A stretch of 64,000 bases of DNA, taken from Sanguibacter keddieii DSM 10542 (GTDB taxonomy: Bacteria; Actinomycetota; Actinomycetes; Actinomycetales; Cellulomonadaceae). The position numbers and the translations under genes were made by a program. The notes beneath the pieces were generated by a model. The model saw nothing but the letters and a program-made list of their open reading frames with translations. It had not been told where the DNA came from and searched no databases. Shown here one piece after another: positions 1 to 64,000 of this stretch (position 1 is the stretch's first letter; every line of letters begins with the position of its first letter). Location of the stretch: assembly GCF_000024925.1 (NCBI RefSeq), contig NC_013521.1, positions 3,596,001 through 3,660,000 of the forward strand, in the 5' to 3' direction.

Positions 1-1259
1 CCTTCGCGGTGCGCGGCCGGTGCCTGCTCATCGGCGGGCCCGGTCGCGGCAAGACCGCGAGCGCCGTGCTCATGGGCGTCCTCGCCGGGTACCCGATCAA
101 GGACGTCCGGCGCGCGATGCAGCACGGCCACCCGCAGCTGACGGTCTCGGACATGTTCGGCACGCCGCTGCCCAAGGACCTCGTGCAGGCCGACTCCCTC
201 GGTGACGTGGACGTGGCCTGGCGCTCGTGGCTGGGCATGCGCGTCAAGATCGTCGACGAGTACAACCGCATCCCGACCCGCACGCAGTCCGCTCTGCTCA
301 CCGTGCTCGCGGACGGCTACGTCGAGGTGTTCGACCAGTTCTACGAGACGGGCGAGTCGGCCTGGTACCTCACGGCCAACGACGACGCGGGCGGCGGCAC
401 GTACCAGGTGGTCGAGGCGCTGCGCGACCGGATCGACGTCGTGGTGCACGCCCTGCCCTTCAACAACAGGTTCCTCGGCGACCTCGTGGCCCGGGCAGAG
501 CAGGGCATCCACCCGGAGCGCGCGGTGCCCGAGTCGATCGTCTTCGACGACGCCCAGCACGAGCGCCTGCACCGCGAGGTCACCGCCGTGCAGATCGAGC
601 GGCCCGTGCGGCGCCGTCTGGAGTTCTTCGCGAGCCAGCTCGAGCTGCTCGAGGGGTCCGCGTGGCAGTTCGAGTACCGCACCAAGGACACCGCGCGGCT
701 GGCCGGCATCGACCCGCACCTGGTGGCGCAGTCGGACACCGGGCGCGACAGGCTCTCCGACATCGGTGCCCAGACGCTCAACGGGCTCTCGGTCCGCGCC
801 CTCCAGTCGCTCGTGGCCTACGCGAAGGCGATGGCGTACTTCCGAGGACGCTCGAGCGTCGGGCTCGACGACCTGCGCGCCGTGCTGCCCTTCGTGCTGC
901 ACGACAAGCTGGTCCCCGACCAGCAGTCGACCGTCTTCGACGACGCCGAGCGCGAGCCGCTGCGCTCCGACCGCGTCTCGTGGATCCGGTCGATGTTCGA
1001 CGACGCCTGCGCCCAGTACGACGCCTACGGCCTCGACCAGGACGACCCCGTCGGGCAGGTCCTCGACGAGGTCCAGGCCGGGCTCGACTCCCTCGGCGAG
1101 GACGTGGTGCTCGACCGGATGCGGCGGATCGAGCAGATCCTCGCCGGCTGGGAGGGCTCGGGCAAGCTCCACGGGCACGTGTACGAGGATGCCCTCGTGC
1201 TCAAGTACGCCCACCAGCGGTACACGAACTACCTGTCGTGGCTGCGCTGGGACCGCTGA
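1..1259 (+). CDS. MoxR-type AAA+ ATPase (5' partial)
   Basis: The reading frame is open to the left edge, so the N-terminus lies outside the window. Visible are a Walker A motif (GGPGRGKT, residues 9-16 counted from the GTG at position 9), a Walker B with catalytic Asp83-Glu84 (IVDEYNR) and a sensor-1 Asn124 (LTAND), followed by an ALRDRID block, all typical of MoxR/RavA AAA+ ATPases. MoxR proteins act as chaperone-like ATPases with vWA-domain partners, and a vWA protein is encoded two genes downstream. The C-terminal part is helical and has no obvious extra domain. The stop overlaps the next ATG (TGATG), so the two genes are translationally coupled. The assignment to AAA+/MoxR is firm. The substrate is unknown. 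Confidence 0.9.
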   Translation, partial: FAVRGRCLLIGGPGRGKTASAVLMGVLAGYPIKDVRRAMQHGHPQLTVSDMFGTPLPKDLVQADSLGDVDVAWRSWLGMRVKIVDEYNRIPTRTQSALLTVLADGYVEVFDQFYETGESAWYLTANDDAGGGTYQVVEALRDRIDVVVHALPFNNRFLGDLVARAEQGIHPERAVPESIVFDDAQHERLHREVTAVQIERPVRRRLEFFASQLELLEGSAWQFEYRTKDTARLAGIDPHLVAQSDTGRDRLSDIGAQTLNGLSVRALQSLVAYAKAMAYFRGRSSVGLDDLRAVLPFVLHDKLVPDQQSTVFDDAEREPLRSDRVSWIRSMFDDACAQYDAYGLDQDDPVGQVLDEVQAGLDSLGEDVVLDRMRRIEQILAGWEGSGKLHGHVYEDALVLKYAHQRYTNYLSWLRWDR

Positions 1260-2452
1260 TGGACGTGACCCGCGGAGCCAGCGTGACCGCATCGGCCCCT
1301 GCCGCAGAGGCAGAGTCAGGGGCTGGGTCGGCCCCCGCCTCGCCGTGGCAGGAGCAGCTCGTCGCCCAGCGCGAGGTGCTCAACTCGCGGGTCGCGGCAG
1401 CCCGCTCGGCGGGTGCGCCGGTGGACGCGCTCCGTGCGGCGCTCGTCGAGATGGCCCCGGCAGCCGACCACCTCGCCCGGTCGATGGCCGAACCGGGCGC
1501 CTTCGCCCGGGCGGTGCTCCCGATCGTCGACGCGGTCGTCCGCCTCGTGGCCCGGCGGGCGTGGCACGAGTCCTCGGCCGAGCGGTGGGCGATGCTCGGC
1601 GTCGTGCCCTTCGTGGCACGGGCCGTGTCCCGCTCCCCCGAGACGACGATCGACGTCGTGGTGCAGGGCGCGGCCCGGACGGTGCGCGGCGCGGACCTCG
1701 GTGCCTGGGGTCGCCGTCTGGCGGCTGCCGACGTGCACCTGCCCGACGACGAGTCCTTCCGGCGCGCCGCAGCAGTCGCCGCGTGGCGGTCCGGGTTCGT
1801 GCGCGTCCGGCAGGCGGCTCTCGATGCCGCCGAGCAGCTGCCCGACGCAGCGCTCCAGGCGCTGCTCGACCTTCCGGCACCCACGGTGCCCGGCCACGGC
1901 GAGGTGGCCACCGGTCCCCGGCAGGTGCTGGAGGGCAACACGGTCGACCCCTTCTGGTGGCCGGGGTCCCCGACCTCTGGGCCGCTCGCACGCGCCGGAG
2001 GGTTCCGCGGCAGCGGTGGCCCCTGGGTCGGGGTTCCCGTCGTGGTCGGCCGGCACCAGGCGCTCACCCCGACATGGCAGGTCTGGGCCGACGACCAGCC
2101 CTGGGTCGTCGTCGCCGACGTCCACGGCACCGCCGTCCTGCGCGACCACGTGGCCCGGGCAGACGAGGCGCCCGGGGCGGTCGGCACGTCAGGATCAGCG
2201 GGCACGGCTGGCACGGCTGACGCCGCCGACGGGCCCGACGCGTCCGGCGCTGCCGTCGCCACCGACGCGCTGCCGCACCAGCTCCTGGCCGCCGTGTCGC
2301 AGCACCTCGGCTCCGACGACCGGCTGACCGGCGTCAGCCCGTCCCGGCCGCTGGCAGCGGCCCGAGGTACGCTCACGGTCCTCGTGTCCCAGCAGACCTC
2401 GTACCGCCTCGAGCTCGTGCGGCTCGACCTGGCCAGCAGGGACCTGTGGTGA
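1259..2452 (+). CDS. conserved operon protein of unknown function, 397 aa
   Basis: The ATG overlaps the stop of the MoxR gene and the stop overlaps the GTG of the metallopeptidase gene, so this is a core operon member. An Ala-rich N-terminal tail is followed by a helical first half. The centre holds an aromatic/glycine block, FWWPGSP and FRGSGGPWVGVPVV (about residues 225-265), and the C-terminal part is predicted beta-rich with a low-complexity Gly/Thr/Ala linker near residue 305-330. I recognise no enzyme motif, signal peptide or membrane segment. Its place between a MoxR ATPase and a vWA protein resembles accessory proteins of the computationally described MoxR-vWA-beta-propeller (bpX) ternary systems. 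That link is inference and needs a profile search. Confidence 0.75.
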   Translation: MDVTRGASVTASAPAAEAESGAGSAPASPWQEQLVAQREVLNSRVAAARSAGAPVDALRAALVEMAPAADHLARSMAEPGAFARAVLPIVDAVVRLVARRAWHESSAERWAMLGVVPFVARAVSRSPETTIDVVVQGAARTVRGADLGAWGRRLAAADVHLPDDESFRRAAAVAAWRSGFVRVRQAALDAAEQLPDAALQALLDLPAPTVPGHGEVATGPRQVLEGNTVDPFWWPGSPTSGPLARAGGFRGSGGPWVGVPVVVGRHQALTPTWQVWADDQPWVVVADVHGTAVLRDHVARADEAPGAVGTSGSAGTAGTADAADGPDASGAAVATDALPHQLLAAVSQHLGSDDRLTGVSPSRPLAAARGTLTVLVSQQTSYRLELVRLDLASRDLW

Positions 2453-4380
2453 GACGGCGGGGCAGGGCCGCTGACGGCCCCGAGGAGACACCCCCGACCG
2501 CGCTGCCACGCCCCGTCGAGCGCGCCGCAGCGCCCGACGACGCCCGCTTCGCCGCGCTGCGTGCCGCATGGTCCGCCGCGTGGCCCGAGGCCCTCGGGGC
2601 ATGGGGGCGGTTCACCCGCCTGCACCCGCCGCGGCTGCTGGGAGCAGGCGCGGTCAGTGGCGCGTCCAGCTTCGCGTGGTTCAGCCTCGGCGACGTCGAG
2701 GTGACGGTCGACCTCGAGCAGGTGCTCGACCTCGGCATCGAGGACCACGCCGTCGCCGTGCTCGCGCACGAGATCGGGCACCACGTGCACGCCCCGGGCG
2801 ACATGCTCACCGCCGGCAAGATGACCGTCCAGGCACGTCTCGGCCTGGTCGACCTCGACGACCGGGTCGGCCTCGTCACCAACCTGTGGTCGGACATGCT
2901 CATCAACGACCGGCTGCAGACCCGCGCCGGGATCGACATGGTCTCGCTGTGGCGCCGGCTCGGGCCCCCGCAGGGTGACGTCATGCGGCTCGTGCTGCGC
3001 ACCGACGAGATCCTCTGGTCGCTGCCCGCCGGCACGCTCACCGGTCCGGGACCGCAGCACGACGCCGAGGCACAGCTGCTCTCCCGGCTGGTGCGCACCT
3101 ACGCGGAGAACCCCGTCGACGGTGTCGGCGGCTTCGCGATGGTGCTGCGGCCCTTCCTCGTCCAGGACACCGCCCCCGGTGGCGGCCAGACCGTCGCGGA
3201 CCTGCGGTGCGCCCAGCACGAGCACCCGGGCACGCCCGTGCCCGGGCTCGCGACCGACGGCGGTGCGATGCGCCTGCCCGTGCACCCCGCGCTCGACCGC
3301 AGCGTCGTCGGCGACCTCGGCCGCGCGGAGAGCGACACCGCACCCGAGGGCGGGCTCCTGCCCGACCCGTCCCCCACGCAGAGCCGCGGGAGCACCCTGA
3401 CACCGGCCGACTACACGGCCGTGCTGCAGTCGCTGGGGGTCGCGACCACCCCGGAGGCCGCGGCGATCGCCTGGTACCGCGAGCACGCCGCCCGCCACCT
3501 CGTCCCCTTCCCGACCACCACCCAGCCCTCCGCGCCCGAGACGCTGCTCGGCGGGCTCGACCCCTGGGAGACCGGCGACGACCTCGCCGACGTCGACTGG
3601 ACCGCCACGATGCTCGCCTCACCCGTCGTCGTCCCCGGGATGACCACGGTGCGCCGGCACCTCGACACCACGACGTCGACCGAGACCGAGGACCAGCCGG
3701 TCGACCTCGACCTCTACCTCGACTCCTCCGGCTCCATGCCCGACCCGCGCCACCAGCCGGCACCCATCGCCCTGGCCGGGGCCGTGCTCGCGCTGTCCGC
3801 CCTGCGCAGCGGCGCCCGCGTCCAGGCCACCACCTGGAGCGGACCGCAGCAGGTCGCCGGGACGGACGGGTTCACGCGCGACGCGACCGCGGTCATGTCA
3901 GCCGTGGTCGCGTACTTCGGGGGCGGCACGTCGTTCCCCGTGCCGCTGCTCGAGAGGACACACCTCGGCGGTGCTGGGATCGTGGGTGGCCGGGGCGCGA
4001 GGGACGGTGCTCACGAGGCGCGTCACCCGACGGCACGGCGACCTGGACCGGGCACCGACCACAGCTCCGGCACCGGCACCGGCACCGGCTCCGGGCAGCA
4101 CCGTCGCCGGCACATCGCCGTGATCTCCGACAGCGGGGTCGTGAGCATGTTCAGCGACTCCTGGCGCCTCCCGGAAGGCTTCGACCCGCTCACCACGTCG
4201 GCAGCCCGCGCGGTGCGCGCCGCCGGCGGGGGCGGGTCCCTGGTGCTCAACGTCGCCGAACCACCCGACCGCTACGTCGACATGGCCCCGGGGTACGCGG
4301 TGTACACCGTGACGTCCTGGGACGACGTCGTCCCCTTCGCGAGAGACCTCGCCCGCACCCTCTGGGGGCAGAACGCATGA
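2446..4380 (+). CDS. zinc metallopeptidase-like / vWA domain fusion protein
   Basis: This is a 644-aa protein in two parts. The N-terminal half has a canonical HExxH zinc motif, HEIGH (His108, Glu109, His112). The C-terminal half is a von Willebrand A domain with an intact MIDAS DxSxS motif (Asp426, Ser428, Ser430 in LDSSGSM). This architecture resembles DUF2201/COG3864 putative metallopeptidase-vWA proteins that accompany MoxR ATPases. The vWA core is interrupted near residues 505-550 by a Gly/Arg/His-rich, probably disordered insertion that includes Gly-Thr repeats. Translation could start at GTG 2446 or GTG 2449; both overlap the preceding stop. The likely role is an ATPase-remodelled effector or adaptor. 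Peptidase activity is plausible but not shown. Confidence 0.85.
   Translation: MVRRRGRAADGPEETPPTALPRPVERAAAPDDARFAALRAAWSAAWPEALGAWGRFTRLHPPRLLGAGAVSGASSFAWFSLGDVEVTVDLEQVLDLGIEDHAVAVLAHEIGHHVHAPGDMLTAGKMTVQARLGLVDLDDRVGLVTNLWSDMLINDRLQTRAGIDMVSLWRRLGPPQGDVMRLVLRTDEILWSLPAGTLTGPGPQHDAEAQLLSRLVRTYAENPVDGVGGFAMVLRPFLVQDTAPGGGQTVADLRCAQHEHPGTPVPGLATDGGAMRLPVHPALDRSVVGDLGRAESDTAPEGGLLPDPSPTQSRGSTLTPADYTAVLQSLGVATTPEAAAIAWYREHAARHLVPFPTTTQPSAPETLLGGLDPWETGDDLADVDWTATMLASPVVVPGMTTVRRHLDTTTSTETEDQPVDLDLYLDSSGSMPDPRHQPAPIALAGAVLALSALRSGARVQATTWSGPQQVAGTDGFTRDATAVMSAVVAYFGGGTSFPVPLLERTHLGGAGIVGGRGARDGAHEARHPTARRPGPGTDHSSGTGTGTGSGQHRRRHIAVISDSGVVSMFSDSWRLPEGFDPLTTSAARAVRAAGGGGSLVLNVAEPPDRYVDMAPGYAVYTVTSWDDVVPFARDLARTLWGQNA
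4065..4094 (+). repeat. CACCGG/CTCCGG hexanucleotide tandem repeat inside the vWA gene
   Basis: Five consecutive hexamers, three exact CACCGG flanked by CTCCGG variants, encode alternating Gly-Thr/Ser in the linker inserted in the vWA domain. Unit length is a multiple of three, so gain or loss of units would change linker length without a frameshift. Confidence 0.7.
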
Positions 4381-5063
4381 CCACGCCCGACGGACTCGTC
4401 GACCCCACCCGCCCGCTGCAGCCCGGTCCGACGCTCGCGACGGTCATGCAGCGCATCGCGACCACGCCTGCGGACCGGCTCCCCGCGCCGGGGACCCTCG
4501 ACGCCCTCCGTCCGCAGCCGGGGCGTGCCGTCGTCGACCCGACCGCCGTCGTCGCTGACGCCGTCGCCGACCTCGCACCGACCGCGCGACGGTCCCACGA
4601 GCAGCTCACCTGGCTGCGCACCTTCTTCTCCGCCCCCGGCGACGCCGGAGACCAGCGGGCCCGGGCCGCGCTCGTGGTCACCTGGGTCCTCGACGACCCG
4701 GCGCTGCGCGTCACCCCGGCGCTCGCCGAGGTGCTCGTCGACGGTCGTCGTGCCACCGACTGGGCCCTCACCGTCGTCTCCCGGGTCGCGACCGTCCTCG
4801 CCCCCGTCCTCGACCCGCAGACCTGGCCCAGCACCACCGCCACCCGCGAGGAGGCAGCCCGCGCGGTCCTACGGGCCTGCGGGCTGCACCCGGGTGACGA
4901 GACCGCCGTCGACGCCGAGGCGCGGTGGCAGACGGTCAGCACGGCCATCCAGCGAGTCGTGCTCGCCCAGCTCGCCGAGGAGGCCCAGCGCACCGAAGAG
5001 CTCCAGCGTGCCCTCGCCGCCCGCCGCGCCAAGGAGGCTGCAGCGCAGGTGAGCCATGTCTGA
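4377..5063 (+). CDS. helical operon protein of unknown function, 228 aa
   Basis: The ATG overlaps the previous stop (ATGA), and the 3' end overlaps the next ORF by 8 nt. The sequence is acidic and predicted almost entirely alpha-helical, ending in a charged Glu/Arg/Ala helix (about residues 195-225) that could form a coiled coil. No catalytic motif, signal sequence or membrane segment is seen. Its strict coupling to the MoxR and vWA genes suggests a structural or adaptor subunit of the same complex. The function is not recognised. Confidence 0.75.
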   Translation: MTTPDGLVDPTRPLQPGPTLATVMQRIATTPADRLPAPGTLDALRPQPGRAVVDPTAVVADAVADLAPTARRSHEQLTWLRTFFSAPGDAGDQRARAALVVTWVLDDPALRVTPALAEVLVDGRRATDWALTVVSRVATVLAPVLDPQTWPSTTATREEAARAVLRACGLHPGDETAVDAEARWQTVSTAIQRVVLAQLAEEAQRTEELQRALAARRAKEAAAQVSHV

Positions 5064-6702
5064 GGTCGACGGGGCTGCCAGCGCGTCGGGCGACGGCAGC
5101 TCTGGCTCTCCCGACGCCCGGCCGCTGCCCCGCGGCGTGCCCGACGCCGCGCTCGCCGAGTACGAGGCGCTCGCCGCCGTCGCGCTCACCGACGCCGAGC
5201 GCTGGCCGCTCCTCGACGCCGACGGCTTCGCCAGGCTGCAGACCGTCCGTGACCACCCGCACGCGCCCGAGTGGGTGCACGTCTGCGGCGACCGCGTCGT
5301 CCCCGACGACGTCCCGCTGCTCGCCCGCCGGGCCGACGAGACCATCGACCGCACGTGGGAGCCGCAGGAGGAGACCTGGGCACGCCCCACGTGGGTCGAC
5401 GCCCTGGTCGACCGGGTCGCGACCACCGTCCCCCGCTACCGCGCCCAGGCGCGCCGGGACGGACGAGCACCGCGCACCCTGGACGACGTCGCACCCGTGT
5501 CACGCGAGGACCTGCTGCGCGACCTCGCGTCCTTCGTCCCGGTCGACGTCCCGCTCGACAGAGTCCTCGAGGGGTCGAGCTCCGGCAGCACCGGCGCCGC
5601 GCTCGTCGTACCGCTGCACCCGCTGTCGACCGCCGCCGAGGTCGTCTACCTCACCGCCCTCGCAGCGCAGGCCGGCGTCACCTGGGAGCCCGAGCCCGGA
5701 CGGGCGTGCCTGCTCAACGTCGTCGACCAGCGGACGGCCTTCACCTACGCCTCCGCCCTCACCACCAAGGGCGGCGCCCCGATGGCCCGGATCAACGTGC
5801 ACCCCGACGGCTGGCGCTCCCCCGGGGACCGCGAGGCCTTCCTCGCCGACGTCGACGCCCAGGTCCTCAGCGGCAACCCCCTGTCGCTCCTCGCCCTCGC
5901 CGACCTCGACGTCGACCTGCACCCGCTCGTCGTGGTCTCCGGCGCCGCGCACCTGACCCCGGGCGCACGCCGACGCCTCGAAGGTCGGTGGGGCGTCCCC
6001 GTCGTCGACGTCTACGGGACCCGGGAGGCCGGGCTCGTCGCCGCAGACCTCGACGGGGCACGGGCAGCCGACGGCAGCACCCGCCACACCGTTCTTCCGC
6101 GACGCTTCCACGTCGAGGTCCTCGACACCGACGGGGCGCCCGTCCCCGACGGGGAGCGGGGCGACGTGGTGGTCACCGTGGACGACAACCCCTACCTGCC
6201 GCTGCTCCGCTACCGCACCGGCGACACCGCGGCACTGGTCCGCGAGCGCGGCGAGGACGGCCGGTGGCGGACCGTGCTGCTCGGTCTCGAAGGACGCGCG
6301 GCGGTACGGTTTCAGACCGCCGACGGCCGCTGGGTCCCGTCGGTCGACACCACCCAGCTGCTCCAGGCCTACGGTCTCGCCGCGTGGCACCTGCACCAGG
6401 ACGCCGACGGCACGGTCCGGCTCGCCGCCCTGCCCGCACGGCCGCACGAGGCAGCAGGTGGCAGGCACGCTGCTCCGGGTGGCGGGGCTGCTGGTCCCGG
6501 CGGCGGGTCTGCTGCTCCCGGCGGCGGGGCCGGTCCGACGGGTGGGTGGGCCAGCACGACCGGTGGCTGGTCCGGGGCGTCGGCGCTCGACGCTGCGCTG
6601 CGTGCGCTGCTCGGCCGAGAGGTGACCACCAGCGTCGTGACCCGACCTCGGGACCTCGGTCCCGGGGCGAAGCGTCGCTTCAGCTCCGACCTCGACGTGT
6701 AG
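5056..6702 (+). CDS. adenylate-forming enzyme, phenylacetate-CoA ligase-like
   Basis: The 548-aa protein shows the hallmarks of ANL adenylating enzymes closest in style to PaaK/CapK: a Ser/Gly/Thr phosphate loop (SSGSTG, residues 175-180), an A5-type YGTREAG motif starting at Tyr320 and a YRTGD motif at residues 386-390 (A7). The family activates a carboxylate as an acyl-AMP. The C-terminal lid is atypical: about 40 residues of Gly/Ala/Pro-rich repeats (near 465-505) precede a short end domain containing RDLGPGAKRRF. The terminal Lys could be the A10-type lysine, but this is uncertain. It is the last gene of the MoxR/vWA operon. The acyl substrate and acceptor are unknown, and protein modification is one possibility given its partners. 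Confidence 0.8.
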   Translation: MSEVDGAASASGDGSSGSPDARPLPRGVPDAALAEYEALAAVALTDAERWPLLDADGFARLQTVRDHPHAPEWVHVCGDRVVPDDVPLLARRADETIDRTWEPQEETWARPTWVDALVDRVATTVPRYRAQARRDGRAPRTLDDVAPVSREDLLRDLASFVPVDVPLDRVLEGSSSGSTGAALVVPLHPLSTAAEVVYLTALAAQAGVTWEPEPGRACLLNVVDQRTAFTYASALTTKGGAPMARINVHPDGWRSPGDREAFLADVDAQVLSGNPLSLLALADLDVDLHPLVVVSGAAHLTPGARRRLEGRWGVPVVDVYGTREAGLVAADLDGARAADGSTRHTVLPRRFHVEVLDTDGAPVPDGERGDVVVTVDDNPYLPLLRYRTGDTAALVRERGEDGRWRTVLLGLEGRAAVRFQTADGRWVPSVDTTQLLQAYGLAAWHLHQDADGTVRLAALPARPHEAAGGRHAAPGGGAAGPGGGSAAPGGGAGPTGGWASTTGGWSGASALDAALRALLGREVTTSVVTRPRDLGPGAKRRFSSDLDV

Positions 6703-6881
6703 TCGCAGGTCACAGGACTGCGGGTCACCCCAGGGCGCTCCCAGCCCCCTCTCAGGGTCGGGTCAGGGGCGTCCCCCATTCCGGTGCGGTCCGCCGCGCG
6801 CCAGGATGGTCGCAGGAGCACGGGTCCGCGCCGAGGCGCACCGTGCCGTCGCCGTCCGCACCAGCAGAGAAGAGCCCGGCC

Positions 6882-7676
6882 ATGTCACCCACCGCCAGCA
6901 CCGCCTCCGTCCCGCCCGCGGGCGCGGCGGACGCGTCCGACGCCATCGCGTCGGCCCGCGGCCTCACCAAGACCTACGGCAAGGGCTCGACGGTCGTCCG
7001 CGCCCTCGACGGCGTCGACGTCGACTTCGCCCGGGGGCAGTTCACCGCGATCATGGGGCCGTCAGGCTCCGGCAAGTCGACGCTCATGCACTGCATGGCG
7101 GGGCTCGACACCCCGACCTCGGGCACCGTCGTCGTCGACGGCCTCACGGTCTCCTCGATGAACCAGCGCCAGCTCACCCGGTTGCGGCGCACCCAGCTCG
7201 GCTTCATCTTCCAGTCCTTCAACCTCGTGCCGACCCTGACGGCCGAGGAGAACATCACGCTGCCCCTCGACATCGCCCGGACACCGGTCGACCGGGCGTA
7301 CCTCGCCGAGGTGGTCGAGGCCGTGGGCCTCGGAGACCGCCTGAAGCACCGTCCGTCCGAGCTCTCGGGCGGTCAGCAGCAGCGCGTGGCGTGCGCCCGT
7401 GCACTCGTGTCCAAGCCGTCCGTGGTGTTCGCCGACGAGCCGACCGGGAACCTCGACTCCACGTCCTCGCGCGAGGTGCTGTCGTTCCTGAGGTCCTCGG
7501 TCGACGACCTCGGTCAGTCGGTCGTCATGGTCACCCACGACCCCGTCGCCGCGAGCAACGCCCACCGGGTGCTGTTCCTCGCCGACGGCCAGATCGTCGC
7601 CGAGCTCACCGAGCCCACCCCGGACACCGTCCTCGAGGTCCTCGGCTCGCTCTCGCGCGGGACGGCGGGCGACTGA
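6882..7676 (+). CDS. ABC transporter ATP-binding protein (MacB/LolD type)
   Basis: The 264-aa ATPase has Walker A GPSGSGKST (59-67), signature LSGGQ (161-165), Walker B with Asp185-Glu186 and the FADEPTGNLDS stretch typical of the LolD/MacB/FtsE branch. The ATG is preceded by a purine-rich AGAGAAGAG ribosome-binding site. The stop overlaps the permease start (TGATG), so the two are co-translated. In Gram-positive bacteria such pairs work as mechanotransmission transporters for peptides, lipoprotein-like substrates or antibiotics. No sensor kinase lies beside it, so the substrate cannot be stated. Confidence 0.93.
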   Translation: MSPTASTASVPPAGAADASDAIASARGLTKTYGKGSTVVRALDGVDVDFARGQFTAIMGPSGSGKSTLMHCMAGLDTPTSGTVVVDGLTVSSMNQRQLTRLRRTQLGFIFQSFNLVPTLTAEENITLPLDIARTPVDRAYLAEVVEAVGLGDRLKHRPSELSGGQQQRVACARALVSKPSVVFADEPTGNLDSTSSREVLSFLRSSVDDLGQSVVMVTHDPVAASNAHRVLFLADGQIVAELTEPTPDTVLEVLGSLSRGTAGD

Positions 7677-10261
7677 TGCTCCGCGTCGCCCTGCGCAACG
7701 TCCGGGCGCACCTCGTGCGCCTCGGTCTCTCCATCCTCGCCGTCGTCCTCGGGGTCTCCTTCGTGGCCGGCACCTTCTCGCTGCGCGAGATGCTCTCTGC
7801 CACCTTCGACGGCATCGTCGACGCCGGGACGTCCTCCGACGTGTACCTGCGCGGCGCCGACGACGCGACCACCCTGGTGCAGCAGAACGCGTCCGCCGGA
7901 GCGGTCCGCAACACCATCCCCGCCGACCTCGTGACGACCGTCGAGGGCGTCGACGGGGTCGCCCACGCCTTCGCCGACCTCACCGGGCCGCTCGTCATCG
8001 TCGGGGCCGACGGCACCGTCCCGCCGACCTCCGGCGCACCGACCTTCGGGCTCGCCTGGTACCCCGACGACCCCGCCACGCCCATCTCCTCCGGTGTCGC
8101 CCCGAGCGGTCCCGCCGAGTTCATGCTCGAGGCCGGTTCCGCCGAGACGACGGGGCTCGCGGTCGGCGACACCACGACGCTCGTGGTCGGCGGCCAGCTC
8201 ACGGAGGCGACGCTCACGGGCGTCGTCGACATGGGTGCCTCGATGGCGGGCGCGACCATCGTGTTCTTCGACGAGCCCACCGCCGCCGCGGCATTCTCGC
8301 CCGACGGCACCGTGTCGACGATCTCGGTCCTCGGGGACGGCAGCGTCGACGAGCAGACCCTCGCCGACCGCGTGGACGACGCCGTCCAGGGCTCCGCTGC
8401 CTCAGCGGCGTCCTCGCCGGTCGAGGTCATCACCGGTGACACCGCACGGGCCGAGGCCCGGGAGGACATCGCGACGATGCTCGGCTTCGTCGAGACCTTC
8501 CTGCTCGTCTTCGCCGGGATCTCGCTGTTCGTGGGCGGGTTCATCATCTCCAACACCTTCGCGATGACCGTCCGCCAGCGGCAGCGGGAGTTCGCGCTGC
8601 TGCGCGCCGTGGGTGCGTCGCCGCTCCAGGTCTTCGCGTCGATCCTCGTGCAGGCGGCCGTCGTGGGAGCCGTCGGCGGCGCCCTCGGTGTCGCCGGCGG
8701 GCTCGGGCTCGTCATGGCCCTCAAGGTGGTCTTCGAGTCGATGGGCATGGACCTCGCGGGCAGCGTCCCGGTGAGCGCGTCCATGGTCGTGATCTCCCTC
8801 GTGCTCGGGATCGTGGTCAGCGTCGTCTCCGCAGCGGTGCCGGCGCGGCGGGCAGCGCTCGTCGCCCCGGTCGAGGCGATGCGCGACGACTCCCCGGCGC
8901 AGAGCGCGTCGCTGCGCGTGCGCACGGTCGCCGGGCTGCTCGTCGCAGGAGCCGGGGTGAGCGCCGTCGTGGCCGCCGTGGTGACCGCGGCCCGCGACGA
9001 CACCGCGAGCACCGGCAGCCTGCTGGGCGTCGGCGCCGCCGCCGTGGTGGTCGGCACCCTGCTGCTCGCCCCCGCGATCGCCACCCCGGTGCTGCGTGTC
9101 ATGGCGCTGCCCTTCGTGTGGCTGGTCAAGCCGCTCGGGAGGCTCGCGTCGGGGAACGTCACCCGCAACCCCCGACGCACCGCGAGCACAGCCAGCGCCC
9201 TCATGATCGGCATGTCGCTCGTCGGCGCCGCCTCGGTGCTCGCGGCCTCCGCGCAGGCCTCGGTGAGCGGCATCGTCGAGACCGAGTCCCGCGCCGACCT
9301 CATCGTCCAGTCGGCGACCGGCACCCTGCCGGCCGGCGCCGTCGCCGACATCGACGCGCTGCCCGAGGTCGGGGCCGCCGACTCCATGACCCTCGACCAG
9401 TACTTCGTCACCGACAGCAGCGGCGCGGAGGCCACCAGGCTCTACGCGCTCGGCACCGACCCCGGGGTCTTCGGGCGGAGCTGGCAGACCGAGGCGGTCG
9501 AGGGAGACCTGGCGACCCTCGACCAGGGTCAGGTGAGCGTGCTGCGCTCGACGATGGTCTCGAACGGCTGGGTGCTCGGTGAGCAGGTCACGCTCAGCAC
9601 GCAGCTCGGTGAGCTCGACGTGACCATCGGGTCGGTCTTCGACTCCCCCGCGCTCGGTGTCCCGCTCGTCGTCCCCGCGTCGGTGTTCGACCAGCTGTCC
9701 GCGGCACCGGCCGACATGGTCACCATGCTGCTGGTCCAGGCAGCCGACGGGGTGGCGCAGGCGGACCTCGACACGGCGGTGACCGCCGCGGCGAAGCCGT
9801 ACATGATCGTCTCGGTCATGGACGACGAGGAGTTCGTGTCCTCCCTCGCGGACCAGGTGAACCAGGTCTTGACGATCCTCTACGCCCTCCTCGGGCTGTC
9901 GATCGTCATCGCGATCCTCGGCATCGTCAACACGCTCGCGCTCTCGGTGATCGAGCGGACCCGGGAGATCGGGCTCATGCGGGCCGTCGGGCTCGGGCGC
10001 GCCCAGCTCGCGGCGACCATCACCGTCGAGTCGGTGCTCACCGCGGTGTTCGGGACCGTCCTCGGGCTGGCGGTCGGCGTGGGGCTCGCGGCTGGCATGC
10101 CGACGGTGTTCCAGAGCGCCGGGCTCACGGACCTCGTGGTCCCGTGGGGCGGTCTCGGCGTGATGCTCGCCATCTCCGTGGTCGTCGGGATGCTCGCGGC
10201 CGTGTGGCCGGCGGTGCGCGCGGCTCGGCTCCCCGTCCTCGAGGCGGTCACCGTCGACTGA
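7676..10261 (+). CDS. FtsX/MacB-like ABC transporter permease, 861 aa
   Basis: The protein has an N-terminal membrane anchor (about residues 13-35), a large extracytoplasmic domain, a first FtsX domain with three membrane helices (about 270-400), then further helices, a second extracytoplasmic domain and a second FtsX domain (about 735-855, with the IERTREIGLMRAVG turn). This double-FtsX layout of about 850 residues is common for actinobacterial exporters paired with a single ATPase. The RQREFALLRAVGAS and RTREIGLMRAVG loops are the expected coupling helices. It forms a two-gene operon with the upstream ATPase and is followed by a strong hairpin. Confidence 0.93.
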   Translation: MLRVALRNVRAHLVRLGLSILAVVLGVSFVAGTFSLREMLSATFDGIVDAGTSSDVYLRGADDATTLVQQNASAGAVRNTIPADLVTTVEGVDGVAHAFADLTGPLVIVGADGTVPPTSGAPTFGLAWYPDDPATPISSGVAPSGPAEFMLEAGSAETTGLAVGDTTTLVVGGQLTEATLTGVVDMGASMAGATIVFFDEPTAAAAFSPDGTVSTISVLGDGSVDEQTLADRVDDAVQGSAASAASSPVEVITGDTARAEAREDIATMLGFVETFLLVFAGISLFVGGFIISNTFAMTVRQRQREFALLRAVGASPLQVFASILVQAAVVGAVGGALGVAGGLGLVMALKVVFESMGMDLAGSVPVSASMVVISLVLGIVVSVVSAAVPARRAALVAPVEAMRDDSPAQSASLRVRTVAGLLVAGAGVSAVVAAVVTAARDDTASTGSLLGVGAAAVVVGTLLLAPAIATPVLRVMALPFVWLVKPLGRLASGNVTRNPRRTASTASALMIGMSLVGAASVLAASAQASVSGIVETESRADLIVQSATGTLPAGAVADIDALPEVGAADSMTLDQYFVTDSSGAEATRLYALGTDPGVFGRSWQTEAVEGDLATLDQGQVSVLRSTMVSNGWVLGEQVTLSTQLGELDVTIGSVFDSPALGVPLVVPASVFDQLSAAPADMVTMLLVQAADGVAQADLDTAVTAAAKPYMIVSVMDDEEFVSSLADQVNQVLTILYALLGLSIVIAILGIVNTLALSVIERTREIGLMRAVGLGRAQLAATITVESVLTAVFGTVLGLAVGVGLAAGMPTVFQSAGLTDLVVPWGGLGVMLAISVVVGMLAAVWPAVRAARLPVLEAVTVD

Positions 10262-10268
10262 CCGGCAC

Positions 10269-10307
10269 GCGCTCCCGGTGCACCCACCACGGGCGCACCG
10301 GGAGCGC
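10269..10307. terminator. bidirectional hairpin terminator
   Basis: Perfect 13-bp arms (GCGCTCCCGGTGC and its complement) with a 13-nt loop lie between the convergent permease and chemoreceptor genes. Confidence 0.8.
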
Positions 10308-10388
10308 GCGGCCCCTGTCGTCAGAAGGCCCTCAGCGTCAGGAGGTCCTCGGCGTCAGGAGGGCGCCGGGGTCAGGACACCGGCTGCG

Positions 10389-11981
10389 TCAGTACGTGAA
10401 CCGCCCGACCTGGCCGCGCATGTCCTCGGCCATGCGCGCGACCTCTGCCACGGCCTCGCCCATCTGCGCGAGGACGTCGGCGCTGCTGGCCGCCTCGGCC
10501 GCGACGCTGGTGATGTTCTGCGCGATGTCACCGGACCCGGTGGCTGCCTCGGACACCGAGCGCGACATCTCGTTGGTGGTCGCGGTCTGCTCCTCGACGG
10601 CCGACGAGATGGTCATCTGGTAGTCGTTGATGGTCGTGACGATCTCGGAGATCTCACCGATGGCCGTGACGGCCCCCGTGGTGTCCTGCTGGATGCTCTC
10701 CACGCGGCGCGCGATGTCCTCCGTGGCGCGCGCGGTCTCCTGCGCGAGCTCCTTGACCTCGGACGCGACCACCGCGAATCCCTTGCCGGCCTCACCGGCC
10801 CGTGCCGCCTCGATGGTCGCGTTGAGCGCGAGCAGGTTGGTCTGCTCCGCGATGCTGGTGATGACCTTGACCACCGTGCTGATCTCCTGGCTGGAGGCGC
10901 CGAGGCGCAGCACCTGCTCGTTGGTCGACCTCGCGGTCGCGGTCGCCTGGCCTGCCACCTTGGCGGCCTCGGAGGAGTTCTGGGCGATCTCCCGGATGCT
11001 CGCGCCCATCTGCTCGGTGCCGGCAGCGACCGTCTGGACGCTGCGCGAGACCTGCTCTGCCGCCGCGGCGACGACCCCTGCCTGGGCGCTCGACTGCTGC
11101 GACCCGGCAGCGATCTGCTGGGTCGACGCGGCGAGCTCCTCGGCTGCCGCCGAGGTGGCCTGGGCCACCTGGACGACCGCGCCGATGGTCGTGCGGAGGT
11201 TCTGCTGGGCCGTGGTGAGCGCCTGTGCCATGGTGCCGATCTCGTCCGCGCTGGTGGCGGTCGCCTCGACGGTCAGGTCACCCTCAGCCATCGCCTGGAG
11301 CGAGGTCTGCACCCCGGAGACGGTGCGCAGCAGGCCGCGCAGCACCCAGACGCACAGGGCGGCGACGACGACCAGCGAGCCGGCGAGCACCGACCACAGG
11401 AGGACGAGCGCAGAGGTGGTGATCTTCGCGCCCGACTCGCTCGACGCGAGGGCGAGCTCGGAGAGCCGCTGGGACTCGTCCGCGAGGAGCGCCGCGAGCT
11501 CGATGGTCTGGTCGTCGAAGGCACCGGTGACGATCTCCTGGACCGCGTCGGTGTCACCGCTGTCGACCGCCTCGACGACCTCGTCCGCGGTCGCGGCGAA
11601 GTCGTCGAGCGCGGTCCTGATCTCGTCGAAGGCCGCAGGGCTGGTGGCGCTGGGCTGGTAGGTGGCCAGGAGCTCGTCGAGGTCGGCTCGGCGCTGCTCG
11701 ATCTCCGCGCGGCGCTCGGCGCGCTGCTCCGGGTCGACGATCGCGTAGCTGAGGTAGCGAGCACGGTCGCCGTTGTAGGCGCGGCGGACCTGCCCGAGCT
11801 CGTCGAGCGGGACCGCGACGTCCTCGTACATCTCCTGCCCGTTGCCGCTGAGCTCGAGGAGGCGGTAGGACGCCAGCCCGGTGAGCGCGGCTGCGACGAG
11901 CGCGAGCATGACGAGCAGGGCGGCGATCTTGGTGCCGATGGAACGGTCTGAGAACCACGAGTGCCGTGCGTGTACGGCCAT
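10389..11981 (-). CDS. methyl-accepting chemotaxis protein 1
   Basis: This is a 530-aa transmembrane chemoreceptor. TM1 is at about residues 15-38, followed by an extracellular four-helix-type ligand domain of about 150 residues and TM2 near 190-212. Then come a HAMP segment and a cytoplasmic signalling domain with the hairpin tip signature [20 protein letters not shown]. It signals to CheA/CheW. No CheR-tethering pentapeptide is present, and the protein ends in GQVGRFTY. The ATG has a GGAGG ribosome-binding site 5 nt upstream. The cytoplasmic half is nearly identical to the second receptor encoded immediately upstream, while the ligand domains differ. This points to a tandem duplication followed by sensor divergence. 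Confidence 0.95.
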
Positions 11982-12100
11982 GGGAACCTCCGGGGACGGG
12001 CCCGCCGTGGCGGGCGCGGTATTCCCGACCAGAATGGTCAGGACACCCGTCCCATCGACGCACGCACTTCACGCAGGAGGCCCCCAGGAGGCGAAAACGC

Positions 12101-12112
12101 TTGAGACTTCAA
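12101..12112 (-). promoter_or_regulatory. palindromic motif upstream of chemoreceptor 1
   Basis: TTGAGACTTCAA (plus strand), an interrupted palindrome 120 nt upstream of the ATG. The same pattern (TTGAGRYTTCAA) is found 124 nt upstream of the second receptor, suggesting a shared motility regulator or promoter element. Confidence 0.45.
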
Positions 12113-12229
12113 GCACACTTTCTGGGACGAGGGGTCCCGGGTACCGGAGGTGGATCACCGCCTCGAGCCTCCAGCACCCCAGCCCGCCAGCGCCGCCCAC
12201 CCCAGGACCACGCCGGCGGGCTCGTCGGC

Positions 12230-13825
12230 TCAGTAGGTGAACCGACCCACCTGGCTCCGCATGTCCTCGGCCATGCGCGCGACCTCGGCCACGGCCTCAC
12301 CCATCTGGGCGAGCACGTCGGCGCTGCTCGCCGCCTCGGTGGCGACCGTCGTGATGTTGAGCGCGATGTCGGTCGAGCCGGTGGCCGCCTCGGACACCGA
12401 GCGCGACATCTCGTTGGTCGTGGCCGTCTGCTCCTCGACGGCCGACGAGATGGTCATCTGGTAGTCGTTGATGGTCGTGACGATCTCGGAGATCTCACCG
12501 ATCGCGCCGACCGCACCAGCCGTGTCGGCCTGGATGCTCTCGACGCGGCGGGCGATGTCCTCCGTCGCCCGCGCCGTCTCCTGCGCGAGCTCCTTGACCT
12601 CGGTGGCCACGACCGCGAAGCCCTTGCCCGCCTCGCCAGCACGGGCGGCCTCGATGGTCGCGTTGAGCGCCAGCAGGTTCGTCTGCTCCGCGATGCTCGT
12701 GATGACCTTGACCACCGTGCTGATCTCCTGGCTCGACGCCCCCAGGCGCAGCACCTGCTCGTTGGTCGACCTCGCGGTCGCCGTCGCCTGACCGGCCACC
12801 TTCGAGGCCTCCGACGAGTTCTGGGCGATCTCCCGGATGCTCGCCCCCATCTGCTCGGTGCCAGCGGCGACGGTCTGGACGCTCCGGGACACCTGCTCGG
12901 CAGCAGCCGCGACCACACCCGCCTGGGCGCTCTGCTGCTGCGACCCGGCGGCGATCTGCTGGGTCGACGCGGAGAGCTCCTCGGCAGCCGCCGAGGTCGC
13001 CTGCGCCACCTGCACGACCGCACCGATCGTGGTGCGCAGGTTCTGCTGAGCGGTGGTGAGGGCACGCGCCATGGTGCCGATCTCGTCCTCGCTCGTCGCC
13101 GCGGCCTCGACCGTCAGGTCGCCCTCGGCCATCGCCTGGAGCGACGCCTGGACGCCCGACACCGTCCGCAGCAGGCCGCGGAGCACCCACACGCACAGGA
13201 CGCCCACCACGGCCAGCGACACGGCGAGCACACCCCACAGGAGCACCAGCGCGGTCTGGGTGATGCTCGACCCGGACTCGCTCGACGCACGGGCGAGCTC
13301 GGAGAGGCGCTGCGACTCGTCTCCCAGGAGGTTCGCGACGTCGCTCGCGCCGTCGTCGAGGGTCCCGGTCACCAGGCGCTCCACGGTGGCATCCTCGCCG
13401 GCGTCGACCGCGCCGACGAAGTCGACCGACACCGTCGCGTAGTAGCGGTCGATCGCCCCGACGAGCTCGGAGAACGCCTCGCGGCTCGTCGCCAGGGGCT
13501 CGAGGGCGGCGAGGTTCGCGTCGAGGTCCGACCTCCGCTCGCGCAGCTCGTCGAGCCGGGCGGCGCGGTCGTCCGGGTCGGCCAGGGCGTAGGCGAGGTA
13601 GCGCGCCCGGTCTCCGTTGAACGACCGGGTCAGGGCCCCGAGCGTGACGAGCGGCTCCGCGACGCCCTCGTACATCTCCTGCCCGTTGCCGCTCAGCTGG
13701 ACCAGCCGGTACGAGGCCAGCCCGGTCAGGGTGGCCGCGACCAGCGCGAGCATGACGAGGAGTGCGCCGATCTTGGCGCCGATGGAACGGGTCGAGAACC
13801 ACGAGCGCCGTGCAGGTGCGGGCAT
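12230..13825 (-). CDS. methyl-accepting chemotaxis protein 2
   Basis: This is a 531-aa chemoreceptor with the same architecture as its downstream neighbour: TM1, extracellular ligand domain, TM2, HAMP, and a signalling domain with [20 protein letters not shown], ending SQVGRFTY. The start is placed at the ATG giving [14 protein letters not shown] because it aligns with the [14 protein letters not shown] start of the first receptor and follows a GGAGGTT ribosome-binding site. The spacer between that site and the ATG contains nine consecutive Cs, which stretches the spacing to 11 nt instead of the 5 nt of the paralogue. An upstream in-frame ATG at 13960 is disfavoured. Confidence 0.94.
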
Positions 13826-13834
13826 GGGGGGGGG
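13826..13834 (-). repeat. C9 homopolymer between RBS and start codon
   Basis: Nine consecutive Gs on the plus strand (Cs on the coding strand) separate GGAGGTT from the ATG of chemoreceptor 2. The paralogous gene has three. Slippage here would alter spacing of the ribosome-binding site without changing the protein. Confidence 0.85.
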
Positions 13835-13948
13835 AACCTCCGTGTGCAGGCCCGCGGCGAGCGGGCTCTGTGATCGACCCTTCGGGTCAGGACCACGACT
13901 CCATCGACACCGTTTTGCGAGGTATGAGATGTTTGCCGCACCAACAAG

Positions 13949-13960
13949 TTGAGGTTTCAA
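13949..13960 (-). promoter_or_regulatory. palindromic motif upstream of chemoreceptor 2
   Basis: TTGAGGTTTCAA (plus strand), 124 nt upstream of the ATG. It matches the motif at the equivalent distance from chemoreceptor 1. Confidence 0.45.
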
Positions 13961-14001
13961 TCACGTTAACCCGGTCTGCCGAGGTCCGCCTGTTGAACGG
14001 A

Positions 14002-14033
14002 CGAGGCCCGCCTCCAGACGGAGACGGGCCTCG
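14002..14033. terminator. hairpin terminator after the YhgE-like gene
   Basis: Arms of 9 bp (CGAGGCCCG with CGGGCCTCG) plus further inner pairing lie just past the minus-strand stop at 14075. Confidence 0.7.
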
Positions 14034-14074
14034 ACGGTGGCGGGGCTCGGCGCCCGCGAGCCCTGTCGCCAGAG

Positions 14075-16162
14075 TCAGAGCACCAGCTCGGGCTGCAGCG
14101 TCTTGACCGTCCAGAGCCGCTGCTTGCGTGCTGCCAGCGTCGTCACCACGAGCGACCCGACGAGGAACAGCGCGAGCACCGCGGCGTCGGTCGCGACGTT
14201 GGTCAACGAGCCGCCGTAGAGCAGGTGCCGCAGGCCGTCGACGCCGTAGCTCATGGGCAAGAACTGGTGCAGCGAGCGCAGCGGCTCGGGGATCGTCTGC
14301 CACGGGAAGGTCCCACCCGCAGTCACCAGCTGGGTGAGCATCAGCACGAGCCCGAGGAACTGGCCCGCGGCACCGAGCCACGCGTTGAGCGCCTGGAGGA
14401 TCGCGACGAAGGTCGCCGAGACGAGCACGAGGAACAGCGCGGTGAACCACGGGTACGCGGGCTGGATGTCGAGCGCGAACTTGGTCACCGTGAACATCAG
14501 CGCCGCCTGCGCGACACCGATGAGCGCCGGGGTCAGCCAGCCACCCAGGGCAGCCGCCACGGAGGTCCACACCGTGCGGCCGGCCGCGAGCGCCCGCCGG
14601 GACAGCGGCTTGACGAGGAGGAACAGCACGTAGGCGCCGATCCAGGAGGCGAGCGAGAGGAAGAACGGCGCCAGCCCAGCGCCGTAGGTGCCGGCGCTGG
14701 TGAGGGACTCGTTCTGCACGACCACCGGGTTGCCGATGTTCTGGGCGGTCGCGTCCTGGGTCTGCGCGTCGACGTCGGGCACCTCGCCGACACCGGAGGT
14801 GAGGCCGTCCCGGAGCTGGACGGCTCCGTCGTCGGCCGAGACGATGCCGTCGTGGAGGGTCGAGACGCCGGTCGCCAGGGTCCCGGCGCCCTCGGAGAGG
14901 GTCGCGGTCCCGGTCTTGAGCGAGTCGGCTCCCGTCGAGAGCTCTGCGGCACCGGCCGACAGGTCGGAGGCCCCGGTGGAGAGGTCGGAGGCCCCGGTCG
15001 CGAGGGCGTCGGCCCCCGTCGCGGCGTCGGCGATGCCCTGGGCGAGGGTCGGTGCCGAGAGGGCGAGCGCGGCGGCTCCGTCGCTCACCTGGGTCGCGCC
15101 GGCCGAGAGCGTGTCGAGCGAGGTCGAGGCCTCGCCGAGCGCGGTCGAGGCGTCGGTGATCGGCTGTCGTGCGGTGTCGAGGGCGGTGAGGATGGTGGTG
15201 ATCTGCTCCTCGGGGACGCCCTGGTCGCGCAGGTCGCCGGCGATGCCCTCGCGGATGGTGTCGAGGTCGTCGACGAGGGCCTGGGCGGTGCTGGCCGCCG
15301 TGTCGCCGTACCCGGCGATCGTCGCGTTGCCGTCGGCGACCTGCTTCGCGCCGTCGGCCAGGGCCTGGGCCTGGGCCGGGAGGTCCGTCGTCGAGGTCTT
15401 GAGGGTGGCGAGGCCGGTGTCGAGGTCGTCGGCACCGGTCTTCAGGGTGCTGGCCCCGGTCGCGAGGGTGGCGGCGCCGTCCTCGAGCGTCTGGGCGCCG
15501 GTCGCGAGGTCGCTCGCGCCGGTGGCCGCCGTGTCGGCGCCGGTCGCGAGGTCGGCGGACCCGGTGACGAGCTGGTCCGAGCCGTCGACGAGCTTCCCGG
15601 TGCCGGTCGCGAGCTCGGTCGCGCCGCTCTCGGCGTCCTCGAGGCTGCTGCGGATGTCCGAGAACCCCGCGAGGAACTGGGCGGCGGCCTCGGTGCCGAC
15701 CTCGGAGGCGATCGAGTCGCGGACCTTGCCGACGATCTGGTCGGCGATGGTCCGGGCGAGGTAGTTGTTGGCGTCGTTGGTGACGAGCGTGATGCTCGCC
15801 TGCTGCGGGGTGAACTCGCCCGAGGAGGCGAGGTCGTCGCTGAAGGTCGGCCCGATGACCAGGGCGGCGTCGTACTCCCCCGAGCGGACGCCGACCTGCG
15901 CCTCGGCGCGGGAGGTCTCGACCCAGCCGAACCCGCCGTCGTCGAGGAGGTTCTCGGCGACCTTCTGGCCGTAGTCGCCGGTGTCCTCGACGACGAGCGC
16001 GGCGGGCACCTGGTCGAGCCGCGAGTACGGGTCGGAGTTCACGAAGAGGTAGAGGCCCGCGTAGAGGGTGGGGATGATCGCGAAGGCCGCGATCGCGAGC
16101 TTCGGGAGGGTGCCGGCGCTGATGCGGCGGAGCTCGGACAGGCTGATCCGCAGAGCCTTCAT
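14075..16162 (-). CDS. YhgE/Pip-family ABC-2-like membrane protein
   Basis: The 695-aa protein starts with a membrane helix (about 20-42) and the FVNSDPYSRLDQVPAALV block typical of YhgE/Pip proteins. A long extracytoplasmic region follows, with many degenerate heptad-like repeats of the form LxTGAxxL (about residues 180-470). The protein ends with five or so membrane helices of the ABC-2 permease type. Homologues include phage-infection protein and ESX/T7-linked or envelope proteins of unclear function. The ATG overlaps the stop of the upstream degenerate ATPase gene (ATGA), so the pair probably forms one complex. The operon is divergent from a TetR regulator that likely controls it. Confidence 0.9.
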   Translation of the reverse strand: MKALRISLSELRRISAGTLPKLAIAAFAIIPTLYAGLYLFVNSDPYSRLDQVPAALVVEDTGDYGQKVAENLLDDGGFGWVETSRAEAQVGVRSGEYDAALVIGPTFSDDLASSGEFTPQQASITLVTNDANNYLARTIADQIVGKVRDSIASEVGTEAAAQFLAGFSDIRSSLEDAESGATELATGTGKLVDGSDQLVTGSADLATGADTAATGASDLATGAQTLEDGAATLATGASTLKTGADDLDTGLATLKTSTTDLPAQAQALADGAKQVADGNATIAGYGDTAASTAQALVDDLDTIREGIAGDLRDQGVPEEQITTILTALDTARQPITDASTALGEASTSLDTLSAGATQVSDGAAALALSAPTLAQGIADAATGADALATGASDLSTGASDLSAGAAELSTGADSLKTGTATLSEGAGTLATGVSTLHDGIVSADDGAVQLRDGLTSGVGEVPDVDAQTQDATAQNIGNPVVVQNESLTSAGTYGAGLAPFFLSLASWIGAYVLFLLVKPLSRRALAAGRTVWTSVAAALGGWLTPALIGVAQAALMFTVTKFALDIQPAYPWFTALFLVLVSATFVAILQALNAWLGAAGQFLGLVLMLTQLVTAGGTFPWQTIPEPLRSLHQFLPMSYGVDGLRHLLYGGSLTNVATDAAVLALFLVGSLVVTTLAARKQRLWTVKTLQPELVL

Positions 16163-16833
16163 CGCAGGACCTCCATCGCGTCGTGGTTGTCGGTGCCCTC
16201 GACGGGCCGCTCGATGTGACGACCGGCCTCGAGGACGTGGGCCGAGGCGGGGGTGCACTGCACCAGGACGCCGTAGCCGGACTCGGCGTAGCCGCCGGCC
16301 GTCCGCCACCAGTCCTTGGGGTTGCCGCCGTGTCGGTCGGGCAGGGTCAGCACCAGGTAGCGCACGGCCGGGTCGGCTGCCCCCAGGGCGAGCAGGGTCT
16401 GCACACGGGTGGCCGGGTCGACCTGGTCCATGCGCAGGGACCGTCGCTCGGCGAGGTCGTGCTCGGCGAGCCAGCGGGCGACGGCACGACGCCCGGACGG
16501 GCGCCCCGCGAGCGCGAGGCCCTCGGCGACGGTGCCGGCGACGGTCAGCGCGTCGTCGGGCTCGGTGATGGTGGGCGCGTCGACGACGGCGCTGACCCGG
16601 CGGAGCGTCGCGGCGTCGGGGACGCCGTCGAGGAGGACGTCGCCCTCGTCGGGCACCATCCGTCCGGTCGCGACGAGCGCGAGGGCGGTGTGCCCGTGGC
16701 CGGGCTCGGCGACGACGAGCAGGCGGGTGCCGCGCTCGAGCCGGAGCGTCACCGGGTCGAGCATGGTGTCGCGGCGTCCCTCGACGCGCACGGCGCGGAG
16801 CGAGATCGCTTCTGGGTGGTCCTGTGTGCTCAT
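16159..16833 (-). CDS. degenerate ABC-type ATPase partner of the YhgE protein
   Basis: The 224-aa protein has the overall layout of an ABC nucleotide-binding domain (LRAVRVEGRRDTMLDPVTLRLERG start, D-loop-like end), but its key motifs are broken. The Walker A position reads EPGHGHTA, with His in place of the essential Lys. The signature region (VDPATRVQTLLALG) lacks LSGGQ, and the Walker B position (YLVLTLPDRH) lacks the catalytic Glu. It therefore probably binds nucleotide weakly or not at all and may act as a regulatory or structural subunit. The start at MSTQDHPE is preferred because the longer ORF would run into the TetR operators. Confidence 0.8.
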   Translation of the reverse strand: MSTQDHPEAISLRAVRVEGRRDTMLDPVTLRLERGTRLLVVAEPGHGHTALALVATGRMVPDEGDVLLDGVPDAATLRRVSAVVDAPTITEPDDALTVAGTVAEGLALAGRPSGRRAVARWLAEHDLAERRSLRMDQVDPATRVQTLLALGAADPAVRYLVLTLPDRHGGNPKDWWRTAGGYAESGYGVLVQCTPASAHVLEAGRHIERPVEGTDNHDAMEVLR

Positions 16834-16845
16834 GAGCCCCTCGTG

Positions 16846-16860
16846 CTGACTAGTGGTCAA
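16846..16860. promoter_or_regulatory. TetR operator copy 1
   Basis: CTGACTAGTGGTCAA carries TGAC and GTCA half-sites separated by 5 nt. It lies 13 nt before the ATPase start and has the same geometry as the second copy 34 bp away. Confidence 0.55.
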
Positions 16861-16878
16861 CGACGAATCTACGACGCT

Positions 16879-16895
16879 GTTGACCAACGGTCAAC
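16879..16895. promoter_or_regulatory. TetR operator copy 2
   Basis: GTTGACC-AAC-GGTCAAC is a perfect inverted repeat with 7-bp arms in the divergent promoter region, 22 nt upstream of the TetR gene. It is a likely autoregulatory operator. Confidence 0.7.
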
Positions 16896-16916
16896 AAGGT
16901 TGGTAGACATGGGGGC

Positions 16917-17567
16917 ATGAGCCGCGACACAGCCAGGACCCGCCTCGAGCCCGCCGACCGCAGGCGCGAGCTGCTCACCGTCGCCGAACGCCTGGCCCGC
17001 CAGGACGGGCTGGCCAGCCTGAGCACCCAGGCCGTCGCCACCGCCGCCGGGGCCTCGAAGGCCCTCGTCTTCCACTACTTCGGCTCCGTCGTCGGCCTCC
17101 AGCGCGCCGTCGTCGAGGAGGTCGTCACCGACCTCCTCGCCGCCCTCGGCGCGCCGGACGACGACTCCCCCGACGACCACGACCGGCCGGTCGTCGTGCT
17201 CGACGCCTTCATCACCGCGGTCACCGCGCGGCGAGAGCTCTGGACCGACATCTGGCGCGGAGCGCTGCACGACGACGCCCAGACCCAGGAGGTCCTCGGC
17301 GACGCACGGACCGCTCTCGTCGAGCGGCTGGCCCGGAGGTCGTCGGCCCTGCGCGGGCGCACCGGTGCCGCGGACGCCGGGGACGCCCCGCTCTCCCCCG
17401 AGGCGCTCGCGCTGCTCTCGCGCGGGTGGGTGGCCCTCGCGGAGAACGTCACCGCGTCGTGGCTCGCCGGGAGCCCGCTGGACCAGGCGGGGCTCCGAGA
17501 CCTCCTCGTCCGGTCGCTCGCCGCGGTCCTCGGCGACGCCACCGCCCCTCCGACCCCGCACCCCTGA
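16917..17567 (+). CDS. TetR-family transcriptional regulator
   Basis: The 216-aa regulator has an N-terminal helix-turn-helix (about residues 30-70: LSTQAVATAAGASKALVFHYFGS), the classic TetR DNA-binding signature, and a variable helical ligand domain. It is transcribed divergently from the YhgE/degenerate-ATPase operon. The 83-bp intergenic gap contains two matching palindromic operators, so repression of that operon and of itself is the natural model. The ligand is unknown. Confidence 0.93.
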   Translation: MSRDTARTRLEPADRRRELLTVAERLARQDGLASLSTQAVATAAGASKALVFHYFGSVVGLQRAVVEEVVTDLLAALGAPDDDSPDDHDRPVVVLDAFITAVTARRELWTDIWRGALHDDAQTQEVLGDARTALVERLARRSSALRGRTGAADAGDAPLSPEALALLSRGWVALAENVTASWLAGSPLDQAGLRDLLVRSLAAVLGDATAPPTPHP

Positions 17568-17600
17568 CGCCCCCCCGCGCCGCACCTCTCCCGGGACGCA

Positions 17601-17641
17601 CGACGGCCGGGAGAAGGACCACGTCCCTCTCCCGGCCGTCG
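17601..17641. terminator. bidirectional hairpin terminator
   Basis: Perfect 14-bp arms (CGACGGCCGGGAGA and complement) with a 13-nt loop lie between the convergent TetR and OsmC genes. Confidence 0.85.
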
Positions 17642-17661
17642 CAGCCTGCTCGCTCGGTCGA

Positions 17662-18102
17662 CTACTTCTCGAGCGACGCGTCGAGCGTGATGGTCGTGCC
17701 CGTGAGCGCCTTCGAGACGGGGCAGGTGGCCTTCGCGTCCTCGGTCGCCTTGAGGAACGCCGCCTCGTCGATGCCCGAGACCTCACCGCGGACGGTGAGC
17801 TTGATGCCCGTGATCTGGAAGCCGCCCGCGGGGTCCGGGGCGAGCGTCACGTCGGCCGAGACGTCGAGCGCGTCGGGCGTGCCGCCCGCCTCGCCGATGA
17901 GGGCCGAGAGCTGCATCGCGTAGCAGGAGGAGTGCGCCGCCGCGATGAGCTCCTCGGGGCTCGTAGTGCCCCCGGCCTCGTCTGCGGCGCGCTTGGGGAA
18001 GGACACGTCGTAGGTGCCGACCTTGGAGCTGCTGAGCTCGACCTGGCCGGAGCCCTGCTCGAGCGTGCCGTTCCAGGCGGTGCGAGCGGTACGAGTAGGC
18101 AT
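17662..18102 (-). CDS. osmC: OsmC-family peroxiredoxin
   Basis: The 146-aa protein has the two redox cysteines of the OsmC/Ohr family: Cys60 in HSSCYAMQLS and Cys127 in ATCPVSKAL. The SPEELIAAAHSSC motif and the length favour the OsmC branch, which reduces organic hydroperoxides using a reactive thiol. It is monocistronic, with an AAAGAGG ribosome-binding site and a short inverted repeat near the promoter. It stands alone, separated by a terminator from the TetR gene and divergent from a membrane-protein gene. Confidence 0.93.
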   Translation of the reverse strand: MPTRTARTAWNGTLEQGSGQVELSSSKVGTYDVSFPKRAADEAGGTTSPEELIAAAHSSCYAMQLSALIGEAGGTPDALDVSADVTLAPDPAGGFQITGIKLTVRGEVSGIDEAAFLKATEDAKATCPVSKALTGTTITLDASLEK

Positions 18103-18124
18103 GAGAGACCTCTTTCACGTCGGA

Positions 18125-18138
18125 AGGTGTGTACACCT
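18125..18138 (-). promoter_or_regulatory. inverted repeat in the osmC leader/promoter
   Basis: AGGTGT-GT-ACACCT, perfect 6-bp arms, lies 23-36 nt upstream of the osmC ATG, just downstream of a possible -10 (TAAGGT). It is a candidate repressor site. Confidence 0.4.
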
Positions 18139-18314
18139 CCACCTTAGGCACGTGACATCGATCTGGCCCGGGCACGGCCTCCGGGGCTCCCGGTCGGTCG
18201 GTCCAAGCCGCCCCGGGACGGCAGCGCGGCGCCTCGCCGCCGCACGGCACGCTCCCTAGACTGGCGCGACGCGCACCCGCCTGCGCGTGAGCCCCGGACC
18301 CACCAGGAGACCTC

Positions 18315-18980
18315 GTGAACGCACCCCGCGCATGGCACGCCGTCACCGCCCTCGCGGCCGGGACGGGGGTCCTCATGGAGGTGGTCGTCGCGCTGCTCGA
18401 CGGCCCCGGACCTGCCGGCTCCATGCTCGAGCGGCTCGTGCGCCTCTTCAGCTACTTCACCGTGCTGTCGAACGTCCTCGTGTGCGTCGTCGCCGTCCTG
18501 CTCGTGATCGCGCCCGCCCGCGACGGGCGCCTGTTCCGCGTCGCGCGGCTCGACGCGCTGCTGTGCATCGCGGTGACCGGGATCGTCTACAACACGGTGC
18601 TCACCGGGCTCGTCGAGCTCTCCGCCGCCGGCGCGGTGTCGAACTTCCTGCTGCACGTCCTGACCCCCGTGCTCGTGGTGGTCGGGTGGCTGCTCTTCGG
18701 CCCTCGCCCGCGCATCGACCGGCGCACGATCTGGTGGTCTGCCGTCCCGCCGCTCGCCTGGATCGCGTACACCTTCGTGCGGGGCGCGATCGTCGACTGG
18801 TACCCGTACCCGTTCCTCGACGTCGGCGCGAACGGCTACCTCGCCTCGCTGGTCAGCACGGCGCTCGTGGCCGTCGTGTTCCTCGCCCTGGCCTTCGGCG
18901 CCGGGTGGCTGGACCAGCGGATGAAACTCGGTGCCGACTCTCCCAGCAGACGTCAAGGTCCGCCCGACCCCGGCCGATGA
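18315..18980 (+). CDS. Pr6Pr-family integral membrane protein
   Basis: The 221-aa protein has about six membrane helices and the FSYFTVLSNVL and YNTVLTGL...LLHVLTPVLVVVGWLLF blocks characteristic of bacterial Pr6Pr (FAR-17a/AIG1-like) membrane proteins. No catalytic role is established for the bacterial members. The GTG start follows CCAGGAG at a good distance. The next gene begins 7 nt after the stop and may be co-transcribed. Confidence 0.85.
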   Translation: MNAPRAWHAVTALAAGTGVLMEVVVALLDGPGPAGSMLERLVRLFSYFTVLSNVLVCVVAVLLVIAPARDGRLFRVARLDALLCIAVTGIVYNTVLTGLVELSAAGAVSNFLLHVLTPVLVVVGWLLFGPRPRIDRRTIWWSAVPPLAWIAYTFVRGAIVDWYPYPFLDVGANGYLASLVSTALVAVVFLALAFGAGWLDQRMKLGADSPSRRQGPPDPGR

Positions 18981-18987
18981 AGAGGGC

Positions 18988-19494
18988 ATGAAGCCACTGC
19001 TGCGAGCGCACGGACGGACCACCCCGTCGGCGCCGGCCCCCGGACCCCAGGACGGGGCGGTCTCCCTGCGAGACGCGAGCGTGGTCGAGCTCGTCTGGAT
19101 GGAAGAGCTCCGCCAGCACCTGCGTGCCCCGGGCGCCGACCTGCGCTCGGTCGGCTACCTGTCGTCGCTGTTCGACGCCTACTGCCGCGCCTGGCACCGC
19201 GCCCCCGCCTCCGACCGCTGGGACCCCGACTACCTCGTCAGCGCCCTCGGGGTCTGCCTCGGCGACGTCCTGGTGCGCCAGTGCAGCAGCAGCCGGTGGC
19301 AGGTGGTCGCCGACGAGCCGCGCACCACCGTGGCCGTCCGCAACGACCTCTTCCGGCGGACCTTCTTCCCCGTGGACGCCGTCGCACGACGCTGGCTCAC
19401 CGCCGAGCTCGACTGGATGCCCGGCTTCGTCACCTCGACCGGCGCCCTGCTGCAGCGCGGAGCGCTGCGCACGCTCGCCGCCGAGCAGCGCTGA
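18988..19494 (+). CDS. DUF3806-like protein, 168 aa
   Basis: A small soluble protein with the pattern YLSSLFDAYCRAWHRAP ... LVSALGVCLGDVLVRQ ... FPVDAVARRWL seen in DUF3806 proteins, whose function is unknown. The ATG at 18988 is chosen because it follows a GAAGAGGG ribosome-binding site. A GTG at 18931 would overlap the upstream gene by 50 nt. There is no signal peptide. It is followed by a strong hairpin. Confidence 0.75.
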   Translation: MKPLLRAHGRTTPSAPAPGPQDGAVSLRDASVVELVWMEELRQHLRAPGADLRSVGYLSSLFDAYCRAWHRAPASDRWDPDYLVSALGVCLGDVLVRQCSSSRWQVVADEPRTTVAVRNDLFRRTFFPVDAVARRWLTAELDWMPGFVTSTGALLQRGALRTLAAEQR

Positions 19495-19552
19495 CCGGCA
19501 CTGACTGGCACTGACCAGCTCCGACGGCACCGACGTCTGCTCTCCTGACGGC

Positions 19553-19585
19553 CGAGAGGGCCTGACAACCCGTCAGGCCCTCTCG
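19553..19585. terminator. bidirectional hairpin terminator
   Basis: Perfect 14-bp arms (CGAGAGGGCCTGAC and complement) with a 5-nt loop lie between the convergent DUF3806 gene and the sigma-associated membrane protein gene. Confidence 0.85.
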
Positions 19586-19658
19586 TCGGTGTTCTGCGGT
19601 GGTACCCGCAGCCCTCGTGGTGCCGGGGTCCCGCCGAGGACCCCGCTCGCGGTGCGCG

Positions 19659-21089
19659 TCAGCGCGCCGCGAAGTCCAGGTGCTCCTCGGTCACGGCGAT
19701 GACCGTCCACGAGCTGCCGTCGTCCCCGGCGAGCCGGTACGCCGGGACCAGCACGGCGGACCCGTCGGACGAGTACACGGTGGTGGTGGTGAGCTCGGCG
19801 CCGGTGATCGCGACCTCCGAGACCGGCCACGAGATGACGCTGCCCGGGACCGCGGACGGCGGGAGCGTGGGCACGGCGGCCGGGTCGTCCGACGGGACCT
19901 CGACCCCGGGCTCCGGCATCACGTCGAGGCTGGGGTTCGCCTCCTCGAGCGCCTGCGCCTCCTCCGGCGTGACACCTTCGGGGATCTGGACGTCGTCGGC
20001 CGCGCGGGCGAAGGGCATGATGCCGTAGTCCGCCGTCGCCCCGAAGCGCGGGTCCGTGAGGCGTGCGACCGCGGTCGCCGCACCCACCACGTCGTAGCTG
20101 CCGAGGTCGACGAGCGGCGCCAGAGCACCGTTGAGGCTGGACACGCCCAGGCTCGACACCGTGAGCTGCCACGCCTGGCCGTCGTTGACGGAACCTGCCG
20201 CGCGGTAGGCGCTGACGGTCGTGGCGGTCGCGGTGCCCATGTCCTCGACGACGAGGTCGAAGCCCGCCGGGTCCACGCCGAGCGAGGTCATGATCTCGGA
20301 CAGGCGCGCCGTGGCCTCGGCGCCGTCGACGGCCGTCGCCCCCGAGCCCTCGGCCCACGGGTCGGTGGACGGGTCGTAGTACGAGAAGCTCGTCGCGGAG
20401 TCCGACTGCACGTCGAGCGCGGGGCCCGTCCAGTCCGTCGAGCCGACGTGCCAGGCGCCGTAGAGGAGCGACGGCTCCCCCTCGAGGCCGACAGCCTGCG
20501 CGACGGCGAGCGCGGACTCGGGGGTGAAGGTCGCTGCGGGGTCAAAGCCCCACGCCGACGCGGCCGACGGGGTGTCGTCGAGGCCGACGGCGGTGAAGAG
20601 GGTGCGCATGCCGAAGCCGGCGATCATCGACCGGTCGGCCGAGGACGCTGCCGACTCGTCCGAGGGCAGCGAGAACGGTGCCTGGGCGCCGGCCTCCGGT
20701 GCGCTCTCGGTCGCCGCCAGGTCGGCGGTGCTCGCGGAGTCGGCCGAGACATCCGAGCCGCCATCCTGCGTGCCGACGGCGTAGCCGGCCGTCCCGACGG
20801 CTGCCACGCCGACGGCGGCGGCAGCGACCTGCAGCCAGCGCGCCGGGCGGCGACGCGAGCGCGCCGAGGAGAGGTCGACGACACCGGCGTCGGAGCCCTG
20901 CTCAGAGGTCGCGGCCGACGTGGTGCTGTCGTCCGCGGCAGACGACGAGACCTTGGCGGTCACGGTCGCGCGGATCGCGTCGAGGTCGGGCTCGAGGCCC
21001 GCTGCGGGGTCGGCAGCACGGAGCCGGTCGAACGTCTCGTCCGACCCGGAGCCGCGCTGCGGGGAGCTGCCGTTGGTGCTGTCCATCAT
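19659..21089 (-). CDS. sigma-linked membrane protein (putative anti-sigma factor)
   Basis: This 476-aa protein has a Ser/Asp-rich cytoplasmic region of about 80 residues, an RSRRRPARW stop-transfer flank and one membrane helix (about 84-105). A large extracytoplasmic domain rich in Ser/Ala/Asp/Glu follows. It lacks the zinc-binding anti-sigma motif. Its ATG overlaps the stop of the upstream ECF sigma gene and is preceded by AGGAGG inside that gene, so the two are coupled. The layout is that of a membrane anti-sigma or sensor, but this is inferred from position and topology. Confidence 0.75.
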   Translation of the reverse strand: MMDSTNGSSPQRGSGSDETFDRLRAADPAAGLEPDLDAIRATVTAKVSSSAADDSTTSAATSEQGSDAGVVDLSSARSRRRPARWLQVAAAAVGVAAVGTAGYAVGTQDGGSDVSADSASTADLAATESAPEAGAQAPFSLPSDESAASSADRSMIAGFGMRTLFTAVGLDDTPSAASAWGFDPAATFTPESALAVAQAVGLEGEPSLLYGAWHVGSTDWTGPALDVQSDSATSFSYYDPSTDPWAEGSGATAVDGAEATARLSEIMTSLGVDPAGFDLVVEDMGTATATTVSAYRAAGSVNDGQAWQLTVSSLGVSSLNGALAPLVDLGSYDVVGAATAVARLTDPRFGATADYGIMPFARAADDVQIPEGVTPEEAQALEEANPSLDVMPEPGVEVPSDDPAAVPTLPPSAVPGSVISWPVSEVAITGAELTTTTVYSSDGSAVLVPAYRLAGDDGSSWTVIAVTEEHLDFAAR

Positions 21090-21757
21090 GTCCTCCTGGG
21101 GGCGGGGCCACCCTGTCGGCCCGTCACCCTGTCTGTGTCGTGAGCGTCGTCGTCCTTGCGCGCAGGTGCTGGTGGTGACGCGGGCGTCGCGCGTACTGCA
21201 GCGTCGGCGGGCGCCACGGCCCCAGGACGGCTCTGGGGGGCGTCGTCGGACTGGGCGTCGTCACTGTCCTGGGCCGCGAAGGCCGCCCTCAGCCGCGAGC
21301 GCGCCCGGGAGAGCGCGGCGTCCGCTCCCCCGCGCGAGATGCCCAGCGCCTCGGCCAGGCCGTCGCCGTCGACGCCCTCCCAGGCGGTGAGCAGCAGCAC
21401 CTCGCGGTCGCGCTCCGACAGCGTCGCGAGGGCCGCCCGCACCTCGAGGTCGGCGACCACGAGCAGCTCGGGCGAGTCACGGTCCGGCCCCTCGGGGAGC
21501 ACCTCGACCAGCACGGGGCGGGACTTGCGGTGGTGGTTGGCGACCGTGAAGGCCGCCGTCCGGTAGAGCCACGCGAGCTCGTGCCCCTCGGGGACCTCGT
21601 CGCGACGACGCCACGCGACCGCGAGGACGTCGGCCGTGAGGTCGTCCGCGTCGTCGCGCGCCGCACGTCGCGCCACGTAGCGGAACACGCTGCGGGCGTG
21701 CTCGCGGAACAACGCGTCGAACCACGCGTCGTCGCGGGCTGGGGTCTGAAGGGTCAC
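21086..21757 (-). CDS. ECF-type RNA polymerase sigma factor
   Basis: The 223-aa protein contains sigma region 2 (WFDALFREHARSVFRYVARR ... DLTADVLAVAWRR ... WLYRTAAFTVANHHR) and region 4 (LSERDREVLLLTAWEGVDGDGLAEALGISRGGADAALSRARSRL). It has an unusually long Asp/Ala/Pro-rich C-terminal tail of about 50 residues. The GTG at 21757 follows GGAGGACC and removes a 22-residue non-homologous extension. It is the first gene of a two-gene operon with the membrane protein that overlaps its 3' end, and it probably controls envelope stress genes. Confidence 0.9.
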   Translation of the reverse strand: MTLQTPARDDAWFDALFREHARSVFRYVARRAARDDADDLTADVLAVAWRRRDEVPEGHELAWLYRTAAFTVANHHRKSRPVLVEVLPEGPDRDSPELLVVADLEVRAALATLSERDREVLLLTAWEGVDGDGLAEALGISRGGADAALSRARSRLRAAFAAQDSDDAQSDDAPQSRPGAVAPADAAVRATPASPPAPARKDDDAHDTDRVTGRQGGPAPRRT

Positions 21758-21987
21758 ACGGTCCTCCGCACGTCGTCGGCACTGCTGGGGCGCACCTGGT
21801 GCACCCTGCCTGGTCTGTGTCACCAGGGTCGCCGAACTTGCAGCGGGTCAGGTCTCGGTATGGTCACGGTCTGCGGCGGGTCGAGAACAGGTGCAGGTGC
21901 TCGACGTCACCGTGGGCGGCCACCAGGCCCGACCCGACCGCGGCGTACCCTGGCCACGATCCCCCACGACGAGCCGCAGGAGCCGAC

Positions 21988-23184
21988 ATCACGAGCCGCA
22001 CGCGCATCTACGGCACGAGCGGCCTGCTGCTCGTGGCGATGCTGGCCTACGCCCTCAACCTCCGGGCACCCTTCGTGTCCCTCGCGCCGATCGTCACGAC
22101 GGTCGCCGACGGGCTCGGCGTCACCCCGGAGACCGTCGGGATCCTCACCGGGATCCCCGTGCTGTGCTTCGCCCTCGCCGCCCCCTTCGCCTCGATGCTC
22201 CTCGCCCGTGTCGGCATCGAGCGGGCCATCACCCTCTCCCTCCTCGGGGTGTTCGTCGGCACCTGCATCCGCTCGGCGGGCGGCTTCGACCTGGCTGTCG
22301 TCGGCACGGTGATCATCGGCGCGTCGATCACCATCGGCAACGTGTCCGTCCCCGTACTCATCTCCCGCGACTTCTCGAGCTCCGCCGGGGCCGTGACCGG
22401 TCTCTACACCGCAGCCCTCAACCTCGGCTCCGTGATCACCACCGTCGTCACCGCGCCGCTGGCCACCGCCTTCGGGTGGCGCTGGGCGCTGGCCGCCTGG
22501 GGGCTCGTCATGCTCGTCGCCGCGGTCCTGTGGCAGCGCGCGACGGCGGGCCGCGACCGGAGCCCCGTGCACCTCGTGCCGGCGCACGGGACCTCCGACG
22601 CCGAGCTCGGGTCCGTGTGGCGGCGTGGGATCGCGTGGTGCCTCACGCTGACCTTCGTGGGGCAGGCGTTCTCCTACTATGCCGTGACCACCTGGCTGCC
22701 CAAGATCCTCGCCGACGAGCAGGGCATGAGCGACGCCGGCGCGGGCGGTGCCGCCTCGCTGTTCCAGCTGTTCGGCATCATCGGCGGCGTCGGCGTCCCG
22801 CTGCTGCTCGCACGGCGCCTGCCGCTGCGCGCGGTGTTCGCCGGGATGAGCCTGCTGTGGCTGTCGCTCCCGGTGGGGCTGCTCGTGGCCCCCGAGCTCT
22901 GGCCGCTGTGGGCCGCGCTCGCCGGCACCTCGCAGGGCGGCAACTTCACGGTGATCTTCACGCTCGTCGTCCAGCGGTCGCGGGCGCAGAGCGAGGCCCG
23001 CCGGATGTCCGCGATGATCCAGGGCGTCGGCTACGGAGCCGCCGCTGCCGGGCCGTACGCGATCGGCGCGCTGCACACCGCCACCGACGGGTGGACCGTG
23101 CCGCTGCTGGTGGTGATCGGTGCGCTGACGCTCATGACCGTGAGCGGACTCCTCGCGACCGGCGCGCAGCGCGCGCCTGCCTGA
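21988..23184 (+). CDS. MFS transporter, CynX/NimT type (start uncertain)
   Basis: The protein has twelve membrane helices and the ALNLRAPFVSLAPI motif near the N-terminus that marks the cyanate/nitroimidazole (CynX/NimT) branch of the major facilitator superfamily. The start is problematic. No ATG, GTG or TTG lies where homologues would begin; the codon at the expected place is ATC (21988), 6 nt after CAGGAG. The other options are GTG 21799, GTG 21817 or TTG 21838, all without a ribosome-binding site and adding 50 or more unlikely residues. Substrate is unknown. It ends just before a long hairpin. Confidence 0.85.
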   Translation: MTSRTRIYGTSGLLLVAMLAYALNLRAPFVSLAPIVTTVADGLGVTPETVGILTGIPVLCFALAAPFASMLLARVGIERAITLSLLGVFVGTCIRSAGGFDLAVVGTVIIGASITIGNVSVPVLISRDFSSSAGAVTGLYTAALNLGSVITTVVTAPLATAFGWRWALAAWGLVMLVAAVLWQRATAGRDRSPVHLVPAHGTSDAELGSVWRRGIAWCLTLTFVGQAFSYYAVTTWLPKILADEQGMSDAGAGGAASLFQLFGIIGGVGVPLLLARRLPLRAVFAGMSLLWLSLPVGLLVAPELWPLWAALAGTSQGGNFTVIFTLVVQRSRAQSEARRMSAMIQGVGYGAAAAGPYAIGALHTATDGWTVPLLVVIGALTLMTVSGLLATGAQRAPA

Positions 23185-23220
23185 ACGGCGAGCGGCTACG
23201 GGCCAGCCAGCCTCGAGATC

Positions 23221-23274
23221 GTGACTTCGGAGCGAGTTCGTGACTTGTACGGCACGAACTCGCTCCGAAGTCAC
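23221..23274. terminator. 22-bp perfect inverted repeat, probable bidirectional terminator
   Basis: Perfect 22-bp arms (23221-23242 and 23253-23274) flank a 10-nt loop between the convergent MFS and GH2 genes. CACGAACTCG also recurs directly at 23253 and 23273, so alternative pairings are possible. The sequence looks more like a dispersed repeat than a typical intrinsic terminator. Confidence 0.65.
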
Positions 23275-23295
23275 GAACTCGGCGGCGGCCTCAGG

Positions 23296-25458
23296 TCACC
23301 GTCTCCGGGCGGCTGTGCTGCGGACCTTCTGCAGGAGCCGGGCGGTGCCGCGGACCGGGAGCGAGCGCACCAGGCTGCGGCGTGCGGTGAGGGCGCCGTC
23401 GACGGGCTCACCGGTGACTGCCGCGCGGATCTGGGCCGCCGGGACCTTGGGAAGGCGGTCTGCGGTGACGAGGCCGTTGGCCTCCTGGAGGGTGTCGGTC
23501 AGCTGGGTGTAGCAGAAGCCCGCGAGCGCCGTCCCGTGCACCGCAGCCATGAGTGCCGCGAAGCGGGCGTCGAGGTCCCAGGCCGACGTCGCCGTCGAGT
23601 ACCCCCACGCCCCGGCGCCGCCTCGCGGGTAGAGGGCGATGCCGCCGAGCTCGGTGAGCATCACGGGCTGGCCGCGGTCTGGTTCGGCGCCCAGGCGCAT
23701 GCGACGGCCTGCCGGCCCCGTGCCGGCCAGCAGCTCGCCGATGCTCGCGTCGTCGCGGTAGCGGTCGGCGATCCCCTGCGGGTCGCCGTCGTAGTCGTGG
23801 AAGGTCCAGATGTCGGAGTCGGTGTGCTCCCAGCCGTCGTTGGAGACCACCGGTCGGGTGCCGTCGAGAGCCTTGGTCAGGTGCCACAGCGCACGCGCGT
23901 AGTGCTCGGCCTGCGGGTCCTGGGCGATCTCCTCGACACCCCAGCTCTCGTTGAGCGGTACCCACGTGACGACCGACGGGTGCGACCTGTCGCGCGCCAC
24001 CACCTCGGTCCACTCGTGGAGCATCCGCTGCACGGCGGTCGGCGAGAACCTGTAGGCGCTCGGCGCCTCGACCCACACGAGCAGCCCGAGCCGGTCCGCC
24101 CAGTAGAGGAACCGCGGGTCCTCGATCTTCTGGTGCACCCGGACGGCGTTGAAGCCCAGCTCGAGGATCAGCTCGACCTCGGCACGCAGCGCCGCCGCGG
24201 ACGGTGCCGCGAGGTGCGACTGCGGCCAGAACCCCTGGGACAGGACCGAGCGCAGCCGGACCGGCGCGCCGTCGATCCGGAAGGCACCGTCGGCGACGTC
24301 GACGGTGCGCAGCCCGAGGTAGGACGTGACGGTGTCGAGCAGCGTGCTGTCGTGCGGCGCGCTGCCGGGCTCGGCACCGTCGGGCAGTGCGCGATCGAGG
24401 ACCGCGCCGTCGGCGGCGGACCGGATCTCGACCCGTGCGTCGACGAGCGTCGGGGTCCCGGGCGCCCAGAGCAGGGCCCCGCGTCGGGCCGGGTCTGCGA
24501 GGGCCGGGACGAGGACGCGGACGTCGACCCGCGGGTCTGCCGAGCGCACGGTCGCCCGCCCCACCTCGGCACCGTCGAGCTCGAGCACCACCAGGACGTC
24601 GACAGCGGCGGCAGGGCGGCGACCGAGGTCGACCCGCAGGTCCACGGCCGCCTCGTCGACGCGCGGCGTCCAGGTGAGGGCGTCGACGCGGGTGCGCGGG
24701 ACGGCCTCGAGCCACACGGGCTGCCAGATGCCGGTGGTCCGGTGGTACCAGATGGAGTGCGGCTCGAGCTCCCAGTCCTGCTTGCCGCGGGGCTGCTCGA
24801 GGTCGTGCGGGTCGTCCTGCGCCCGGACCACGAGCACGTGCGTGTCACGGGTCCGGTCGAGGGCCGCCGTGGCGTCGAGGGTGAAGGGCGTGGACCCGCC
24901 CTCGTGCGAACCGAGCAGGGTGCCGTCCAGCCAGACGTCCGCCCGGTGGTCGACCGCGCCGAGGTGGACGAGGAGCCGGGTCGACGCGTCGCCGGTGCCG
25001 GTGCCGCCCGTGCGGGTGTCGCCCGGTCCGGTGCTGTCCGAAGCCGTGCCGCCTGACCCGAGGTCGCCCAGACCGGTCGCGTCGAGCTCGGCGCGGGTGA
25101 TCTCGCGCCGGTACCAGACGACGGGGTGGAACCCGGTGTCCGCGATGCCGGAGGCCGGCGACTCCGGCGGGAAGGGGACGACGATCTCGCGGGACAGGCC
25201 CGTGGCGTGCTGCCACCCCTCGTCGAGGCCGACGTCGGCGTCGTCGTGGTCGAAGCCCCAGGTCCCGCTGAGGTCGACCCACCGCTCCCGGACGAGCTGA
25301 GGTCGGGGGTAGGTGCCGTCCTGGAGGCTGGCGCGGGGCGGGGTGGAGACCGGCGGTGTGGCTACCGGCGGCGTGGAGACCGAATGGGCGACGGCGTTGG
25401 GATGAGAGGTGGGGGTGGAGGTGGGCACAGCCGAAGGTCGGGGTGCGCGCTCTCTCAC
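23296..25458 (-). CDS. glycoside hydrolase family 2 enzyme
   Basis: The 720-aa protein carries a GH2 sugar-binding domain (FHPVVWYRREI, then VHLGAVDHRADVWLDG), an immunoglobulin-like domain and a TIM-barrel. The acid/base is Glu504 in WVPLNESWGV, and the nucleophile is Glu603 in VMLTELGG. GH2 members are beta-galactosidases, beta-glucuronidases or beta-mannosidases, and the exact sugar cannot be told here. No signal peptide is seen, so the enzyme is probably cytoplasmic. The GTG start overlaps the stop of the upstream small gene (GTGA). The linker near residue 190 has Gly/Asp/Thr low complexity. Confidence 0.92.
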   Translation of the reverse strand: MRERAPRPSAVPTSTPTSHPNAVAHSVSTPPVATPPVSTPPRASLQDGTYPRPQLVRERWVDLSGTWGFDHDDADVGLDEGWQHATGLSREIVVPFPPESPASGIADTGFHPVVWYRREITRAELDATGLGDLGSGGTASDSTGPGDTRTGGTGTGDASTRLLVHLGAVDHRADVWLDGTLLGSHEGGSTPFTLDATAALDRTRDTHVLVVRAQDDPHDLEQPRGKQDWELEPHSIWYHRTTGIWQPVWLEAVPRTRVDALTWTPRVDEAAVDLRVDLGRRPAAAVDVLVVLELDGAEVGRATVRSADPRVDVRVLVPALADPARRGALLWAPGTPTLVDARVEIRSAADGAVLDRALPDGAEPGSAPHDSTLLDTVTSYLGLRTVDVADGAFRIDGAPVRLRSVLSQGFWPQSHLAAPSAAALRAEVELILELGFNAVRVHQKIEDPRFLYWADRLGLLVWVEAPSAYRFSPTAVQRMLHEWTEVVARDRSHPSVVTWVPLNESWGVEEIAQDPQAEHYARALWHLTKALDGTRPVVSNDGWEHTDSDIWTFHDYDGDPQGIADRYRDDASIGELLAGTGPAGRRMRLGAEPDRGQPVMLTELGGIALYPRGGAGAWGYSTATSAWDLDARFAALMAAVHGTALAGFCYTQLTDTLQEANGLVTADRLPKVPAAQIRAAVTGEPVDGALTARRSLVRSLPVRGTARLLQKVRSTAARRR

Positions 25459-25736
25459 CGGACGTCCGTCTGCGCGGCGGTGCCGCCCTCGTCGCCCTCC
25501 CGCTCCGCCGCGCGACGGTCGCGGACGAACTCGGCGAGGTAGGCCAGCATGTCGGGCGACGGCGACGGGCCCAGCCCGAACTCGGCGGCGAGCTCCTCGG
25601 GCGTGGGGTCGTCCTCGGGGTCGGGGTCGGGCCCCACCGCGGCGCGGAGCGACCCGGCGAGCCACGCCACCTCCTCGGCCGTCACCGGCTGTCCGGCGGC
25701 GAGCTTGGCCTCGATCGAGCTGAGCGTCGGTGTCAC
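25455..25736 (-). CDS. small acidic protein of unknown function, 93 aa
   Basis: The ORF starts with a GTG preceded by CGGAGG and ends by overlapping the GH2 gene start, which supports a real coupled gene. The product is acidic with a helical N-terminal half (PTLSSIEAKLAAGQPVTAEEVAWLAGSL) and a PDPDPEDDPTPEELAAEFGL middle. No domain is recognised. It lies 50 nt downstream of the ImmA-like gene on the same strand and may be transcribed with it. Confidence 0.65.
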   Translation of the reverse strand: MTPTLSSIEAKLAAGQPVTAEEVAWLAGSLRAAVGPDPDPEDDPTPEELAAEFGLGPSPSPDMLAYLAEFVRDRRAAEREGDEGGTAAQTDVR

Positions 25737-25786
25737 GGGTCCTCCGGGGGATGGTGCGGGGCGGTGTCCCAGCCTGCCACGAGAGG

Positions 25787-26218
25787 TCACCCGCCGGAGC
25801 GGGAGGCGCGCGCCTCGATGGCTGCCCGGTCGCGCGGGTGCATCTTCTCGACGCGCCGCAGGAGCACCTCGACGGGGACGTCGAGCTGGTCGGCGACGGC
25901 GGCGGTGTCCCCGGGGTGCGCGGCGACCGCGTCGGCGATGGCGTCCACGCTCCCCAGGAGCCGGCGTGCTGCGAGCATGTCCGCCTCGCGCTCGATGCGC
26001 CGGGCGAAGAAGCCCTCGACGGCGGAGACGTGCCCGAGGTCGACGTGGGCGAGCTCGTGCGCGAGCGTGGCCCGCCGCCACGTGCGGTCGAGGTTCTCGT
26101 CGATGAGGATCATGTTCTCGCTGCGTACCCACACCCCGCGGGCGGGGGCGATGTCGCAGCGCTCGATGTCGAGGTCCGGGTGCCGCACCTCGGCGTCCTT
26201 CCACGGGCTGTAGCTCAC
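25787..26218 (-). CDS. ImmA/IrrE-family metallo-endopeptidase
   Basis: The 143-aa protein has the zinc HExxH motif HELAH (His54, Glu55, His58) in the context RRATLAHELAHVDLGH, with the third ligand probably Glu78 in READMLAARRLL. This is the ImmA/IrrE (COG2856) family, whose members cleave partner XRE-type repressors to derepress mobile elements or stress genes. The XRE gene lies directly upstream on the same strand, the classic pairing. The GTG start follows GGGGGAGGG. Its length is typical for the stand-alone catalytic domain. Confidence 0.9.
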   Translation of the reverse strand: MSYSPWKDAEVRHPDLDIERCDIAPARGVWVRSENMILIDENLDRTWRRATLAHELAHVDLGHVSAVEGFFARRIEREADMLAARRLLGSVDAIADAVAAHPGDTAAVADQLDVPVEVLLRRVEKMHPRDRAAIEARASRSGG

Positions 26219-26260
26219 ACGCCCTCCCCCTGCTCCCCCTGCTCGGTCGGCCGGTGCCTG

Positions 26261-26288
26261 AGCACGGCGACCTGGTCGTGGCCGTGCT
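26261..26288. other. hairpin between XRE and ImmA genes
   Basis: AGCACGGC and its complement form 8-bp arms with a 12-nt loop in the 166-bp gap between the two genes. It could be a partial terminator or attenuator that lowers protease expression relative to the repressor. No ORF with a plausible start was seen in the gap. Confidence 0.4.
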
Positions 26289-26384
26289 CCGAGGCCCCGG
26301 CCTCGTCCACCCGCGCGTCGACGGGCACCGACCATCCTGCGGGCCTGCACCGACACCCGTCCCGTCGCGGACGTGCCACCGAGG

Positions 26385-26789
26385 TCAGCGGCGCTCCCGC
26401 GACCGCCGGATCTCGCGCGCCCTCTCGAGGTAGGTGAGCTTGGCGGCGGCCACGGCCTCGGCCTGCTCCGCCGGGTCGAGGTCGGCGAAGGCCCCGGGGT
26501 CGATGTCGAGCAGCACGCCGGTCAGCACGGCGGCGTCGTCGTCCTGATCGGGAGCGGTGTCGGCCGCGACACCGTCGGCGAGCTCGTCGAGCCTGCCCGG
26601 GGGCCACCCGAGGAACGCCTCGATCTTGCCGAGGCTGCCGGTGCGCGGCCAGCGCACGCCGTTGAGGAAGTCGTTGACGGTCCCGGTCGACAGCTGCGCG
26701 CGCAGCGCGAGCTGGCGCGGGGTGATGCCACGTCGCCGCAGCTCCGTGGTGACGGCGGCGCGGGCGCGGTCCTCGTGCTCTCGGGGCAT
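26385..26789 (-). CDS. XRE-family helix-turn-helix repressor
   Basis: The 134-aa protein has an N-terminal Cro/C1-type helix-turn-helix (ITPRQLALRAQLSTGTVNDFLNGVRWPR, about residues 22-50) and an acidic C-terminal half that would be the substrate region for an ImmA-type protease. The ATG giving MPREHEDRAR is preferred since it follows GAGAGG; the longer start would overlap a conserved promoter-region motif. The gene is divergent from whiB across 245 bp. The pair with ImmA resembles ImmR/ImmA repressor systems of integrative elements. Confidence 0.88.
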   Translation of the reverse strand: MPREHEDRARAAVTTELRRRGITPRQLALRAQLSTGTVNDFLNGVRWPRTGSLGKIEAFLGWPPGRLDELADGVAADTAPDQDDDAAVLTGVLLDIDPGAFADLDPAEQAEAVAAAKLTYLERAREIRRSRERR

Positions 26790-26823
26790 GGTGCGCCTCT
26801 CTGTCGTCGGATGAGCACGAAAG

Positions 26824-26838
26824 TACACCATGTTGGCC
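26824..26838 (-). promoter_or_regulatory. shared 15-bp motif, XRE-gene copy
   Basis: Read on the minus strand it is GGCCAACATGGTGTA, matching 14 of 15 bases of the motif upstream of whiB in opposite orientation. It lies 35-49 nt before the XRE ATG and could be the repressor operator or a common -10 type promoter element. Confidence 0.55.
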
Positions 26839-26929
26839 GAGTCGCCCAGACCCTGCACGTCACTGTCGCGCACTGCGTCGAAGAACGCTGGGGCAAGGCC
26901 TGATCGATGCCCCTAGGGCCTTACTTGAT

Positions 26930-26944
26930 GGTCAACATGGTGTA
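26930..26944 (+). promoter_or_regulatory. shared 15-bp motif, whiB copy
   Basis: GGTCAACATGGTGTA lies 91-105 nt before the whiB ATG. It sits between two direct repeats of ATGGTCAA (26928 and 26948, spacing 20 bp), an arrangement suited to cooperative binding on one DNA face. Confidence 0.55.
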
Positions 26945-27034
26945 ACTATGGTCAAGTGCTCGACGCTCCAGTCGACCACCGAGTACCTCACCCACCGGAC
27001 CACCCGACCACCGGAGACCATCACGGAGGACCCC

Positions 27035-27427
27035 ATGCCCACCCCCGCCCTCATCCGCCCGGCCGCCACCGCACCGCCCGTACCGCCTGTGGCACCCCGA
27101 CCTCGTCCAGACCGCGGCTGGGCCCGCGCGGCGGCCTGCGACGGGACCGACCCCGCACTCTTCGACCCCGTCAACAGGCACGTCGCCGAGCGCGCCACCG
27201 CGGTGTGCGCCACGTGCCCGGTCCGCCGTGCCTGCCTCCTCGAGGCCCTCACCGACGAGAGCGACAGCGCCTACGGGCCGTGGCTGGTCCGCGGCGGGCT
27301 CACCCCCAAGGAACGACGCGAGCTCTCGCCGCACGAGCGGTCCGCACTCGTCGCCGACCTTAGGGCGACCGCCGTCGGCACCCGCACCACCGCACCTGCT
27401 GCCACCATCGCCCCCTCAGCAGCATGA
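27035..27427 (+). CDS. WhiB-family iron-sulfur transcriptional regulator
   Basis: The 130-aa protein has the four WhiB cysteines Cys35, Cys58, Cys61 and Cys67 (C-X22-C-X2-C-X5-C) that ligate a [4Fe-4S] cluster, followed by YGPWLVRGGLTPKERREL, a variant of the G[I/V]WGG turn and basic tail. WhiB proteins bind sigma factors or DNA and are found both in actinobacterial chromosomes and in actinophages. The ATG follows ACGGAGG. The stop overlaps the next ATG (ATGA), tying it to two small membrane proteins. Its promoter is divergent from the XRE repressor and shares a motif with it. Confidence 0.93.
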   Translation: MPTPALIRPAATAPPVPPVAPRPRPDRGWARAAACDGTDPALFDPVNRHVAERATAVCATCPVRRACLLEALTDESDSAYGPWLVRGGLTPKERRELSPHERSALVADLRATAVGTRTTAPAATIAPSAA

Positions 27428-27801
27428 CCTGGGAGCCGACGGCAGCCGCCCTCGTCGTCGGCACCCTCGGCGGGGGGAGCCTCACGGCGCTGCTCCGGGT
27501 GGCGCACGACCACTCGATCGCGCGCCGCGACGCCGACCGCGCCGACGAGACCGCGGACGACGCCCGCTGGGCCACCCTCGTCGAGGTCCAGACCCACGCC
27601 CTCCTCGAGCCGCTCCGGCTCCAGGTCGACCGGCACGCCACCCGCATCGGCGAGCTCGAGCGCGAGGTCCGTGACGTCCGCACGCGCTACTGGCGTGCCG
27701 TCCGCCTGGTGCACGCCCTCTACGACCACATCGCCCGGCACGGCCGTCCCGACGCACCACCGCCGCCAGCCCTGCCGGCCGACCTCACCGATCTCCCGTG
27801 A
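27424..27801 (+). CDS. small membrane-anchored coiled-coil protein, 125 aa
   Basis: One N-terminal membrane helix (about residues 7-24) is followed by a long charged helix (about 33-95) with coiled-coil character (VEVQTHALLEPLRLQVDRHATRIGELEREVRDVRTRY), then a Pro-rich tail. This layout resembles small actinophage proteins encoded next to lysis genes (for example DUF2746-type). It is translationally coupled to whiB. A role as holin, antiholin or lysis regulator is inference from topology and context. Confidence 0.7.
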   Translation: MTWEPTAAALVVGTLGGGSLTALLRVAHDHSIARRDADRADETADDARWATLVEVQTHALLEPLRLQVDRHATRIGELEREVRDVRTRYWRAVRLVHALYDHIARHGRPDAPPPPALPADLTDLP

Positions 27802-27865
27802 CAGCAGCGCCGCACCGCTGCACCGCCAGACCACCCAGCCGCCCCGACCCCGACAGGAGCACCCC

Positions 27866-28279
27866 GTGCCGCACCCACCCGACCCGACCACCCCGACCAC
27901 CGACGCCGGACCTCCACCCACGCCTCCCCCGCCCCTCGCGACACCCTCGCGGGGTTCGCCGGAGACCACCCCCTCGATGCCTCGCGCGCCCCGAGGGGAG
28001 GCGGAGGGGGACCTCGTCACCTCGTGGCTGCGCACCACGGTGCCGACGCTCTGGGGCGCCACGGTCAGCGCGGCCCTCGCCGCCGTCGCACCGCACCTGC
28101 CAGCCGACCTCGCCCAGCCGCTCGAGGCGTTGCTCTCGAGCGACTCGACCACCCTGGTCGTCGTGGTCGGGGCGGTCGGCGCGTGGCACGCGACGTGGCG
28201 GCTGCTCGAGCAGCGCGCACCGCGGTGGCTCGTCCGCCTGGCGCTCGGGTCCCCGCGCACCCCGTCGTACGCGCCGTGA
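27866..28279 (+). CDS. holin-like small membrane protein, 137 aa
   Basis: A Pro/Thr-rich N-terminal segment of about 45 residues precedes two membrane helices (about 57-78 and 93-111). A basic amphipathic end closes with ALGSPRTPSYAP. Similar short two-helix proteins with a PSY-type tail are common beside endolysins in actinophages. The GTG start follows ACAGGAG. It is in line with whiB and the coiled-coil gene and 200 bp before the M15 endolysin. Holin function is likely but unproven. Confidence 0.65.
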   Translation: MPHPPDPTTPTTDAGPPPTPPPPLATPSRGSPETTPSMPRAPRGEAEGDLVTSWLRTTVPTLWGATVSAALAAVAPHLPADLAQPLEALLSSDSTTLVVVVGAVGAWHATWRLLEQRAPRWLVRLALGSPRTPSYAP

Positions 28280-28362
28280 GCCGCACACCGGGCCGCCGAC
28301 GCAGCGGCACGTCCGCGCGAGGGCCTCCGCCAGCACCTGCTCGACGAGCCCGGACCAGGGTC

Positions 28363-28391
28363 TTGGGCACCGCACCCCGAACACCTAGGTT
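28363..28391 (+). promoter_or_regulatory. sigma70-type promoter of the endolysin gene
   Basis: TTGGGC (28363-28368), 17 nt spacer, TAGGTT (28386-28391). The -10 runs into the LexA box, so LexA binding would block RNA polymerase. Confidence 0.6.
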
Positions 28392-28406
28392 CGAACACAT
28401 GTTCGA
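28391..28406 (+). promoter_or_regulatory. LexA binding site (SOS box)
   Basis: TCGAACACATGTTCGA is a perfect match to the Gram-positive/actinobacterial SOS box TCGAAC-N4-GTTCGA. It is 74 nt upstream of the endolysin ATG and overlaps the last base of the -10. Confidence 0.85.
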
Positions 28407-28479
28407 CACGGATCGGGCACACCACAGGCGCTCCGCACCGGAGAGCCCCAGCACCACCGACACCAGAAGGAGGTACACC

Positions 28480-29136
28480 ATGGCCGTCTCGCAGAACGGC
28501 TGGCCGGCGATCGAGTCGGGCACCGACCCGCGGCTCAGCCTCACCCCGTGGGTGACCGGCAGGATCCTCGCCGGTCCCGTCTGCACCGTGCTCAGCCACG
28601 TCGCACGACGGTTCCACGCCGAGGTCGAGAGCATCACCGTCTCCAGCTCCTGGGGGTGGGCCTACAGGCCGATCGCCGGCAGCACCGACATCTCGAACCA
28701 CGCCTCGGGCACCGCGATCGACCTCAACGCCCCGCGCCACCCGCTCGGCGCGGTCGGGACGTTCACCCCGGCGCAGGTCGCCGTCATCCGAGACATCCTC
28801 CGGGACGTCTCGCCGGCGGTCCGCTGGGGCGGCGACTACTCGGGCCGCAAGGACGAGATGCACTTCGAGATCAACACCACGAGCGCGAACGTCGACCGCG
28901 TCGCCGCACGCCTCGTACCCACCCGCACCACCACACGACGAAGGGATGGAAAGACCATGATCTACCGCTCTGGAGGGCGCTACGCCCCGCTGGTCCACGG
29001 CATCTACGCCCACAACGGAGGCTGGGTCGAGCTCCGCTCCGCCGAGGAGCGCACCAACCTCATGGCAGCAGGGGTGAAGGAGGTCTGGATCCTCGAGCAG
29101 TCCCTGCTCAACCTCATGCAGGACTCGCGCGCCTGA
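28480..29136 (+). CDS. M15-family peptidoglycan peptidase (phage-type endolysin)
   Basis: The 218-aa protein has the M15 zinc ligands His74 and Asp81 in SNHASGTAIDLNAP and His128 in DEMHFEI. These are the pattern of L-alanyl-D-glutamate or D-Ala-D-Ala peptidases used as endolysins by phages of Gram-positive hosts. About 65 C-terminal residues (YRSGGRYAPLVHGIYAHNGGWVELRS...) form an extra domain that could bind the wall; I do not recognise it. There is no signal peptide, as expected for a holin-dependent lysin. The ATG follows AGAAGGAGG. A perfect SOS box and promoter lie immediately upstream, so expression should rise after DNA damage. Confidence 0.9.
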   Translation: MAVSQNGWPAIESGTDPRLSLTPWVTGRILAGPVCTVLSHVARRFHAEVESITVSSSWGWAYRPIAGSTDISNHASGTAIDLNAPRHPLGAVGTFTPAQVAVIRDILRDVSPAVRWGGDYSGRKDEMHFEINTTSANVDRVAARLVPTRTTTRRRDGKTMIYRSGGRYAPLVHGIYAHNGGWVELRSAEERTNLMAAGVKEVWILEQSLLNLMQDSRA

Positions 29137-29148
29137 CGCACCGGTGAC

Positions 29149-29182
29149 GGGCGGCCCGCCTCGCGCACGGGGCGGGCCGCCC
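29149..29182 (+). terminator. hairpin terminator after the endolysin gene
   Basis: Perfect 12-bp arms (GGGCGGCCCGCC and complement) with a 10-nt loop start 12 nt after the stop codon. Confidence 0.85.
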
Positions 29183-29242
29183 GCGCAGGGCCGTCGGGTA
29201 CCACCAGGGGTACCCGTCGCGAAGCTGCAGTGCTTACGACGA

Positions 29243-29277
29243 AGGCCCGGTCCCCACGTATCGTGGGAACCGGGCCT
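29243..29277. terminator. hairpin terminator downstream of tRNA-Thr
   Basis: 16-nt arms with one mismatch and a 3-nt loop start 9 nt past the 3' end of the minus-strand tRNA. Confidence 0.8.
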
Positions 29278-29286
29278 CTCGTGCTG

Positions 29287-29362
29287 TGGAGCCGCCTATC
29301 AGAATCGAACTGATGACCTTCTCATTACGAGTGAGACGCTCTACCGACTGAGCTAAGGCGGC
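29287..29362 (-). tRNA. tRNA-Thr (anticodon CGT)
   Basis: A complete cloverleaf is readable on the minus strand. The acceptor GCCGCCT pairs with AGGCGGC, the D-arm has AGCTCAGTCGGTAGAGC, and the anticodon stem TCTCA/TGAGA encloses loop CTCGTAA with anticodon CGT. The T-arm contains GTTCGATTC. The 3' CCA is encoded. A -35/-10 pair lies upstream and a strong hairpin downstream, so it is a single-gene transcription unit. Its 3' end faces the phage-like module, making it a candidate integration target. The rest of the 336-bp stretch between the endolysin and the Tap peptidase gene holds only this unit, its promoter and the two hairpins. Confidence 0.95.
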
Positions 29363-29416
29363 CGACCTCTCCCGCGCCCGGAGACGAGTCACTGACGCAG
29401 GTGAAGAACCTCGCAC

Positions 29417-29446
29417 ACTCTACCCAGAGATCGACCCCGGCACCAA
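29417..29446 (-). promoter_or_regulatory. tRNA-Thr promoter
   Basis: On the minus strand TTGGTG (29446-29441), an 18-nt spacer and TAGAGT (29422-29417) precede the tRNA by about 55 nt. Confidence 0.55.
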
Positions 29447-29472
29447 AACGAGGTCTCCGCGAGGCTCGAGGC

Positions 29473-31131
29473 TCAGCAGACGAGGCCCTCGTCGGGCACC
29501 GTGCCGTCGGTGAAGTAGGCGTCGACGGTGTCGAGGACGCAGGAGTTCGACTGGCCGTAGGCGGTGTGCCCCTCGCCCTCGTAGGTGACGAGGACGCCGG
29601 ACTCGAGCTGCTCGGCGAGGCCCTGGGCCCACACGTAGGGCGTCGCGGGGTCGTTGGTCGTCCCGATGACCAGGATCGGCGCGGCGCCGCTCGCGGCGAG
29701 GTCGCCGGTCTTCTCGGCCTGCGGGAACGGCCAGTCGGCGCAGCCGAGCCCGCCGTAGGTGAAGAACTCTCCGACGGTCGGGGCGGCCGCGACGATCTCG
29801 TCGGCCTCGGCGTCGAGCGTGGCCATGTCGGCGTCGCTGCGGGAGTCGAGGCAGTTGATGGCGCGGAAGGCCTCGCCCTGGTTGTCGGCGTAGGTGCCGT
29901 CGGAGTTGCGGGAGTTGTAGCTGTCGGCCGAGGCCAGCAGCCCGCTGCCGTCGCCGTCGCTGATCGCCGCGTCGAGGGCGGCGGTCAGCTGGGGCCACAG
30001 CAGCTCGGAGTACAGCGGCTGGGCGATCCCGTAGAAGGCGAGGGTCTGGGTGAGCGGCCGTGCGGGGTCACCGGTCGGCATCGGGTTGGCGAGGATCTGG
30101 TCCAGCAGTCCGGTGACCTGCGCGAGCGCCTCGTCGGTGGTCCCGGTGAGCGGGCAGCCGGACCCTGCGAGGCAGTCCTCGACGAAGGCGGTGAGCGCGT
30201 TCTCGAAGCCGACGGCCTGCTGCAGGCTCATCTCGTGGTCGGTGAGCCGCAGGTCGATCGCGCCGTCGAGCACCATCCGTCCGACGTTCTCCGGGTACAG
30301 GCCCGCGTAGGTCGCGCCCAGCTGCGTGCCGTACGAGAAGCCGAGGTAGTTGAGCTGGGCGTCGCCGACCACGTGGCGGATGACGTCCATGTCGCGCGCG
30401 GAGGACTGCGTGTCGACCTCGCCGAGCACCGGGCCGGTGTTCTCGAGGCACTTCTCGCCGAAGGCCTTCGCGTCGGCCTGCATCTCGGCGAGGCCGGCGT
30501 CGTCCGGGGTGTACGTCTTGGCGTCCGAGACGTCACGCTCGGCGTCGCTCAGGCACGCCACCGGGCTGGACTCGCCGACGCCGCGCGGGTCGAAGCCCAG
30601 GACGTCGAACTCCTCGAGCAGCGGCTTGCCGAAGATGAACGGCACGTACTGGACGAACTCGACCCCCGAGCCGCCAGGTCCACCCGGGTTGATGAGGACG
30701 GTGCCCTTGCGCTCACCGCTCGAGAGGTAGCGCTTGGCGCCGAGGGTGATGGTGTCGGCCGCGGGGTCGTCCCAGTCGAAGGGGACCTCGATGTCGGCGC
30801 ACTCGAAGCCGCTGCCGCAGTCGGACCACTCGACGGTCTGCTCGTAGAACGGCAGCAGGTCGGCCTCGATGCCGTCGGTGCTCGGTGCGGCGCTGCTCGC
30901 GCCGTCGGACGGGTCCGCCCCGGCCGAGGGCGACGAGCCGTCGACGCCCGTCTGGACCTTGGTCCCCGGGTCGCTGCTGCACGCGGCGAGCACGAGCGAG
31001 AGCCCCGCGACGGCCGCGGCCGCGCGCACCAGGCGGCTGCGCCGTGCGGACGGGCGCGGCGGCTGCGCTGCCCCCGCGGGCAAGTTCGGGTCGGGCACAG
31101 GGGACGCGGTCTCGTGGAGAGCTGGGGTCAC
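29473..31131 (-). CDS. exported alpha/beta-hydrolase lipoprotein, tripeptidyl aminopeptidase (Tap) family
   Basis: The 552-aa protein has a signal with a lipobox (LVLAACSS, lipidated Cys51). The linker is rich in Ser/Asp/Ala. An alpha/beta-hydrolase core follows with nucleophile Ser266 in GFSYGTQ, an oxyanion HG-like NPGGPGGSG motif, the acid in NDPATPY and the catalytic His in GEGHTAYG. The C-terminal part matches the TAP-like domain of Streptomyces secreted tripeptidyl aminopeptidases. It probably trims peptides at the cell surface. The GTG start has a weak ribosome-binding site; GTG 31029 would give a shorter signal peptide. Confidence 0.92.
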   Translation of the reverse strand: MTPALHETASPVPDPNLPAGAAQPPRPSARRSRLVRAAAAVAGLSLVLAACSSDPGTKVQTGVDGSSPSAGADPSDGASSAAPSTDGIEADLLPFYEQTVEWSDCGSGFECADIEVPFDWDDPAADTITLGAKRYLSSGERKGTVLINPGGPGGSGVEFVQYVPFIFGKPLLEEFDVLGFDPRGVGESSPVACLSDAERDVSDAKTYTPDDAGLAEMQADAKAFGEKCLENTGPVLGEVDTQSSARDMDVIRHVVGDAQLNYLGFSYGTQLGATYAGLYPENVGRMVLDGAIDLRLTDHEMSLQQAVGFENALTAFVEDCLAGSGCPLTGTTDEALAQVTGLLDQILANPMPTGDPARPLTQTLAFYGIAQPLYSELLWPQLTAALDAAISDGDGSGLLASADSYNSRNSDGTYADNQGEAFRAINCLDSRSDADMATLDAEADEIVAAAPTVGEFFTYGGLGCADWPFPQAEKTGDLAASGAAPILVIGTTNDPATPYVWAQGLAEQLESGVLVTYEGEGHTAYGQSNSCVLDTVDAYFTDGTVPDEGLVC

Positions 31132-31207
31132 GGGCCCAACCTATCCACTGCGGCCCGGACTGCACACCCGACGCCCACGGCTGTGGACACCGGTGGCGGG
31201 TCCCGGC

Positions 31208-32344
31208 TCAGCCCTGGGGGCGCAGGGCGATGGCCATCGCCTCGAGGGCGAGCACGGGCGACACGTTGCCCCCGAGCCGCGTGCGCGCCACACCGATCGC
31301 GTCCATGCGACGCACGGTCTGCTCGGGCGTCGACTCCTCCGCGAGCGTGCGCACCGTCTCCGCGATCTCGGTGTTGACGAGGTCGACCTCGGCACCGAGC
31401 TGGACGACCAGCACGTCGCGGTACAGGGACAGCAGGTCGACCATCGACCGGTCGAGCACGTCGCGCTGGCGCCGGGTGGCGCGCCGCTTCTGGTCGTCCT
31501 CGAGCTGCTTGACCTGCGAGCGCAGCGACGGCGGGAGGGTCTGTCCGCCGTCGGCACCGAGGGACCGCAGCAGCTCGGCCTTCTCGGTGGCGTCGCGCTC
31601 CTCGGTCGCCGCCTTGGCCTCGGCCTGGGCGACCTCGACGAGCTCGCCGGCCGCGATCACGGCGTCGGGCACCCCGCGGATGCGTCGGGCGATCGACAGC
31701 ACCGACGACCTGCGCTGGCGGGCACCGGCGTCGCGGGCGAGGCGGCGCGCGAGGCCGATGTGCGACTGCGCCGCGCGGGCGCTCGCCAGGGCCACGACCG
31801 GGTCGACGCCGTCCCGCGCCTCGAGCAGGGCGGCGACGTCGGCCACCGGCGGGATGCGCAGCGTGACCCCGCGGCAGCGGGACCGGATGGTGACCATGAC
31901 GTCCTGCGGGCTCGGCGCGCAGAGCAGCCACACGGTGCGCGGCGGCGGCTCCTCGATGGCCTTGAGCAGGACGTTGGTGGTGCGCTCGGCCATGCGGTCT
32001 GCGTCCTCGACGAGGATGACGCGCCAGCGCCCCTGGGAGGGCGAGCGCGAGGCGAGCGAGATGAGCGAGCGCACCTCGTCGATCGCGATGGTGACCTTCT
32101 CGGTCGCGACGACGGTGAGGTCGGCGTGCGTCCCGGACAGCGTCGTGGTGCAGGCGTGGCAGTGCCCGCAGCCGCCCTGCTCGCACTGCAGGGCCGCGGC
32201 GAAGGCGCGGGCCGCGTTCGACCGGCCGGAGCCGGGCGGTCCGGTGAGCAGCCAGGCGTGCGTCATGGCCGACGGGTCGGCGATCGCCCCGCGGAGCGTC
32301 GCGACGGCCGAGTCCTGCCCGACGACGTCGTCCCACACGGACAC
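31208..32344 (-). CDS. holB: DNA polymerase III subunit delta'
   Basis: The 378-aa clamp-loader subunit has a P-loop-like GPPGSGRSNAARAF, a four-Cys zinc module (CEQGGCGHCHAC) and the LVEDADRMAERTTNVLLKAIEEPP Walker B/SRC region characteristic of DnaX/HolB proteins. Arg replaces Lys in the P-loop, as expected for a delta' subunit that does not hydrolyse ATP. The GTG start is 1 nt after the tmk stop; the tmk-holB order is conserved widely in bacteria. It loads the sliding clamp at the replication fork. Confidence 0.95.
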   Translation of the reverse strand: MSVWDDVVGQDSAVATLRGAIADPSAMTHAWLLTGPPGSGRSNAARAFAAALQCEQGGCGHCHACTTTLSGTHADLTVVATEKVTIAIDEVRSLISLASRSPSQGRWRVILVEDADRMAERTTNVLLKAIEEPPPRTVWLLCAPSPQDVMVTIRSRCRGVTLRIPPVADVAALLEARDGVDPVVALASARAAQSHIGLARRLARDAGARQRRSSVLSIARRIRGVPDAVIAAGELVEVAQAEAKAATEERDATEKAELLRSLGADGGQTLPPSLRSQVKQLEDDQKRRATRRQRDVLDRSMVDLLSLYRDVLVVQLGAEVDLVNTEIAETVRTLAEESTPEQTVRRMDAIGVARTRLGGNVSPVLALEAMAIALRPQG

Positions 32345-32345
32345 G

Positions 32346-32993
32346 TCAGGCCTCCGCGGGCAGCGTCAGGCCGAGGCGCTCGGCGACGGCGGAGCGGATC
32401 TCGCGGTGGATCGCGTCGACGGTCCCCGACGCGTCGACGACCACCCAGCGTGCCGGGTCCTGGGCCGCTCGCTCGAGGTATGCCTGGCGGGTGCGTCGGT
32501 GGAACTCGTCCCCCGCGCGCTCGAGGCGGTCGGGGGCGGCGTCCAGCCGTCGCGTGCCGACGAGCGGGTCGATGTCGAGCAGGACCGTGGCGTGCGGCAG
32601 CAGGCCCTCGGTGGCCCACGTCGACAGCTGCTCGATCTCCTCGACCGGCAGGGTCCGGCCGCCGGCCTGGTAGGCGATCGAGGAGTCGAGGTAGCGGTCG
32701 GTGATCACCACGTCCCCGCGCTCGAGGGCGGGCCGAACCAGAGAGGCGACGTGGTGGGCGCGGTCCGTCGCGTAGAGCAGGGCCTCGGTGCGCGGGTCGA
32801 CGTGGTCGCCGTGCAGCACCGCCTGTCGCAGCACGAGGCCGAGCTCGGTGCCGCCGGGCTCGCGGGTCCAGACGACGCGGCGCCCGGTCACCTGCTCGAG
32901 CCACTCGCCGAGGAGCCGGGACTGGGTCGACTTGCCGGCGCCGTCACCTCCCTCGAAGGAGATGAAGTACCCGCTCTGCTCGTCTGCGCTCAC
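32346..32993 (-). CDS. tmk: dTMP kinase
   Basis: The 215-aa protein starts with the P-loop FEGGDGAGKST (residues 13-23), has the TREPGGTELG motif and the DRYLDSSIAYQ Asp-Arg-Tyr signature, and a lid with RRLDAAPDRLERAGDEFHRRTRQAYL. It phosphorylates dTMP to dTDP for DNA synthesis. It forms an operon with holB and is divergent from a HAD hydrolase gene. Confidence 0.96.
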   Translation of the reverse strand: MSADEQSGYFISFEGGDGAGKSTQSRLLGEWLEQVTGRRVVWTREPGGTELGLVLRQAVLHGDHVDPRTEALLYATDRAHHVASLVRPALERGDVVITDRYLDSSIAYQAGGRTLPVEEIEQLSTWATEGLLPHATVLLDIDPLVGTRRLDAAPDRLERAGDEFHRRTRQAYLERAAQDPARWVVVDASGTVDAIHREIRSAVAERLGLTLPAEA

Positions 32994-33120
32994 TCCCCCA
33001 GCCTATCGGTGCCCACCGACCTGGCCGGGCCCGCCGGGAGACCGCACGAGTACCGACGGGCGAGCGCCCCGCAGGACCGACGCGGGCAGACGACGGCGGC
33101 GCGCTTGTAGGGTCGGGGAC

Positions 33121-33789
33121 ATGCTCTCACCAGGACTCGCCTTCGCCGACCGCACCTTCGACGCGATCCTCTTCGACATGGACGGCACGCTCATCAGCTC
33201 GATCGAGGCGGTCGACCGCAGCTGGGCGCTCTGGGGCCGCGAGCACGGGCTCGGCGACGAGTTCCGCATCGCGCACGGCACGCCCGCACGCTCCCTCGTC
33301 GAGCGGCTGCTGCCCGCCGAGCAGGTCGAGGTGGCCCTCGCCCGGATCACCGAGATCGAGCTCGGCGACACCGACGGCGTCCGGGTGCTGCCCGGCGCGG
33401 CCGAGCTGCTCGCCTCGCTGCCCGCGGAGCGCCACGCGATCGTCACGTCGTGCACCCGTGACCTCGCGGCGGTGCGCATCGCCGCGACCGGGATCGGTGC
33501 GCCCGGGGTGGTCGTGACGGCCGACGACATCTCCCGCGGCAAGCCCGACCCCGAGCCCTTCCGCCGCGGGGCGGAGCTGCTCGGCTTCGACCCCGCACGC
33601 TGCCTGGTCGTCGAGGACGCACCGGCCGGCCTCGAGTCCGGCCGGGCCGCCGGGTGCGCGACGCTCGCGGTCGCCGGGACGCACAGCCTCGACGAGCTGG
33701 ACGCCGACGCGCACGCACCGGGCGTCTGGGCCGTCGCCGTGCGGGTCACCGCGGAGGGGACGCTCGTCCTCGAAGACCGCACGGCCTGA
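33121..33789 (+). CDS. HAD-superfamily hydrolase, phosphatase-like
   Basis: The 222-aa protein has HAD motif I DMDGT (nucleophile Asp19), motif II Thr/Ser in IVTSCT, motif III Lys in SRGKPDPEPF and motif IV VEDAPAGLESG. These with the helical cap place it among beta-phosphoglucomutase/DOG-type sugar phosphatases. The substrate is not clear. The ATG at 33121 removes an upstream extension that would overlap the tmk promoter region. Confidence 0.93.
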   Translation: MLSPGLAFADRTFDAILFDMDGTLISSIEAVDRSWALWGREHGLGDEFRIAHGTPARSLVERLLPAEQVEVALARITEIELGDTDGVRVLPGAAELLASLPAERHAIVTSCTRDLAAVRIAATGIGAPGVVVTADDISRGKPDPEPFRRGAELLGFDPARCLVVEDAPAGLESGRAAGCATLAVAGTHSLDELDADAHAPGVWAVAVRVTAEGTLVLEDRTA

Positions 33790-33828
33790 CACCTCGACGT
33801 CCTGACACCCTGCGGGGAGCTGCTCCGG

Positions 33829-34329
33829 TCAGAGCACGCCGGCGTCGCGGCCGGCCTCGACGACCCGGGTGACCGACCGTCGGACGTCGGCGAGCTCGTC
33901 GAGCGTGAGCCCGGTGCGGGCGACCACCTGAGCCGGGATCCCCTCGGCGACGCTGCGCAGCGCCGCCCCCTCTGCGGTGAGGGAGACGAGCATGACGCGG
34001 GCGTCGTCGGCGTCGCGCCGTCGCGTGACGTACCCCGTGCTCTCGAGCCGCTTGACGAGCGGGGTCACGGTCCCGGGGTCGAGGTGCACGAGTGCCGCGA
34101 TGCTCGTCATCGACAGGTCCCCGTGCTGCCAGAGCGCGAGCATCACGAGGTACTGCGGGTGCGTCAGACGCAGCGGCTCGAGGACCGGTCGGTAGACGGC
34201 GACCATCGCCCGGGCCGCTGCCGAGAGCGCGAAGCAGACCTGACTCTCGAGGGCCAGCGGGTCCTGCGCAGGGGTGGCAGAGGCGGAGGCCGCGGTCGCA
34301 GCGGGGTCGGGCACGTCGGAGTCGGGCAC
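33829..34329 (-). CDS. MarR-family regulator, OhrR-like
   Basis: The 166-aa protein has an N-terminal disordered stretch followed by LESQVCFALSAAARAMVAVYRPVLEPLRLTHPQYLVMLALW, close to the OhrR pattern in which the conserved Cys (here Cys32) senses organic hydroperoxides. A winged helix follows, with the wing at TRRRDADDARVMLVSLT. Two TTGGT-N2-ACCAA palindromes lie in its promoter region. OhrR normally represses an Ohr/OsmC peroxidase. No ohr gene is adjacent, but a small hypothetical gene is divergent from it and osmC lies about 16 kb away. Confidence 0.88.
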   Translation of the reverse strand: MPDSDVPDPAATAASASATPAQDPLALESQVCFALSAAARAMVAVYRPVLEPLRLTHPQYLVMLALWQHGDLSMTSIAALVHLDPGTVTPLVKRLESTGYVTRRRDADDARVMLVSLTAEGAALRSVAEGIPAQVVARTGLTLDELADVRRSVTRVVEAGRDAGVL

Positions 34330-34359
34330 CCGCCAAGCCTACGCACTCTTCGGCTATGC

Positions 34360-34371
34360 TTGGTGCACCAA
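34360..34371. promoter_or_regulatory. MarR/OhrR operator 1
   Basis: TTGGTGCACCAA, a perfect 12-bp palindrome 31 nt upstream of the marR start. Confidence 0.75.
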
Positions 34372-34374
34372 TGG

Positions 34375-34386
34375 TTGGTACACCAA
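34375..34386. promoter_or_regulatory. MarR/OhrR operator 2
   Basis: TTGGTACACCAA, 5-bp arms matching operator 1 with centre-to-centre spacing of 15 bp. Both lie between the divergent regulator and the small hypothetical gene. Confidence 0.7.
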
Positions 34387-34433
34387 CGATGTCGATCCCG
34401 ACGACCTCACCAGCCCGAGAGAGTAGGCACGCC

Positions 34434-34751
34434 GTGATCTTCGGCCGCAGGCACGCCAAGGACGACACCGCGCAGACGACGGCCTCCGAGCCGACGCCCG
34501 CACGGACCGTGCTGCCCGGAGAACCCTCCCCCGACGCGACCGCCGGCCTCCGCCTCACCGAGAAGAGCCTGCTGCCGATCTTCGGCCCCGCACAGGTGGG
34601 CGACTCGACGGCGCCGCTGCGCCCCGCCACCGAGGCGGAGCGCAGCAGGGACCGCGCGCTGCGGACGACCCTGACCCGCGTGGTGGGCAAGGACGGGAAG
34701 AGCTACGTCGTCGCGGTTCCCGACGCTCCCGACGAGGCCGAGCAGCCCTAG
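34434..34751 (+). CDS. small protein of unknown function, 105 aa
   Basis: A small polar protein (IFGRRHAKDD start, RLTEKSLLPIFGPAQVGDST middle, VVGKDGKSYVVAVPD end) without recognised domain or membrane segment. The GTG at 34434 after GAGAG is preferred over ATG 34389 because the latter begins 3 nt after a probable regulator operator. Its position suggests control by the divergent OhrR-like regulator. Its TAG stop shares the palindrome CTAG with the stop codon of the convergent oxidoreductase gene. Confidence 0.6.
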   Translation: MIFGRRHAKDDTAQTTASEPTPARTVLPGEPSPDATAGLRLTEKSLLPIFGPAQVGDSTAPLRPATEAERSRDRALRTTLTRVVGKDGKSYVVAVPDAPDEAEQP

Positions 34752-35887
34752 GCGCCCGCGGGCCCCGTGGACGGGCTCGTGACGAACACCGACGCGGCCG
34801 CCGACATCGGGCTCGCCACCTCGCCCGACGCCAGGCCGACCTCGCCGGGGTACACGACCCCGAGCTGAGCCCGGACGTCGTCCATGATCTCCATGAGCTC
34901 GACGGTCTGGTCGAGGGTCATCCGAGGGCTCTCGGTGAGACCCGCCGCGATGCAGCGGGCCACCTCGGCGGCCTCGTACTGCTTGCCCTCCTCGACCACC
35001 GAGCCGTCGGCCGCCCGCAGGCGCCCGTCGTACTCGGTGACACCGTGGGCGTTCTCGACGCGGAACGTCGTCGGGACGAGGTAGCGCTCGTCGATCTCGA
35101 TGCGCCCCTCCGACCCGACGATCGTGGCCGTCCCCGGTGCCGTGGTCCGCACGGAGGTGGTGAGCGTCGCGAGCGCCTCCTGCCCGTAGCGCAGCACGAT
35201 CGTCTCCTGCGCGTCGACGCCCGTCGGTGCGAGCAGACCGGTCGCCCGCACCTCGTCGGGGTGGCCCAGCAGGTCGACCGCGAAGGACAACGGGTAGATC
35301 CCGAGGTCCAGCAGCGCTCCCCCGGCCAGCGCCGGGTCGAACATCCGGTGCGCCGGGTCGTAGGGCACCGTGACGTCGAAGCCCGCTCGGACCTCGCGGA
35401 CCGCGCCGATGTCGCCGCGCTGCACGATCTCGCGCAGCATCGCGGTGTGCGGCAGGTGGCGCGTCATCATCGCCTCCATGCAGAACACCCCCGCCTCGCG
35501 GGCGGCCGCGACGACCTCGCGGGCCTCGGCGGCGTTGCGCGTGAAGGCCTTCTCGACGAGCACGTGCTTGCCCGCGGCGATCGCCAGCAGCGCGTGCTCG
35601 TGGTGGTGCGAGTGCGGCGTCGCGACGTACACGACGTCCACGTCCGGGTCCGCGACGAGCTCCTCGTAGGAGCCGTAGGACCGCTCGACACCGTGCTCCG
35701 CCGCGAAGGCCGCCGCCTTCTCGGCGTCGCGCGAGCCCGCCGCGACGACGGTGCTGCTCGTGAGGTCACGCACGGCGTCGGCGAAGGACCCGCCGATCCA
35801 GCCCGCACCGAGCACGCCCCAGCGCAGCGCCGGGGCGAGGCGCGGGTCGTCGACCGCCGGGGTCGAGCCGACCGCCGCGTCGCTCAT
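34748..35887 (-). CDS. Gfo/Idh/MocA-family oxidoreductase 1
   Basis: The 379-aa protein has an N-terminal Rossmann fold (WGVLGAGWIGGSF), the VYVATPHSHH and GKHVLVEKAFT blocks with the conserved Lys, and a C-terminal substrate domain (GGALLDLGIYPLSFA). Such enzymes oxidise sugars, inositols or trans-dihydrodiols with NAD(P). The ATG overlaps the stop of a second, closely similar gene (ATGA), so they form an operon. Compared with its neighbour it has about 20 extra C-terminal residues. Confidence 0.93.
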   Translation of the reverse strand: MSDAAVGSTPAVDDPRLAPALRWGVLGAGWIGGSFADAVRDLTSSTVVAAGSRDAEKAAAFAAEHGVERSYGSYEELVADPDVDVVYVATPHSHHHEHALLAIAAGKHVLVEKAFTRNAAEAREVVAAAREAGVFCMEAMMTRHLPHTAMLREIVQRGDIGAVREVRAGFDVTVPYDPAHRMFDPALAGGALLDLGIYPLSFAVDLLGHPDEVRATGLLAPTGVDAQETIVLRYGQEALATLTTSVRTTAPGTATIVGSEGRIEIDERYLVPTTFRVENAHGVTEYDGRLRAADGSVVEEGKQYEAAEVARCIAAGLTESPRMTLDQTVELMEIMDDVRAQLGVVYPGEVGLASGEVASPMSAAASVFVTSPSTGPAGA

Positions 35888-36960
35888 ACGCCGCGCTCCT
35901 CGCCCGGGTAGACCACGCCGACCTGCCGGCGGATCTCGTCGAGCGAGGTCATCACGTCGAGCGTCCCCTGCCACGACATGCGCTCGGACTCGGTCCGGCC
36001 CTCGGTCACCAGGCGGGCGACCTCGGCGGCCTCGAAGGCCAGGCCCTGCACCTCGGGCGTCGTGTAGGTCTGCGTGGTGCCGTCGCGGCGCACCACGCGG
36101 AACGAGGTGGGCGTGTAGAAGGCACCGTCGATCTCGATGCGGCCCTCGGTGCCCGAGATGCTCGCGGTCGTGGGCGTGGCCGACCACAGGGTGGTGTGCA
36201 GCAGCGCCTGCTGGCCGCCCTCGTAGTCGAAGACGACGCTCACCTGGCCGTCGACACCGGTGTCGGTCAGCTGGCCGACGGCCGTGACCGAGGTGGGCGC
36301 ACCGAGGATGTCGTGCGCGAAGGACACCGGGTACACCCCGAGGTCGAGGAGCGCACCGCCGGCGAGCTCGGGGTTGACGAGGCGGTGCTCGGGCGGGACG
36401 TCGAAGTACTGCCCGTGGTCCGCGACGACCGTGACGACACGACCGATGTCACCGCGGGCGATGATCTCGTGGATCGTGGCCACGTGCGGCAGGAACCGGG
36501 TCCACATGGCCTCCATGACCGTGACGCCCTGGGCGCGCGCCGCGGCCAGCACCTCGTCGGCCTCGGCGGCCGACTGCGTGAAGGCCTTCTCGACGAGGAC
36601 GTGCTTGCCGGCCTCGATGGCCAGGAGGGCGTGGTCACGGTGGTGCGAGTGCGGCGTCGCGACGTAGACGACGTCGACGTCCGGGTCGGCGACGAGCGCC
36701 TCGTAGGAGTCGTGCACGTGAGCCTGACCGGCGTCGTCGCCGAGGTGCTCGTCGGCGAAGGCGCGCGCCTTGGCCGCGTCCCGCGAGCCGACCGCGACCA
36801 CGGTCGAGGCCGTGTCCTGGGTGACCGCGCGGGCGAAGGCACCGGCGATGCCGCCGGCCCCGAGGATGCCCCACCGCACGGCGGGGGCGTCGGCCGGGGA
36901 GGGCACGGCGTCGGTGAGGGAGATGGTCGTGGTGTCTGACGGTTCGACGCTGAGAGTCAT
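35884..36960 (-). CDS. Gfo/Idh/MocA-family oxidoreductase 2
   Basis: This 358-aa paralogue of the downstream gene shares the same order of motifs: WGILGAGGIAGAF, VYVATPHSHH, GKHVLVEKAFT, MEAMWTRFLPH, GGALLDLGVYPVSFA and a VVYPGE C-terminus. The pair evidently arose by tandem duplication, perhaps for a heteromer or for two related substrates. It is the first gene of the operon, divergent from the DUF2233 gene. Confidence 0.93.
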   Translation of the reverse strand: MTLSVEPSDTTTISLTDAVPSPADAPAVRWGILGAGGIAGAFARAVTQDTASTVVAVGSRDAAKARAFADEHLGDDAGQAHVHDSYEALVADPDVDVVYVATPHSHHRDHALLAIEAGKHVLVEKAFTQSAAEADEVLAAARAQGVTVMEAMWTRFLPHVATIHEIIARGDIGRVVTVVADHGQYFDVPPEHRLVNPELAGGALLDLGVYPVSFAHDILGAPTSVTAVGQLTDTGVDGQVSVVFDYEGGQQALLHTTLWSATPTTASISGTEGRIEIDGAFYTPTSFRVVRRDGTTQTYTTPEVQGLAFEAAEVARLVTEGRTESERMSWQGTLDVMTSLDEIRRQVGVVYPGEERGV

Positions 36961-37098
36961 GCGCCCACGCTAGCGGAGGACGACGGCCCAGGTCGTCCGG
37001 GGCCACGGGAGGTGCCGCGGGATGGCGCGCGCCGTGCCACGGCAGACCCTCAGCGGTCTCATACCGCCCGCACAGGGCCGCTCGGTAGACCTTCCCCC

Positions 37099-38094
37099 AT
37101 GAACCCGACGACCCGCACCCCCCGCCCCCGACGCGTCCGCCGCGCCGTGCTCGCCGGGGCCCTCGCCGTCGCGCTGCCCGTCGCGGGCGGCACGGCCTGG
37201 GCCCTCGACCGGTACGTCGTGGAGCACGTGGAGATCGCCGACGTGGCCGCCTACGAGGCCAGCATGCAGGCGTCTGCCGCGACCACCACGACCGGCAGCA
37301 CCTCGACGACGACCGAGACCGCCGACGCCGCGTCGGCAGCGGTCCTCACCGACACGACCTACACCTCCGACGACGCCGACGTCACCGTCTCGACGGTGAC
37401 GACCGGCACCGGGGACGACACCGTCACCTACTACGTGGCCGACGTGACGCTCACCGACGCGACCGTCCTGCGGTCCGCCTTCGCGCAGAACGCCTTCGGC
37501 GAGAACATCACCGAGACCACCTCGGACATCGCGGCCGACAACGACGCGGTCTTCGCGGTCAACGGCGACTACTACGGGTTCCGCGACACCGGGATCGTCA
37601 TCCGCAACGGCGTCGTGTACCGCGACGAGGGCGCACGCCAGGGTCTGGCCTTCTACACCGACGGTCACGTCGAGGTCTACGACGAGACCGCGACCACCGC
37701 CGACCAGCTCGTGGCCGACGGCGTCTGGAACACGCTGTCCTTCGGTCCCGCGCTCTTGGAGGACGGCGAGGTCCTCTCCGGGATCGAGGACGTCGAGGTC
37801 GACACGAACATCGGCAACCACTCCATCCAGGGCGAGCAGCCACGCACCGCCGTCGGTGTGGTCGACGACAACCACCTGGTGTTCGTGGTGGTCGACGGCC
37901 GCAGCCCCGGCTACAGCGCCGGCGTCACCATGACCGGCCTCGCCGAGATCATGCAGGGACTGGGGGCCACGACCGCCTACAACCTCGACGGCGGAGGGTC
38001 GTCGACCATGTACTTCGGCGGGGAGCTGGTCAACGACCCGCTCGGCCGGGGCGACGAGCGCGGCACCTCCGACATCCTGTACATCGGCGGGTGA
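37099..38094 (+). CDS. exported phosphodiester glycosidase-like (DUF2233/NAGPA) protein
   Basis: The 331-aa protein has an Arg-rich N-terminus and a membrane/signal segment (AVLAGALAVALPVAGGTAWAL), a Thr-rich linker (about 56-85) and a NAGPA-type domain with VFAVNGDYYGFRDTGIVIRNG and NLDGGGSSTMYFGG. The family includes the lysosomal uncovering enzyme and bacterial proteins acting on cell-surface glycans. The stop is 3 nt before the GT2 gene start. The trio with the glycosyltransferase and the convergent deacetylase suggests envelope polysaccharide work. Confidence 0.87.
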   Translation: MNPTTRTPRPRRVRRAVLAGALAVALPVAGGTAWALDRYVVEHVEIADVAAYEASMQASAATTTTGSTSTTTETADAASAAVLTDTTYTSDDADVTVSTVTTGTGDDTVTYYVADVTLTDATVLRSAFAQNAFGENITETTSDIAADNDAVFAVNGDYYGFRDTGIVIRNGVVYRDEGARQGLAFYTDGHVEVYDETATTADQLVADGVWNTLSFGPALLEDGEVLSGIEDVEVDTNIGNHSIQGEQPRTAVGVVDDNHLVFVVVDGRSPGYSAGVTMTGLAEIMQGLGATTAYNLDGGGSSTMYFGGELVNDPLGRGDERGTSDILYIGG

Positions 38095-38097
38095 CCC

Positions 38098-39231
38098 GTG
38101 ATCGTCCTCGTCCCGGCCTACGAGCCGTCCCGCACCCTCGTCGAGCTCGTCGGCTCGCTCGCCACCCACCCGGGTGTCCGCGTGGTCGTCGTGGACGACG
38201 GCTCCGGCCCCGCCTACGCCTCGGTCTTCGACGCGACCCGCGCCGCCGGGGCCACGGTCCTCACGCACCCCGCGAACCGCGGCAAGGGCGCCGCCCTGCG
38301 GACCGGCTTCGCGCACGTCGTGGCCGCCCACCCCGGTGACGACGTCGTCTGCGCCGACTGCGACGGGCAGCACAGCGTCGTCGACGTCCTCCGGGTCGCC
38401 GACCGGGTGCGCACCTCGCAGGCCTCCATGGTGCTGGGCTCGAGGCTCTTCGTCGGCGACGTGCCCCTGCGCAGCCGGCTCGGCAACTCCGTGACGCGGA
38501 CGCTGTTCCGCCTCGCCACGGGGCTGCGCGTGCACGACACCCAGACGGGCCTGCGCGGGTACCCGGCGTCGTCGCTGCCCTGGCTGCTGAGCGTCGGGGG
38601 CGACCGCTACGAGTACGAGCTCGACCTGCTCCTGCAGGCCTCGGCGAGCGGCCGCACCGTCGAGGAGGTCGAGATCGCCACGATCTACCTCGACGACAAC
38701 GCCGCGTCGCACTTCCGGCCGGTCGTCGACTCCCTGCGCATCTACGCCCCGTTGCTGAGGTTCTGCCTCGCGTCCCTCGCCGCCTTCGTGGTCGACACCG
38801 TGGCGCTCCTCGTGCTGCACGCGGTCACCGGGTCGCTGCTCGGGTCCGTGGTCGGCGCGCGTGCCCTGAGCTCGGCGGTCAACTTCACCACCAACCGGCG
38901 GCTGGTCTTCACCTCCGGCCGGGACAAGCCCGTGGCCGCCGCGGCGGTCCAGTACTACGCCGTCGTCGCGCTGCTCCTCGCGGGGAACTACGCGCTGCTC
39001 CTCGCGCTCACGTCAGCCGGCGTCGCGCTGCTCCCCGCCAAGGTGCTCACCGAGCTCACGCTCTTCGTGCTCGGCTACGAGCTCCAGCGCAGGGTCGTGT
39101 TCGCCCGACCCGAGCGCCTCCGGCGTGATCCCGGGGTCGGCGACCACGCCGACGCGCCTCTCAGTACACCGGTGGCCGGGACTGGAGCTCGGCGAGGACG
39201 GCGGGGTCCTGGAGCTCCATCCACGCGATGA
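38098..39231 (+). CDS. GT2 glycosyltransferase fused to a GtrA-like membrane domain
   Basis: Residues 1-210 form a GT-A fold of family 2 (VLVPAYEPSRTL, VVVDDGSG, ADCDGQH with the metal-binding Asp, RLGNSVTRTLFRLATG, DTQTGLRGYP), resembling polyprenyl-phosphate sugar synthases. Residues about 215-340 contain four membrane helices of the GtrA type (LRFCLASLAAFVVDT, SAVNFTTNRRLVF). Such fusions build or flip lipid-linked sugars for wall glycans. The last 24 codons overlap the convergent deacetylase gene by 71 bp and may be a non-conserved extension. The GTG start depends on coupling to the preceding stop. Confidence 0.92.
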   Translation: MIVLVPAYEPSRTLVELVGSLATHPGVRVVVVDDGSGPAYASVFDATRAAGATVLTHPANRGKGAALRTGFAHVVAAHPGDDVVCADCDGQHSVVDVLRVADRVRTSQASMVLGSRLFVGDVPLRSRLGNSVTRTLFRLATGLRVHDTQTGLRGYPASSLPWLLSVGGDRYEYELDLLLQASASGRTVEEVEIATIYLDDNAASHFRPVVDSLRIYAPLLRFCLASLAAFVVDTVALLVLHAVTGSLLGSVVGARALSSAVNFTTNRRLVFTSGRDKPVAAAAVQYYAVVALLLAGNYALLLALTSAGVALLPAKVLTELTLFVLGYELQRRVVFARPERLRRDPGVGDHADAPLSTPVAGTGARRGRRGPGAPSTR

Positions 39232-40441
39232 CGTCGGAGTAGGTGGCGCAGACCGTGCCCTCGTCGTCGCAGGCCTCGAGCATGAAGTCGCGGGCGGCCG
39301 GGTTGAAGGCGTTGCCGCTCCACGCGTTGAAGTGGTTGGCGACGAGCACCGGGGCACGGTTGCCGGTCGAGGTCGCCTGGTACATGTGACGGTAGGTCTC
39401 CAGGACCGCGTCGTGGATCTCGCCGGCGCGCTCGGGCTGGTCCTGCGCCTGGTTGAACTTGTACCAGAAGTTGTAGTCCATGGCCGTGACGTTCCCGAGG
39501 GTCGGTGAGGCCGTCGACTGCATCGCGAACTCCCACACCCCGTGCTGCTGGGTGGGCCATGCCATGCCGCTGCCGGGGATGGACGAGTCGTAGGTCAGCC
39601 CGTGCTCCGCCCACGCCGGGGCGATCTGCTCCCAGTCCCCCTCGAGGCACGGAGTCCGACCTCCACGCACCTCCGAGGCCGGGACCTCGAGCTCCTGGGC
39701 CTCGGGCATCATGTTGATCTCGCGCCAGCCCTCCCAGAACGCGAAGAACTGGTCGAGCTCGCTCGTCCAGTCGGCCGTCGACCAGTCGCCGGCACCGGGC
39801 GGGTTGTCCGCGCAGAAGTGCCCGTTGTAGTGCGTGCCGATCTCGTGACCGGCCCGGTACGCGCCGTTGAGGTCCTCGACGAGCGTCGTCACGTCCTCCG
39901 GCGACCCGCCGAAGCCGACCGACGCCCGGCCGGGTGCGTGGCCCGGCCCCGTGTACGCGTCGCGGTGCTCGTCCGTCAGCAGGTAGATGCCGGTGAGGAA
40001 CCCGGTGAACCGGGCGTCGACCTCCTCGGCCGCCGCCGAGAACTCCTGCCAACGGTCGTGCCAGCCGGCGCCGTCGAAGGAGAAGATGATGAACTGCGGT
40101 GGCTGCTCGCCCGGCGCGAGACGTGTCATCGGGACGTTGGTCTCTGCGCGCTCCGGCGTCGGGTCAGGTGACGGCTCCGGGTCAGGTGAGGGAGCCGGGT
40201 CGGGTGAGGGAACCGGGTCGGCTGTCGGCTCAGGCGCCGAGGGCGAGGGCGCAGCGGTCGGCGCAGCCGTCGTCGGGGTCGCCGTCTCGCTGCCGGGTCC
40301 TGCCGCGGAGGTCGAGCACGCGACGAGCGAGAGCGACGTCGTCACCGCGAGGGCGAGGGTCGCCGTGCGGCTCAGCCTGCCGCCGCGCGCAGCACCCTCC
40401 CCAGTGGTCCGGGCACGCGTCCGCTCTGCATAGGACGTCAT
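39161..40441 (-). CDS. polysaccharide deacetylase-like lipoprotein
   Basis: The 426-aa protein has a signal peptide with lipobox (SLVACST) and a Pro/Ser/Asp-rich linker (repeats of PSPDPxP, about 85-105). It carries a NodB-like catalytic domain with IIFSFDGAGW (metal-binding Asp) and HEIGTHYNGHFC (His pair). The predicted substrate is an extracellular N-acetylated or O-acetylated glycan. The ATG at 40441 has a GGGGGG ribosome-binding site. The gene is convergent with and overlaps the GT2-GtrA gene, and both may act on the same polymer. Confidence 0.88.
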   Translation of the reverse strand: MTSYAERTRARTTGEGAARGGRLSRTATLALAVTTSLSLVACSTSAAGPGSETATPTTAAPTAAPSPSAPEPTADPVPSPDPAPSPDPEPSPDPTPERAETNVPMTRLAPGEQPPQFIIFSFDGAGWHDRWQEFSAAAEEVDARFTGFLTGIYLLTDEHRDAYTGPGHAPGRASVGFGGSPEDVTTLVEDLNGAYRAGHEIGTHYNGHFCADNPPGAGDWSTADWTSELDQFFAFWEGWREINMMPEAQELEVPASEVRGGRTPCLEGDWEQIAPAWAEHGLTYDSSIPGSGMAWPTQQHGVWEFAMQSTASPTLGNVTAMDYNFWYKFNQAQDQPERAGEIHDAVLETYRHMYQATSTGNRAPVLVANHFNAWSGNAFNPAARDFMLEACDDEGTVCATYSDVIAWMELQDPAVLAELQSRPPVY

Positions 40442-40570
40442 CGTCCCCCCTTGCCGTCGTCTCGCCGCAGGCCGCGAGCCTGCCGCGCTCGGTGTGCTCT
40501 CCGACCGTAACCGCGAGGTCGGTCGGGTGCACCCGACCACGCGGGTGAGGTCGAGCGTCCCGGAGACGCC

Positions 40571-40604
40571 GATGCCGCCCGCCCTCGGAGGGGCGAGCGG
40601 CATC
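40571..40604 (-). terminator. hairpin terminator after topA
   Basis: GATGCCGC and GCGGCATC arms, with additional inner GC pairing, lie 27 nt past the topA stop. Confidence 0.7.
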
Positions 40605-40630
40605 CGTCGAGCGGTGTCCGGCGGCCTGTG

Positions 40631-43519
40631 TCAGGCCTCGGGCGCTGCCTTCTTCGCGGGGGCCTTCTTGGCCGGGGCCTTCTTGGCGGTCGCCGTCTTC
40701 GTGGTCGTCGACCTGGCCGTCGTCGACTTCGCTGCCGTGGCCTTGGCGGGCGTCTTCTTGGCCGGGGTCTTCTTGGCGGCGGTCGCACGGGTGGTCTTCT
40801 TGACCGGGCCCTTGGCGCGCTTCTCCGCGAGCAGCTCGACGGCCTGCTCGTGGGTGATCGCCTCGATGGTGATGTCCTTGGGGAGCGTCCGGTTGGTCGT
40901 CCCGTCGGTCACGTAGGCGCCGAAGCGACCGTCCTTGATGACGATCGGCTTCTGCGACGTGGGGTCCTCGCCGAGCTCCTTGAGCGGCGGCGCGGCGGTG
41001 GCCCCGCGCCCACGCTTGGGCTGCGCGTAGATCTCGAGGGCCTCGGCGAGGGTGACCGTGAACATCGACTCCTCGCTCGGCAGCGTCCTGGAGTCCGTGC
41101 CGCGCTTGAGGTACGGGCCGTAGCGGCCGTTCTGCGCGGTGATCTCGGTCCCGGACTCGGGGTCGACGCCGACCACGCGCGGCAGCGAGAGCAGCTGGAG
41201 CGCGTCGTCGAGGGTGATCGTCTGGAGCGACTGCGTCTTGAGCAGCGACGCCGTGCGCGGCTTGGGCAGGGCGGCCTTGGCGCGCTTGAGCGCGGCGGCC
41301 GACAGGCCCTCCTCGAACTCGGGCTCGGGCAGGAGCTCGGTCACGTACGGGCCGTAGCGGCCCGCCTTGGCGACGATGGTCGTCTGGGTCGACGGGTCCA
41401 CCCCGAGCTCGATGTCGCCGTCGCCCTGGGTCTCGAGGAGCTCGCGCGCCTTGGCGACCGTGAGCTCGTCGGGCGCGACCTCGTCGGGCACGGAGGCACG
41501 GGGCGGGTTCTCGCCCTCCGCGACCTCGGCGGCGGTGTCCTCGATGTACGGGCCGTAGCGACCGACGCGCAGCGTGATGCCCTCGCCGATCGGCACCGAG
41601 TTGATCTCGCGGGCGTCGATGTCGCCGAGGTCCTCGACGAGCTGGCGCAGCCCCTCGTCAGAGCCCTCGGTGTCGTCGCCGAAGTAGAACTGCGTCAACC
41701 AGGCGACGCGCTCCTTGTCGCCCGCGGCGATCGCGTCGAGGTCCGCCTCCATCTCGGCGGTGAAGTCGTAGTCGATGAGCTGGCCGAAGTGCTCCTCGAG
41801 CAGCCGGATCACCGCGAAGGCCAGCCAGCTGGGCACGAGGGCCTGGCCGCGGCTCAGCACGTAGCCGCGGTCCTGGATGGTCGAGATCGTCGACGCGTAC
41901 GTCGAGGGGCGGCCGATGCCGCGCTCCTCGAGCGCCTTGACGAGGCTGGCCTCCGTGAAGCGCGGCGGCGCCGAGGTCGAGTGCCCGTCTGCGGAGAGCT
42001 CGCGCGAGGTCATCGCGTCGCCCTCGGCCATCTGGGGCAGCCGTGCGTCGCCCTCGGCCTTCTTGGAGGTCCCCGTGGAGTCGGCGGAGTCGTAGCGGTC
42101 GGTGTCGCGACCCTCCTCGTAGGCGGCGAGGAAGCCGCGGAAGGTGATGACCGTGCCCGAGGCCGCGAAGACGGCGTCGGTCTGGGAGCCAGGGCCGGCG
42201 TCGCCGATCGACGGTGCGCCCGCGGGGAGGGTCCCGGCGACACCGAGACGGACCGAGGCCGTCGAGCCGCGGGCGTCGCCCATCTGCGACGCGACCGTGC
42301 GCTTCCAGATGAGCTCGTAGAGCTTGAACTGGTCGCCGCTGATCTCGCGGGACACCTGGGCCGGCGTGCGGAACGAGTCCCCTGCGGGGCGGATGGCCTC
42401 GTGGGCCTCCTGCGCACCCTTGGCCTTCGAGGCGTAGACGCGGGGCGACGACGGCACGTACTCGGGGCCGTAGAGCTCGGCGGCCTGGCGGCGCGCGGCG
42501 TCGGTGGCCTGGGTCGACAGCGACGGGGAGTCCGTACGCATGTAGGTGATGTACCCGTTCTCGTACAGGGTCTGCGCGGTGCGCATCGCCTGCCGAGAGG
42601 ACATGCGGAGCTTGCGCGACGCCTCCTGCTGGAGCGTCGAGGTGGTGAACGGTGCGGCCGGGCGACGCGTGTACGGCTTCGTCTCGAGGCTGCGGACCGC
42701 GGCCGGCTGGTCGGCCAGGGCGGTGACGAGGGCGTGCGCGGCCTGCTCGTCGAGATGCACCACTCCCTGGGGGCTCTTCAGCTCGCCGGCGTCCGTGAAG
42801 TCGCGGCCGGAGGCCACGCGTGCGCCGTCCACCTGGACCAGCTTCGCGGAGAACCACTCGCCGGCGTCCGGGCCGTCCTGCGTGGTGAAGTCGCCCGACA
42901 CGTCCCAGTAGTTCGCGGTGACGAAGGCCATGCGCTCGCGCTCGCGCTCGACGACCAGGCGGGTCGCGACCGACTGCACACGACCAGCAGACAGGCCCTG
43001 GCGGACCTTGCGCCACAGCACCGGGGACACCTCGTAGCCGTAGAGGCGGTCGAGGATGCGGCGGGTCTCCTGCGCGTCGACCATGCGACCGTCGATCTCG
43101 CGGGTGTTCTCCAGAGCCCGGTTGATCGCCTCGCGGGTGATCTCGTGGAACACCATGCGGTGCACGGGGACCTTGGGCTTGAGCTCCTGGAGCAGGTGCC
43201 ACGCGATGGCCTCGCCCTCGCGGTCCTCATCGGTCGCGAGGTAGAGCTCGTCGGCGTTCTTCAGGGCCCGCTTGAGCTCGGCGACCTTCTTCTTCTTGTC
43301 CGCGTACACCTCGTAGTACGGCTCGAACCCACCGTCGACGTTGACCGCGAACTTGCCGAAGGGGCCCTTCTTCATGTCCGCAGGCATCTCCGAGGGCTGC
43401 GGGAGGTCACGGATGTGCCCGACGCTCGCCTCGACCTCGTAGTCGTCGCCGAGGTAACCGGCGATCGTGCGTGCCTTGGCGGGCGACTCCACGATGACGA
43501 GCTTGCGACCAGCGGACAT
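40631..43519 (-). CDS. topA: DNA topoisomerase I
   Basis: The 962-aa type IA topoisomerase has the TOPRIM domain (KLVIVESPAKARTI ... TDEDREGEAIAWHL), the catalytic Tyr326 in GYITYMRTDSP and the QGLSAGRVQSVA strand. It relaxes negative supercoils. As in other Actinobacteria, the C-terminus lacks zinc fingers and instead carries several GRYGPYI-type Topo_C repeats and a Lys/Ala/Pro-rich tail (about 900-962) that aids DNA binding. Start ATG is conserved in context MSAGRKLVIVES. Confidence 0.97.
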   Translation of the reverse strand: MSAGRKLVIVESPAKARTIAGYLGDDYEVEASVGHIRDLPQPSEMPADMKKGPFGKFAVNVDGGFEPYYEVYADKKKKVAELKRALKNADELYLATDEDREGEAIAWHLLQELKPKVPVHRMVFHEITREAINRALENTREIDGRMVDAQETRRILDRLYGYEVSPVLWRKVRQGLSAGRVQSVATRLVVERERERMAFVTANYWDVSGDFTTQDGPDAGEWFSAKLVQVDGARVASGRDFTDAGELKSPQGVVHLDEQAAHALVTALADQPAAVRSLETKPYTRRPAAPFTTSTLQQEASRKLRMSSRQAMRTAQTLYENGYITYMRTDSPSLSTQATDAARRQAAELYGPEYVPSSPRVYASKAKGAQEAHEAIRPAGDSFRTPAQVSREISGDQFKLYELIWKRTVASQMGDARGSTASVRLGVAGTLPAGAPSIGDAGPGSQTDAVFAASGTVITFRGFLAAYEEGRDTDRYDSADSTGTSKKAEGDARLPQMAEGDAMTSRELSADGHSTSAPPRFTEASLVKALEERGIGRPSTYASTISTIQDRGYVLSRGQALVPSWLAFAVIRLLEEHFGQLIDYDFTAEMEADLDAIAAGDKERVAWLTQFYFGDDTEGSDEGLRQLVEDLGDIDAREINSVPIGEGITLRVGRYGPYIEDTAAEVAEGENPPRASVPDEVAPDELTVAKARELLETQGDGDIELGVDPSTQTTIVAKAGRYGPYVTELLPEPEFEEGLSAAALKRAKAALPKPRTASLLKTQSLQTITLDDALQLLSLPRVVGVDPESGTEITAQNGRYGPYLKRGTDSRTLPSEESMFTVTLAEALEIYAQPKRGRGATAAPPLKELGEDPTSQKPIVIKDGRFGAYVTDGTTNRTLPKDITIEAITHEQAVELLAEKRAKGPVKKTTRATAAKKTPAKKTPAKATAAKSTTARSTTTKTATAKKAPAKKAPAKKAAPEA

Positions 43520-43622
43520 TCAGGGCCCTGCTTCCGTGACGTTGTGTGTCGGCCTGCGACGGGTCGGGTGACGAGCCGTGGTGCGAGACCTGGACAGTCG
43601 TTCAACTCGGCAGCCTACGGCC

Positions 43623-44792
43623 TCATGCTGCCGTCGTCACACCTGGAGCACGGCGGGAAGCCGCAGAACGTGGCCGCGCGACGGTCTGCCGCAGCGCGAG
43701 GAGCAACCCGAAGGAGAGCGCGGTCGCCGCGACCACGCCGGCCGCCCCGCCCGCGTAGGCGACCATCTCGGCGTTGGTCGTCAGCGGCTGCCCCGACCCG
43801 GTCGCGACCGTCACCGTCTGCTGGAGCGCCCACAGCGCGATGCCGCCCGCGCCGATGCCGGCGACCCCCAGGACCGCGAGCACCCAGGCCGAGGACGAGC
43901 CCTTCGGCGCGGAGATCCGACGGGGGCGGTCGTCCGCCGGCCCGGGGTCTTGCGCGTCCCAGGTGGTCAGGGAGCAGGCGAGCGCACCCCAGGCGAGCAC
44001 GACGAGCACGGCCGCGACCACGTCGCTCGGACGGTGCCACTGCCCGACCAGTGTCGAGATGCCCGTCGCCGCGGTGTAGACGGCGCCGAAGAACGCCACC
44101 CAGGGGCGCGCGAGCCGGGGGACGGTGAGCAGGAGGGCGACCGACACCGACGCCGCGACCGTCGTGTGCCCGCTCGGGAGCGAGTTGGTCCACCACGCCT
44201 CGGAGTCGAAGACCGGACGGTCGAGCACGACCTTCTTGACGAGCTGCGTGGTGAGGTTCGCGCCGCCCACGAGGACGAGGGCCTGGACCGCGAGGAGCCA
44301 GCGCCTGCGGACCAGGGCGATCGCGACGGCCGCGAGGGTGCCGAGCACCACGAAGCTCACGGACACGACGCCCAGGACGGGCTCCGCGACGGTCCACAGC
44401 CGGGTGCGGCCGGTGAGCGCACCGTCGTAGGCGTAGTCCTCGACGACCTGTCCGGTGCGGGTGGCGACGAACACCTCCCACACGACGAAGGTCCCGACCG
44501 CGGCGGCGACGGCGACGAGCAGCGCGAGGAGACGGACGCCCACGGGGACGACCGTCCAGAAGCCGGGGCGAGGCGCACGGGAGGGAGGTCGTGGCGGCAG
44601 CGAGGGTGTGCCTCCCGACGGCCCGGCCGACGGGTAGGAGGGGACCTCCGGGGTGGTCGGCAGCAGTCGCGTCGAGGCGTACGGCGCAGCATGCTGGTCA
44701 CGGCGTGCAGGGCCCGGGGCTCCTGCAGCCGGCAGCACGCCGGGTCGTCGGTCGAGGTTCACCGTCCAACGGTAGTCCACCCCTGTGACCAT
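43623..44792 (-). CDS. PAP2-family membrane phosphatase
   Basis: The 389-aa protein has an N-terminal Pro-rich cytoplasmic tail of about 85 residues, then about six membrane helices and the three PAP2 phosphatase motifs: KKVVLDRP, SLPSGHTT and GQWHRPSDV. These act on lipid phosphates such as undecaprenyl pyrophosphate or phosphatidic acid. Two further helices after motif 3 extend it beyond the typical size. ATG 44792 is chosen; upstream sequence in the same frame lies in the promoter region shared with the divergent response regulator. Confidence 0.9.
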   Translation of the reverse strand: MVTGVDYRWTVNLDRRPGVLPAAGAPGPARRDQHAAPYASTRLLPTTPEVPSYPSAGPSGGTPSLPPRPPSRAPRPGFWTVVPVGVRLLALLVAVAAAVGTFVVWEVFVATRTGQVVEDYAYDGALTGRTRLWTVAEPVLGVVSVSFVVLGTLAAVAIALVRRRWLLAVQALVLVGGANLTTQLVKKVVLDRPVFDSEAWWTNSLPSGHTTVAASVSVALLLTVPRLARPWVAFFGAVYTAATGISTLVGQWHRPSDVVAAVLVVLAWGALACSLTTWDAQDPGPADDRPRRISAPKGSSSAWVLAVLGVAGIGAGGIALWALQQTVTVATGSGQPLTTNAEMVAYAGGAAGVVAATALSFGLLLALRQTVARPRSAASRRAPGVTTAA

Positions 44793-44891
44793 CCTGGGCA
44801 GAGGGTGTCGACGAGTCGCGCACGCCACCACCGAGGGCTCCCCGGCGGTTCCTGGCCGGCTCCACGACGACTCCTCGACGGCTCCTCGACG

Positions 44892-44907
44892 ACTCACAGG
44901 AAACTCA
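44892..44907 (+). promoter_or_regulatory. direct-repeat box of OmpR type
   Basis: ACTCA at 44892 and 44903, period 11 bp (ACTCACAGGAAACTCA), 50 nt before the response regulator ATG. Direct repeats at one helical turn are typical binding sites for OmpR-family regulators, so autoregulation is likely. Confidence 0.5.
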
Positions 44908-44955
44908 TAGCCCCGACCCAGGGCTTTCCAGGACAGCCGGGAGCACCATGGACGC

Positions 44956-45767
<812 letters not shown>

Positions 45768-45771
<4 letters not shown>

Positions 45772-47447
45772 GCGCCGCCCCTCTGCACGGGGCCCCGACC
45801 GGCCCAGGGGACGACGCCGCCCCGCGTGCTGGCAGGCGACGACCGTGGACCCTGCGCCGCCAGCTCGTGGCGCTCGTCATCGGGCTCGTGCTGCTCATCT
45901 GCTCCGTGCTCGCCGTGCTCTCCACCCTGTCGCTGCGCTCCGAGCTGCTCGGGCAGATCCGCGACGACCTGACGCAGGCGAGCGCCCGTGCGACCGACCG
46001 CCCGCAGGGTCTCGGCTCCGGCTCCACCCCGCCCTCGACGGTCGACCCCGGCTCCGTCCCGGGTGAGACGCCCGGCCCCTACCAGGTGCCCGGGCAGGCC
46101 ACCGGCGACATCGACGTCCTCTTCTCCGGGAGCACCGTGGTGCGCGCGGGGTACTTCGACGAGGCAGGTGAGTTCCGGTCCCTCGTCGGCACCGAGCAGC
46201 TGGCCACGCTCGACGCGCTCCCGACCGACCGCCAGATCCACGAGGTCGACCTGGGCGACCTCGGCACCTACCTCGCGATCTCGACCACCACTCCGTCCGG
46301 GGACAAGGTGGTCACCGCCAAGTCGACCGCCCCCGCCGACGACCCGCTGCGCGCCTACGTGGTCGTCGAGGTCGCGCTCATCGTGCTCGCCGTGGCGCTC
46401 GCCGCCGCGACTGGCACGGTCCTCGTCCGTCGCGCGCTGCGCCCCCTCGAGCGCGTCGCCGGCACGGCGCTGCGGGTCTCCGAGCTGCCGCTCGACCGCG
46501 GCGAGGTCGCCGAGATCCGCGGCGTCGACGTGCACGACACCGACGAGCGCACCGAGGTCGGCACCGTGGGCGCCGCGCTCAACCGGATGCTCGGGCACGT
46601 CGAGTCCTCGCTCGCGGCCCGGCACGAGTCCGAGACCCAGGTGCGGCAGTTCGTCGCCGACGCCAGCCACGAGCTGCGCACCCCGCTCGCCTCGATCCGC
46701 GGCTACGCCGAGCTCGTGCGTCGGTCCCCCGACGACGTCCCGACCGACACCCTGCGCGCCCTCGACCGCATCGAGTCGGAGGCGCTGCGGATGGGCGCTC
46801 TCGTCGAGGACCTGCTGCTGCTCGCCCGGCTCGACGCGGGCCGTCCGCTCGAGCGCGAGCAGGTCGACCTCGTGGTCCTGGCGGTCGACGCCCTGGCCGA
46901 CGCGCACGCGGCGAGCCCCGACCACGCGTGGGAGCTCGACCTGCCGGGTGGGGCGGAGGACGACGGGTTCCCTGACGTCGCAGACGCGGAGGACGCCGAC
47001 GGCGTGGTCGTCCGGGGCGACGAGGCTCGGCTCCGGCAGGTCCTCGTCAACCTGCTGAGCAACGCCCGCGTCCACACGCCCCCGGGCACCCGGGTGGTGC
47101 TCGGGCTGCGCACCGCGGGCGAGGAGGTCGTCGTGACCGTGACCGACGACGGCCCGGGGATCCCGTCCACCCTGCTCCCCACGCTCTTCCAGCGCTTCAG
47201 CCGCGGCGACGCCGCCCGGAACCGGGTGGGCGGCTCGACCGGCCTGGGGATGGCCATCGCCCAGGCGATCGTCCAGGAGCACGGCGGCAGTGTCACGGTG
47301 CGCAGCCCTGCCAGCCCCCAGACGTCCACCGGCTCCGAAGGACCGGCCGGGCGGGACCCGAGGGCCGGGTCGGGCCCCGGCACGACCTTCGAGGTGACCC
47401 TCCCGTCAGCCCCGGCGGGCGACGCCCACCGGGAGACCCGGGCCTAG
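45768..47447 (+). CDS. sensor histidine kinase
   Basis: The 559-aa kinase has TM1 (about 33-55), an extracellular sensor domain of about 140 residues with a disordered start, TM2 (about 203-222) and a HAMP domain. The HisKA domain has phospho-acceptor His301 in DASHELRTPL, and the HATPase domain carries N (NLLSNARVHTP), G1 (DDGPGIP) and G2 (GGSTGLGMAIA) boxes. Region 395-420 contains an acidic Asp/Glu insertion within the ATPase domain. It is co-translated with the upstream response regulator and ends 4 nt before a convergent methyltransferase gene. Confidence 0.95.
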
Positions 47448-47451
47448 AGAC

Positions 47452-49110
47452 CTAGCCCTGCTCCGCGAGGAAGCCGTCACGGACGAGCCCGCGGACCGCG
47501 GGCAGCAGCTCGGCCGACAGGTCGTCCGCGGAGACCTCGAAGATCGAGGCGATCGCCGTGACGATCTGTGCGACGGAGAGCTCGCCGTCGCAGGCACCGA
47601 CGAGGGCCGAGAGCGACGTCGACGCGTGCACGCCGCGCCCGAGGCCGTCGCCCTGGCGCAGGATGACGATGTTCGGGTCGGCCGCACCGGGCGTGTAGAA
47701 CCGCTCCTCGGTCACGTCCGCCGCCGCGACCAGGCGCTGCGCGCCGAGGGCGGCGTCGTCGAGGGTCTCGAGCCACAGGTGCGCGGCGAGGCTGGTCTCG
47801 AGGTGCGCGCCGAGCGGCTGGCGGACCGACCCGGTGTGCTCCTCCAGCCTGCGCAGCGTGACCTGCTCGCCCGGGAGCGGGCGGCGCAGCAGGAGGATGC
47901 CGAAGCCGATCGCCTCGACGTCGCGCGACGCGAAGTCGTCGAGCCACGCCCCGTACGCCGCCGCCCAGGCCTCGGGCTCGCGCTCGGGGGTGGTCCCGCC
48001 GTCACGGATCCACGTCTCGGCGTACTCGGCCGGGTCGAGGACCTCGCGCTGGATCACCCAGCCGTCGAGCCCGGACTCGTCGAGCCACCGACCGACCCGC
48101 TCGGTCCACGGCTCACCGGCGCGGTGCTCCCAGTTGCCGAGCATCTGCGCCACCCCGCCGGGGGCGAGGACGGCGCCGACCCCGGTCACGAGGTCCCGGA
48201 CGAGGTCGTCGCCCGAGCGACCACCGTCGCGGTACTCGTACGTGGGGATCTCGCCGGGGAGGCTGTCGTCACCGGACGGGACCTCCGCGCCGCCTGCCCC
48301 GTCCGTGGCCGCGCGCCGCGGGGTGATGACGAACGGTGGGTTGGAGACCACGAGGTCGAACTCCTCGCCGGCCACGGGCTCGAGCATCGAGCCCAGGCGC
48401 AGGTCGAGACGCACGCCGTCGAGCGCCGCGTTGAAGGCCGCGAAGCGCAGGGCCCGCTCGGAGATGTCCGTCGCGACCACGGTCTGCGCGTGCCGGGACG
48501 CGTGCAGCGCCTGGATGCCGCACCCCGTCCCCAGGTCGAGGACCCGGGTCCGCGGCGAGCGCACCGTCACCTGAGCGAGGGTGATCGACGCTCCCCCGGC
48601 TCCGAGGACGTGGTCGCCCGCGAGGCGACCACCCGTGGCGAGCTCGCCGAGGTCCGAGGCCAGCCACCAGTCGACCGGACCCCGCGCGTCGTGCGCGGCG
48701 TAGGGGCGCAGGTCGACGAGAGGACGGGCTGTCGGCTCGGCGTCCTGGGAGCCCTGCGGGGCCTCGCCGGAGAGGGCGACCAGCCCGAGCTCTGCGGCAC
48801 CTGCGGCCGTGAGCGAGGGCAGGGCGGCGTCGAGCGCGACGGCGGGGACGGCCTGCCCGAGCACGAAGAGCCGGGTGAGCGTGAGGACCGCCGGCTGCGC
48901 GGCGTCGTCCGTCGGTCCGGGGGCGCTGGCCCGGAGCGCGGGGAGCGCCTGCTCACGGTGCAGGGCGCTGGCGGCGACCGGGCCGAGGGCCGACTCGACG
49001 CCCTCGACGGTGTAGCCGCTCACCTCGAGGTCCGCCCGGAGCCGGGCGACGAGCGTCGGGTCGGCGGAGGGCGCGGGGCTGCTGGCGGTGGTCTGGCTCA
49101 TGGGCACCAT
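47452..49110 (-). CDS. class I SAM-dependent methyltransferase with N-terminal DUF7059-like domain
   Basis: The 552-aa protein has a helical N-terminal domain, a Rossmann methyltransferase core with LDLGTGCGIQALHAS (SAM binding) and the NPPF motif (VVSNPPFVI) typical of N6-adenine/N2-guanine or glutamine methyltransferases of the RlmG/RsmC/PrmC kind. A C-terminal domain of about 150 residues is helical. Actinobacterial relatives of this length are annotated as DUF7059 methyltransferases; the target, RNA or protein, is unknown. The start could be ATG 49110 or ATG 49101. Confidence 0.85.
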   Translation of the reverse strand: MVPMSQTTASSPAPSADPTLVARLRADLEVSGYTVEGVESALGPVAASALHREQALPALRASAPGPTDDAAQPAVLTLTRLFVLGQAVPAVALDAALPSLTAAGAAELGLVALSGEAPQGSQDAEPTARPLVDLRPYAAHDARGPVDWWLASDLGELATGGRLAGDHVLGAGGASITLAQVTVRSPRTRVLDLGTGCGIQALHASRHAQTVVATDISERALRFAAFNAALDGVRLDLRLGSMLEPVAGEEFDLVVSNPPFVITPRRAATDGAGGAEVPSGDDSLPGEIPTYEYRDGGRSGDDLVRDLVTGVGAVLAPGGVAQMLGNWEHRAGEPWTERVGRWLDESGLDGWVIQREVLDPAEYAETWIRDGGTTPEREPEAWAAAYGAWLDDFASRDVEAIGFGILLLRRPLPGEQVTLRRLEEHTGSVRQPLGAHLETSLAAHLWLETLDDAALGAQRLVAAADVTEERFYTPGAADPNIVILRQGDGLGRGVHASTSLSALVGACDGELSVAQIVTAIASIFEVSADDLSAELLPAVRGLVRDGFLAEQG

Positions 49111-49194
49111 GATTCCGCATCGCGCGAGGACGACGGTGCGCCGGGCGGTCAGCGATCAGGTCCGCTCGCCCGCGGCGGCCCGCAGCCGGAGACG

Positions 49195-49229
49195 CCGAGG
49201 GCGGCCCCTGTCGCAGGAGCCGCCCTCGG
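49195..49229 (-). terminator. hairpin terminator
   Basis: Perfect 11-bp arms (CCGAGGGCGGC and complement) with a 13-nt loop lie downstream of the small lipoprotein gene. Confidence 0.8.
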
Positions 49230-49283
49230 TCGTCACGCCGTCAGACTGTCGTCGCGCCCGGGTGAGAGCCCGGGACTGCGAGA

Positions 49284-49700
49284 TCAGGCCTCGCAGTTCT
49301 CGTCGGTGAAGGCGCTGACGTTGTCGCTCGCGGTCTGGACCTCGGGGGTGTTGAAGTCCTCGAAGACCGCGGCGAGCGCCTCGGGGTCGTTCGCGTCGGC
49401 GTCCTGGAATCCGTCGTTGAGGCCCTCGAAGGCCGTCACGAGGGTGTCCCAGTCGTCCTTGATGTCGTCCGGTGCGTCGATGTCCTTCACCTGGTCGACC
49501 AGGTCGGCGAAGGCGGTCTTGGCAGCCTCGGGGTCGGAGCTGTCGATGTCGGTGAAGGCCGACCCGTCCGAGAGGGCCTTGCCGTCGTTGCAGAAGTCCT
49601 CGATGGAGCCGCCGCCGCTGCACGCGGTGAGGCCTCCGGCGAGGAGGATGGCGACGGTGGACGTCGCGAGCAGGTTCTTGGTGTTCCGGCGTGTGGTCAT
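49284..49700 (-). CDS. small lipoprotein of unknown function, 138 aa
   Basis: Signal peptide with lipobox LTACS (Cys27) followed by a small acidic helical domain that begins IEDFCNDG and ends with TDENCEA, so a disulphide between the two Cys is likely. The fold and the Phe-Cys-x-Asp start resemble the neighbouring lipoprotein at 49875. No function is known. It is monocistronic with its own terminator. Confidence 0.85.
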   Translation of the reverse strand: MTTRRNTKNLLATSTVAILLAGGLTACSGGGSIEDFCNDGKALSDGSAFTDIDSSDPEAAKTAFADLVDQVKDIDAPDDIKDDWDTLVTAFEGLNDGFQDADANDPEALAAVFEDFNTPEVQTASDNVSAFTDENCEA

Positions 49701-49874
49701 GGCTCCATCCTCAGGTCGCCCCGCTCACAGCCGCAACCCAGGAACGGGGGCACAAGTACCCATGCCTGAGGCGGGTGAACCTCTGGGCCGGGTGGTGCGG
49801 GGCTCCAGACGAGCAGCCCTCGGGCACGCTGCTGGGTGCTCCCGCCCGAGGTCAGGTGGGACGTGCGGCCGAGG

Positions 49875-50333
49875 TCAGGCCGGGCACTCGGCGGCGACGA
49901 AGGCCTCGACCTCGGCCGTCGCCTCGGTGAGCTCGGCGGACTCGAAGCCCTGGACCGACGCGAAGTACTCCTGCTGGGCGGCCTCGGAGGACCAGTCGAC
50001 GCCGCGCATCAGCTGGACGTGGTCCTGGCTCGCCTGGAAGACCGTCGTCCACGCCGCCCCGATCTCCTCGGGCGGCCGGATCTGCTTGGCGTCCTGGACC
50101 ATCGTGTCGAGCGCTGTGAGGACCGACGCGACGTCGTCGGTGTCGACGTCGTCGAGGAACGCCGCCTGGGTGAACGTCGCGTAGTCCGCGCAGAACTGCG
50201 CCGTCGGGCCGGTCGGCTGCCCCTCGCTGCTGCAGCCCGCGACCACGAGGGCGACGAGCGAGGCGGTCACGAGCGCCGGGACGGCGCTGCGGGAGGAGGT
50301 GCGGGAGGAGGTGCGACGGCGGGTGGTGCGCAT
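49875..50333 (-). CDS. small lipoprotein of unknown function, 152 aa
   Basis: Arg/Ser-rich n-region, hydrophobic segment and lipobox VVAGCSS, then an acidic helical domain starting TAQFCADYATF and ending AAECPA. The pattern of FC...C and length match the lipoprotein at 49284, so the two are probably ancient paralogues. The n-region is encoded by imperfect GGGAGGAGGTGC repeats (50291-50311). Function unknown. Confidence 0.82.
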   Translation of the reverse strand: MRTTRRRTSSRTSSRSAVPALVTASLVALVVAGCSSEGQPTGPTAQFCADYATFTQAAFLDDVDTDDVASVLTALDTMVQDAKQIRPPEEIGAAWTTVFQASQDHVQLMRGVDWSSEAAQQEYFASVQGFESAELTEATAEVEAFVAAECPA

Positions 50334-50392
50334 GCTCCTATGGTGCGCGGCACCGTCCGACCGACCAAACCAGGTGCTCAGGGCTGATGTGC

Positions 50393-50836
50393 TCAGGTGC
50401 CCGGCCGCGCCTCGTGGCCCTCGCGGCCGTGCGTCCGGTTCTGCTCCTTGAGCTGCGCCTCGTAGACGTGCCGACGGCCGTCGGTGAGCTGGTCCCGCAC
50501 CGTCGACTCCCACTCGCGGAACCTCGACCAGTAGCCGTCGTCGTAGTCCTCGACCACCTGGAAGGTCCAGCGCCCGTCGATGACGTTGCGCCCGACGAGG
50601 TCGGCGCGGACCTCGTCGGCGAGCTCGGTGTGCCCCGCCGCAGCCAGGTCGTCGAGAGCCGCGGCGAGGTCGTTGTCGGCACGTCCGGTGAGGCGGTGGA
50701 AGGCGTAGAGCATGCCGCGCGCCTGCTCGACCACCTCGAGGGCGGCGGTCAGCGCACCGACCGCCTCGACCGTCGCGTCGTCGACGCCGGGTGGGACCTG
50801 GTGGTCGACGTCGGGTGCGTCGCGGGGATCGTCCAT
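50393..50836 (-). CDS. conserved actinobacterial protein of unknown function, 147 aa
   Basis: A soluble, helical, charged protein (ALTAALEVVEQARGMLYAFHRLTGRAD ... ADEVRADLVGRNVIDGRWTFQVVEDYDDGYW ... VYEAQLKEQNRTHGREGHEARPG). The pattern is familiar from actinobacterial hypothetical proteins, but I know of no assigned function. It lies 61 nt downstream of the nuclease gene on the same strand and may be co-transcribed. Confidence 0.78.
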   Translation of the reverse strand: MDDPRDAPDVDHQVPPGVDDATVEAVGALTAALEVVEQARGMLYAFHRLTGRADNDLAAALDDLAAAGHTELADEVRADLVGRNVIDGRWTFQVVEDYDDGYWSRFREWESTVRDQLTDGRRHVYEAQLKEQNRTHGREGHEARPGT

Positions 50837-50897
50837 GCCTCATGGTCTGCCCGGTCACGGCCTCGCGCACCTCGGGCGCCGGTCGGTCGGGGTGGGC

Positions 50898-51653
50898 TCA
50901 GCCTCGAAGGTGGGCGAGCTCGACGAGCAGCGGCAGGTGGTCGCTGCCGCGGAGCGCCGCCGGGGTCCGCAGGACGGTCGACGAGAGCACCTCGAAGCCG
51001 TCGCCGACGAGGACGCCGTCGATCCGCCGGACGGGGCGCGGCGCGGCGAAGGTCAGCCCGGGGGCCTCCGGGACGGCGTCGCGCAGCAGGGACCCGAGCG
51101 CCTGCCACGACGGGCCGCCCGGTTCCTCGTTGAGGTCGCCGGCGACCACGCAGCGGTGCGCTCCGGCCCGCTCGACCAGACGTGCGACCTCGGCGCAGTG
51201 CTCGAGGCGCTCGCGCGCGTCGAGGCCGAGGTGCACCGACACCACGACCACGTCGCCGAGGTCGACGAGCGCGCTCCCCCGGCGCGTGGGCCAGGCGCGC
51301 AGGTCCCGTCGACGCCACCACCGCCAGCTCAGAGGACGGCCCCGGCGGCGGACGACCGAGGCCTCGTGGCGCCGGGCGACGAGGAGGGCGGTCGTGTACG
51401 CGCCGAAGGGGCTGCCGCCGGGGACCACGCAGACCGTCCCGGTCGCGGCGGCCAGGGCACGCATCCGACGCCGGCCCCCGGTGAGGTATCGGCACGGCTC
51501 CTGGATCGCGACGACGTCCGGGTCGCTCTCGCGGATGACGTCGCGGACGGCCGCGGCGTCCATCTGGAGGCTCTTGACGTTGTAGCTGAGCACGCGCAGC
51601 GTGGGCGCCGCGGCGTCGCCGCCGGACCGGGGTGGGCGTGCGTCGTCCGTCAT
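50898..51653 (-). CDS. endonuclease/exonuclease/phosphatase (EEP) family protein
   Basis: The 251-aa protein has the EEP fold motifs: LRVLSYNVKSL (Asn), DVVAIQEP (metal-binding Glu), VSVHLGL, VVAGDLNEEPG (Asp/Asn) and GSDHLPLLVEL (Asp-His). It lacks a signal peptide or membrane segment. Family members cleave DNA, RNA or phospholipids. A cytoplasmic nuclease or phosphodiesterase is likely, but its substrate is unknown. Confidence 0.9.
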   Translation of the reverse strand: MTDDARPPRSGGDAAAPTLRVLSYNVKSLQMDAAAVRDVIRESDPDVVAIQEPCRYLTGGRRRMRALAAATGTVCVVPGGSPFGAYTTALLVARRHEASVVRRRGRPLSWRWWRRRDLRAWPTRRGSALVDLGDVVVVSVHLGLDARERLEHCAEVARLVERAGAHRCVVAGDLNEEPGGPSWQALGSLLRDAVPEAPGLTFAAPRPVRRIDGVLVGDGFEVLSSTVLRTPAALRGSDHLPLLVELAHLRG

Positions 51654-51661
51654 GCGGCCAT

Positions 51662-51710
51662 GGTCGTCCTGGCCCCGGTGCCGCGCAACCGAGCCCGGGG
51701 CCGGACGACC
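51662..51710 (-). terminator. hairpin terminator after hppA
   Basis: 16-bp arms with a single bulged T (GGTCGTCC-T-GGCCCCGG against CCGGGGCCGGACGACC) start 6 nt past the hppA stop. Confidence 0.75.
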
Positions 51711-51715
51711 GCGGG

Positions 51716-54022
51716 TCAGGTGTCGCGGGGGCGGCGGGCGGCTGCTGCGGGTTCTTCCTCGAGGGACGCGGCGTCGACGCGTGCGGCCCGCAGGCGGCTG
51801 GCGACGATCGCCCCGAAGGCGATGCCCGCCGCGACGACCGCGATGGCGATGCGCAGCGTGTGGTTGGCGTCGTTCGGGACGCTCATCGCGACCACGGCGG
51901 GGGCGACGAGCACGGCGACGAGGTTCATCACCTTGATGAGCGGGTTGATCGCCGGGCCGGCGGTGTCCTTGAAGGGGTCGCCGACGGTGTCGCCGATGAC
52001 GACGGCCTCGTGGGCTGCGGAGCCCTTGCCGCCGTAGGCCCCGTCCTCGATGATCTTCTTCGCGTTGTCCCAGGACCCGCCCGAGTTGGCGAGGAACACC
52101 GCCATGAGCACCCCGGAGCCGATCGCCCCGGCGAGGAACCCGGCGAGCGGCCCGACGCCGAGCCCGAAGCCCACCGCGATCGGCGCGAAGGCGGCGAGCA
52201 GCCCCGGTGTCGCGAGCTCGCGGAGGGAGTCGCGGGTGCAGATGTCGACGACCCGTCCGTAGTCGGGGCGCTCCTCGTAGGTCATGATCCCGGGGTGCTC
52301 GCGGAACTGCCGGCGCACCTCGAAGACGATCGCCCCGGCCGCGCGCGTCACGGCGTCGATGGCGAGCCCGGAGAAGAGGAACACCGTGGCCGCGCCGAGG
52401 ATCACGCCGACGAGCGTGACCGGCGAGATGATCGCGAAGCTGAGCATCGAGGTGACGATGCCGGTGGTCGCGGCGTCGGTGACGTCGCGCAGCGCGGTCT
52501 CGACGGCGTCCGCGTAGGACCCGAACAGAGCGGTCGCGGCGAGCACCGCGGTGGCGATCGCGATGCCCTTGGTGATGGCCTTGGTCGTGTTGCCCACGGC
52601 GTCGAGGTCGGTGAGCACCTGGGCGCCCTCGGCGTCGACGTCGCCGGACATCTCGGCGATGCCCTGGGCGTTGTCGGAGACCGGGCCGAAGGTGTCCATC
52701 GCGACGATCACGCCGACGGTGGTCAGCAGGCCGCAGCCGGCGAGCGCCACGAGGAACAGCGAGAGCCACACGGAGCCGCCGGCCAGCAGGAACACCCCGC
52801 AGATCGCCGCGGCGATGATGCCCGCGGTGTAGACCGCCGACTCGAAGCCGACGCCGATCCCCGAGAGGATCACGGTCGCGGCGCCCGTCCGGGACGTCGC
52901 GGCGACGTGCAGGGTGGGCTTGGACGTCGTGCCCGTGAAGTACCCGGTGACCCACAGGATGATCCCGGCGAGCACCACGCCGATCAGCACCGCGAGACTG
53001 GCGACGACCCGCGGGTCGCTCGTCACGTCGGAGAGGTCGGCGGTCCCCGGCGACTCCGCGAAGGTCGCGGGCAGGTAGGCGAAGGCGGCGACGGCCGCGA
53101 GGACCGCACCGAGCAGGGCGGAGACGTAGAAGCCGCGGTAGATGGCGCGCAGACCGCTCTCGGTGCCGCGGACGCGGGTGGTCGCGATGCCCAGCAGGGC
53201 GACGAAGGCCCCGGCCGCGGTGACGATCAGCGGGAACACGAGACCTTGCTCGCCGAGGGTCGCCTTGCCGAGGATGAGGGCGGCCACGAGCATCACGGCG
53301 TAGGACTCGAAGAGGTCGGCGGCCATGCCTGCGCAGTCGCCGACGTTGTCCCCCACGTTGTCGGCGATGGTCGCGGCGTTGCGGGGGTCGTCCTCGGGGA
53401 TGCCCTGCTCGACCTTGCCGACGAGGTCGGCCCCGACGTCGGCGGCCTTGGTGAAGATGCCGCCGCCGACGCGCATGAACATGGCCAGCAGCGCGGCACC
53501 GAAGCCGAAGCCCTCGAGGACGGCAGGGGCGTCGCCGCGGTACAGCAGCACGACGCCGGAGGCACCGAGCAGCCCGAGGCCGACGACCGACAGTCCGACC
53601 ACTCCCCCGGTGCGGAACGCGATCCGTGCGCCCTCGGTGCGGGCCCCGGGGTGCATGGCGGCCGCGGCGACACGGAGGTTGGCCCGGGTCGCGAGCCACA
53701 TGCCGAGGTAGCCGATCGCGGCCGAGAAGCCGGCCCCGACGACGAAGGCGACGGAGCGGCCCACGCGGATGCTCGCGTCGCCGGGCAGCACGAAGAGCAG
53801 GCCGAAGACCACGACGACGAAGATCGCGAGGGTCCGGAACTGCCTGCTGAGGTACGCCGATGCCCCCTCCTGGACCGCGAGCGCGATCTCCTTCATGCTG
53901 TCCGTGCCCTCGGGTGCGGCGAGGACCTGGCGTCTGAGCACGACGGCGACGACGAGGGACAGGGCTCCGACGACGGCGATCACGCCGACGATGACGAGAC
54001 TGGTGGTTCCGAGCTCGAGCAT
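51716..54022 (-). CDS. hppA: membrane-bound K+-independent H+-translocating pyrophosphatase
   Basis: The 768-aa protein has about 16 membrane helices and the pyrophosphate-site motifs KAADVGADLVGKVE, GDNVGDCAGMAADLFES and DTVGDPFKDTAGPA. The GNTTKAITKG segment carries Lys and Thr at the two positions where K+-dependent enzymes have Ala and Gly, so this is the K+-independent proton pump. It couples pyrophosphate hydrolysis to proton export. The ATG follows AAGGAGG. A perfect CRP-type box lies 42-59 nt upstream. Confidence 0.96.
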   Translation of the reverse strand: MLELGTTSLVIVGVIAVVGALSLVVAVVLRRQVLAAPEGTDSMKEIALAVQEGASAYLSRQFRTLAIFVVVVFGLLFVLPGDASIRVGRSVAFVVGAGFSAAIGYLGMWLATRANLRVAAAAMHPGARTEGARIAFRTGGVVGLSVVGLGLLGASGVVLLYRGDAPAVLEGFGFGAALLAMFMRVGGGIFTKAADVGADLVGKVEQGIPEDDPRNAATIADNVGDNVGDCAGMAADLFESYAVMLVAALILGKATLGEQGLVFPLIVTAAGAFVALLGIATTRVRGTESGLRAIYRGFYVSALLGAVLAAVAAFAYLPATFAESPGTADLSDVTSDPRVVASLAVLIGVVLAGIILWVTGYFTGTTSKPTLHVAATSRTGAATVILSGIGVGFESAVYTAGIIAAAICGVFLLAGGSVWLSLFLVALAGCGLLTTVGVIVAMDTFGPVSDNAQGIAEMSGDVDAEGAQVLTDLDAVGNTTKAITKGIAIATAVLAATALFGSYADAVETALRDVTDAATTGIVTSMLSFAIISPVTLVGVILGAATVFLFSGLAIDAVTRAAGAIVFEVRRQFREHPGIMTYEERPDYGRVVDICTRDSLRELATPGLLAAFAPIAVGFGLGVGPLAGFLAGAIGSGVLMAVFLANSGGSWDNAKKIIEDGAYGGKGSAAHEAVVIGDTVGDPFKDTAGPAINPLIKVMNLVAVLVAPAVVAMSVPNDANHTLRIAIAVVAAGIAFGAIVASRLRAARVDAASLEEEPAAAARRPRDT

Positions 54023-54063
54023 CCGTCCTCCTTGACGACTGCACCGCACCCGACGCTCGTCGG

Positions 54064-54081
54064 GTGTGACGTCGATCACAC
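54064..54081. promoter_or_regulatory. CRP/GlxR-type binding site
   Basis: GTGTGA-CGTCGA-TCACAC is a perfect match to the CRP-family consensus TGTGA-N6-TCACA. It sits in the hppA/sigma intergenic region, 42 nt from the hppA ATG. Confidence 0.7.
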
Positions 54082-54141
54082 TCGGTCGACGTAGCGGGAA
54101 GTCTACGCAGGTGGGCGCACGCACGCAGGCAGACGCGCCCC

Positions 54142-54165
54142 AACGTTCTGCGGGCACGGTGCGTT
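54142..54165 (+). promoter_or_regulatory. ECF-type promoter, sigma cassette A
   Basis: AACGTTCT, 11 nt, GCGTT, 45 nt before the sigma ATG. The same two blocks with identical spacing precede cassettes B and C. Confidence 0.65.
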
Positions 54166-54209
54166 GTGGAGGATGAGGGCGATCGACAGCACCGACAGCA
54201 GGGGGACCC

Positions 54210-54803
54210 ATGACCGACGAGCACGAGCTCAGCGCGATGGTGCGCGGACGCATCGGCGCGCTGACCGGCTACGCCTACCTGCTGTGCGGGAGCGTCAAGG
54301 AGGCCGAGGACCTCGTCCAGGACGCGTTCGTCAAGGTGTTCAGCCGACGTCGCGCCCCCGGTGCCACGACGTCCGAGTCCTACGTGCGCCGCGCCATCCT
54401 CTCGATCTACCTCGACCAGTACCGGCGCCGGCGCCGGTGGTCGGGCATCAAGCACCTGGTGGGCGTCCCGGACCGGGAGGAGAGCACCGACCTCGCGACG
54501 AGCGCCCAGCTCGACGTGGCGGTCGCCCTCGACGCGCTCACACCACGCCAGCGGGCCTGCGTGGTGCTCCGGTACTACGAGGACCTCACCGTCCCGCAGG
54601 TCGCCGAGAACCTCGGCTGCGCACCGGGGACCGTCAAGCGGCACCTCTCCGACGCCCACGAGGTGCTCCGCGGGATCCTCGGCGACGACGTCGACCTCTC
54701 CGAGGGGGCACCCGGCCCCCTTCGCCTGCCCGCCCCGGCACCCCTGGCACCCCCAGTCCTCCCGACACCCCTGGCACCTCCGACGACAAGGACACGACTG
54801 TGA
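54210..54803 (+). CDS. SigE-family ECF sigma factor, cassette A
   Basis: The 197-aa protein has region 2 (LTGYAYLLCGSVKEAEDLVQDAFVKVFSR ... YVRRAILSIYLDQYRR) and region 4 (LTPRQRACVVLRYYEDLTVPQVAENLGCAPGTVKRHLSDAHEVLR). It ends in a Pro/Leu/Ala-rich tail. This is the SigE-type branch common in Actinobacteria. Its stop overlaps the GTG of a membrane protein. It is the first of three paralogous cassettes in tandem, each with its own promoter-like element. Confidence 0.93.
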   Translation: MTDEHELSAMVRGRIGALTGYAYLLCGSVKEAEDLVQDAFVKVFSRRRAPGATTSESYVRRAILSIYLDQYRRRRRWSGIKHLVGVPDREESTDLATSAQLDVAVALDALTPRQRACVVLRYYEDLTVPQVAENLGCAPGTVKRHLSDAHEVLRGILGDDVDLSEGAPGPLRLPAPAPLAPPVLPTPLAPPTTRTRL

Positions 54804-56086
54804 GCCGCACCCTGCGCGACGACCTCGGTTCCCTCGCCTCCCTCGGCTCGTCGGGGATCGACGCCGACGCCTCGGCCGACCGGGTCCTCGCGACCGTCCG
54901 GGCACGACGCCGCCGCCGGCCGGTCCTGGTGGCCGCGGCGACGGCGGCCTGCCTCGCCGTGACGGGCACGGGTGCCGTCGCCGCCTTCCAGCTGCTCCGT
55001 GACGACCCCGCGCCCGTGGCGCTGCCGGACGACCCCCGCGGCCAGAGCATCCGGACGCTGTGCGGACAGCCAGCGCCCGACTACCTCGAGGCCACCGCGT
55101 CCCCGTCGATCGTGTACTCCTTCGCGGCCGACCGTCCCGCCGCCGTGGCCGACCTCGACGGCAGCGACCTCGCCGCAGGGCCCCTCGAGGAGCACCTGTT
55201 CGCGGCGACCGAGCCGCTGCCGAGCCTCTACGTCAACGCCCGTGGCTCGGAGGACGAGCGCTCCGTCGTCGGGCCCACCGGGTTCGTGGTCGTCAAGGAC
55301 GGCGTGGTCGTCGCGACGCCGCCGGGAGGCCCCGGGGCGTGGTCGAGCACCCAGGCCACGCTCGACCCGGACGGTGTCGCCATGCTGACGTCCTGGGGCG
55401 TGCAGGCCTGCGGGCAGGTCACCTCTGGCGACTCAGACGGTTCCTACGAGCCCGGGACCTACACCGTCTACGGCGTCACCCGCGTCGCGGACCCCGACGC
55501 ACCACGGACGGCCACCGGCCCCGACGTCGGCGACCCCGGGCTCGTCGTCGGCCCCCCGCTGAGCATGACGCTCGTCGACCCGGGCGACGGCGGCGTCGTG
55601 CGGTACTTCGGCGACGCACCGAGGACGGCTGCCGTCGTCGGCGTCACGGACCCCGGGACCCTGGTGGGCCGGGACGGCGCCGTCCTCGACGAGGCGACCG
55701 CCTCGCTCGACTGGCCCGAGGACGTGACCCCGGCGCTGTGGGCCGGCACCGCAACCGCGCAGAGCGTCGTCTGGTTCTCCCCCGTCCAGGGCTTCGGCGC
55801 CGCGGACCAGGGCGTCCAGACGGACGCGGCGGTCGTCCTGGCCGCGGCACGGACGTCCCTCGAGCACATCGGCTACGCCCCCGGTGAGCACCTGCTGCAG
55901 GTCTCCTGCCAGCCCGCGGCGGCCGAGGCTCTCGCGGGGGTGTCGCCGACCGACGACCTCACGATGACCTTCGGCTACGGCGTCGCCTTCGACAGCGCCG
56001 AGGACGCCGCGCGGTTCGTCGACCTCTTCAGCAGCGCCTTCGGGTACACCCCCGTCCAGGTGGACGGCGAGGCCGCCTGCCGCTGA
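54800..56086 (+). CDS. membrane-anchored sensor or anti-sigma-like protein, cassette A
   Basis: The 428-aa protein has a cytoplasmic N-terminal region of about 35 residues (LRDDLGSLASLG...), an RARRRRR flank, one membrane helix (41-63) and a large extracytoplasmic part. The C-terminal domain contains QSVVWFSPVQGF, HLLQVSCQPAAAEAL and FGYGVAFDSAEDAARFVDLF, which correspond to blocks in the cassette B and C proteins. The short cytoplasmic part next to a coupled sigma factor suggests it binds that factor. No zinc anti-sigma motif is present. Confidence 0.8.
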   Translation: MSRTLRDDLGSLASLGSSGIDADASADRVLATVRARRRRRPVLVAAATAACLAVTGTGAVAAFQLLRDDPAPVALPDDPRGQSIRTLCGQPAPDYLEATASPSIVYSFAADRPAAVADLDGSDLAAGPLEEHLFAATEPLPSLYVNARGSEDERSVVGPTGFVVVKDGVVVATPPGGPGAWSSTQATLDPDGVAMLTSWGVQACGQVTSGDSDGSYEPGTYTVYGVTRVADPDAPRTATGPDVGDPGLVVGPPLSMTLVDPGDGGVVRYFGDAPRTAAVVGVTDPGTLVGRDGAVLDEATASLDWPEDVTPALWAGTATAQSVVWFSPVQGFGAADQGVQTDAAVVLAAARTSLEHIGYAPGEHLLQVSCQPAAAEALAGVSPTDDLTMTFGYGVAFDSAEDAARFVDLFSSAFGYTPVQVDGEAACR

Positions 56087-56150
56087 CCCTCGTCGTCGTC
56101 CGCGCACGCGCCCGCTGCTGGCTAGGCTCACCGTCCGGACCTCTCGTCTC

Positions 56151-56174
56151 AACGTTCTCGGCCTGCCGTGCGTC
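56151..56174 (+). promoter_or_regulatory. ECF-type promoter, sigma cassette B
   Basis: AACGTTCT, 11 nt, GCGTC, 66 nt before the sigma ATG. Confidence 0.65.
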
Positions 56175-56239
56175 TAGAGGGTGACGGGCCGCGACGACGG
56201 CCCGCGCGGAGGGGGACAGCGTGATGGGGGAGATGTCGC

Positions 56240-56878
56240 ATGCCTGAGTGGCACGACGAGCTGAGCACCTTGGTGCACGAGCGCCACAGGGCGCTGGTCG
56301 GGTACGCCTACCTGCTGTGCGGGAGGTCCAAGGAGGCCGAGGACCTGGTCCAGGACGCCCTGGTCAAGACGTACTCCCGCAAGAGCACGCCCGAGCCCGG
56401 GGGCGCCGAGGCCTACGTCCGGCGCGCGATCCTCACGATCTACCTCGACGGGTACCGCCGCAAGCAGCGGTGGTCGGGGGTCCGTCACCTGGTGGGGCGG
56501 TCGGAGCGCGCCGAGGAGCACTCCGGGGCTGTCGCCGACCACGTCGACGTCGCGACGGCGCTCGACGCCCTCACGGCCCGGCAGCGGTCCGCGGTCGTCC
56601 TGCGCTACTACGAGGACCTCACCGTCCCGCAGGTCGCCGAGCAGATGGGGTGCTCGGTCGGGACGGTCAAGCGCCACCTCTTCGACGCCCACGCCGTCCT
56701 CAAGGGACACCTCGGCGAGATCGCGCCGCTCGAGCCCGACGAGACGGTCGACAGGTTCCGCCCGCCGTCCGCCGCCGAGGCGCTCCGCGCCGCACCCCGA
56801 CCGTCGGGGAGCCCGCCGACGGACGCCGCACCGCCGTCGTCCGCACCGTCCACCACGACTCCCGGGAGCCCCTCATGA
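56240..56878 (+). CDS. SigE-family ECF sigma factor, cassette B
   Basis: The 212-aa paralogue of the cassette A sigma has region 2 (ALVGYAYLLCGRSKEAEDLVQDALVKTYSR, YVRRAILTIYLDGYRRKQRW) and region 4 (LTARQRSAVVLRYYEDLTVPQVAEQMGCSVGTVKRHLFDAH), plus a Pro/Ser/Thr-rich tail. The ATG at 56240 lies downstream of the promoter-like element. The stop overlaps the ATG of its membrane partner (ATGA). Confidence 0.93.
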   Translation: MPEWHDELSTLVHERHRALVGYAYLLCGRSKEAEDLVQDALVKTYSRKSTPEPGGAEAYVRRAILTIYLDGYRRKQRWSGVRHLVGRSERAEEHSGAVADHVDVATALDALTARQRSAVVLRYYEDLTVPQVAEQMGCSVGTVKRHLFDAHAVLKGHLGEIAPLEPDETVDRFRPPSAAEALRAAPRPSGSPPTDAAPPSSAPSTTTPGSPS

Positions 56879-58095
56879 GCCACGACCTGCGTCGCTCGCT
56901 CGCCGACCTGGCTCAGGCCGGGAGCGCACGGACCACCCCGCCCGCCGACGTCGTCGCCAGCACCGTCGCGGAGGTCGAGCGCACCCGCCGCCGTCGCCCG
57001 GTGGTCGTCGCGTCGGTCACCGCGATCTCGGTGCTCGTCGCCGGGGCCGCAGCCGCCGCCGTCTACACGTCGACGCGCGACGACGCCTCGAGCTTCCCCG
57101 ACCGCCTGCCCGTGACCGTCACCGCCGACCCGCCGTCGGCCACCCCCGAGGAGACCGGCACCGTCCCGGAGGAGCCGACCCCGACGGAGGCACCGGCCGA
57201 GGAGCCCGCCCCGCCCGTCGAGAGCGAGGCACCGGTACCGCCCTCCGCCCTCGCGCCGCTCGACCCCGCGGCCGTGTTCCCGCAGTGCGGTGCCGCGCCT
57301 GTGTCGACCGACGGCGCGCCCGTGCTGCTGCGTCCCTTCGACCTGCAGTCTCCGAGCCCCGCCGACGGCACGGTCACCGGGCTCGAGGTGCCGGCGTACA
57401 ACCAGAGCGTGTCGCAGCTGCGCGCCGAGGTCACCGACCCCACGCTCGTGCTCGTGCAGGACGGGCGCGTGGTCGGGAGCGCGGCGCCGACTGGGGGGAC
57501 GAGCGTCGTCGAGCCGCTCACCGGGTCGGTCGCCGTCTTCACCGCGGACCTGCCGTCGGCGCCGTGCCTGACCGGCCCGGAGGTCCCGACGAACCTGCCG
57601 GGTGGGTACTACGAGGTGTGGGCTCAGCAGTCCTGGACCGTGCTCGAGCAGACCCTCGAGCCCCAGGAGTACCTGCGCGGTCCCGTGACCGACGTCCCGG
57701 GGACCTTCACCACGAGCGACCTCGTCGGCGGCGTGTGGCTCGACGCCGACGGCGTCCCGGCACCGGCACCCCCGCGACCCGAGGGGTGGCCTGCGGAGGT
57801 CGAGCGGACGAACGCCTTCCCGACCGGGGTGGCCGTCGTCTGGTTCGCCCTCGGGGACACCCCGCAGGAGCTCCTCGACGCGACGCGCACGGTCGACTCG
57901 CTCGGGTACAGCGGCCAGCCGATCTCCGTCGGCCACTGCCCCGCCGACCCGTCGGCCGCCCTGGGGCTGGAACCGTCGACGCTCGGGGTGGGGGTCGTCT
58001 TCGCGGACCGGGCGAGCGCCGACTCCTTCCTCGCGCTGTCCGGGGCGCAGGTGCTCGGCGTCGTCGAGACCGACCCGACCTGCCCCGGCGGCTGA
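56875..58095 (+). CDS. membrane-anchored sensor or anti-sigma-like protein, cassette B
   Basis: The 406-aa protein has a cytoplasmic part of about 40 residues (DLRRSLADLAQAG), an RTRRRRP flank and one membrane helix (42-64). A Pro/Glu/Thr-rich stalk (about 75-125) and an extracytoplasmic domain with several Cys follow. C-terminal blocks AVVWFALGDTP, ISVGHCPADPSAALG and LGVGVVFADRASADSF match the other two cassettes. Ligand and output are unknown. Confidence 0.8.
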   Translation: MSHDLRRSLADLAQAGSARTTPPADVVASTVAEVERTRRRRPVVVASVTAISVLVAGAAAAAVYTSTRDDASSFPDRLPVTVTADPPSATPEETGTVPEEPTPTEAPAEEPAPPVESEAPVPPSALAPLDPAAVFPQCGAAPVSTDGAPVLLRPFDLQSPSPADGTVTGLEVPAYNQSVSQLRAEVTDPTLVLVQDGRVVGSAAPTGGTSVVEPLTGSVAVFTADLPSAPCLTGPEVPTNLPGGYYEVWAQQSWTVLEQTLEPQEYLRGPVTDVPGTFTTSDLVGGVWLDADGVPAPAPPRPEGWPAEVERTNAFPTGVAVVWFALGDTPQELLDATRTVDSLGYSGQPISVGHCPADPSAALGLEPSTLGVGVVFADRASADSFLALSGAQVLGVVETDPTCPGG

Positions 58096-58100
58096 CCACC

Positions 58101-58159
58101 GACCACGCGACACGCCAGGAGGGACCTCCCGGAGGTCCCTGCCAGCGTGTCGCGTGGTC
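58101..58159. terminator. 59-nt hairpin terminator between cassettes B and C
   Basis: Outer 15-bp perfect arms (GACCACGCGACACGC and complement) and a second inner 10-bp stem (AGGGACCTCC) make one long rod immediately before the cassette C promoter. Confidence 0.85.
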
Positions 58160-58178
58160 ACCGGGGAAGTCACCCCCA

Positions 58179-58202
58179 CTGTTCTGGGCCGCCCGAGCGT
58201 CA
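58179..58202 (+). promoter_or_regulatory. ECF-type promoter, sigma cassette C
   Basis: ACTGTTCT, 11 nt, GCGTC, 36 nt before the sigma ATG. The -35 differs from cassettes A and B at two bases. Confidence 0.6.
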
Positions 58203-58237
58203 TGATCAGTGACAGCACCACCAGGACAGGGGACGAG

Positions 58238-58918
58238 ATGGACGACTGGGAGCACGACATGGGTGAGCTGGTGCGCACGCGGCACCGCTCGCTCGTGGGG
58301 TACGCGTACCTGCTGAGCGGGGACGTGCGCGACGCCGAGGACCTGGTGCAGGACGCGCTGGTCAAGGTGTTCTCGCGCCGGTCGACGCCGCAGCCCCACG
58401 CCGCCGAGGCCTACGTGCGGCGCGCGATCTACACGATCTACCTCGACGGGTACCGCCGCCGGACGCGCTGGTCACGGATCCGGCACCTCACCGCGAGCGC
58501 CAACCACCAGGAGAGCACCGCGCCGGCCACCGGGGACCAGGTCGACGTCGCGGCCGCGCTCCAGCGCCTCTCGCCGAGGCAGCGTGCCTGCGTGGTGCTG
58601 CGCCACTACGACGACCTCACCGTCCCGCAGGTCGCCGACGAGCTCGGCATCGCCGAGGGCACCGTCCGCCGCCACGTGGCCGACGCGCACGCCGCGCTGC
58701 GCGGCCTGCTGGCCGACCTCGCACCAGCCGGAGCGCGCAGCCACGCTGTCTCGGCTGCTCGCACCGCACAGCCCACGGCAGGCGGCGCCGACGAGACCAG
58801 GTTCGCCCCGGCCCCGCCAGGAGCGGCGGCACCGCCGACTCTGGAAGACGCCGGCCCTGCTGACGCCGCCAGCTCCACCACCGCACCGACCGACGACGAC
58901 CCGAGGAGCCACCGGTGA
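58238..58918 (+). CDS. SigE-family ECF sigma factor, cassette C
   Basis: The 226-aa paralogue has region 2 (SLVGYAYLLSGDVRDAEDLVQDALVKVFSR) and region 4 (LSPRQRACVVLRHYDDLTVPQVADELGIAEGTVRRHVADAH), with an Ala/Pro/Thr tail of about 60 residues. The ATG at 58238 is chosen because the two earlier starts lie in or before the promoter-like element, and AGGGGACGAG precedes it. It overlaps the GTG of its partner gene. Confidence 0.92.
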   Translation: MDDWEHDMGELVRTRHRSLVGYAYLLSGDVRDAEDLVQDALVKVFSRRSTPQPHAAEAYVRRAIYTIYLDGYRRRTRWSRIRHLTASANHQESTAPATGDQVDVAAALQRLSPRQRACVVLRHYDDLTVPQVADELGIAEGTVRRHVADAHAALRGLLADLAPAGARSHAVSAARTAQPTAGGADETRFAPAPPGAAAPPTLEDAGPADAASSTTAPTDDDPRSHR

Positions 58919-60168
58919 ACGACGACCTGCACGACGCCTTCGCCCGCGCGGCCGACGACGCCGCCGACCAGGCGATGACCGCCGACCAGATCCGACGCGC
59001 CGCGACCGAGCGCATCCGCGCACGCCGCCGCCGTCGCCCTGCCTTCGTGGTCGGCTCGGCCGTCGCCGGGCTCGCGCTCGTCGGCGGAGGAGCCTTCGCC
59101 GCCGTCCAGCTGAGCGGCGACGACCGGGGCGAGATCCCGGACGTCATCGGCTCGCCCGCACCGACGCCCCAGGACAGCCAGACGTCCGAGGAGACCGAGG
59201 CGCCGGTCACCGAGGCACCGTCCGAGGAGCCCAGCGAGACTCCGACCGAGGCGCCGGAGCCCGAGCAGCCTGCGGCCCTCCCCGAGGCCGACCTGACCGC
59301 GGTGTTCCCGGCCTGCGGAGCGGTGGTCGAGCCGACCTCGGGCCGTCAGCAGCTGACGTTCAGCCCGACGTGGACCGAGGGGGCCGTCGGTGACACCGTG
59401 ACCGCCACCTTCTGGAACTCGTCCGGCGACGACCTCGCGGGCGTCGCCTCGACGCACCTCACCGCCGTCGCGGTCAAGGACGGCGTGGTGGTCGGGTGGA
59501 CGGAGCAGTCACCCGAGGCGTCGACGGCGCCGTTCGACCTCGACGTACGCGACTTCGGGCAGGTCCAGACGACGGGCGCCCTCGCGCACACCCTCTGCAC
59601 GGACGGGACGACCCCGCTGCCCGCTGGTCGCTACTCGGTCTGGGTCGCGCAGCAGGCGACCGTCACGGAGCGGGTGCCGTACGACGAGTCGTACGTCGCC
59701 GGGGCCCCCGTCGTCACCGAGGAGGACATGCTCGTCTCGGGCGACGTGACGTCTCTCTGGATGGACGACGCCGGTCGCTCGGTCCCCTCGCCCGGAGTCG
59801 CTGCGGGGTGGCCCGCTCAGATGTCGCAGGACGAGGCCTTCCGCTACAGCGACGCCTTCCAGACCATCGTCTGGTTGGCCGTGAGCGACCGCGAGTACCT
59901 CGCCGACATCGACCCCGCGCTCTACCGCCCGGGGACCCAGGTCCTCGACCTCGGGTACCTCGAGCCGGAGGTGCCGTTCCGGTGCCAGCCCGGAGCTGAC
60001 CAGGCGCTCGGAGTCGTCGGGCCTGACGGCGGAGGCTCGTCGGGCTCCGGCATCGGCGTGATCTTCGCGACCGAGGCCGAGGCCGAGCAGTTCGTGGCGC
60101 TGTGGGAGCCGCTCCACGGCCCGGTCACGGGTGTGGTGACCCTGGCGGTCGGCTGCGACTTCAGCTGA
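58915..60168 (+). CDS. membrane-anchored sensor or anti-sigma-like protein, cassette C
   Basis: The 417-aa protein has a cytoplasmic segment (DLHDAFARAADDAADQ), an RARRRRR flank and one membrane helix (42-64). A Glu/Thr/Pro stalk (about 85-120) and an extracytoplasmic domain with TIVWLAVSDREY, VPFRCQPGADQALGVV and GIGVIFATEAEAEQFVALW follow. The last three blocks align with cassettes A and B, showing a shared sensory fold with conserved Cys. Followed by a very strong hairpin. Confidence 0.8.
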   Translation: MNDDLHDAFARAADDAADQAMTADQIRRAATERIRARRRRRPAFVVGSAVAGLALVGGGAFAAVQLSGDDRGEIPDVIGSPAPTPQDSQTSEETEAPVTEAPSEEPSETPTEAPEPEQPAALPEADLTAVFPACGAVVEPTSGRQQLTFSPTWTEGAVGDTVTATFWNSSGDDLAGVASTHLTAVAVKDGVVVGWTEQSPEASTAPFDLDVRDFGQVQTTGALAHTLCTDGTTPLPAGRYSVWVAQQATVTERVPYDESYVAGAPVVTEEDMLVSGDVTSLWMDDAGRSVPSPGVAAGWPAQMSQDEAFRYSDAFQTIVWLAVSDREYLADIDPALYRPGTQVLDLGYLEPEVPFRCQPGADQALGVVGPDGGGSSGSGIGVIFATEAEAEQFVALWEPLHGPVTGVVTLAVGCDFS

Positions 60169-60184
60169 TCCCATCCCCATGCTC

Positions 60185-60232
60185 GTGGCGCGCCGGCGTC
60201 GCCCTCCCCGGAGGGCGACGCCGGCGCGCCAC
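60185..60232. terminator. 23-bp perfect hairpin, bidirectional terminator
   Basis: Perfect 23-bp arms (60185-60207 and 60210-60232) with a 2-nt loop lie between the convergent cassette C and cysG genes. Confidence 0.85.
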
Positions 60233-60250
60233 GGGCATGAGAGCGCGGGG

Positions 60251-61741
60251 TCAGGGGCGCGGGGTGGTGGGGGCAGTCGCCGCCTCGCGGAGCTGCTTGC
60301 GGCTGGGTGGGGGCTCGGCGGCCCGACCCGGGGACGTCGGGTCGAGGAAGCCCTCGCGGGCGACCTCGCCGACGACGATCACGCCCGTCGACGACAGGCC
60401 CGCGGCCTCGCACGCCGACGCGATCTCCCCGAGCGGGGCGCGGACCACCTGCTCCCCCGGGAGCGTCGCGCGGACGACGACGGCGGCCGGCGTGCTGACG
60501 GCAGTCCCTCCGGCGACGGCCTCGGCGACGAGGCGCTCGATGCCGGCGAGGCCCATGAGCATCACGACCGTCACCCCCGGTGTCGCGAGCGCTGCGAGGT
60601 CGAGGTCGGTGAGCCGTCCATGACCGTTGACCACGTGCACCCGGTCGGCCGTGCCCCGGTGCGTCACGGGGATCCCGGCGACCTCTGCGGCGGCCACGGC
60701 CGACGTGATGCCTGGCACCACCTGGACCGGCACGCCGGCAGCGTGGCAGGCCATGACCTCCTCGCCCCCGCGCCCGAAGAGGAACGGGTCACCGCCCTTG
60801 AGCCGGACGACACGGTGCCCGGCGAGGGCGCGCTCGACCAGCAGCGCGTTGATGCCGTCCTGGCGCATCTGGTGGATGCCGGGGCTCTTGCCCACGTGCA
60901 CCACCTCGACGTCGTCGGCCAGCTCGCCGAGGACGGCCGTGGGGCCGAGCCGGTCGGAGACGACCACGTCGGCCTGCGCGAGGAGGGTCCTGGCGCGGAC
61001 CGTCATGAGGTCGGGGTCCCCGGTGCCGCCGCCCACGAGGGCGACCGTCCCGGGGCGCAGCACGCTCTCGCCCGCGAGCGGCACGTCGAAGGCGACGGCC
61101 GGGCAGGGGGCGGCGTCCCCCGATGCGGCGTCCCCCGACGACCCGACGACCGCGGACGGGGCGGCCGTGGACGCGTCGTCCGCGGCGGGTGCCGCTGCCC
61201 GCGCGCGCACCGCGCCGAGGTCGACGTGCCCGCCGCGCACGAGCGCCACGAGGCCGTCGCGGACCGCGGCTGCCCGGCCCGGGTCGGGTGGGCCCGCCGA
61301 CGTCACAGCGAGGACCATGCCCGCGACCGAGGCCGTCGCCGGGGTGCGCGCGGTGCCGCGGGTGACGTCGGAGGCGACGACGCAGAACACGCGGTCGGCC
61401 TCGGCCCGCTCCGCGAGCATCCCGTCGGCGGTTGCGTCCCCGGTGCAGGCCTGCACGAGCCAGCACCCGTCGACGTCGTCCGAGGTCACCGCGCGCGCGT
61501 GGAGCTCCACGCGCCCGGAGGCGGCGAGGGCGCGCAGCTCGTCGGTCACCTCGGGCGCGACGACCCGGACCAGCGCACCGCCGTCGAGCATCGTGCGGGC
61601 GCGACGGGTCGCGACCGGCCCGCCGCCGGCGACGAGCACCCGACGACCGCGCAGGTCGACCCCGATGACCGTGGTCGACGCGACGGGGACGGTGTCGTCA
61701 CCCAGCCCCGCCGCGATGCCCACCGGGCCACCGCTGCTCAC
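60251..61741 (-). CDS. cysG: siroheme synthase / uroporphyrinogen-III C-methyltransferase fusion
   Basis: The 496-aa fusion has an N-terminal precorrin-2 dehydrogenase/ferrochelatase domain (VLVAGGGPVATRRA) and a C-terminal SUMT domain with VALVGGGTGDPDL, HVGKSPG, RLKGGDPFLFGRGGEE and VVPGITSAVAAA. It makes siroheme, the cofactor of the nitrite reductase encoded upstream. The linker (about 190-225) is Ala/Ser/Asp rich. The GTG start overlaps the nirD stop (GTGA), confirming the operon. Confidence 0.95.
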   Translation of the reverse strand: MSSGGPVGIAAGLGDDTVPVASTTVIGVDLRGRRVLVAGGGPVATRRARTMLDGGALVRVVAPEVTDELRALAASGRVELHARAVTSDDVDGCWLVQACTGDATADGMLAERAEADRVFCVVASDVTRGTARTPATASVAGMVLAVTSAGPPDPGRAAAVRDGLVALVRGGHVDLGAVRARAAAPAADDASTAAPSAVVGSSGDAASGDAAPCPAVAFDVPLAGESVLRPGTVALVGGGTGDPDLMTVRARTLLAQADVVVSDRLGPTAVLGELADDVEVVHVGKSPGIHQMRQDGINALLVERALAGHRVVRLKGGDPFLFGRGGEEVMACHAAGVPVQVVPGITSAVAAAEVAGIPVTHRGTADRVHVVNGHGRLTDLDLAALATPGVTVVMLMGLAGIERLVAEAVAGGTAVSTPAAVVVRATLPGEQVVRAPLGEIASACEAAGLSSTGVIVVGEVAREGFLDPTSPGRAAEPPPSRKQLREAATAPTTPRP

Positions 61742-62100
61742 CGGGCCACCGCCGGCCCGACGAGGACGTCGCCGTCCTCGACCGTCACCGGGTAGGTCAC
61801 GAGGTCCTGCGGCTCCTTGCCGCCCGGGTCGAGGCACTCGCCGGTGAGCAGCGCCCACACCTGCTTGAACATCGGCGAGGACAGCACCGGGACGTCCCCG
61901 ACCGACCCGACGAGGCCGCGCGAGAGGACGTTCGCACCCGAGAACGGGTCGTGCTGCTGGACGGCGACGACACGGTCGTCGTCGAGCCTGAAGAGCGCGA
62001 GCTGTGTGCCGCCGACCAGCGCTGCGACGCCGCGCTCGGGGACGAGGTCGGTCAGGGAGCAGAGGCGAGTCCACCCGGTCTGCAGCGTGGTGGGGTTCAC
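61738..62100 (-). CDS. nirD: nitrite reductase small subunit
   Basis: The 120-aa protein has a Rieske-like fold as in NirD (WTRLCSLTDLVPERGVAALVGGTQLALFRL, HDPFSGANVLSRGLVG, SPMFKQVWALLTGECLD). The Rieske Cys-His cluster ligands are absent, as usual for assimilatory NirD. The GTG start overlaps the nirB stop, and the stop overlaps the cysG start. Confidence 0.94.
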   Translation of the reverse strand: MNPTTLQTGWTRLCSLTDLVPERGVAALVGGTQLALFRLDDDRVVAVQQHDPFSGANVLSRGLVGSVGDVPVLSSPMFKQVWALLTGECLDPGGKEPQDLVTYPVTVEDGDVLVGPAVAR

Positions 62101-64000
62101 CGTCGTACCTCCAGCGTCCGGGCGATCACGGGGTTGTGGTCGGCGACCTCGCCGGCCCGGGCGGGCCGCACCTGACCGCGCTCTGACGTGTACGCGAGGT
62201 CGGGGTCGTGCTCGTCGGGGGCGTTGACGAACGACACGAAGCGGCTGAGCTTCTCGGGGTCCTCGAGCGTCTGCGCCCACTCGTCACGGTAGCTCTCGAC
62301 GTGACGGGCCATGAACTCCTCGAGCTCGGCGCCGATGCCCAGGACGTCGTCGACCACCACGCGCCGCAGCTCGGCGATCCCGCCCGGGTAGTCAGCCACC
62401 CACGGTGCCGTGCGCTGCAGGCGGTCGGCGCTGCGGACGTACAGCGCCAGGAACCGGTCGACCACCTGGACGAGGCGGTCGTCGTCGAGGTCCTCGGCAA
62501 GCAGGTCGGCGTGCCGGGGCGTGAAGCCGCCGTTGCCGCCGACGTACACGTTCCATCCCTTCTCGGTCGCGATGACGCCGACGTCCTTGCCGCGCGCCTC
62601 GGCGCACTCGCGCGCGCAGCCGGACACACCCATCTTGAACTTGTGGGGCGACCGCAGGCCGCGGTACCGCATCTCGAGGCGCACCCCCATGCCGACGGAG
62701 TCTTTGACGCCGAACCGGCACCACGCCTGCCCGACGCACGACTTCACGTTGCGCAGCGCCTTGCCGTAGGCCTGACCCGACTCGAAGCCGGCGTCGACGA
62801 GCCGCGCCCAGATGGCGGGCAGCTGGTCGATCCGCGCACCGAACATCCCGATGCGCTGCGCGCCGGTGATACGCGTGTAGAGCCCGAACTCCTGGGCGAC
62901 CTGCCCGATGACCATGAGCTTCTCCGGCGTGATCTCGCCGCCGGGGACGCGCGGGACCACCGAGTAGGTGCCGTCCTTCTGCATGTTCGCCATGACGTGG
63001 TCGTTGGTGTCCTGCAGTGCCGCCTGCTCGGGCTCGAGCACGTGCCCGGGACCGAGGGACGACAGGATCGAGGCGACCACCGGCTTGCACACCGAGCACC
63101 CGCGCCCGGTGCCGTGGGCGCCGACGATCTCCGAGAAGGTCCGCAGGCGTTCGCGACGGACGAGGTCGTAGAGCTCGGCGCGCGACACAGCGAAGTGCTC
63201 GCACATCGCGCGCGACACCTCGATGCCGGACCTCTCGAGCGTCGTGTTGACGATCTTGGTGAGCAGCGGGACGCACGAGCCGCAGACCGTGCCGGCCTTG
63301 GTGCAGGTCTTCACCTCGCCGACGCTCGCGCAGCCGTGCTCGGTGACGGCGCCGCGGACCGTGCCCGCGGTGACGTTCGCGCACGAGCAGACGACGACGT
63401 CGTCGGGGACCTCGAGGGACGGCACGCCCGCGCCGCCCTCGGGGGCGAGGAAGGCCGACGGGTCGGCGCCGAGCGGCCGGCCGAGCATCGGGCGCAGCGA
63501 CGGGTAGAGCGCCACGTCGCCGACGAAGACCCCGCCGAGCAGGGTCTTCGCGTCGTCGGACACGACGAGCTTCTTGTAGGTCTTGGCCACGGGGTCCGCG
63601 AAGGTCACCTCGAGGGCGCCGGGCGTGAGCGCGAAGACGTCGCCGAAGGCGGCGGCCTCGACACCGACGCCCTTGAGGCGGGTGCCCTCGGGGAAGGTCT
63701 CGTAGGTCTTCGTGCCGCCGAGGAGCTGGTCGACGACCACCTCGGCCATCGCGTTGCCGGGCGCCACGAGGCCCGTGCACTCACCCTCGTAGGAGGCGCA
63801 CTCGCCGATGGCCCACACGGCCGGGTCGGACGTGCGGCAGGTCGGTCCGACCACGACGCCGCCGCGCTCGCCGACCGCGAGGCCGGCCTCGCGGGCCACG
63901 CGGTCGCGCGGCCGGACCCCCGTCGAGAAGACCACGACGTCCGCGGGGACGCTCGACCCGTCGGACAGGTCCATCGTCGCGACGGCGCCGTCGCCGCCCG
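62097..64000 (-). CDS. nirB: assimilatory nitrite reductase large subunit (5' partial)
   Basis: The frame is open to the right edge, so the N-terminal FAD part is incomplete. Visible are the end of the NADH/FAD domain (VVVFSTGVRPRDRVAREAGL), two BFD-type [2Fe-2S] Cys modules (VVCSCANVTAGTVRGAV with CTKAGTVCGSC, and GRGCSVCKP) and the sulfite/nitrite reductase domain. The latter has siroheme/[4Fe-4S] ligands CVGQAWCRFG and GCARECAE. It reduces nitrite to ammonium with NADH. It heads the nirB-nirD-cysG operon. Confidence 0.96.
   Translation of the reverse strand, partial: GGDGAVATMDLSDGSSVPADVVVFSTGVRPRDRVAREAGLAVGERGGVVVGPTCRTSDPAVWAIGECASYEGECTGLVAPGNAMAEVVVDQLLGGTKTYETFPEGTRLKGVGVEAAAFGDVFALTPGALEVTFADPVAKTYKKLVVSDDAKTLLGGVFVGDVALYPSLRPMLGRPLGADPSAFLAPEGGAGVPSLEVPDDVVVCSCANVTAGTVRGAVTEHGCASVGEVKTCTKAGTVCGSCVPLLTKIVNTTLERSGIEVSRAMCEHFAVSRAELYDLVRRERLRTFSEIVGAHGTGRGCSVCKPVVASILSSLGPGHVLEPEQAALQDTNDHVMANMQKDGTYSVVPRVPGGEITPEKLMVIGQVAQEFGLYTRITGAQRIGMFGARIDQLPAIWARLVDAGFESGQAYGKALRNVKSCVGQAWCRFGVKDSVGMGVRLEMRYRGLRSPHKFKMGVSGCARECAEARGKDVGVIATEKGWNVYVGGNGGFTPRHADLLAEDLDDDRLVQVVDRFLALYVRSADRLQRTAPWVADYPGGIAELRRVVVDDVLGIGAELEEFMARHVESYRDEWAQTLEDPEKLSRFVSFVNAPDEHDPDLAYTSERGQVRPARAGEVADHNPVIARTLEVRR

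Follow-up and report, generated by a model that had tools for sequence, protein, structure and literature searches.

We identified a phage-derived lysis island that is kept on the chromosome of Sanguibacter keddieii and that may act as a self-lysis module, triggered by DNA damage through two inputs; we put the probability of this reading at about one half. The recurrence of similar arrangements in related bacteria suggests a built-in self-destruct module. The S. keddieii genome is a single contig of 4,253,413 bases, and the coordinates below refer to the window, i.e., the 64-kb stretch of it that we analyzed. Directly observed are the gene content of the island, the conservation of its LexA (SOS) box and of one operator block, the recurrence of the layout, nearly empty sites in relatives, and purifying selection.

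A lysis island beside a tRNA-Thr gene

The island comprises six phage-type genes between an MFS gene and a tRNA-Thr gene, with the lysin last. Leftward from tRNA-Thr(CGT) (29287–29362, minus strand), which forms the edge of the island, are an M15 endolysin, the SOS box, two membrane proteins that we call TM2 and TM1, and a WhiB-like regulator; diverging from these are an XRE-type repressor, an M78 metallopeptidase, and a small ORF. The preliminary description of this locus pictured a lone lysin. The lysin is the only gene downstream of the box, as stated there, but the repressor/protease pair, the WhiB-like gene, and the two lysis-type membrane proteins lie directly upstream.

The WhiB-like regulator (27035–27427, plus strand; Pfam WhiB, 2.5e-15) is the first gene of the membrane-protein operon, and its stop codon overlaps the start of TM1 (27424–27801, plus strand). 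TM1 has one hydrophobic segment and matches phrog_1397; the neighbors of its relative in Microbacterium phage Metamorphoo include lysin A, a membrane protein, and a holin. TM2 (27866–28279, plus strand) is holin-like, matches phrog_10742 (a family of unknown function), and has two weakly hydrophobic segments (1.3–1.6 in the hydropathy scan, a threshold so low that one M15 enzyme also reaches it). The one phage relative of TM2, a weak match (E = 8e-3), is a membrane protein that adjoins the endolysin in Arthrobacter phage Aoka. TM1 and TM2 are thus putative holins. Among the 14 stretches found in viral contigs, there was no relative of TM1. The small ORF (25455–25736, minus strand; about 93 amino acids), which lies beside the protease, was read by eye, and there is a similar ORF at the same position in Sanguibacter inulinus.

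We recognized no virion genes at 21–36 kb (nine proteins were checked with Pfam and the rest by eye), in agreement with the earlier statement that no phage structural genes are visible around the lysin. There were no convincing matches to known defense or NCBI families, and PADLOC gave only weak similarities for the M78 and M15 proteins. We looked for a repeat of a 20-nt piece from the 3' half of the tRNA-Thr, as might mark an att site, but this piece occurs only once in the window. The direct-repeat families listed near the island (20 of 53) are low-identity, and we rejected an attachment repeat. The gap between the MFS gene and the island holds a gene of glycoside hydrolase family 2 in S. 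keddieii (23296–25665) and an unrelated 581-amino-acid ORF in S. inulinus (positions 4737–6482 of locus L023). Because different genes occupy this gap in the two species, the site appears to collect genes.

A perfect SOS box upstream of the lysin

As reported earlier, an exact LexA-type site is present at 28391–28406 (TCGAACACATGTTCGA; a palindrome, with no strand assigned). It matches TCGAAC-N4-GTTCGA perfectly, it is the sole exact copy in the window (0.001 are expected from base composition), and it ends 73 nt before the start of the lysin gene. The box agrees with the LexA consensus of another genus: ChIP-seq in Streptomyces venezuelae gave tCGAAC-N4-GNNCGa (PMC9380542, in part), and the window's 16-bp palindrome overlaps a -10-like element.

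The preliminary description also placed a promoter here, and this held in part. TTGGGC (28363–28368) and TAGGTT (28386–28391) are separated by 17 nt (the whole element spans 28363–28391, plus strand), and the -10-like element and the box overlap by one base. But the -35 element is a poor one, and no sigma-70 promoter was detected at these elements by a scan for the consensus. The -10-like element and the box are both kept in S. inulinus (TAGGTTCGAACACATGTTCGA versus TAGATTCGTACACGTGTTCGA), where the island's box has one mismatch. The predicted fold of the leader RNA was unremarkable.

Across the S. keddieii genome, we found 12 sites with the core CGAACN4GTTCG (3.6 expected) and eight with the full 16-mer (0.07 expected). 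One core site (L008) is about 150 nt upstream of recA; another (L007) is about 0.7 kb upstream of a Y-family polymerase gene, with an ORF in between; and a third (L004) falls within an ORF. Could the window's box be a chance match, or could LexA bind there without controlling the lysin? By chance alone, 3.6 of the 12 exact 10-base cores are expected, and L004 is inside an ORF. But the excess of full 16-mers, the expectation of 0.001 in the window, the conservation of the box beside the orthologous lysin, and its presence beside similar lysins make this explanation extremely improbable. Conservation at the orthologue, along with box-lysin loci elsewhere (see below), supports the prediction that LexA controls a phage-type lysin that is free of virion genes.

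Three other perfect boxes in this genome (L005, L010, and L065) adjoin two DUF222/HNH proteins and a third ORF that looks alike by eye. These boxes hint at a possible SOS-controlled HNH family in S. keddieii.

The M15 endolysin and its C-terminal domain

The lysin gene (28480–29136, plus strand; Pfam M15_4, E = 3.7e-11; PHROG endolysin, E = 2.7e-32) is followed by the tRNA-Thr. The protein has no clearly hydrophobic segment in a hydropathy scan, and so the earlier identification of an M15 endolysin without a signal peptide was borne out. H74, D81, E126, and H128 are invariant across five aligned sequences; we take these to be the zinc-binding and catalytic residues. The structure model had a mean pLDDT of 56 and was set aside, and a profile search against solved structures gave 0 matches. 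We also considered carriage on plasmids: 35 plasmid records have M15 relatives, but all are under 60% identity and none spans 80% of the query, so we rejected this.

The C-terminal domain (28957–29136, plus strand) has its own in-frame ATG, which is a candidate internal translation start with a weak Shine-Dalgarno-like sequence. In nine of nine enzymes, an in-frame ATG and such a sequence come just before the C-terminal domain, with the list of accepted Shine-Dalgarno-like sequences widened to admit the window's weak one. An in-frame internal start before the C-terminal domain, here only predicted, is also a feature of two-polypeptide endolysins (PMC9430671, in part). For the two islands that we compared, this domain of the M15 enzyme is 67% and 76% identical to that of the M23 enzyme from the same island, as compared to 14–39% between loci, so the domain seems to be swapped as one unit. 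It may have a role in wall binding or assembly.

A repressor/protease pair and paired putative operators

The M78 (ImmA/IrrE-like) metallopeptidase gene lies at 25787–26218 on the minus strand (PF06114, 1.5e-10; PHROG 87 metallo-protease, 6.7e-16); its start codon is uncertain. Its HExxH motif is HELAH, as in S. inulinus and in a viral-collection locus described below (L083), and is HELGH in another related island (L263). The XRE-type HTH repressor (26385–26789, minus strand; Pfam HTH_3, 6.9e-6), whose start was set by comparison with S. inulinus, is ImmR-like by position. In Pfam it has HTH matches only, without a peptidase domain.

The divergent region between the XRE and whiB genes contains paired operator-like repeats. 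One putative repressor operator is at 26934–26944 (plus strand), within a block (AACATGGTGTAAC) that is common to S. inulinus, and the other is its inverted copy AACATGGTGTA at 26824–26834 (minus strand). These are the only two copies within one mismatch in the 64 kb, where 0.03 are expected. No terminator-like site was found at 26300–29500.

In ICEBs1 (ImmR/ImmA) and in the Listeria monocin (CI-like/MpaR), an M78/DUF955 protease removes the repressor (PMC6872733, in part). The island resembles these switches in that an HTH repressor stands beside an M78/DUF955 protease and diverges from the early genes. Given this shared layout, we propose that damage would free the membrane genes via the protease. 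The ICEBs1 and monocin switches control an entire mobile element or a tailocin; only lysis genes follow here.

The same locus in other Sanguibacter genomes

The lysin is present in two of the six Sanguibacter genomes (S. keddieii, G000, and S. inulinus, G001). In S. inulinus, the island is at the same place, with the box starting 53 nt before the orthologous lysin, so the combination of box and lysin, for which the preliminary description had proposed a comparison of related genomes, is kept in this species. The S. inulinus island also has an M23 enzyme and an enzyme-like protein with a peptidoglycan-binding domain. In three genomes (G002, G003, and G004) the site is nearly empty: no more than about 1.2 kb separates the tRNA-Thr from the MFS gene, and any ORFs in this gap are small. 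In the sixth (G005), other genes are beside the tRNA-Thr, and the stretch that we examined does not reach the MFS gene.

Between S. keddieii and S. inulinus, dN/dS for the six cassette genes ranges from 0.10 (M78) to 0.52 (lysin), with 0.47 for TM2 and 0.26 for the catalytic part of the lysin; for seven flanking genes it is 0.06–0.41. TM2 and the lysin change faster than all seven of the flanking genes tested. Upper bootstrap limits of pN/pS for the cassette genes are at most 0.81, and dS is 0.60–0.82 for cassette genes versus 0.44–0.67 for flanking genes. These values fit constraint and shared ancestry, and the cassette genes show purifying selection.

An alternative is that the island is the remnant of a decaying prophage: a phage or satellite at the tRNA-Thr would have lost its other genes, while its immunity and lysis ends linger unused and the box is left over. 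The position at the edge of a tRNA gene, the phage-type genes, and the fast change of the lysin and TM2 relative to the flanks would all be expected of a remnant. But the genes are intact and show purifying selection between two species, the box and the operator block are conserved, and the window lacks a second copy of the 20-nt tRNA piece that would point to an att site. We consider a remnant to be unlikely. Further evidence on both sides comes from other genera (see below).

Similar islands and solitary box-lysins elsewhere

We searched 396 genomes of the order for relatives of TM2, and 14 had matches. The 14 stretches that we examined hold 15 of the 18 TM2 places outside the window; weak places in G202, G228, and G435 were left out. 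For relatives, genes were called with a simple GC-frame script, mostly without checking families, and descriptions such as "prophage-like" or "no virion genes" are by eye.

One of these stretches (L263), from a closed genome of another genus in the same family (G152), contains an island with a perfect box at an unrelated place. There, an M78 gene and an ORF in the repressor's place diverge from an HTH gene, an amidase, a membrane protein in the place of TM1, TM2, the box, an M23 enzyme, and an M15 enzyme. The HTH gene is just under the Pfam cut-off and the ORF in the repressor's place has no Pfam match. By eye, we recognized no virion genes in the 7.7 and 6.5 kb on either side. A similar layout at an unrelated place argues against the remnant explanation. 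Judged by gene sizes, most of the other 13 stretches are prophage-like, and in none of them does a box scoring 11/12 or better lie within 1 kb of TM2.

A second similar arrangement is on a 4.5-kb contig from a viral collection (L083), which is too short to reveal its surroundings. The order is M78, an ORF in the repressor's place (without a Pfam match), an amidase, a protein in the place of TM1, TM2, a perfect box, M15, and M23. The one-segment protein in the place of TM1 matches PHROGs other than phrog_1397, the best of which is a minor tail protein family. The likeness of the G152 and L083 arrangements to the S. keddieii island is partly by layout only.

Besides the islands, there are solitary lysins with boxes. 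S. inulinus has a second M15 gene (L164) between tRNA-Met and tRNA-Asn, with a box that starts 58 nt upstream, and G549, from another genus, has one with a box starting 80 nt upstream (L409). The latter is about 1.7 kb from the orthologous tRNA-Thr, a TAP-type hydrolase, holB, and tmk, so two genera have a box-lysin at this tRNA-Thr, either inherited or inserted repeatedly. Using blastp, we recognized no relatives of TM1 or TM2 beside either solitary lysin. The two-input model does not explain this.

The remnant explanation gains from some of these loci. In G557, a related island (L390) is damaged: it has no box of at least 11/12, and TM2 is interrupted near its start. At the tRNA-Met/tRNA-Asn place that the solitary lysin occupies in S. 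inulinus, G046 has a prophage-like region (by eye). Also, among 42 viral-collection loci found with TM2, four have a box starting 43–81 nt before the TM2 match, so some prophages may also put LexA on their lysis genes.

We noted several other features of these loci. At 8.3–11.3 kb of L390 there appears to be a degenerate lysis island with two M23 genes that have like beginnings, beside an RNase P RNA look-alike (by eye). In G046, a perfect SOS box lies between the tRNA-Met and the prophage-like region (around position 7259 of L267), and the site of the solitary S. inulinus lysin (tRNA-Met/tRNA-Asn) resembles this place. The four viral-collection loci with boxes before TM2 (L225, L229, L231, and L233) have the box between TM2 and a gene with a peptidoglycan-binding-domain match. 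In three viral-collection loci, the far end has a perfect SOS box just ahead of a short sequence that is similar in all three (L195, position 13316; L205, 11301; and L207, 12172).

How specific is the box?

M15 matches were present in 54 of the 221 genomes of the family, at 84 places in total. Among the best 37 of these 84 places, four have a box of at least 11/12 that starts within 100 nt of the lysin (the window, the S. inulinus island, and the two solitary lysins), as compared to 0.036 expected; this count was made after the fact and includes one orthologous pair. At one further place among the best 37, L263, the box precedes the M23-M15 pair. The preliminary description took related lysins without an SOS box as evidence against its proposal, and for more distant lysins this is what we saw: 32 of the best 37 places have no box in up to 1.2 kb upstream, with some stretches shortened by contig ends.

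We also scanned 121 M15 relatives from several collections, and a box scoring at least 11/12 lies within 300 nt only in the window, in L083, and at the island and the solitary lysin of S. inulinus. (One place is included twice, as L012 and L023, and five loci with the lysin at or near a contig edge were left out: L045, L052, L132, L148, and L159.) When 107 viral loci with M15 (L083–L162 and L234–L260) were scanned over their whole length, a box scoring 11/12 or better turned up in eight, and it lies before the lysin in L083 alone. A viral search for M23 gave 80 loci; among these, the box scan covered L083 alone. A pattern search for viral contigs with a box and an M15 start found 9 and 6 candidates, and we rejected all 15 as chance matches (box scores of 6–9 out of 12); L083 would escape this pattern, which requires TGTTCGA no more than 80 nt from the start. 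Some M15 genes in L025–L052 (Terrabacter, Phycicoccus, Knoellia, and other genera) have recurring chromosomal neighbors, and in those scanned, no box scoring 11/12 or better lies within 300 nt.

Might the lysin release a particle or protect against phages?

Another potential explanation is that the island is a release module for a particle that is made elsewhere, such as a contractile injection system at 2.95–2.97 Mb, an unrecognized tailocin or gene transfer agent, or a helper phage. The genome does have a tail-sheath gene (PF04984, 1.7e-18) at 2.957 Mb, about 0.67 Mb from the island, in a contractile injection-like cluster (about 2.955–2.968 Mb; L075 and L076) with tube- and spike-like ORFs (by eye), and such particles need an exit. 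But the sheath is found in G000, G003, and G005 and the lysin in G000 and G001. Just one Sanguibacter genome of the six has both, so sheath and lysin are not distributed together, and we rejected release of the contractile system as the main reading. The 36 kb around the sheath contain no CGAACN4GTTCG, and nothing in the S. keddieii genome matches the HK97 capsid family; a tape-measure match was below the cut-off. Tailocin release, which the preliminary description had raised, is thus disfavored as far as the contractile system is concerned, and a release module of any of these kinds is quite improbable. In Pseudomonas aeruginosa, explosive cell lysis is said to involve a subpopulation that is lysed by a phage-type endolysin encoded in a pyocin cluster; we recognized no particle genes around the S. 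keddieii island.

The same parts and the same trigger could also serve altruistic lysis against phages, if DNA-damaging or SOS-provoking phages trip the module before their own lysis. Many defense modules are phage-derived. But PADLOC had no match beyond the weak M78 and M15 similarities, and we consider a primarily anti-phage role to be very unlikely.

A model with two damage inputs

Under the self-lysis reading, LexA would occupy the box at the lysin promoter, and once RecA is activated, LexA would fall and the M15 endolysin would be made, possibly as both the full-length protein and a separate C-terminal domain. The XRE repressor would hold the paired operators between its own gene and whiB. 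After damage, the M78 protease would cleave this repressor, as ImmA does, and with the repressor gone the WhiB-TM1-TM2 operon would be made. TM1 and TM2 would then give the cytoplasmic lysin access to the wall, and the cell would burst. LexA binding, protease action, holin action, and lysis are all predictions from the genes, and any benefit would presumably go to kin, through extracellular DNA, nutrients, vesicles, or phage blocking.

The self-lysis reading is favored by the S. inulinus box, the nearly empty sites in G002–G004, the L263 and L083 islands, and the two solitary box-lysins, as well as by the box count (four of the best 37 places versus 0.036 expected), the operator pair, the dN/dS values, and the absence of an HK97 match. 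It is weakened by the presence of the island in only two of six genomes, the orthologous pair in a post-hoc count, and the fast change of TM2 and the lysin. The layout-only likeness of the G152 and L083 islands, the 4 of 42 viral-collection loci that have a box ahead of TM2, the solitary lysins without membrane genes, and the damaged L390 also weaken it.

Relation to known systems

The closest precedent is alpRABCDE of Pseudomonas aeruginosa, a chromosomal DNA-damage lysis pathway (PMC7969949, in part). Both systems have chromosomal phage-derived self-lysis genes with a putative holin, and both are triggered by damage via a repressor and a positive regulator (predicted here from the genes alone). 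Given that phage-free DNA-damage lysis genes are known in Pseudomonas, the preliminary suggestion of an undescribed system was too strong. As described in that source, alp has the self-cleaving repressor AlpR and the antiterminator AlpA. The island has instead a LexA box on the lysin, an XRE repressor with a separate M78 protease, and WhiB in the place of the regulator, and related islands have several wall enzymes. Since we found no self-cleaving repressor (the XRE protein has no peptidase domain in Pfam), we do not classify the island as a member of the alp family.

In placing a lysin and membrane proteins side by side, the island resembles actinophage lysis cassettes with several membrane proteins (PMC9671378, in part). 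Unlike the island, the cassettes of Metamorphoo and Aoka are flanked by tail genes and do not include an immunity pair. Other cellular uses of phage lysis cassettes have been reviewed (PMC8987985, in part). In a partial search of the literature, we found no account of such an island in Actinobacteria.

More broadly, we tentatively suggest, with somewhat less confidence than an even chance, that Actinobacteria of this family have dedicated programmed lysis that was domesticated from phages more than once, that is kept at the tRNA-Thr in two genera, and that needs two independent damage inputs: LexA for the wall enzyme and the M78 protease for the membrane proteins. Lysis would then occur only after strong or lasting damage. 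If the self-lysis reading is correct, then actinobacteria would have an equivalent of the Pseudomonas alp suicide module that is assembled from different regulators. Natural sets of lysins with exchanged C-terminal domains would be on offer, and DNA-damaging antibiotics could trigger phage-free lysis in such actinobacteria. Finally, the relatives with nearly empty sites would make it possible to test why a single cell should keep a set of genes for killing itself.
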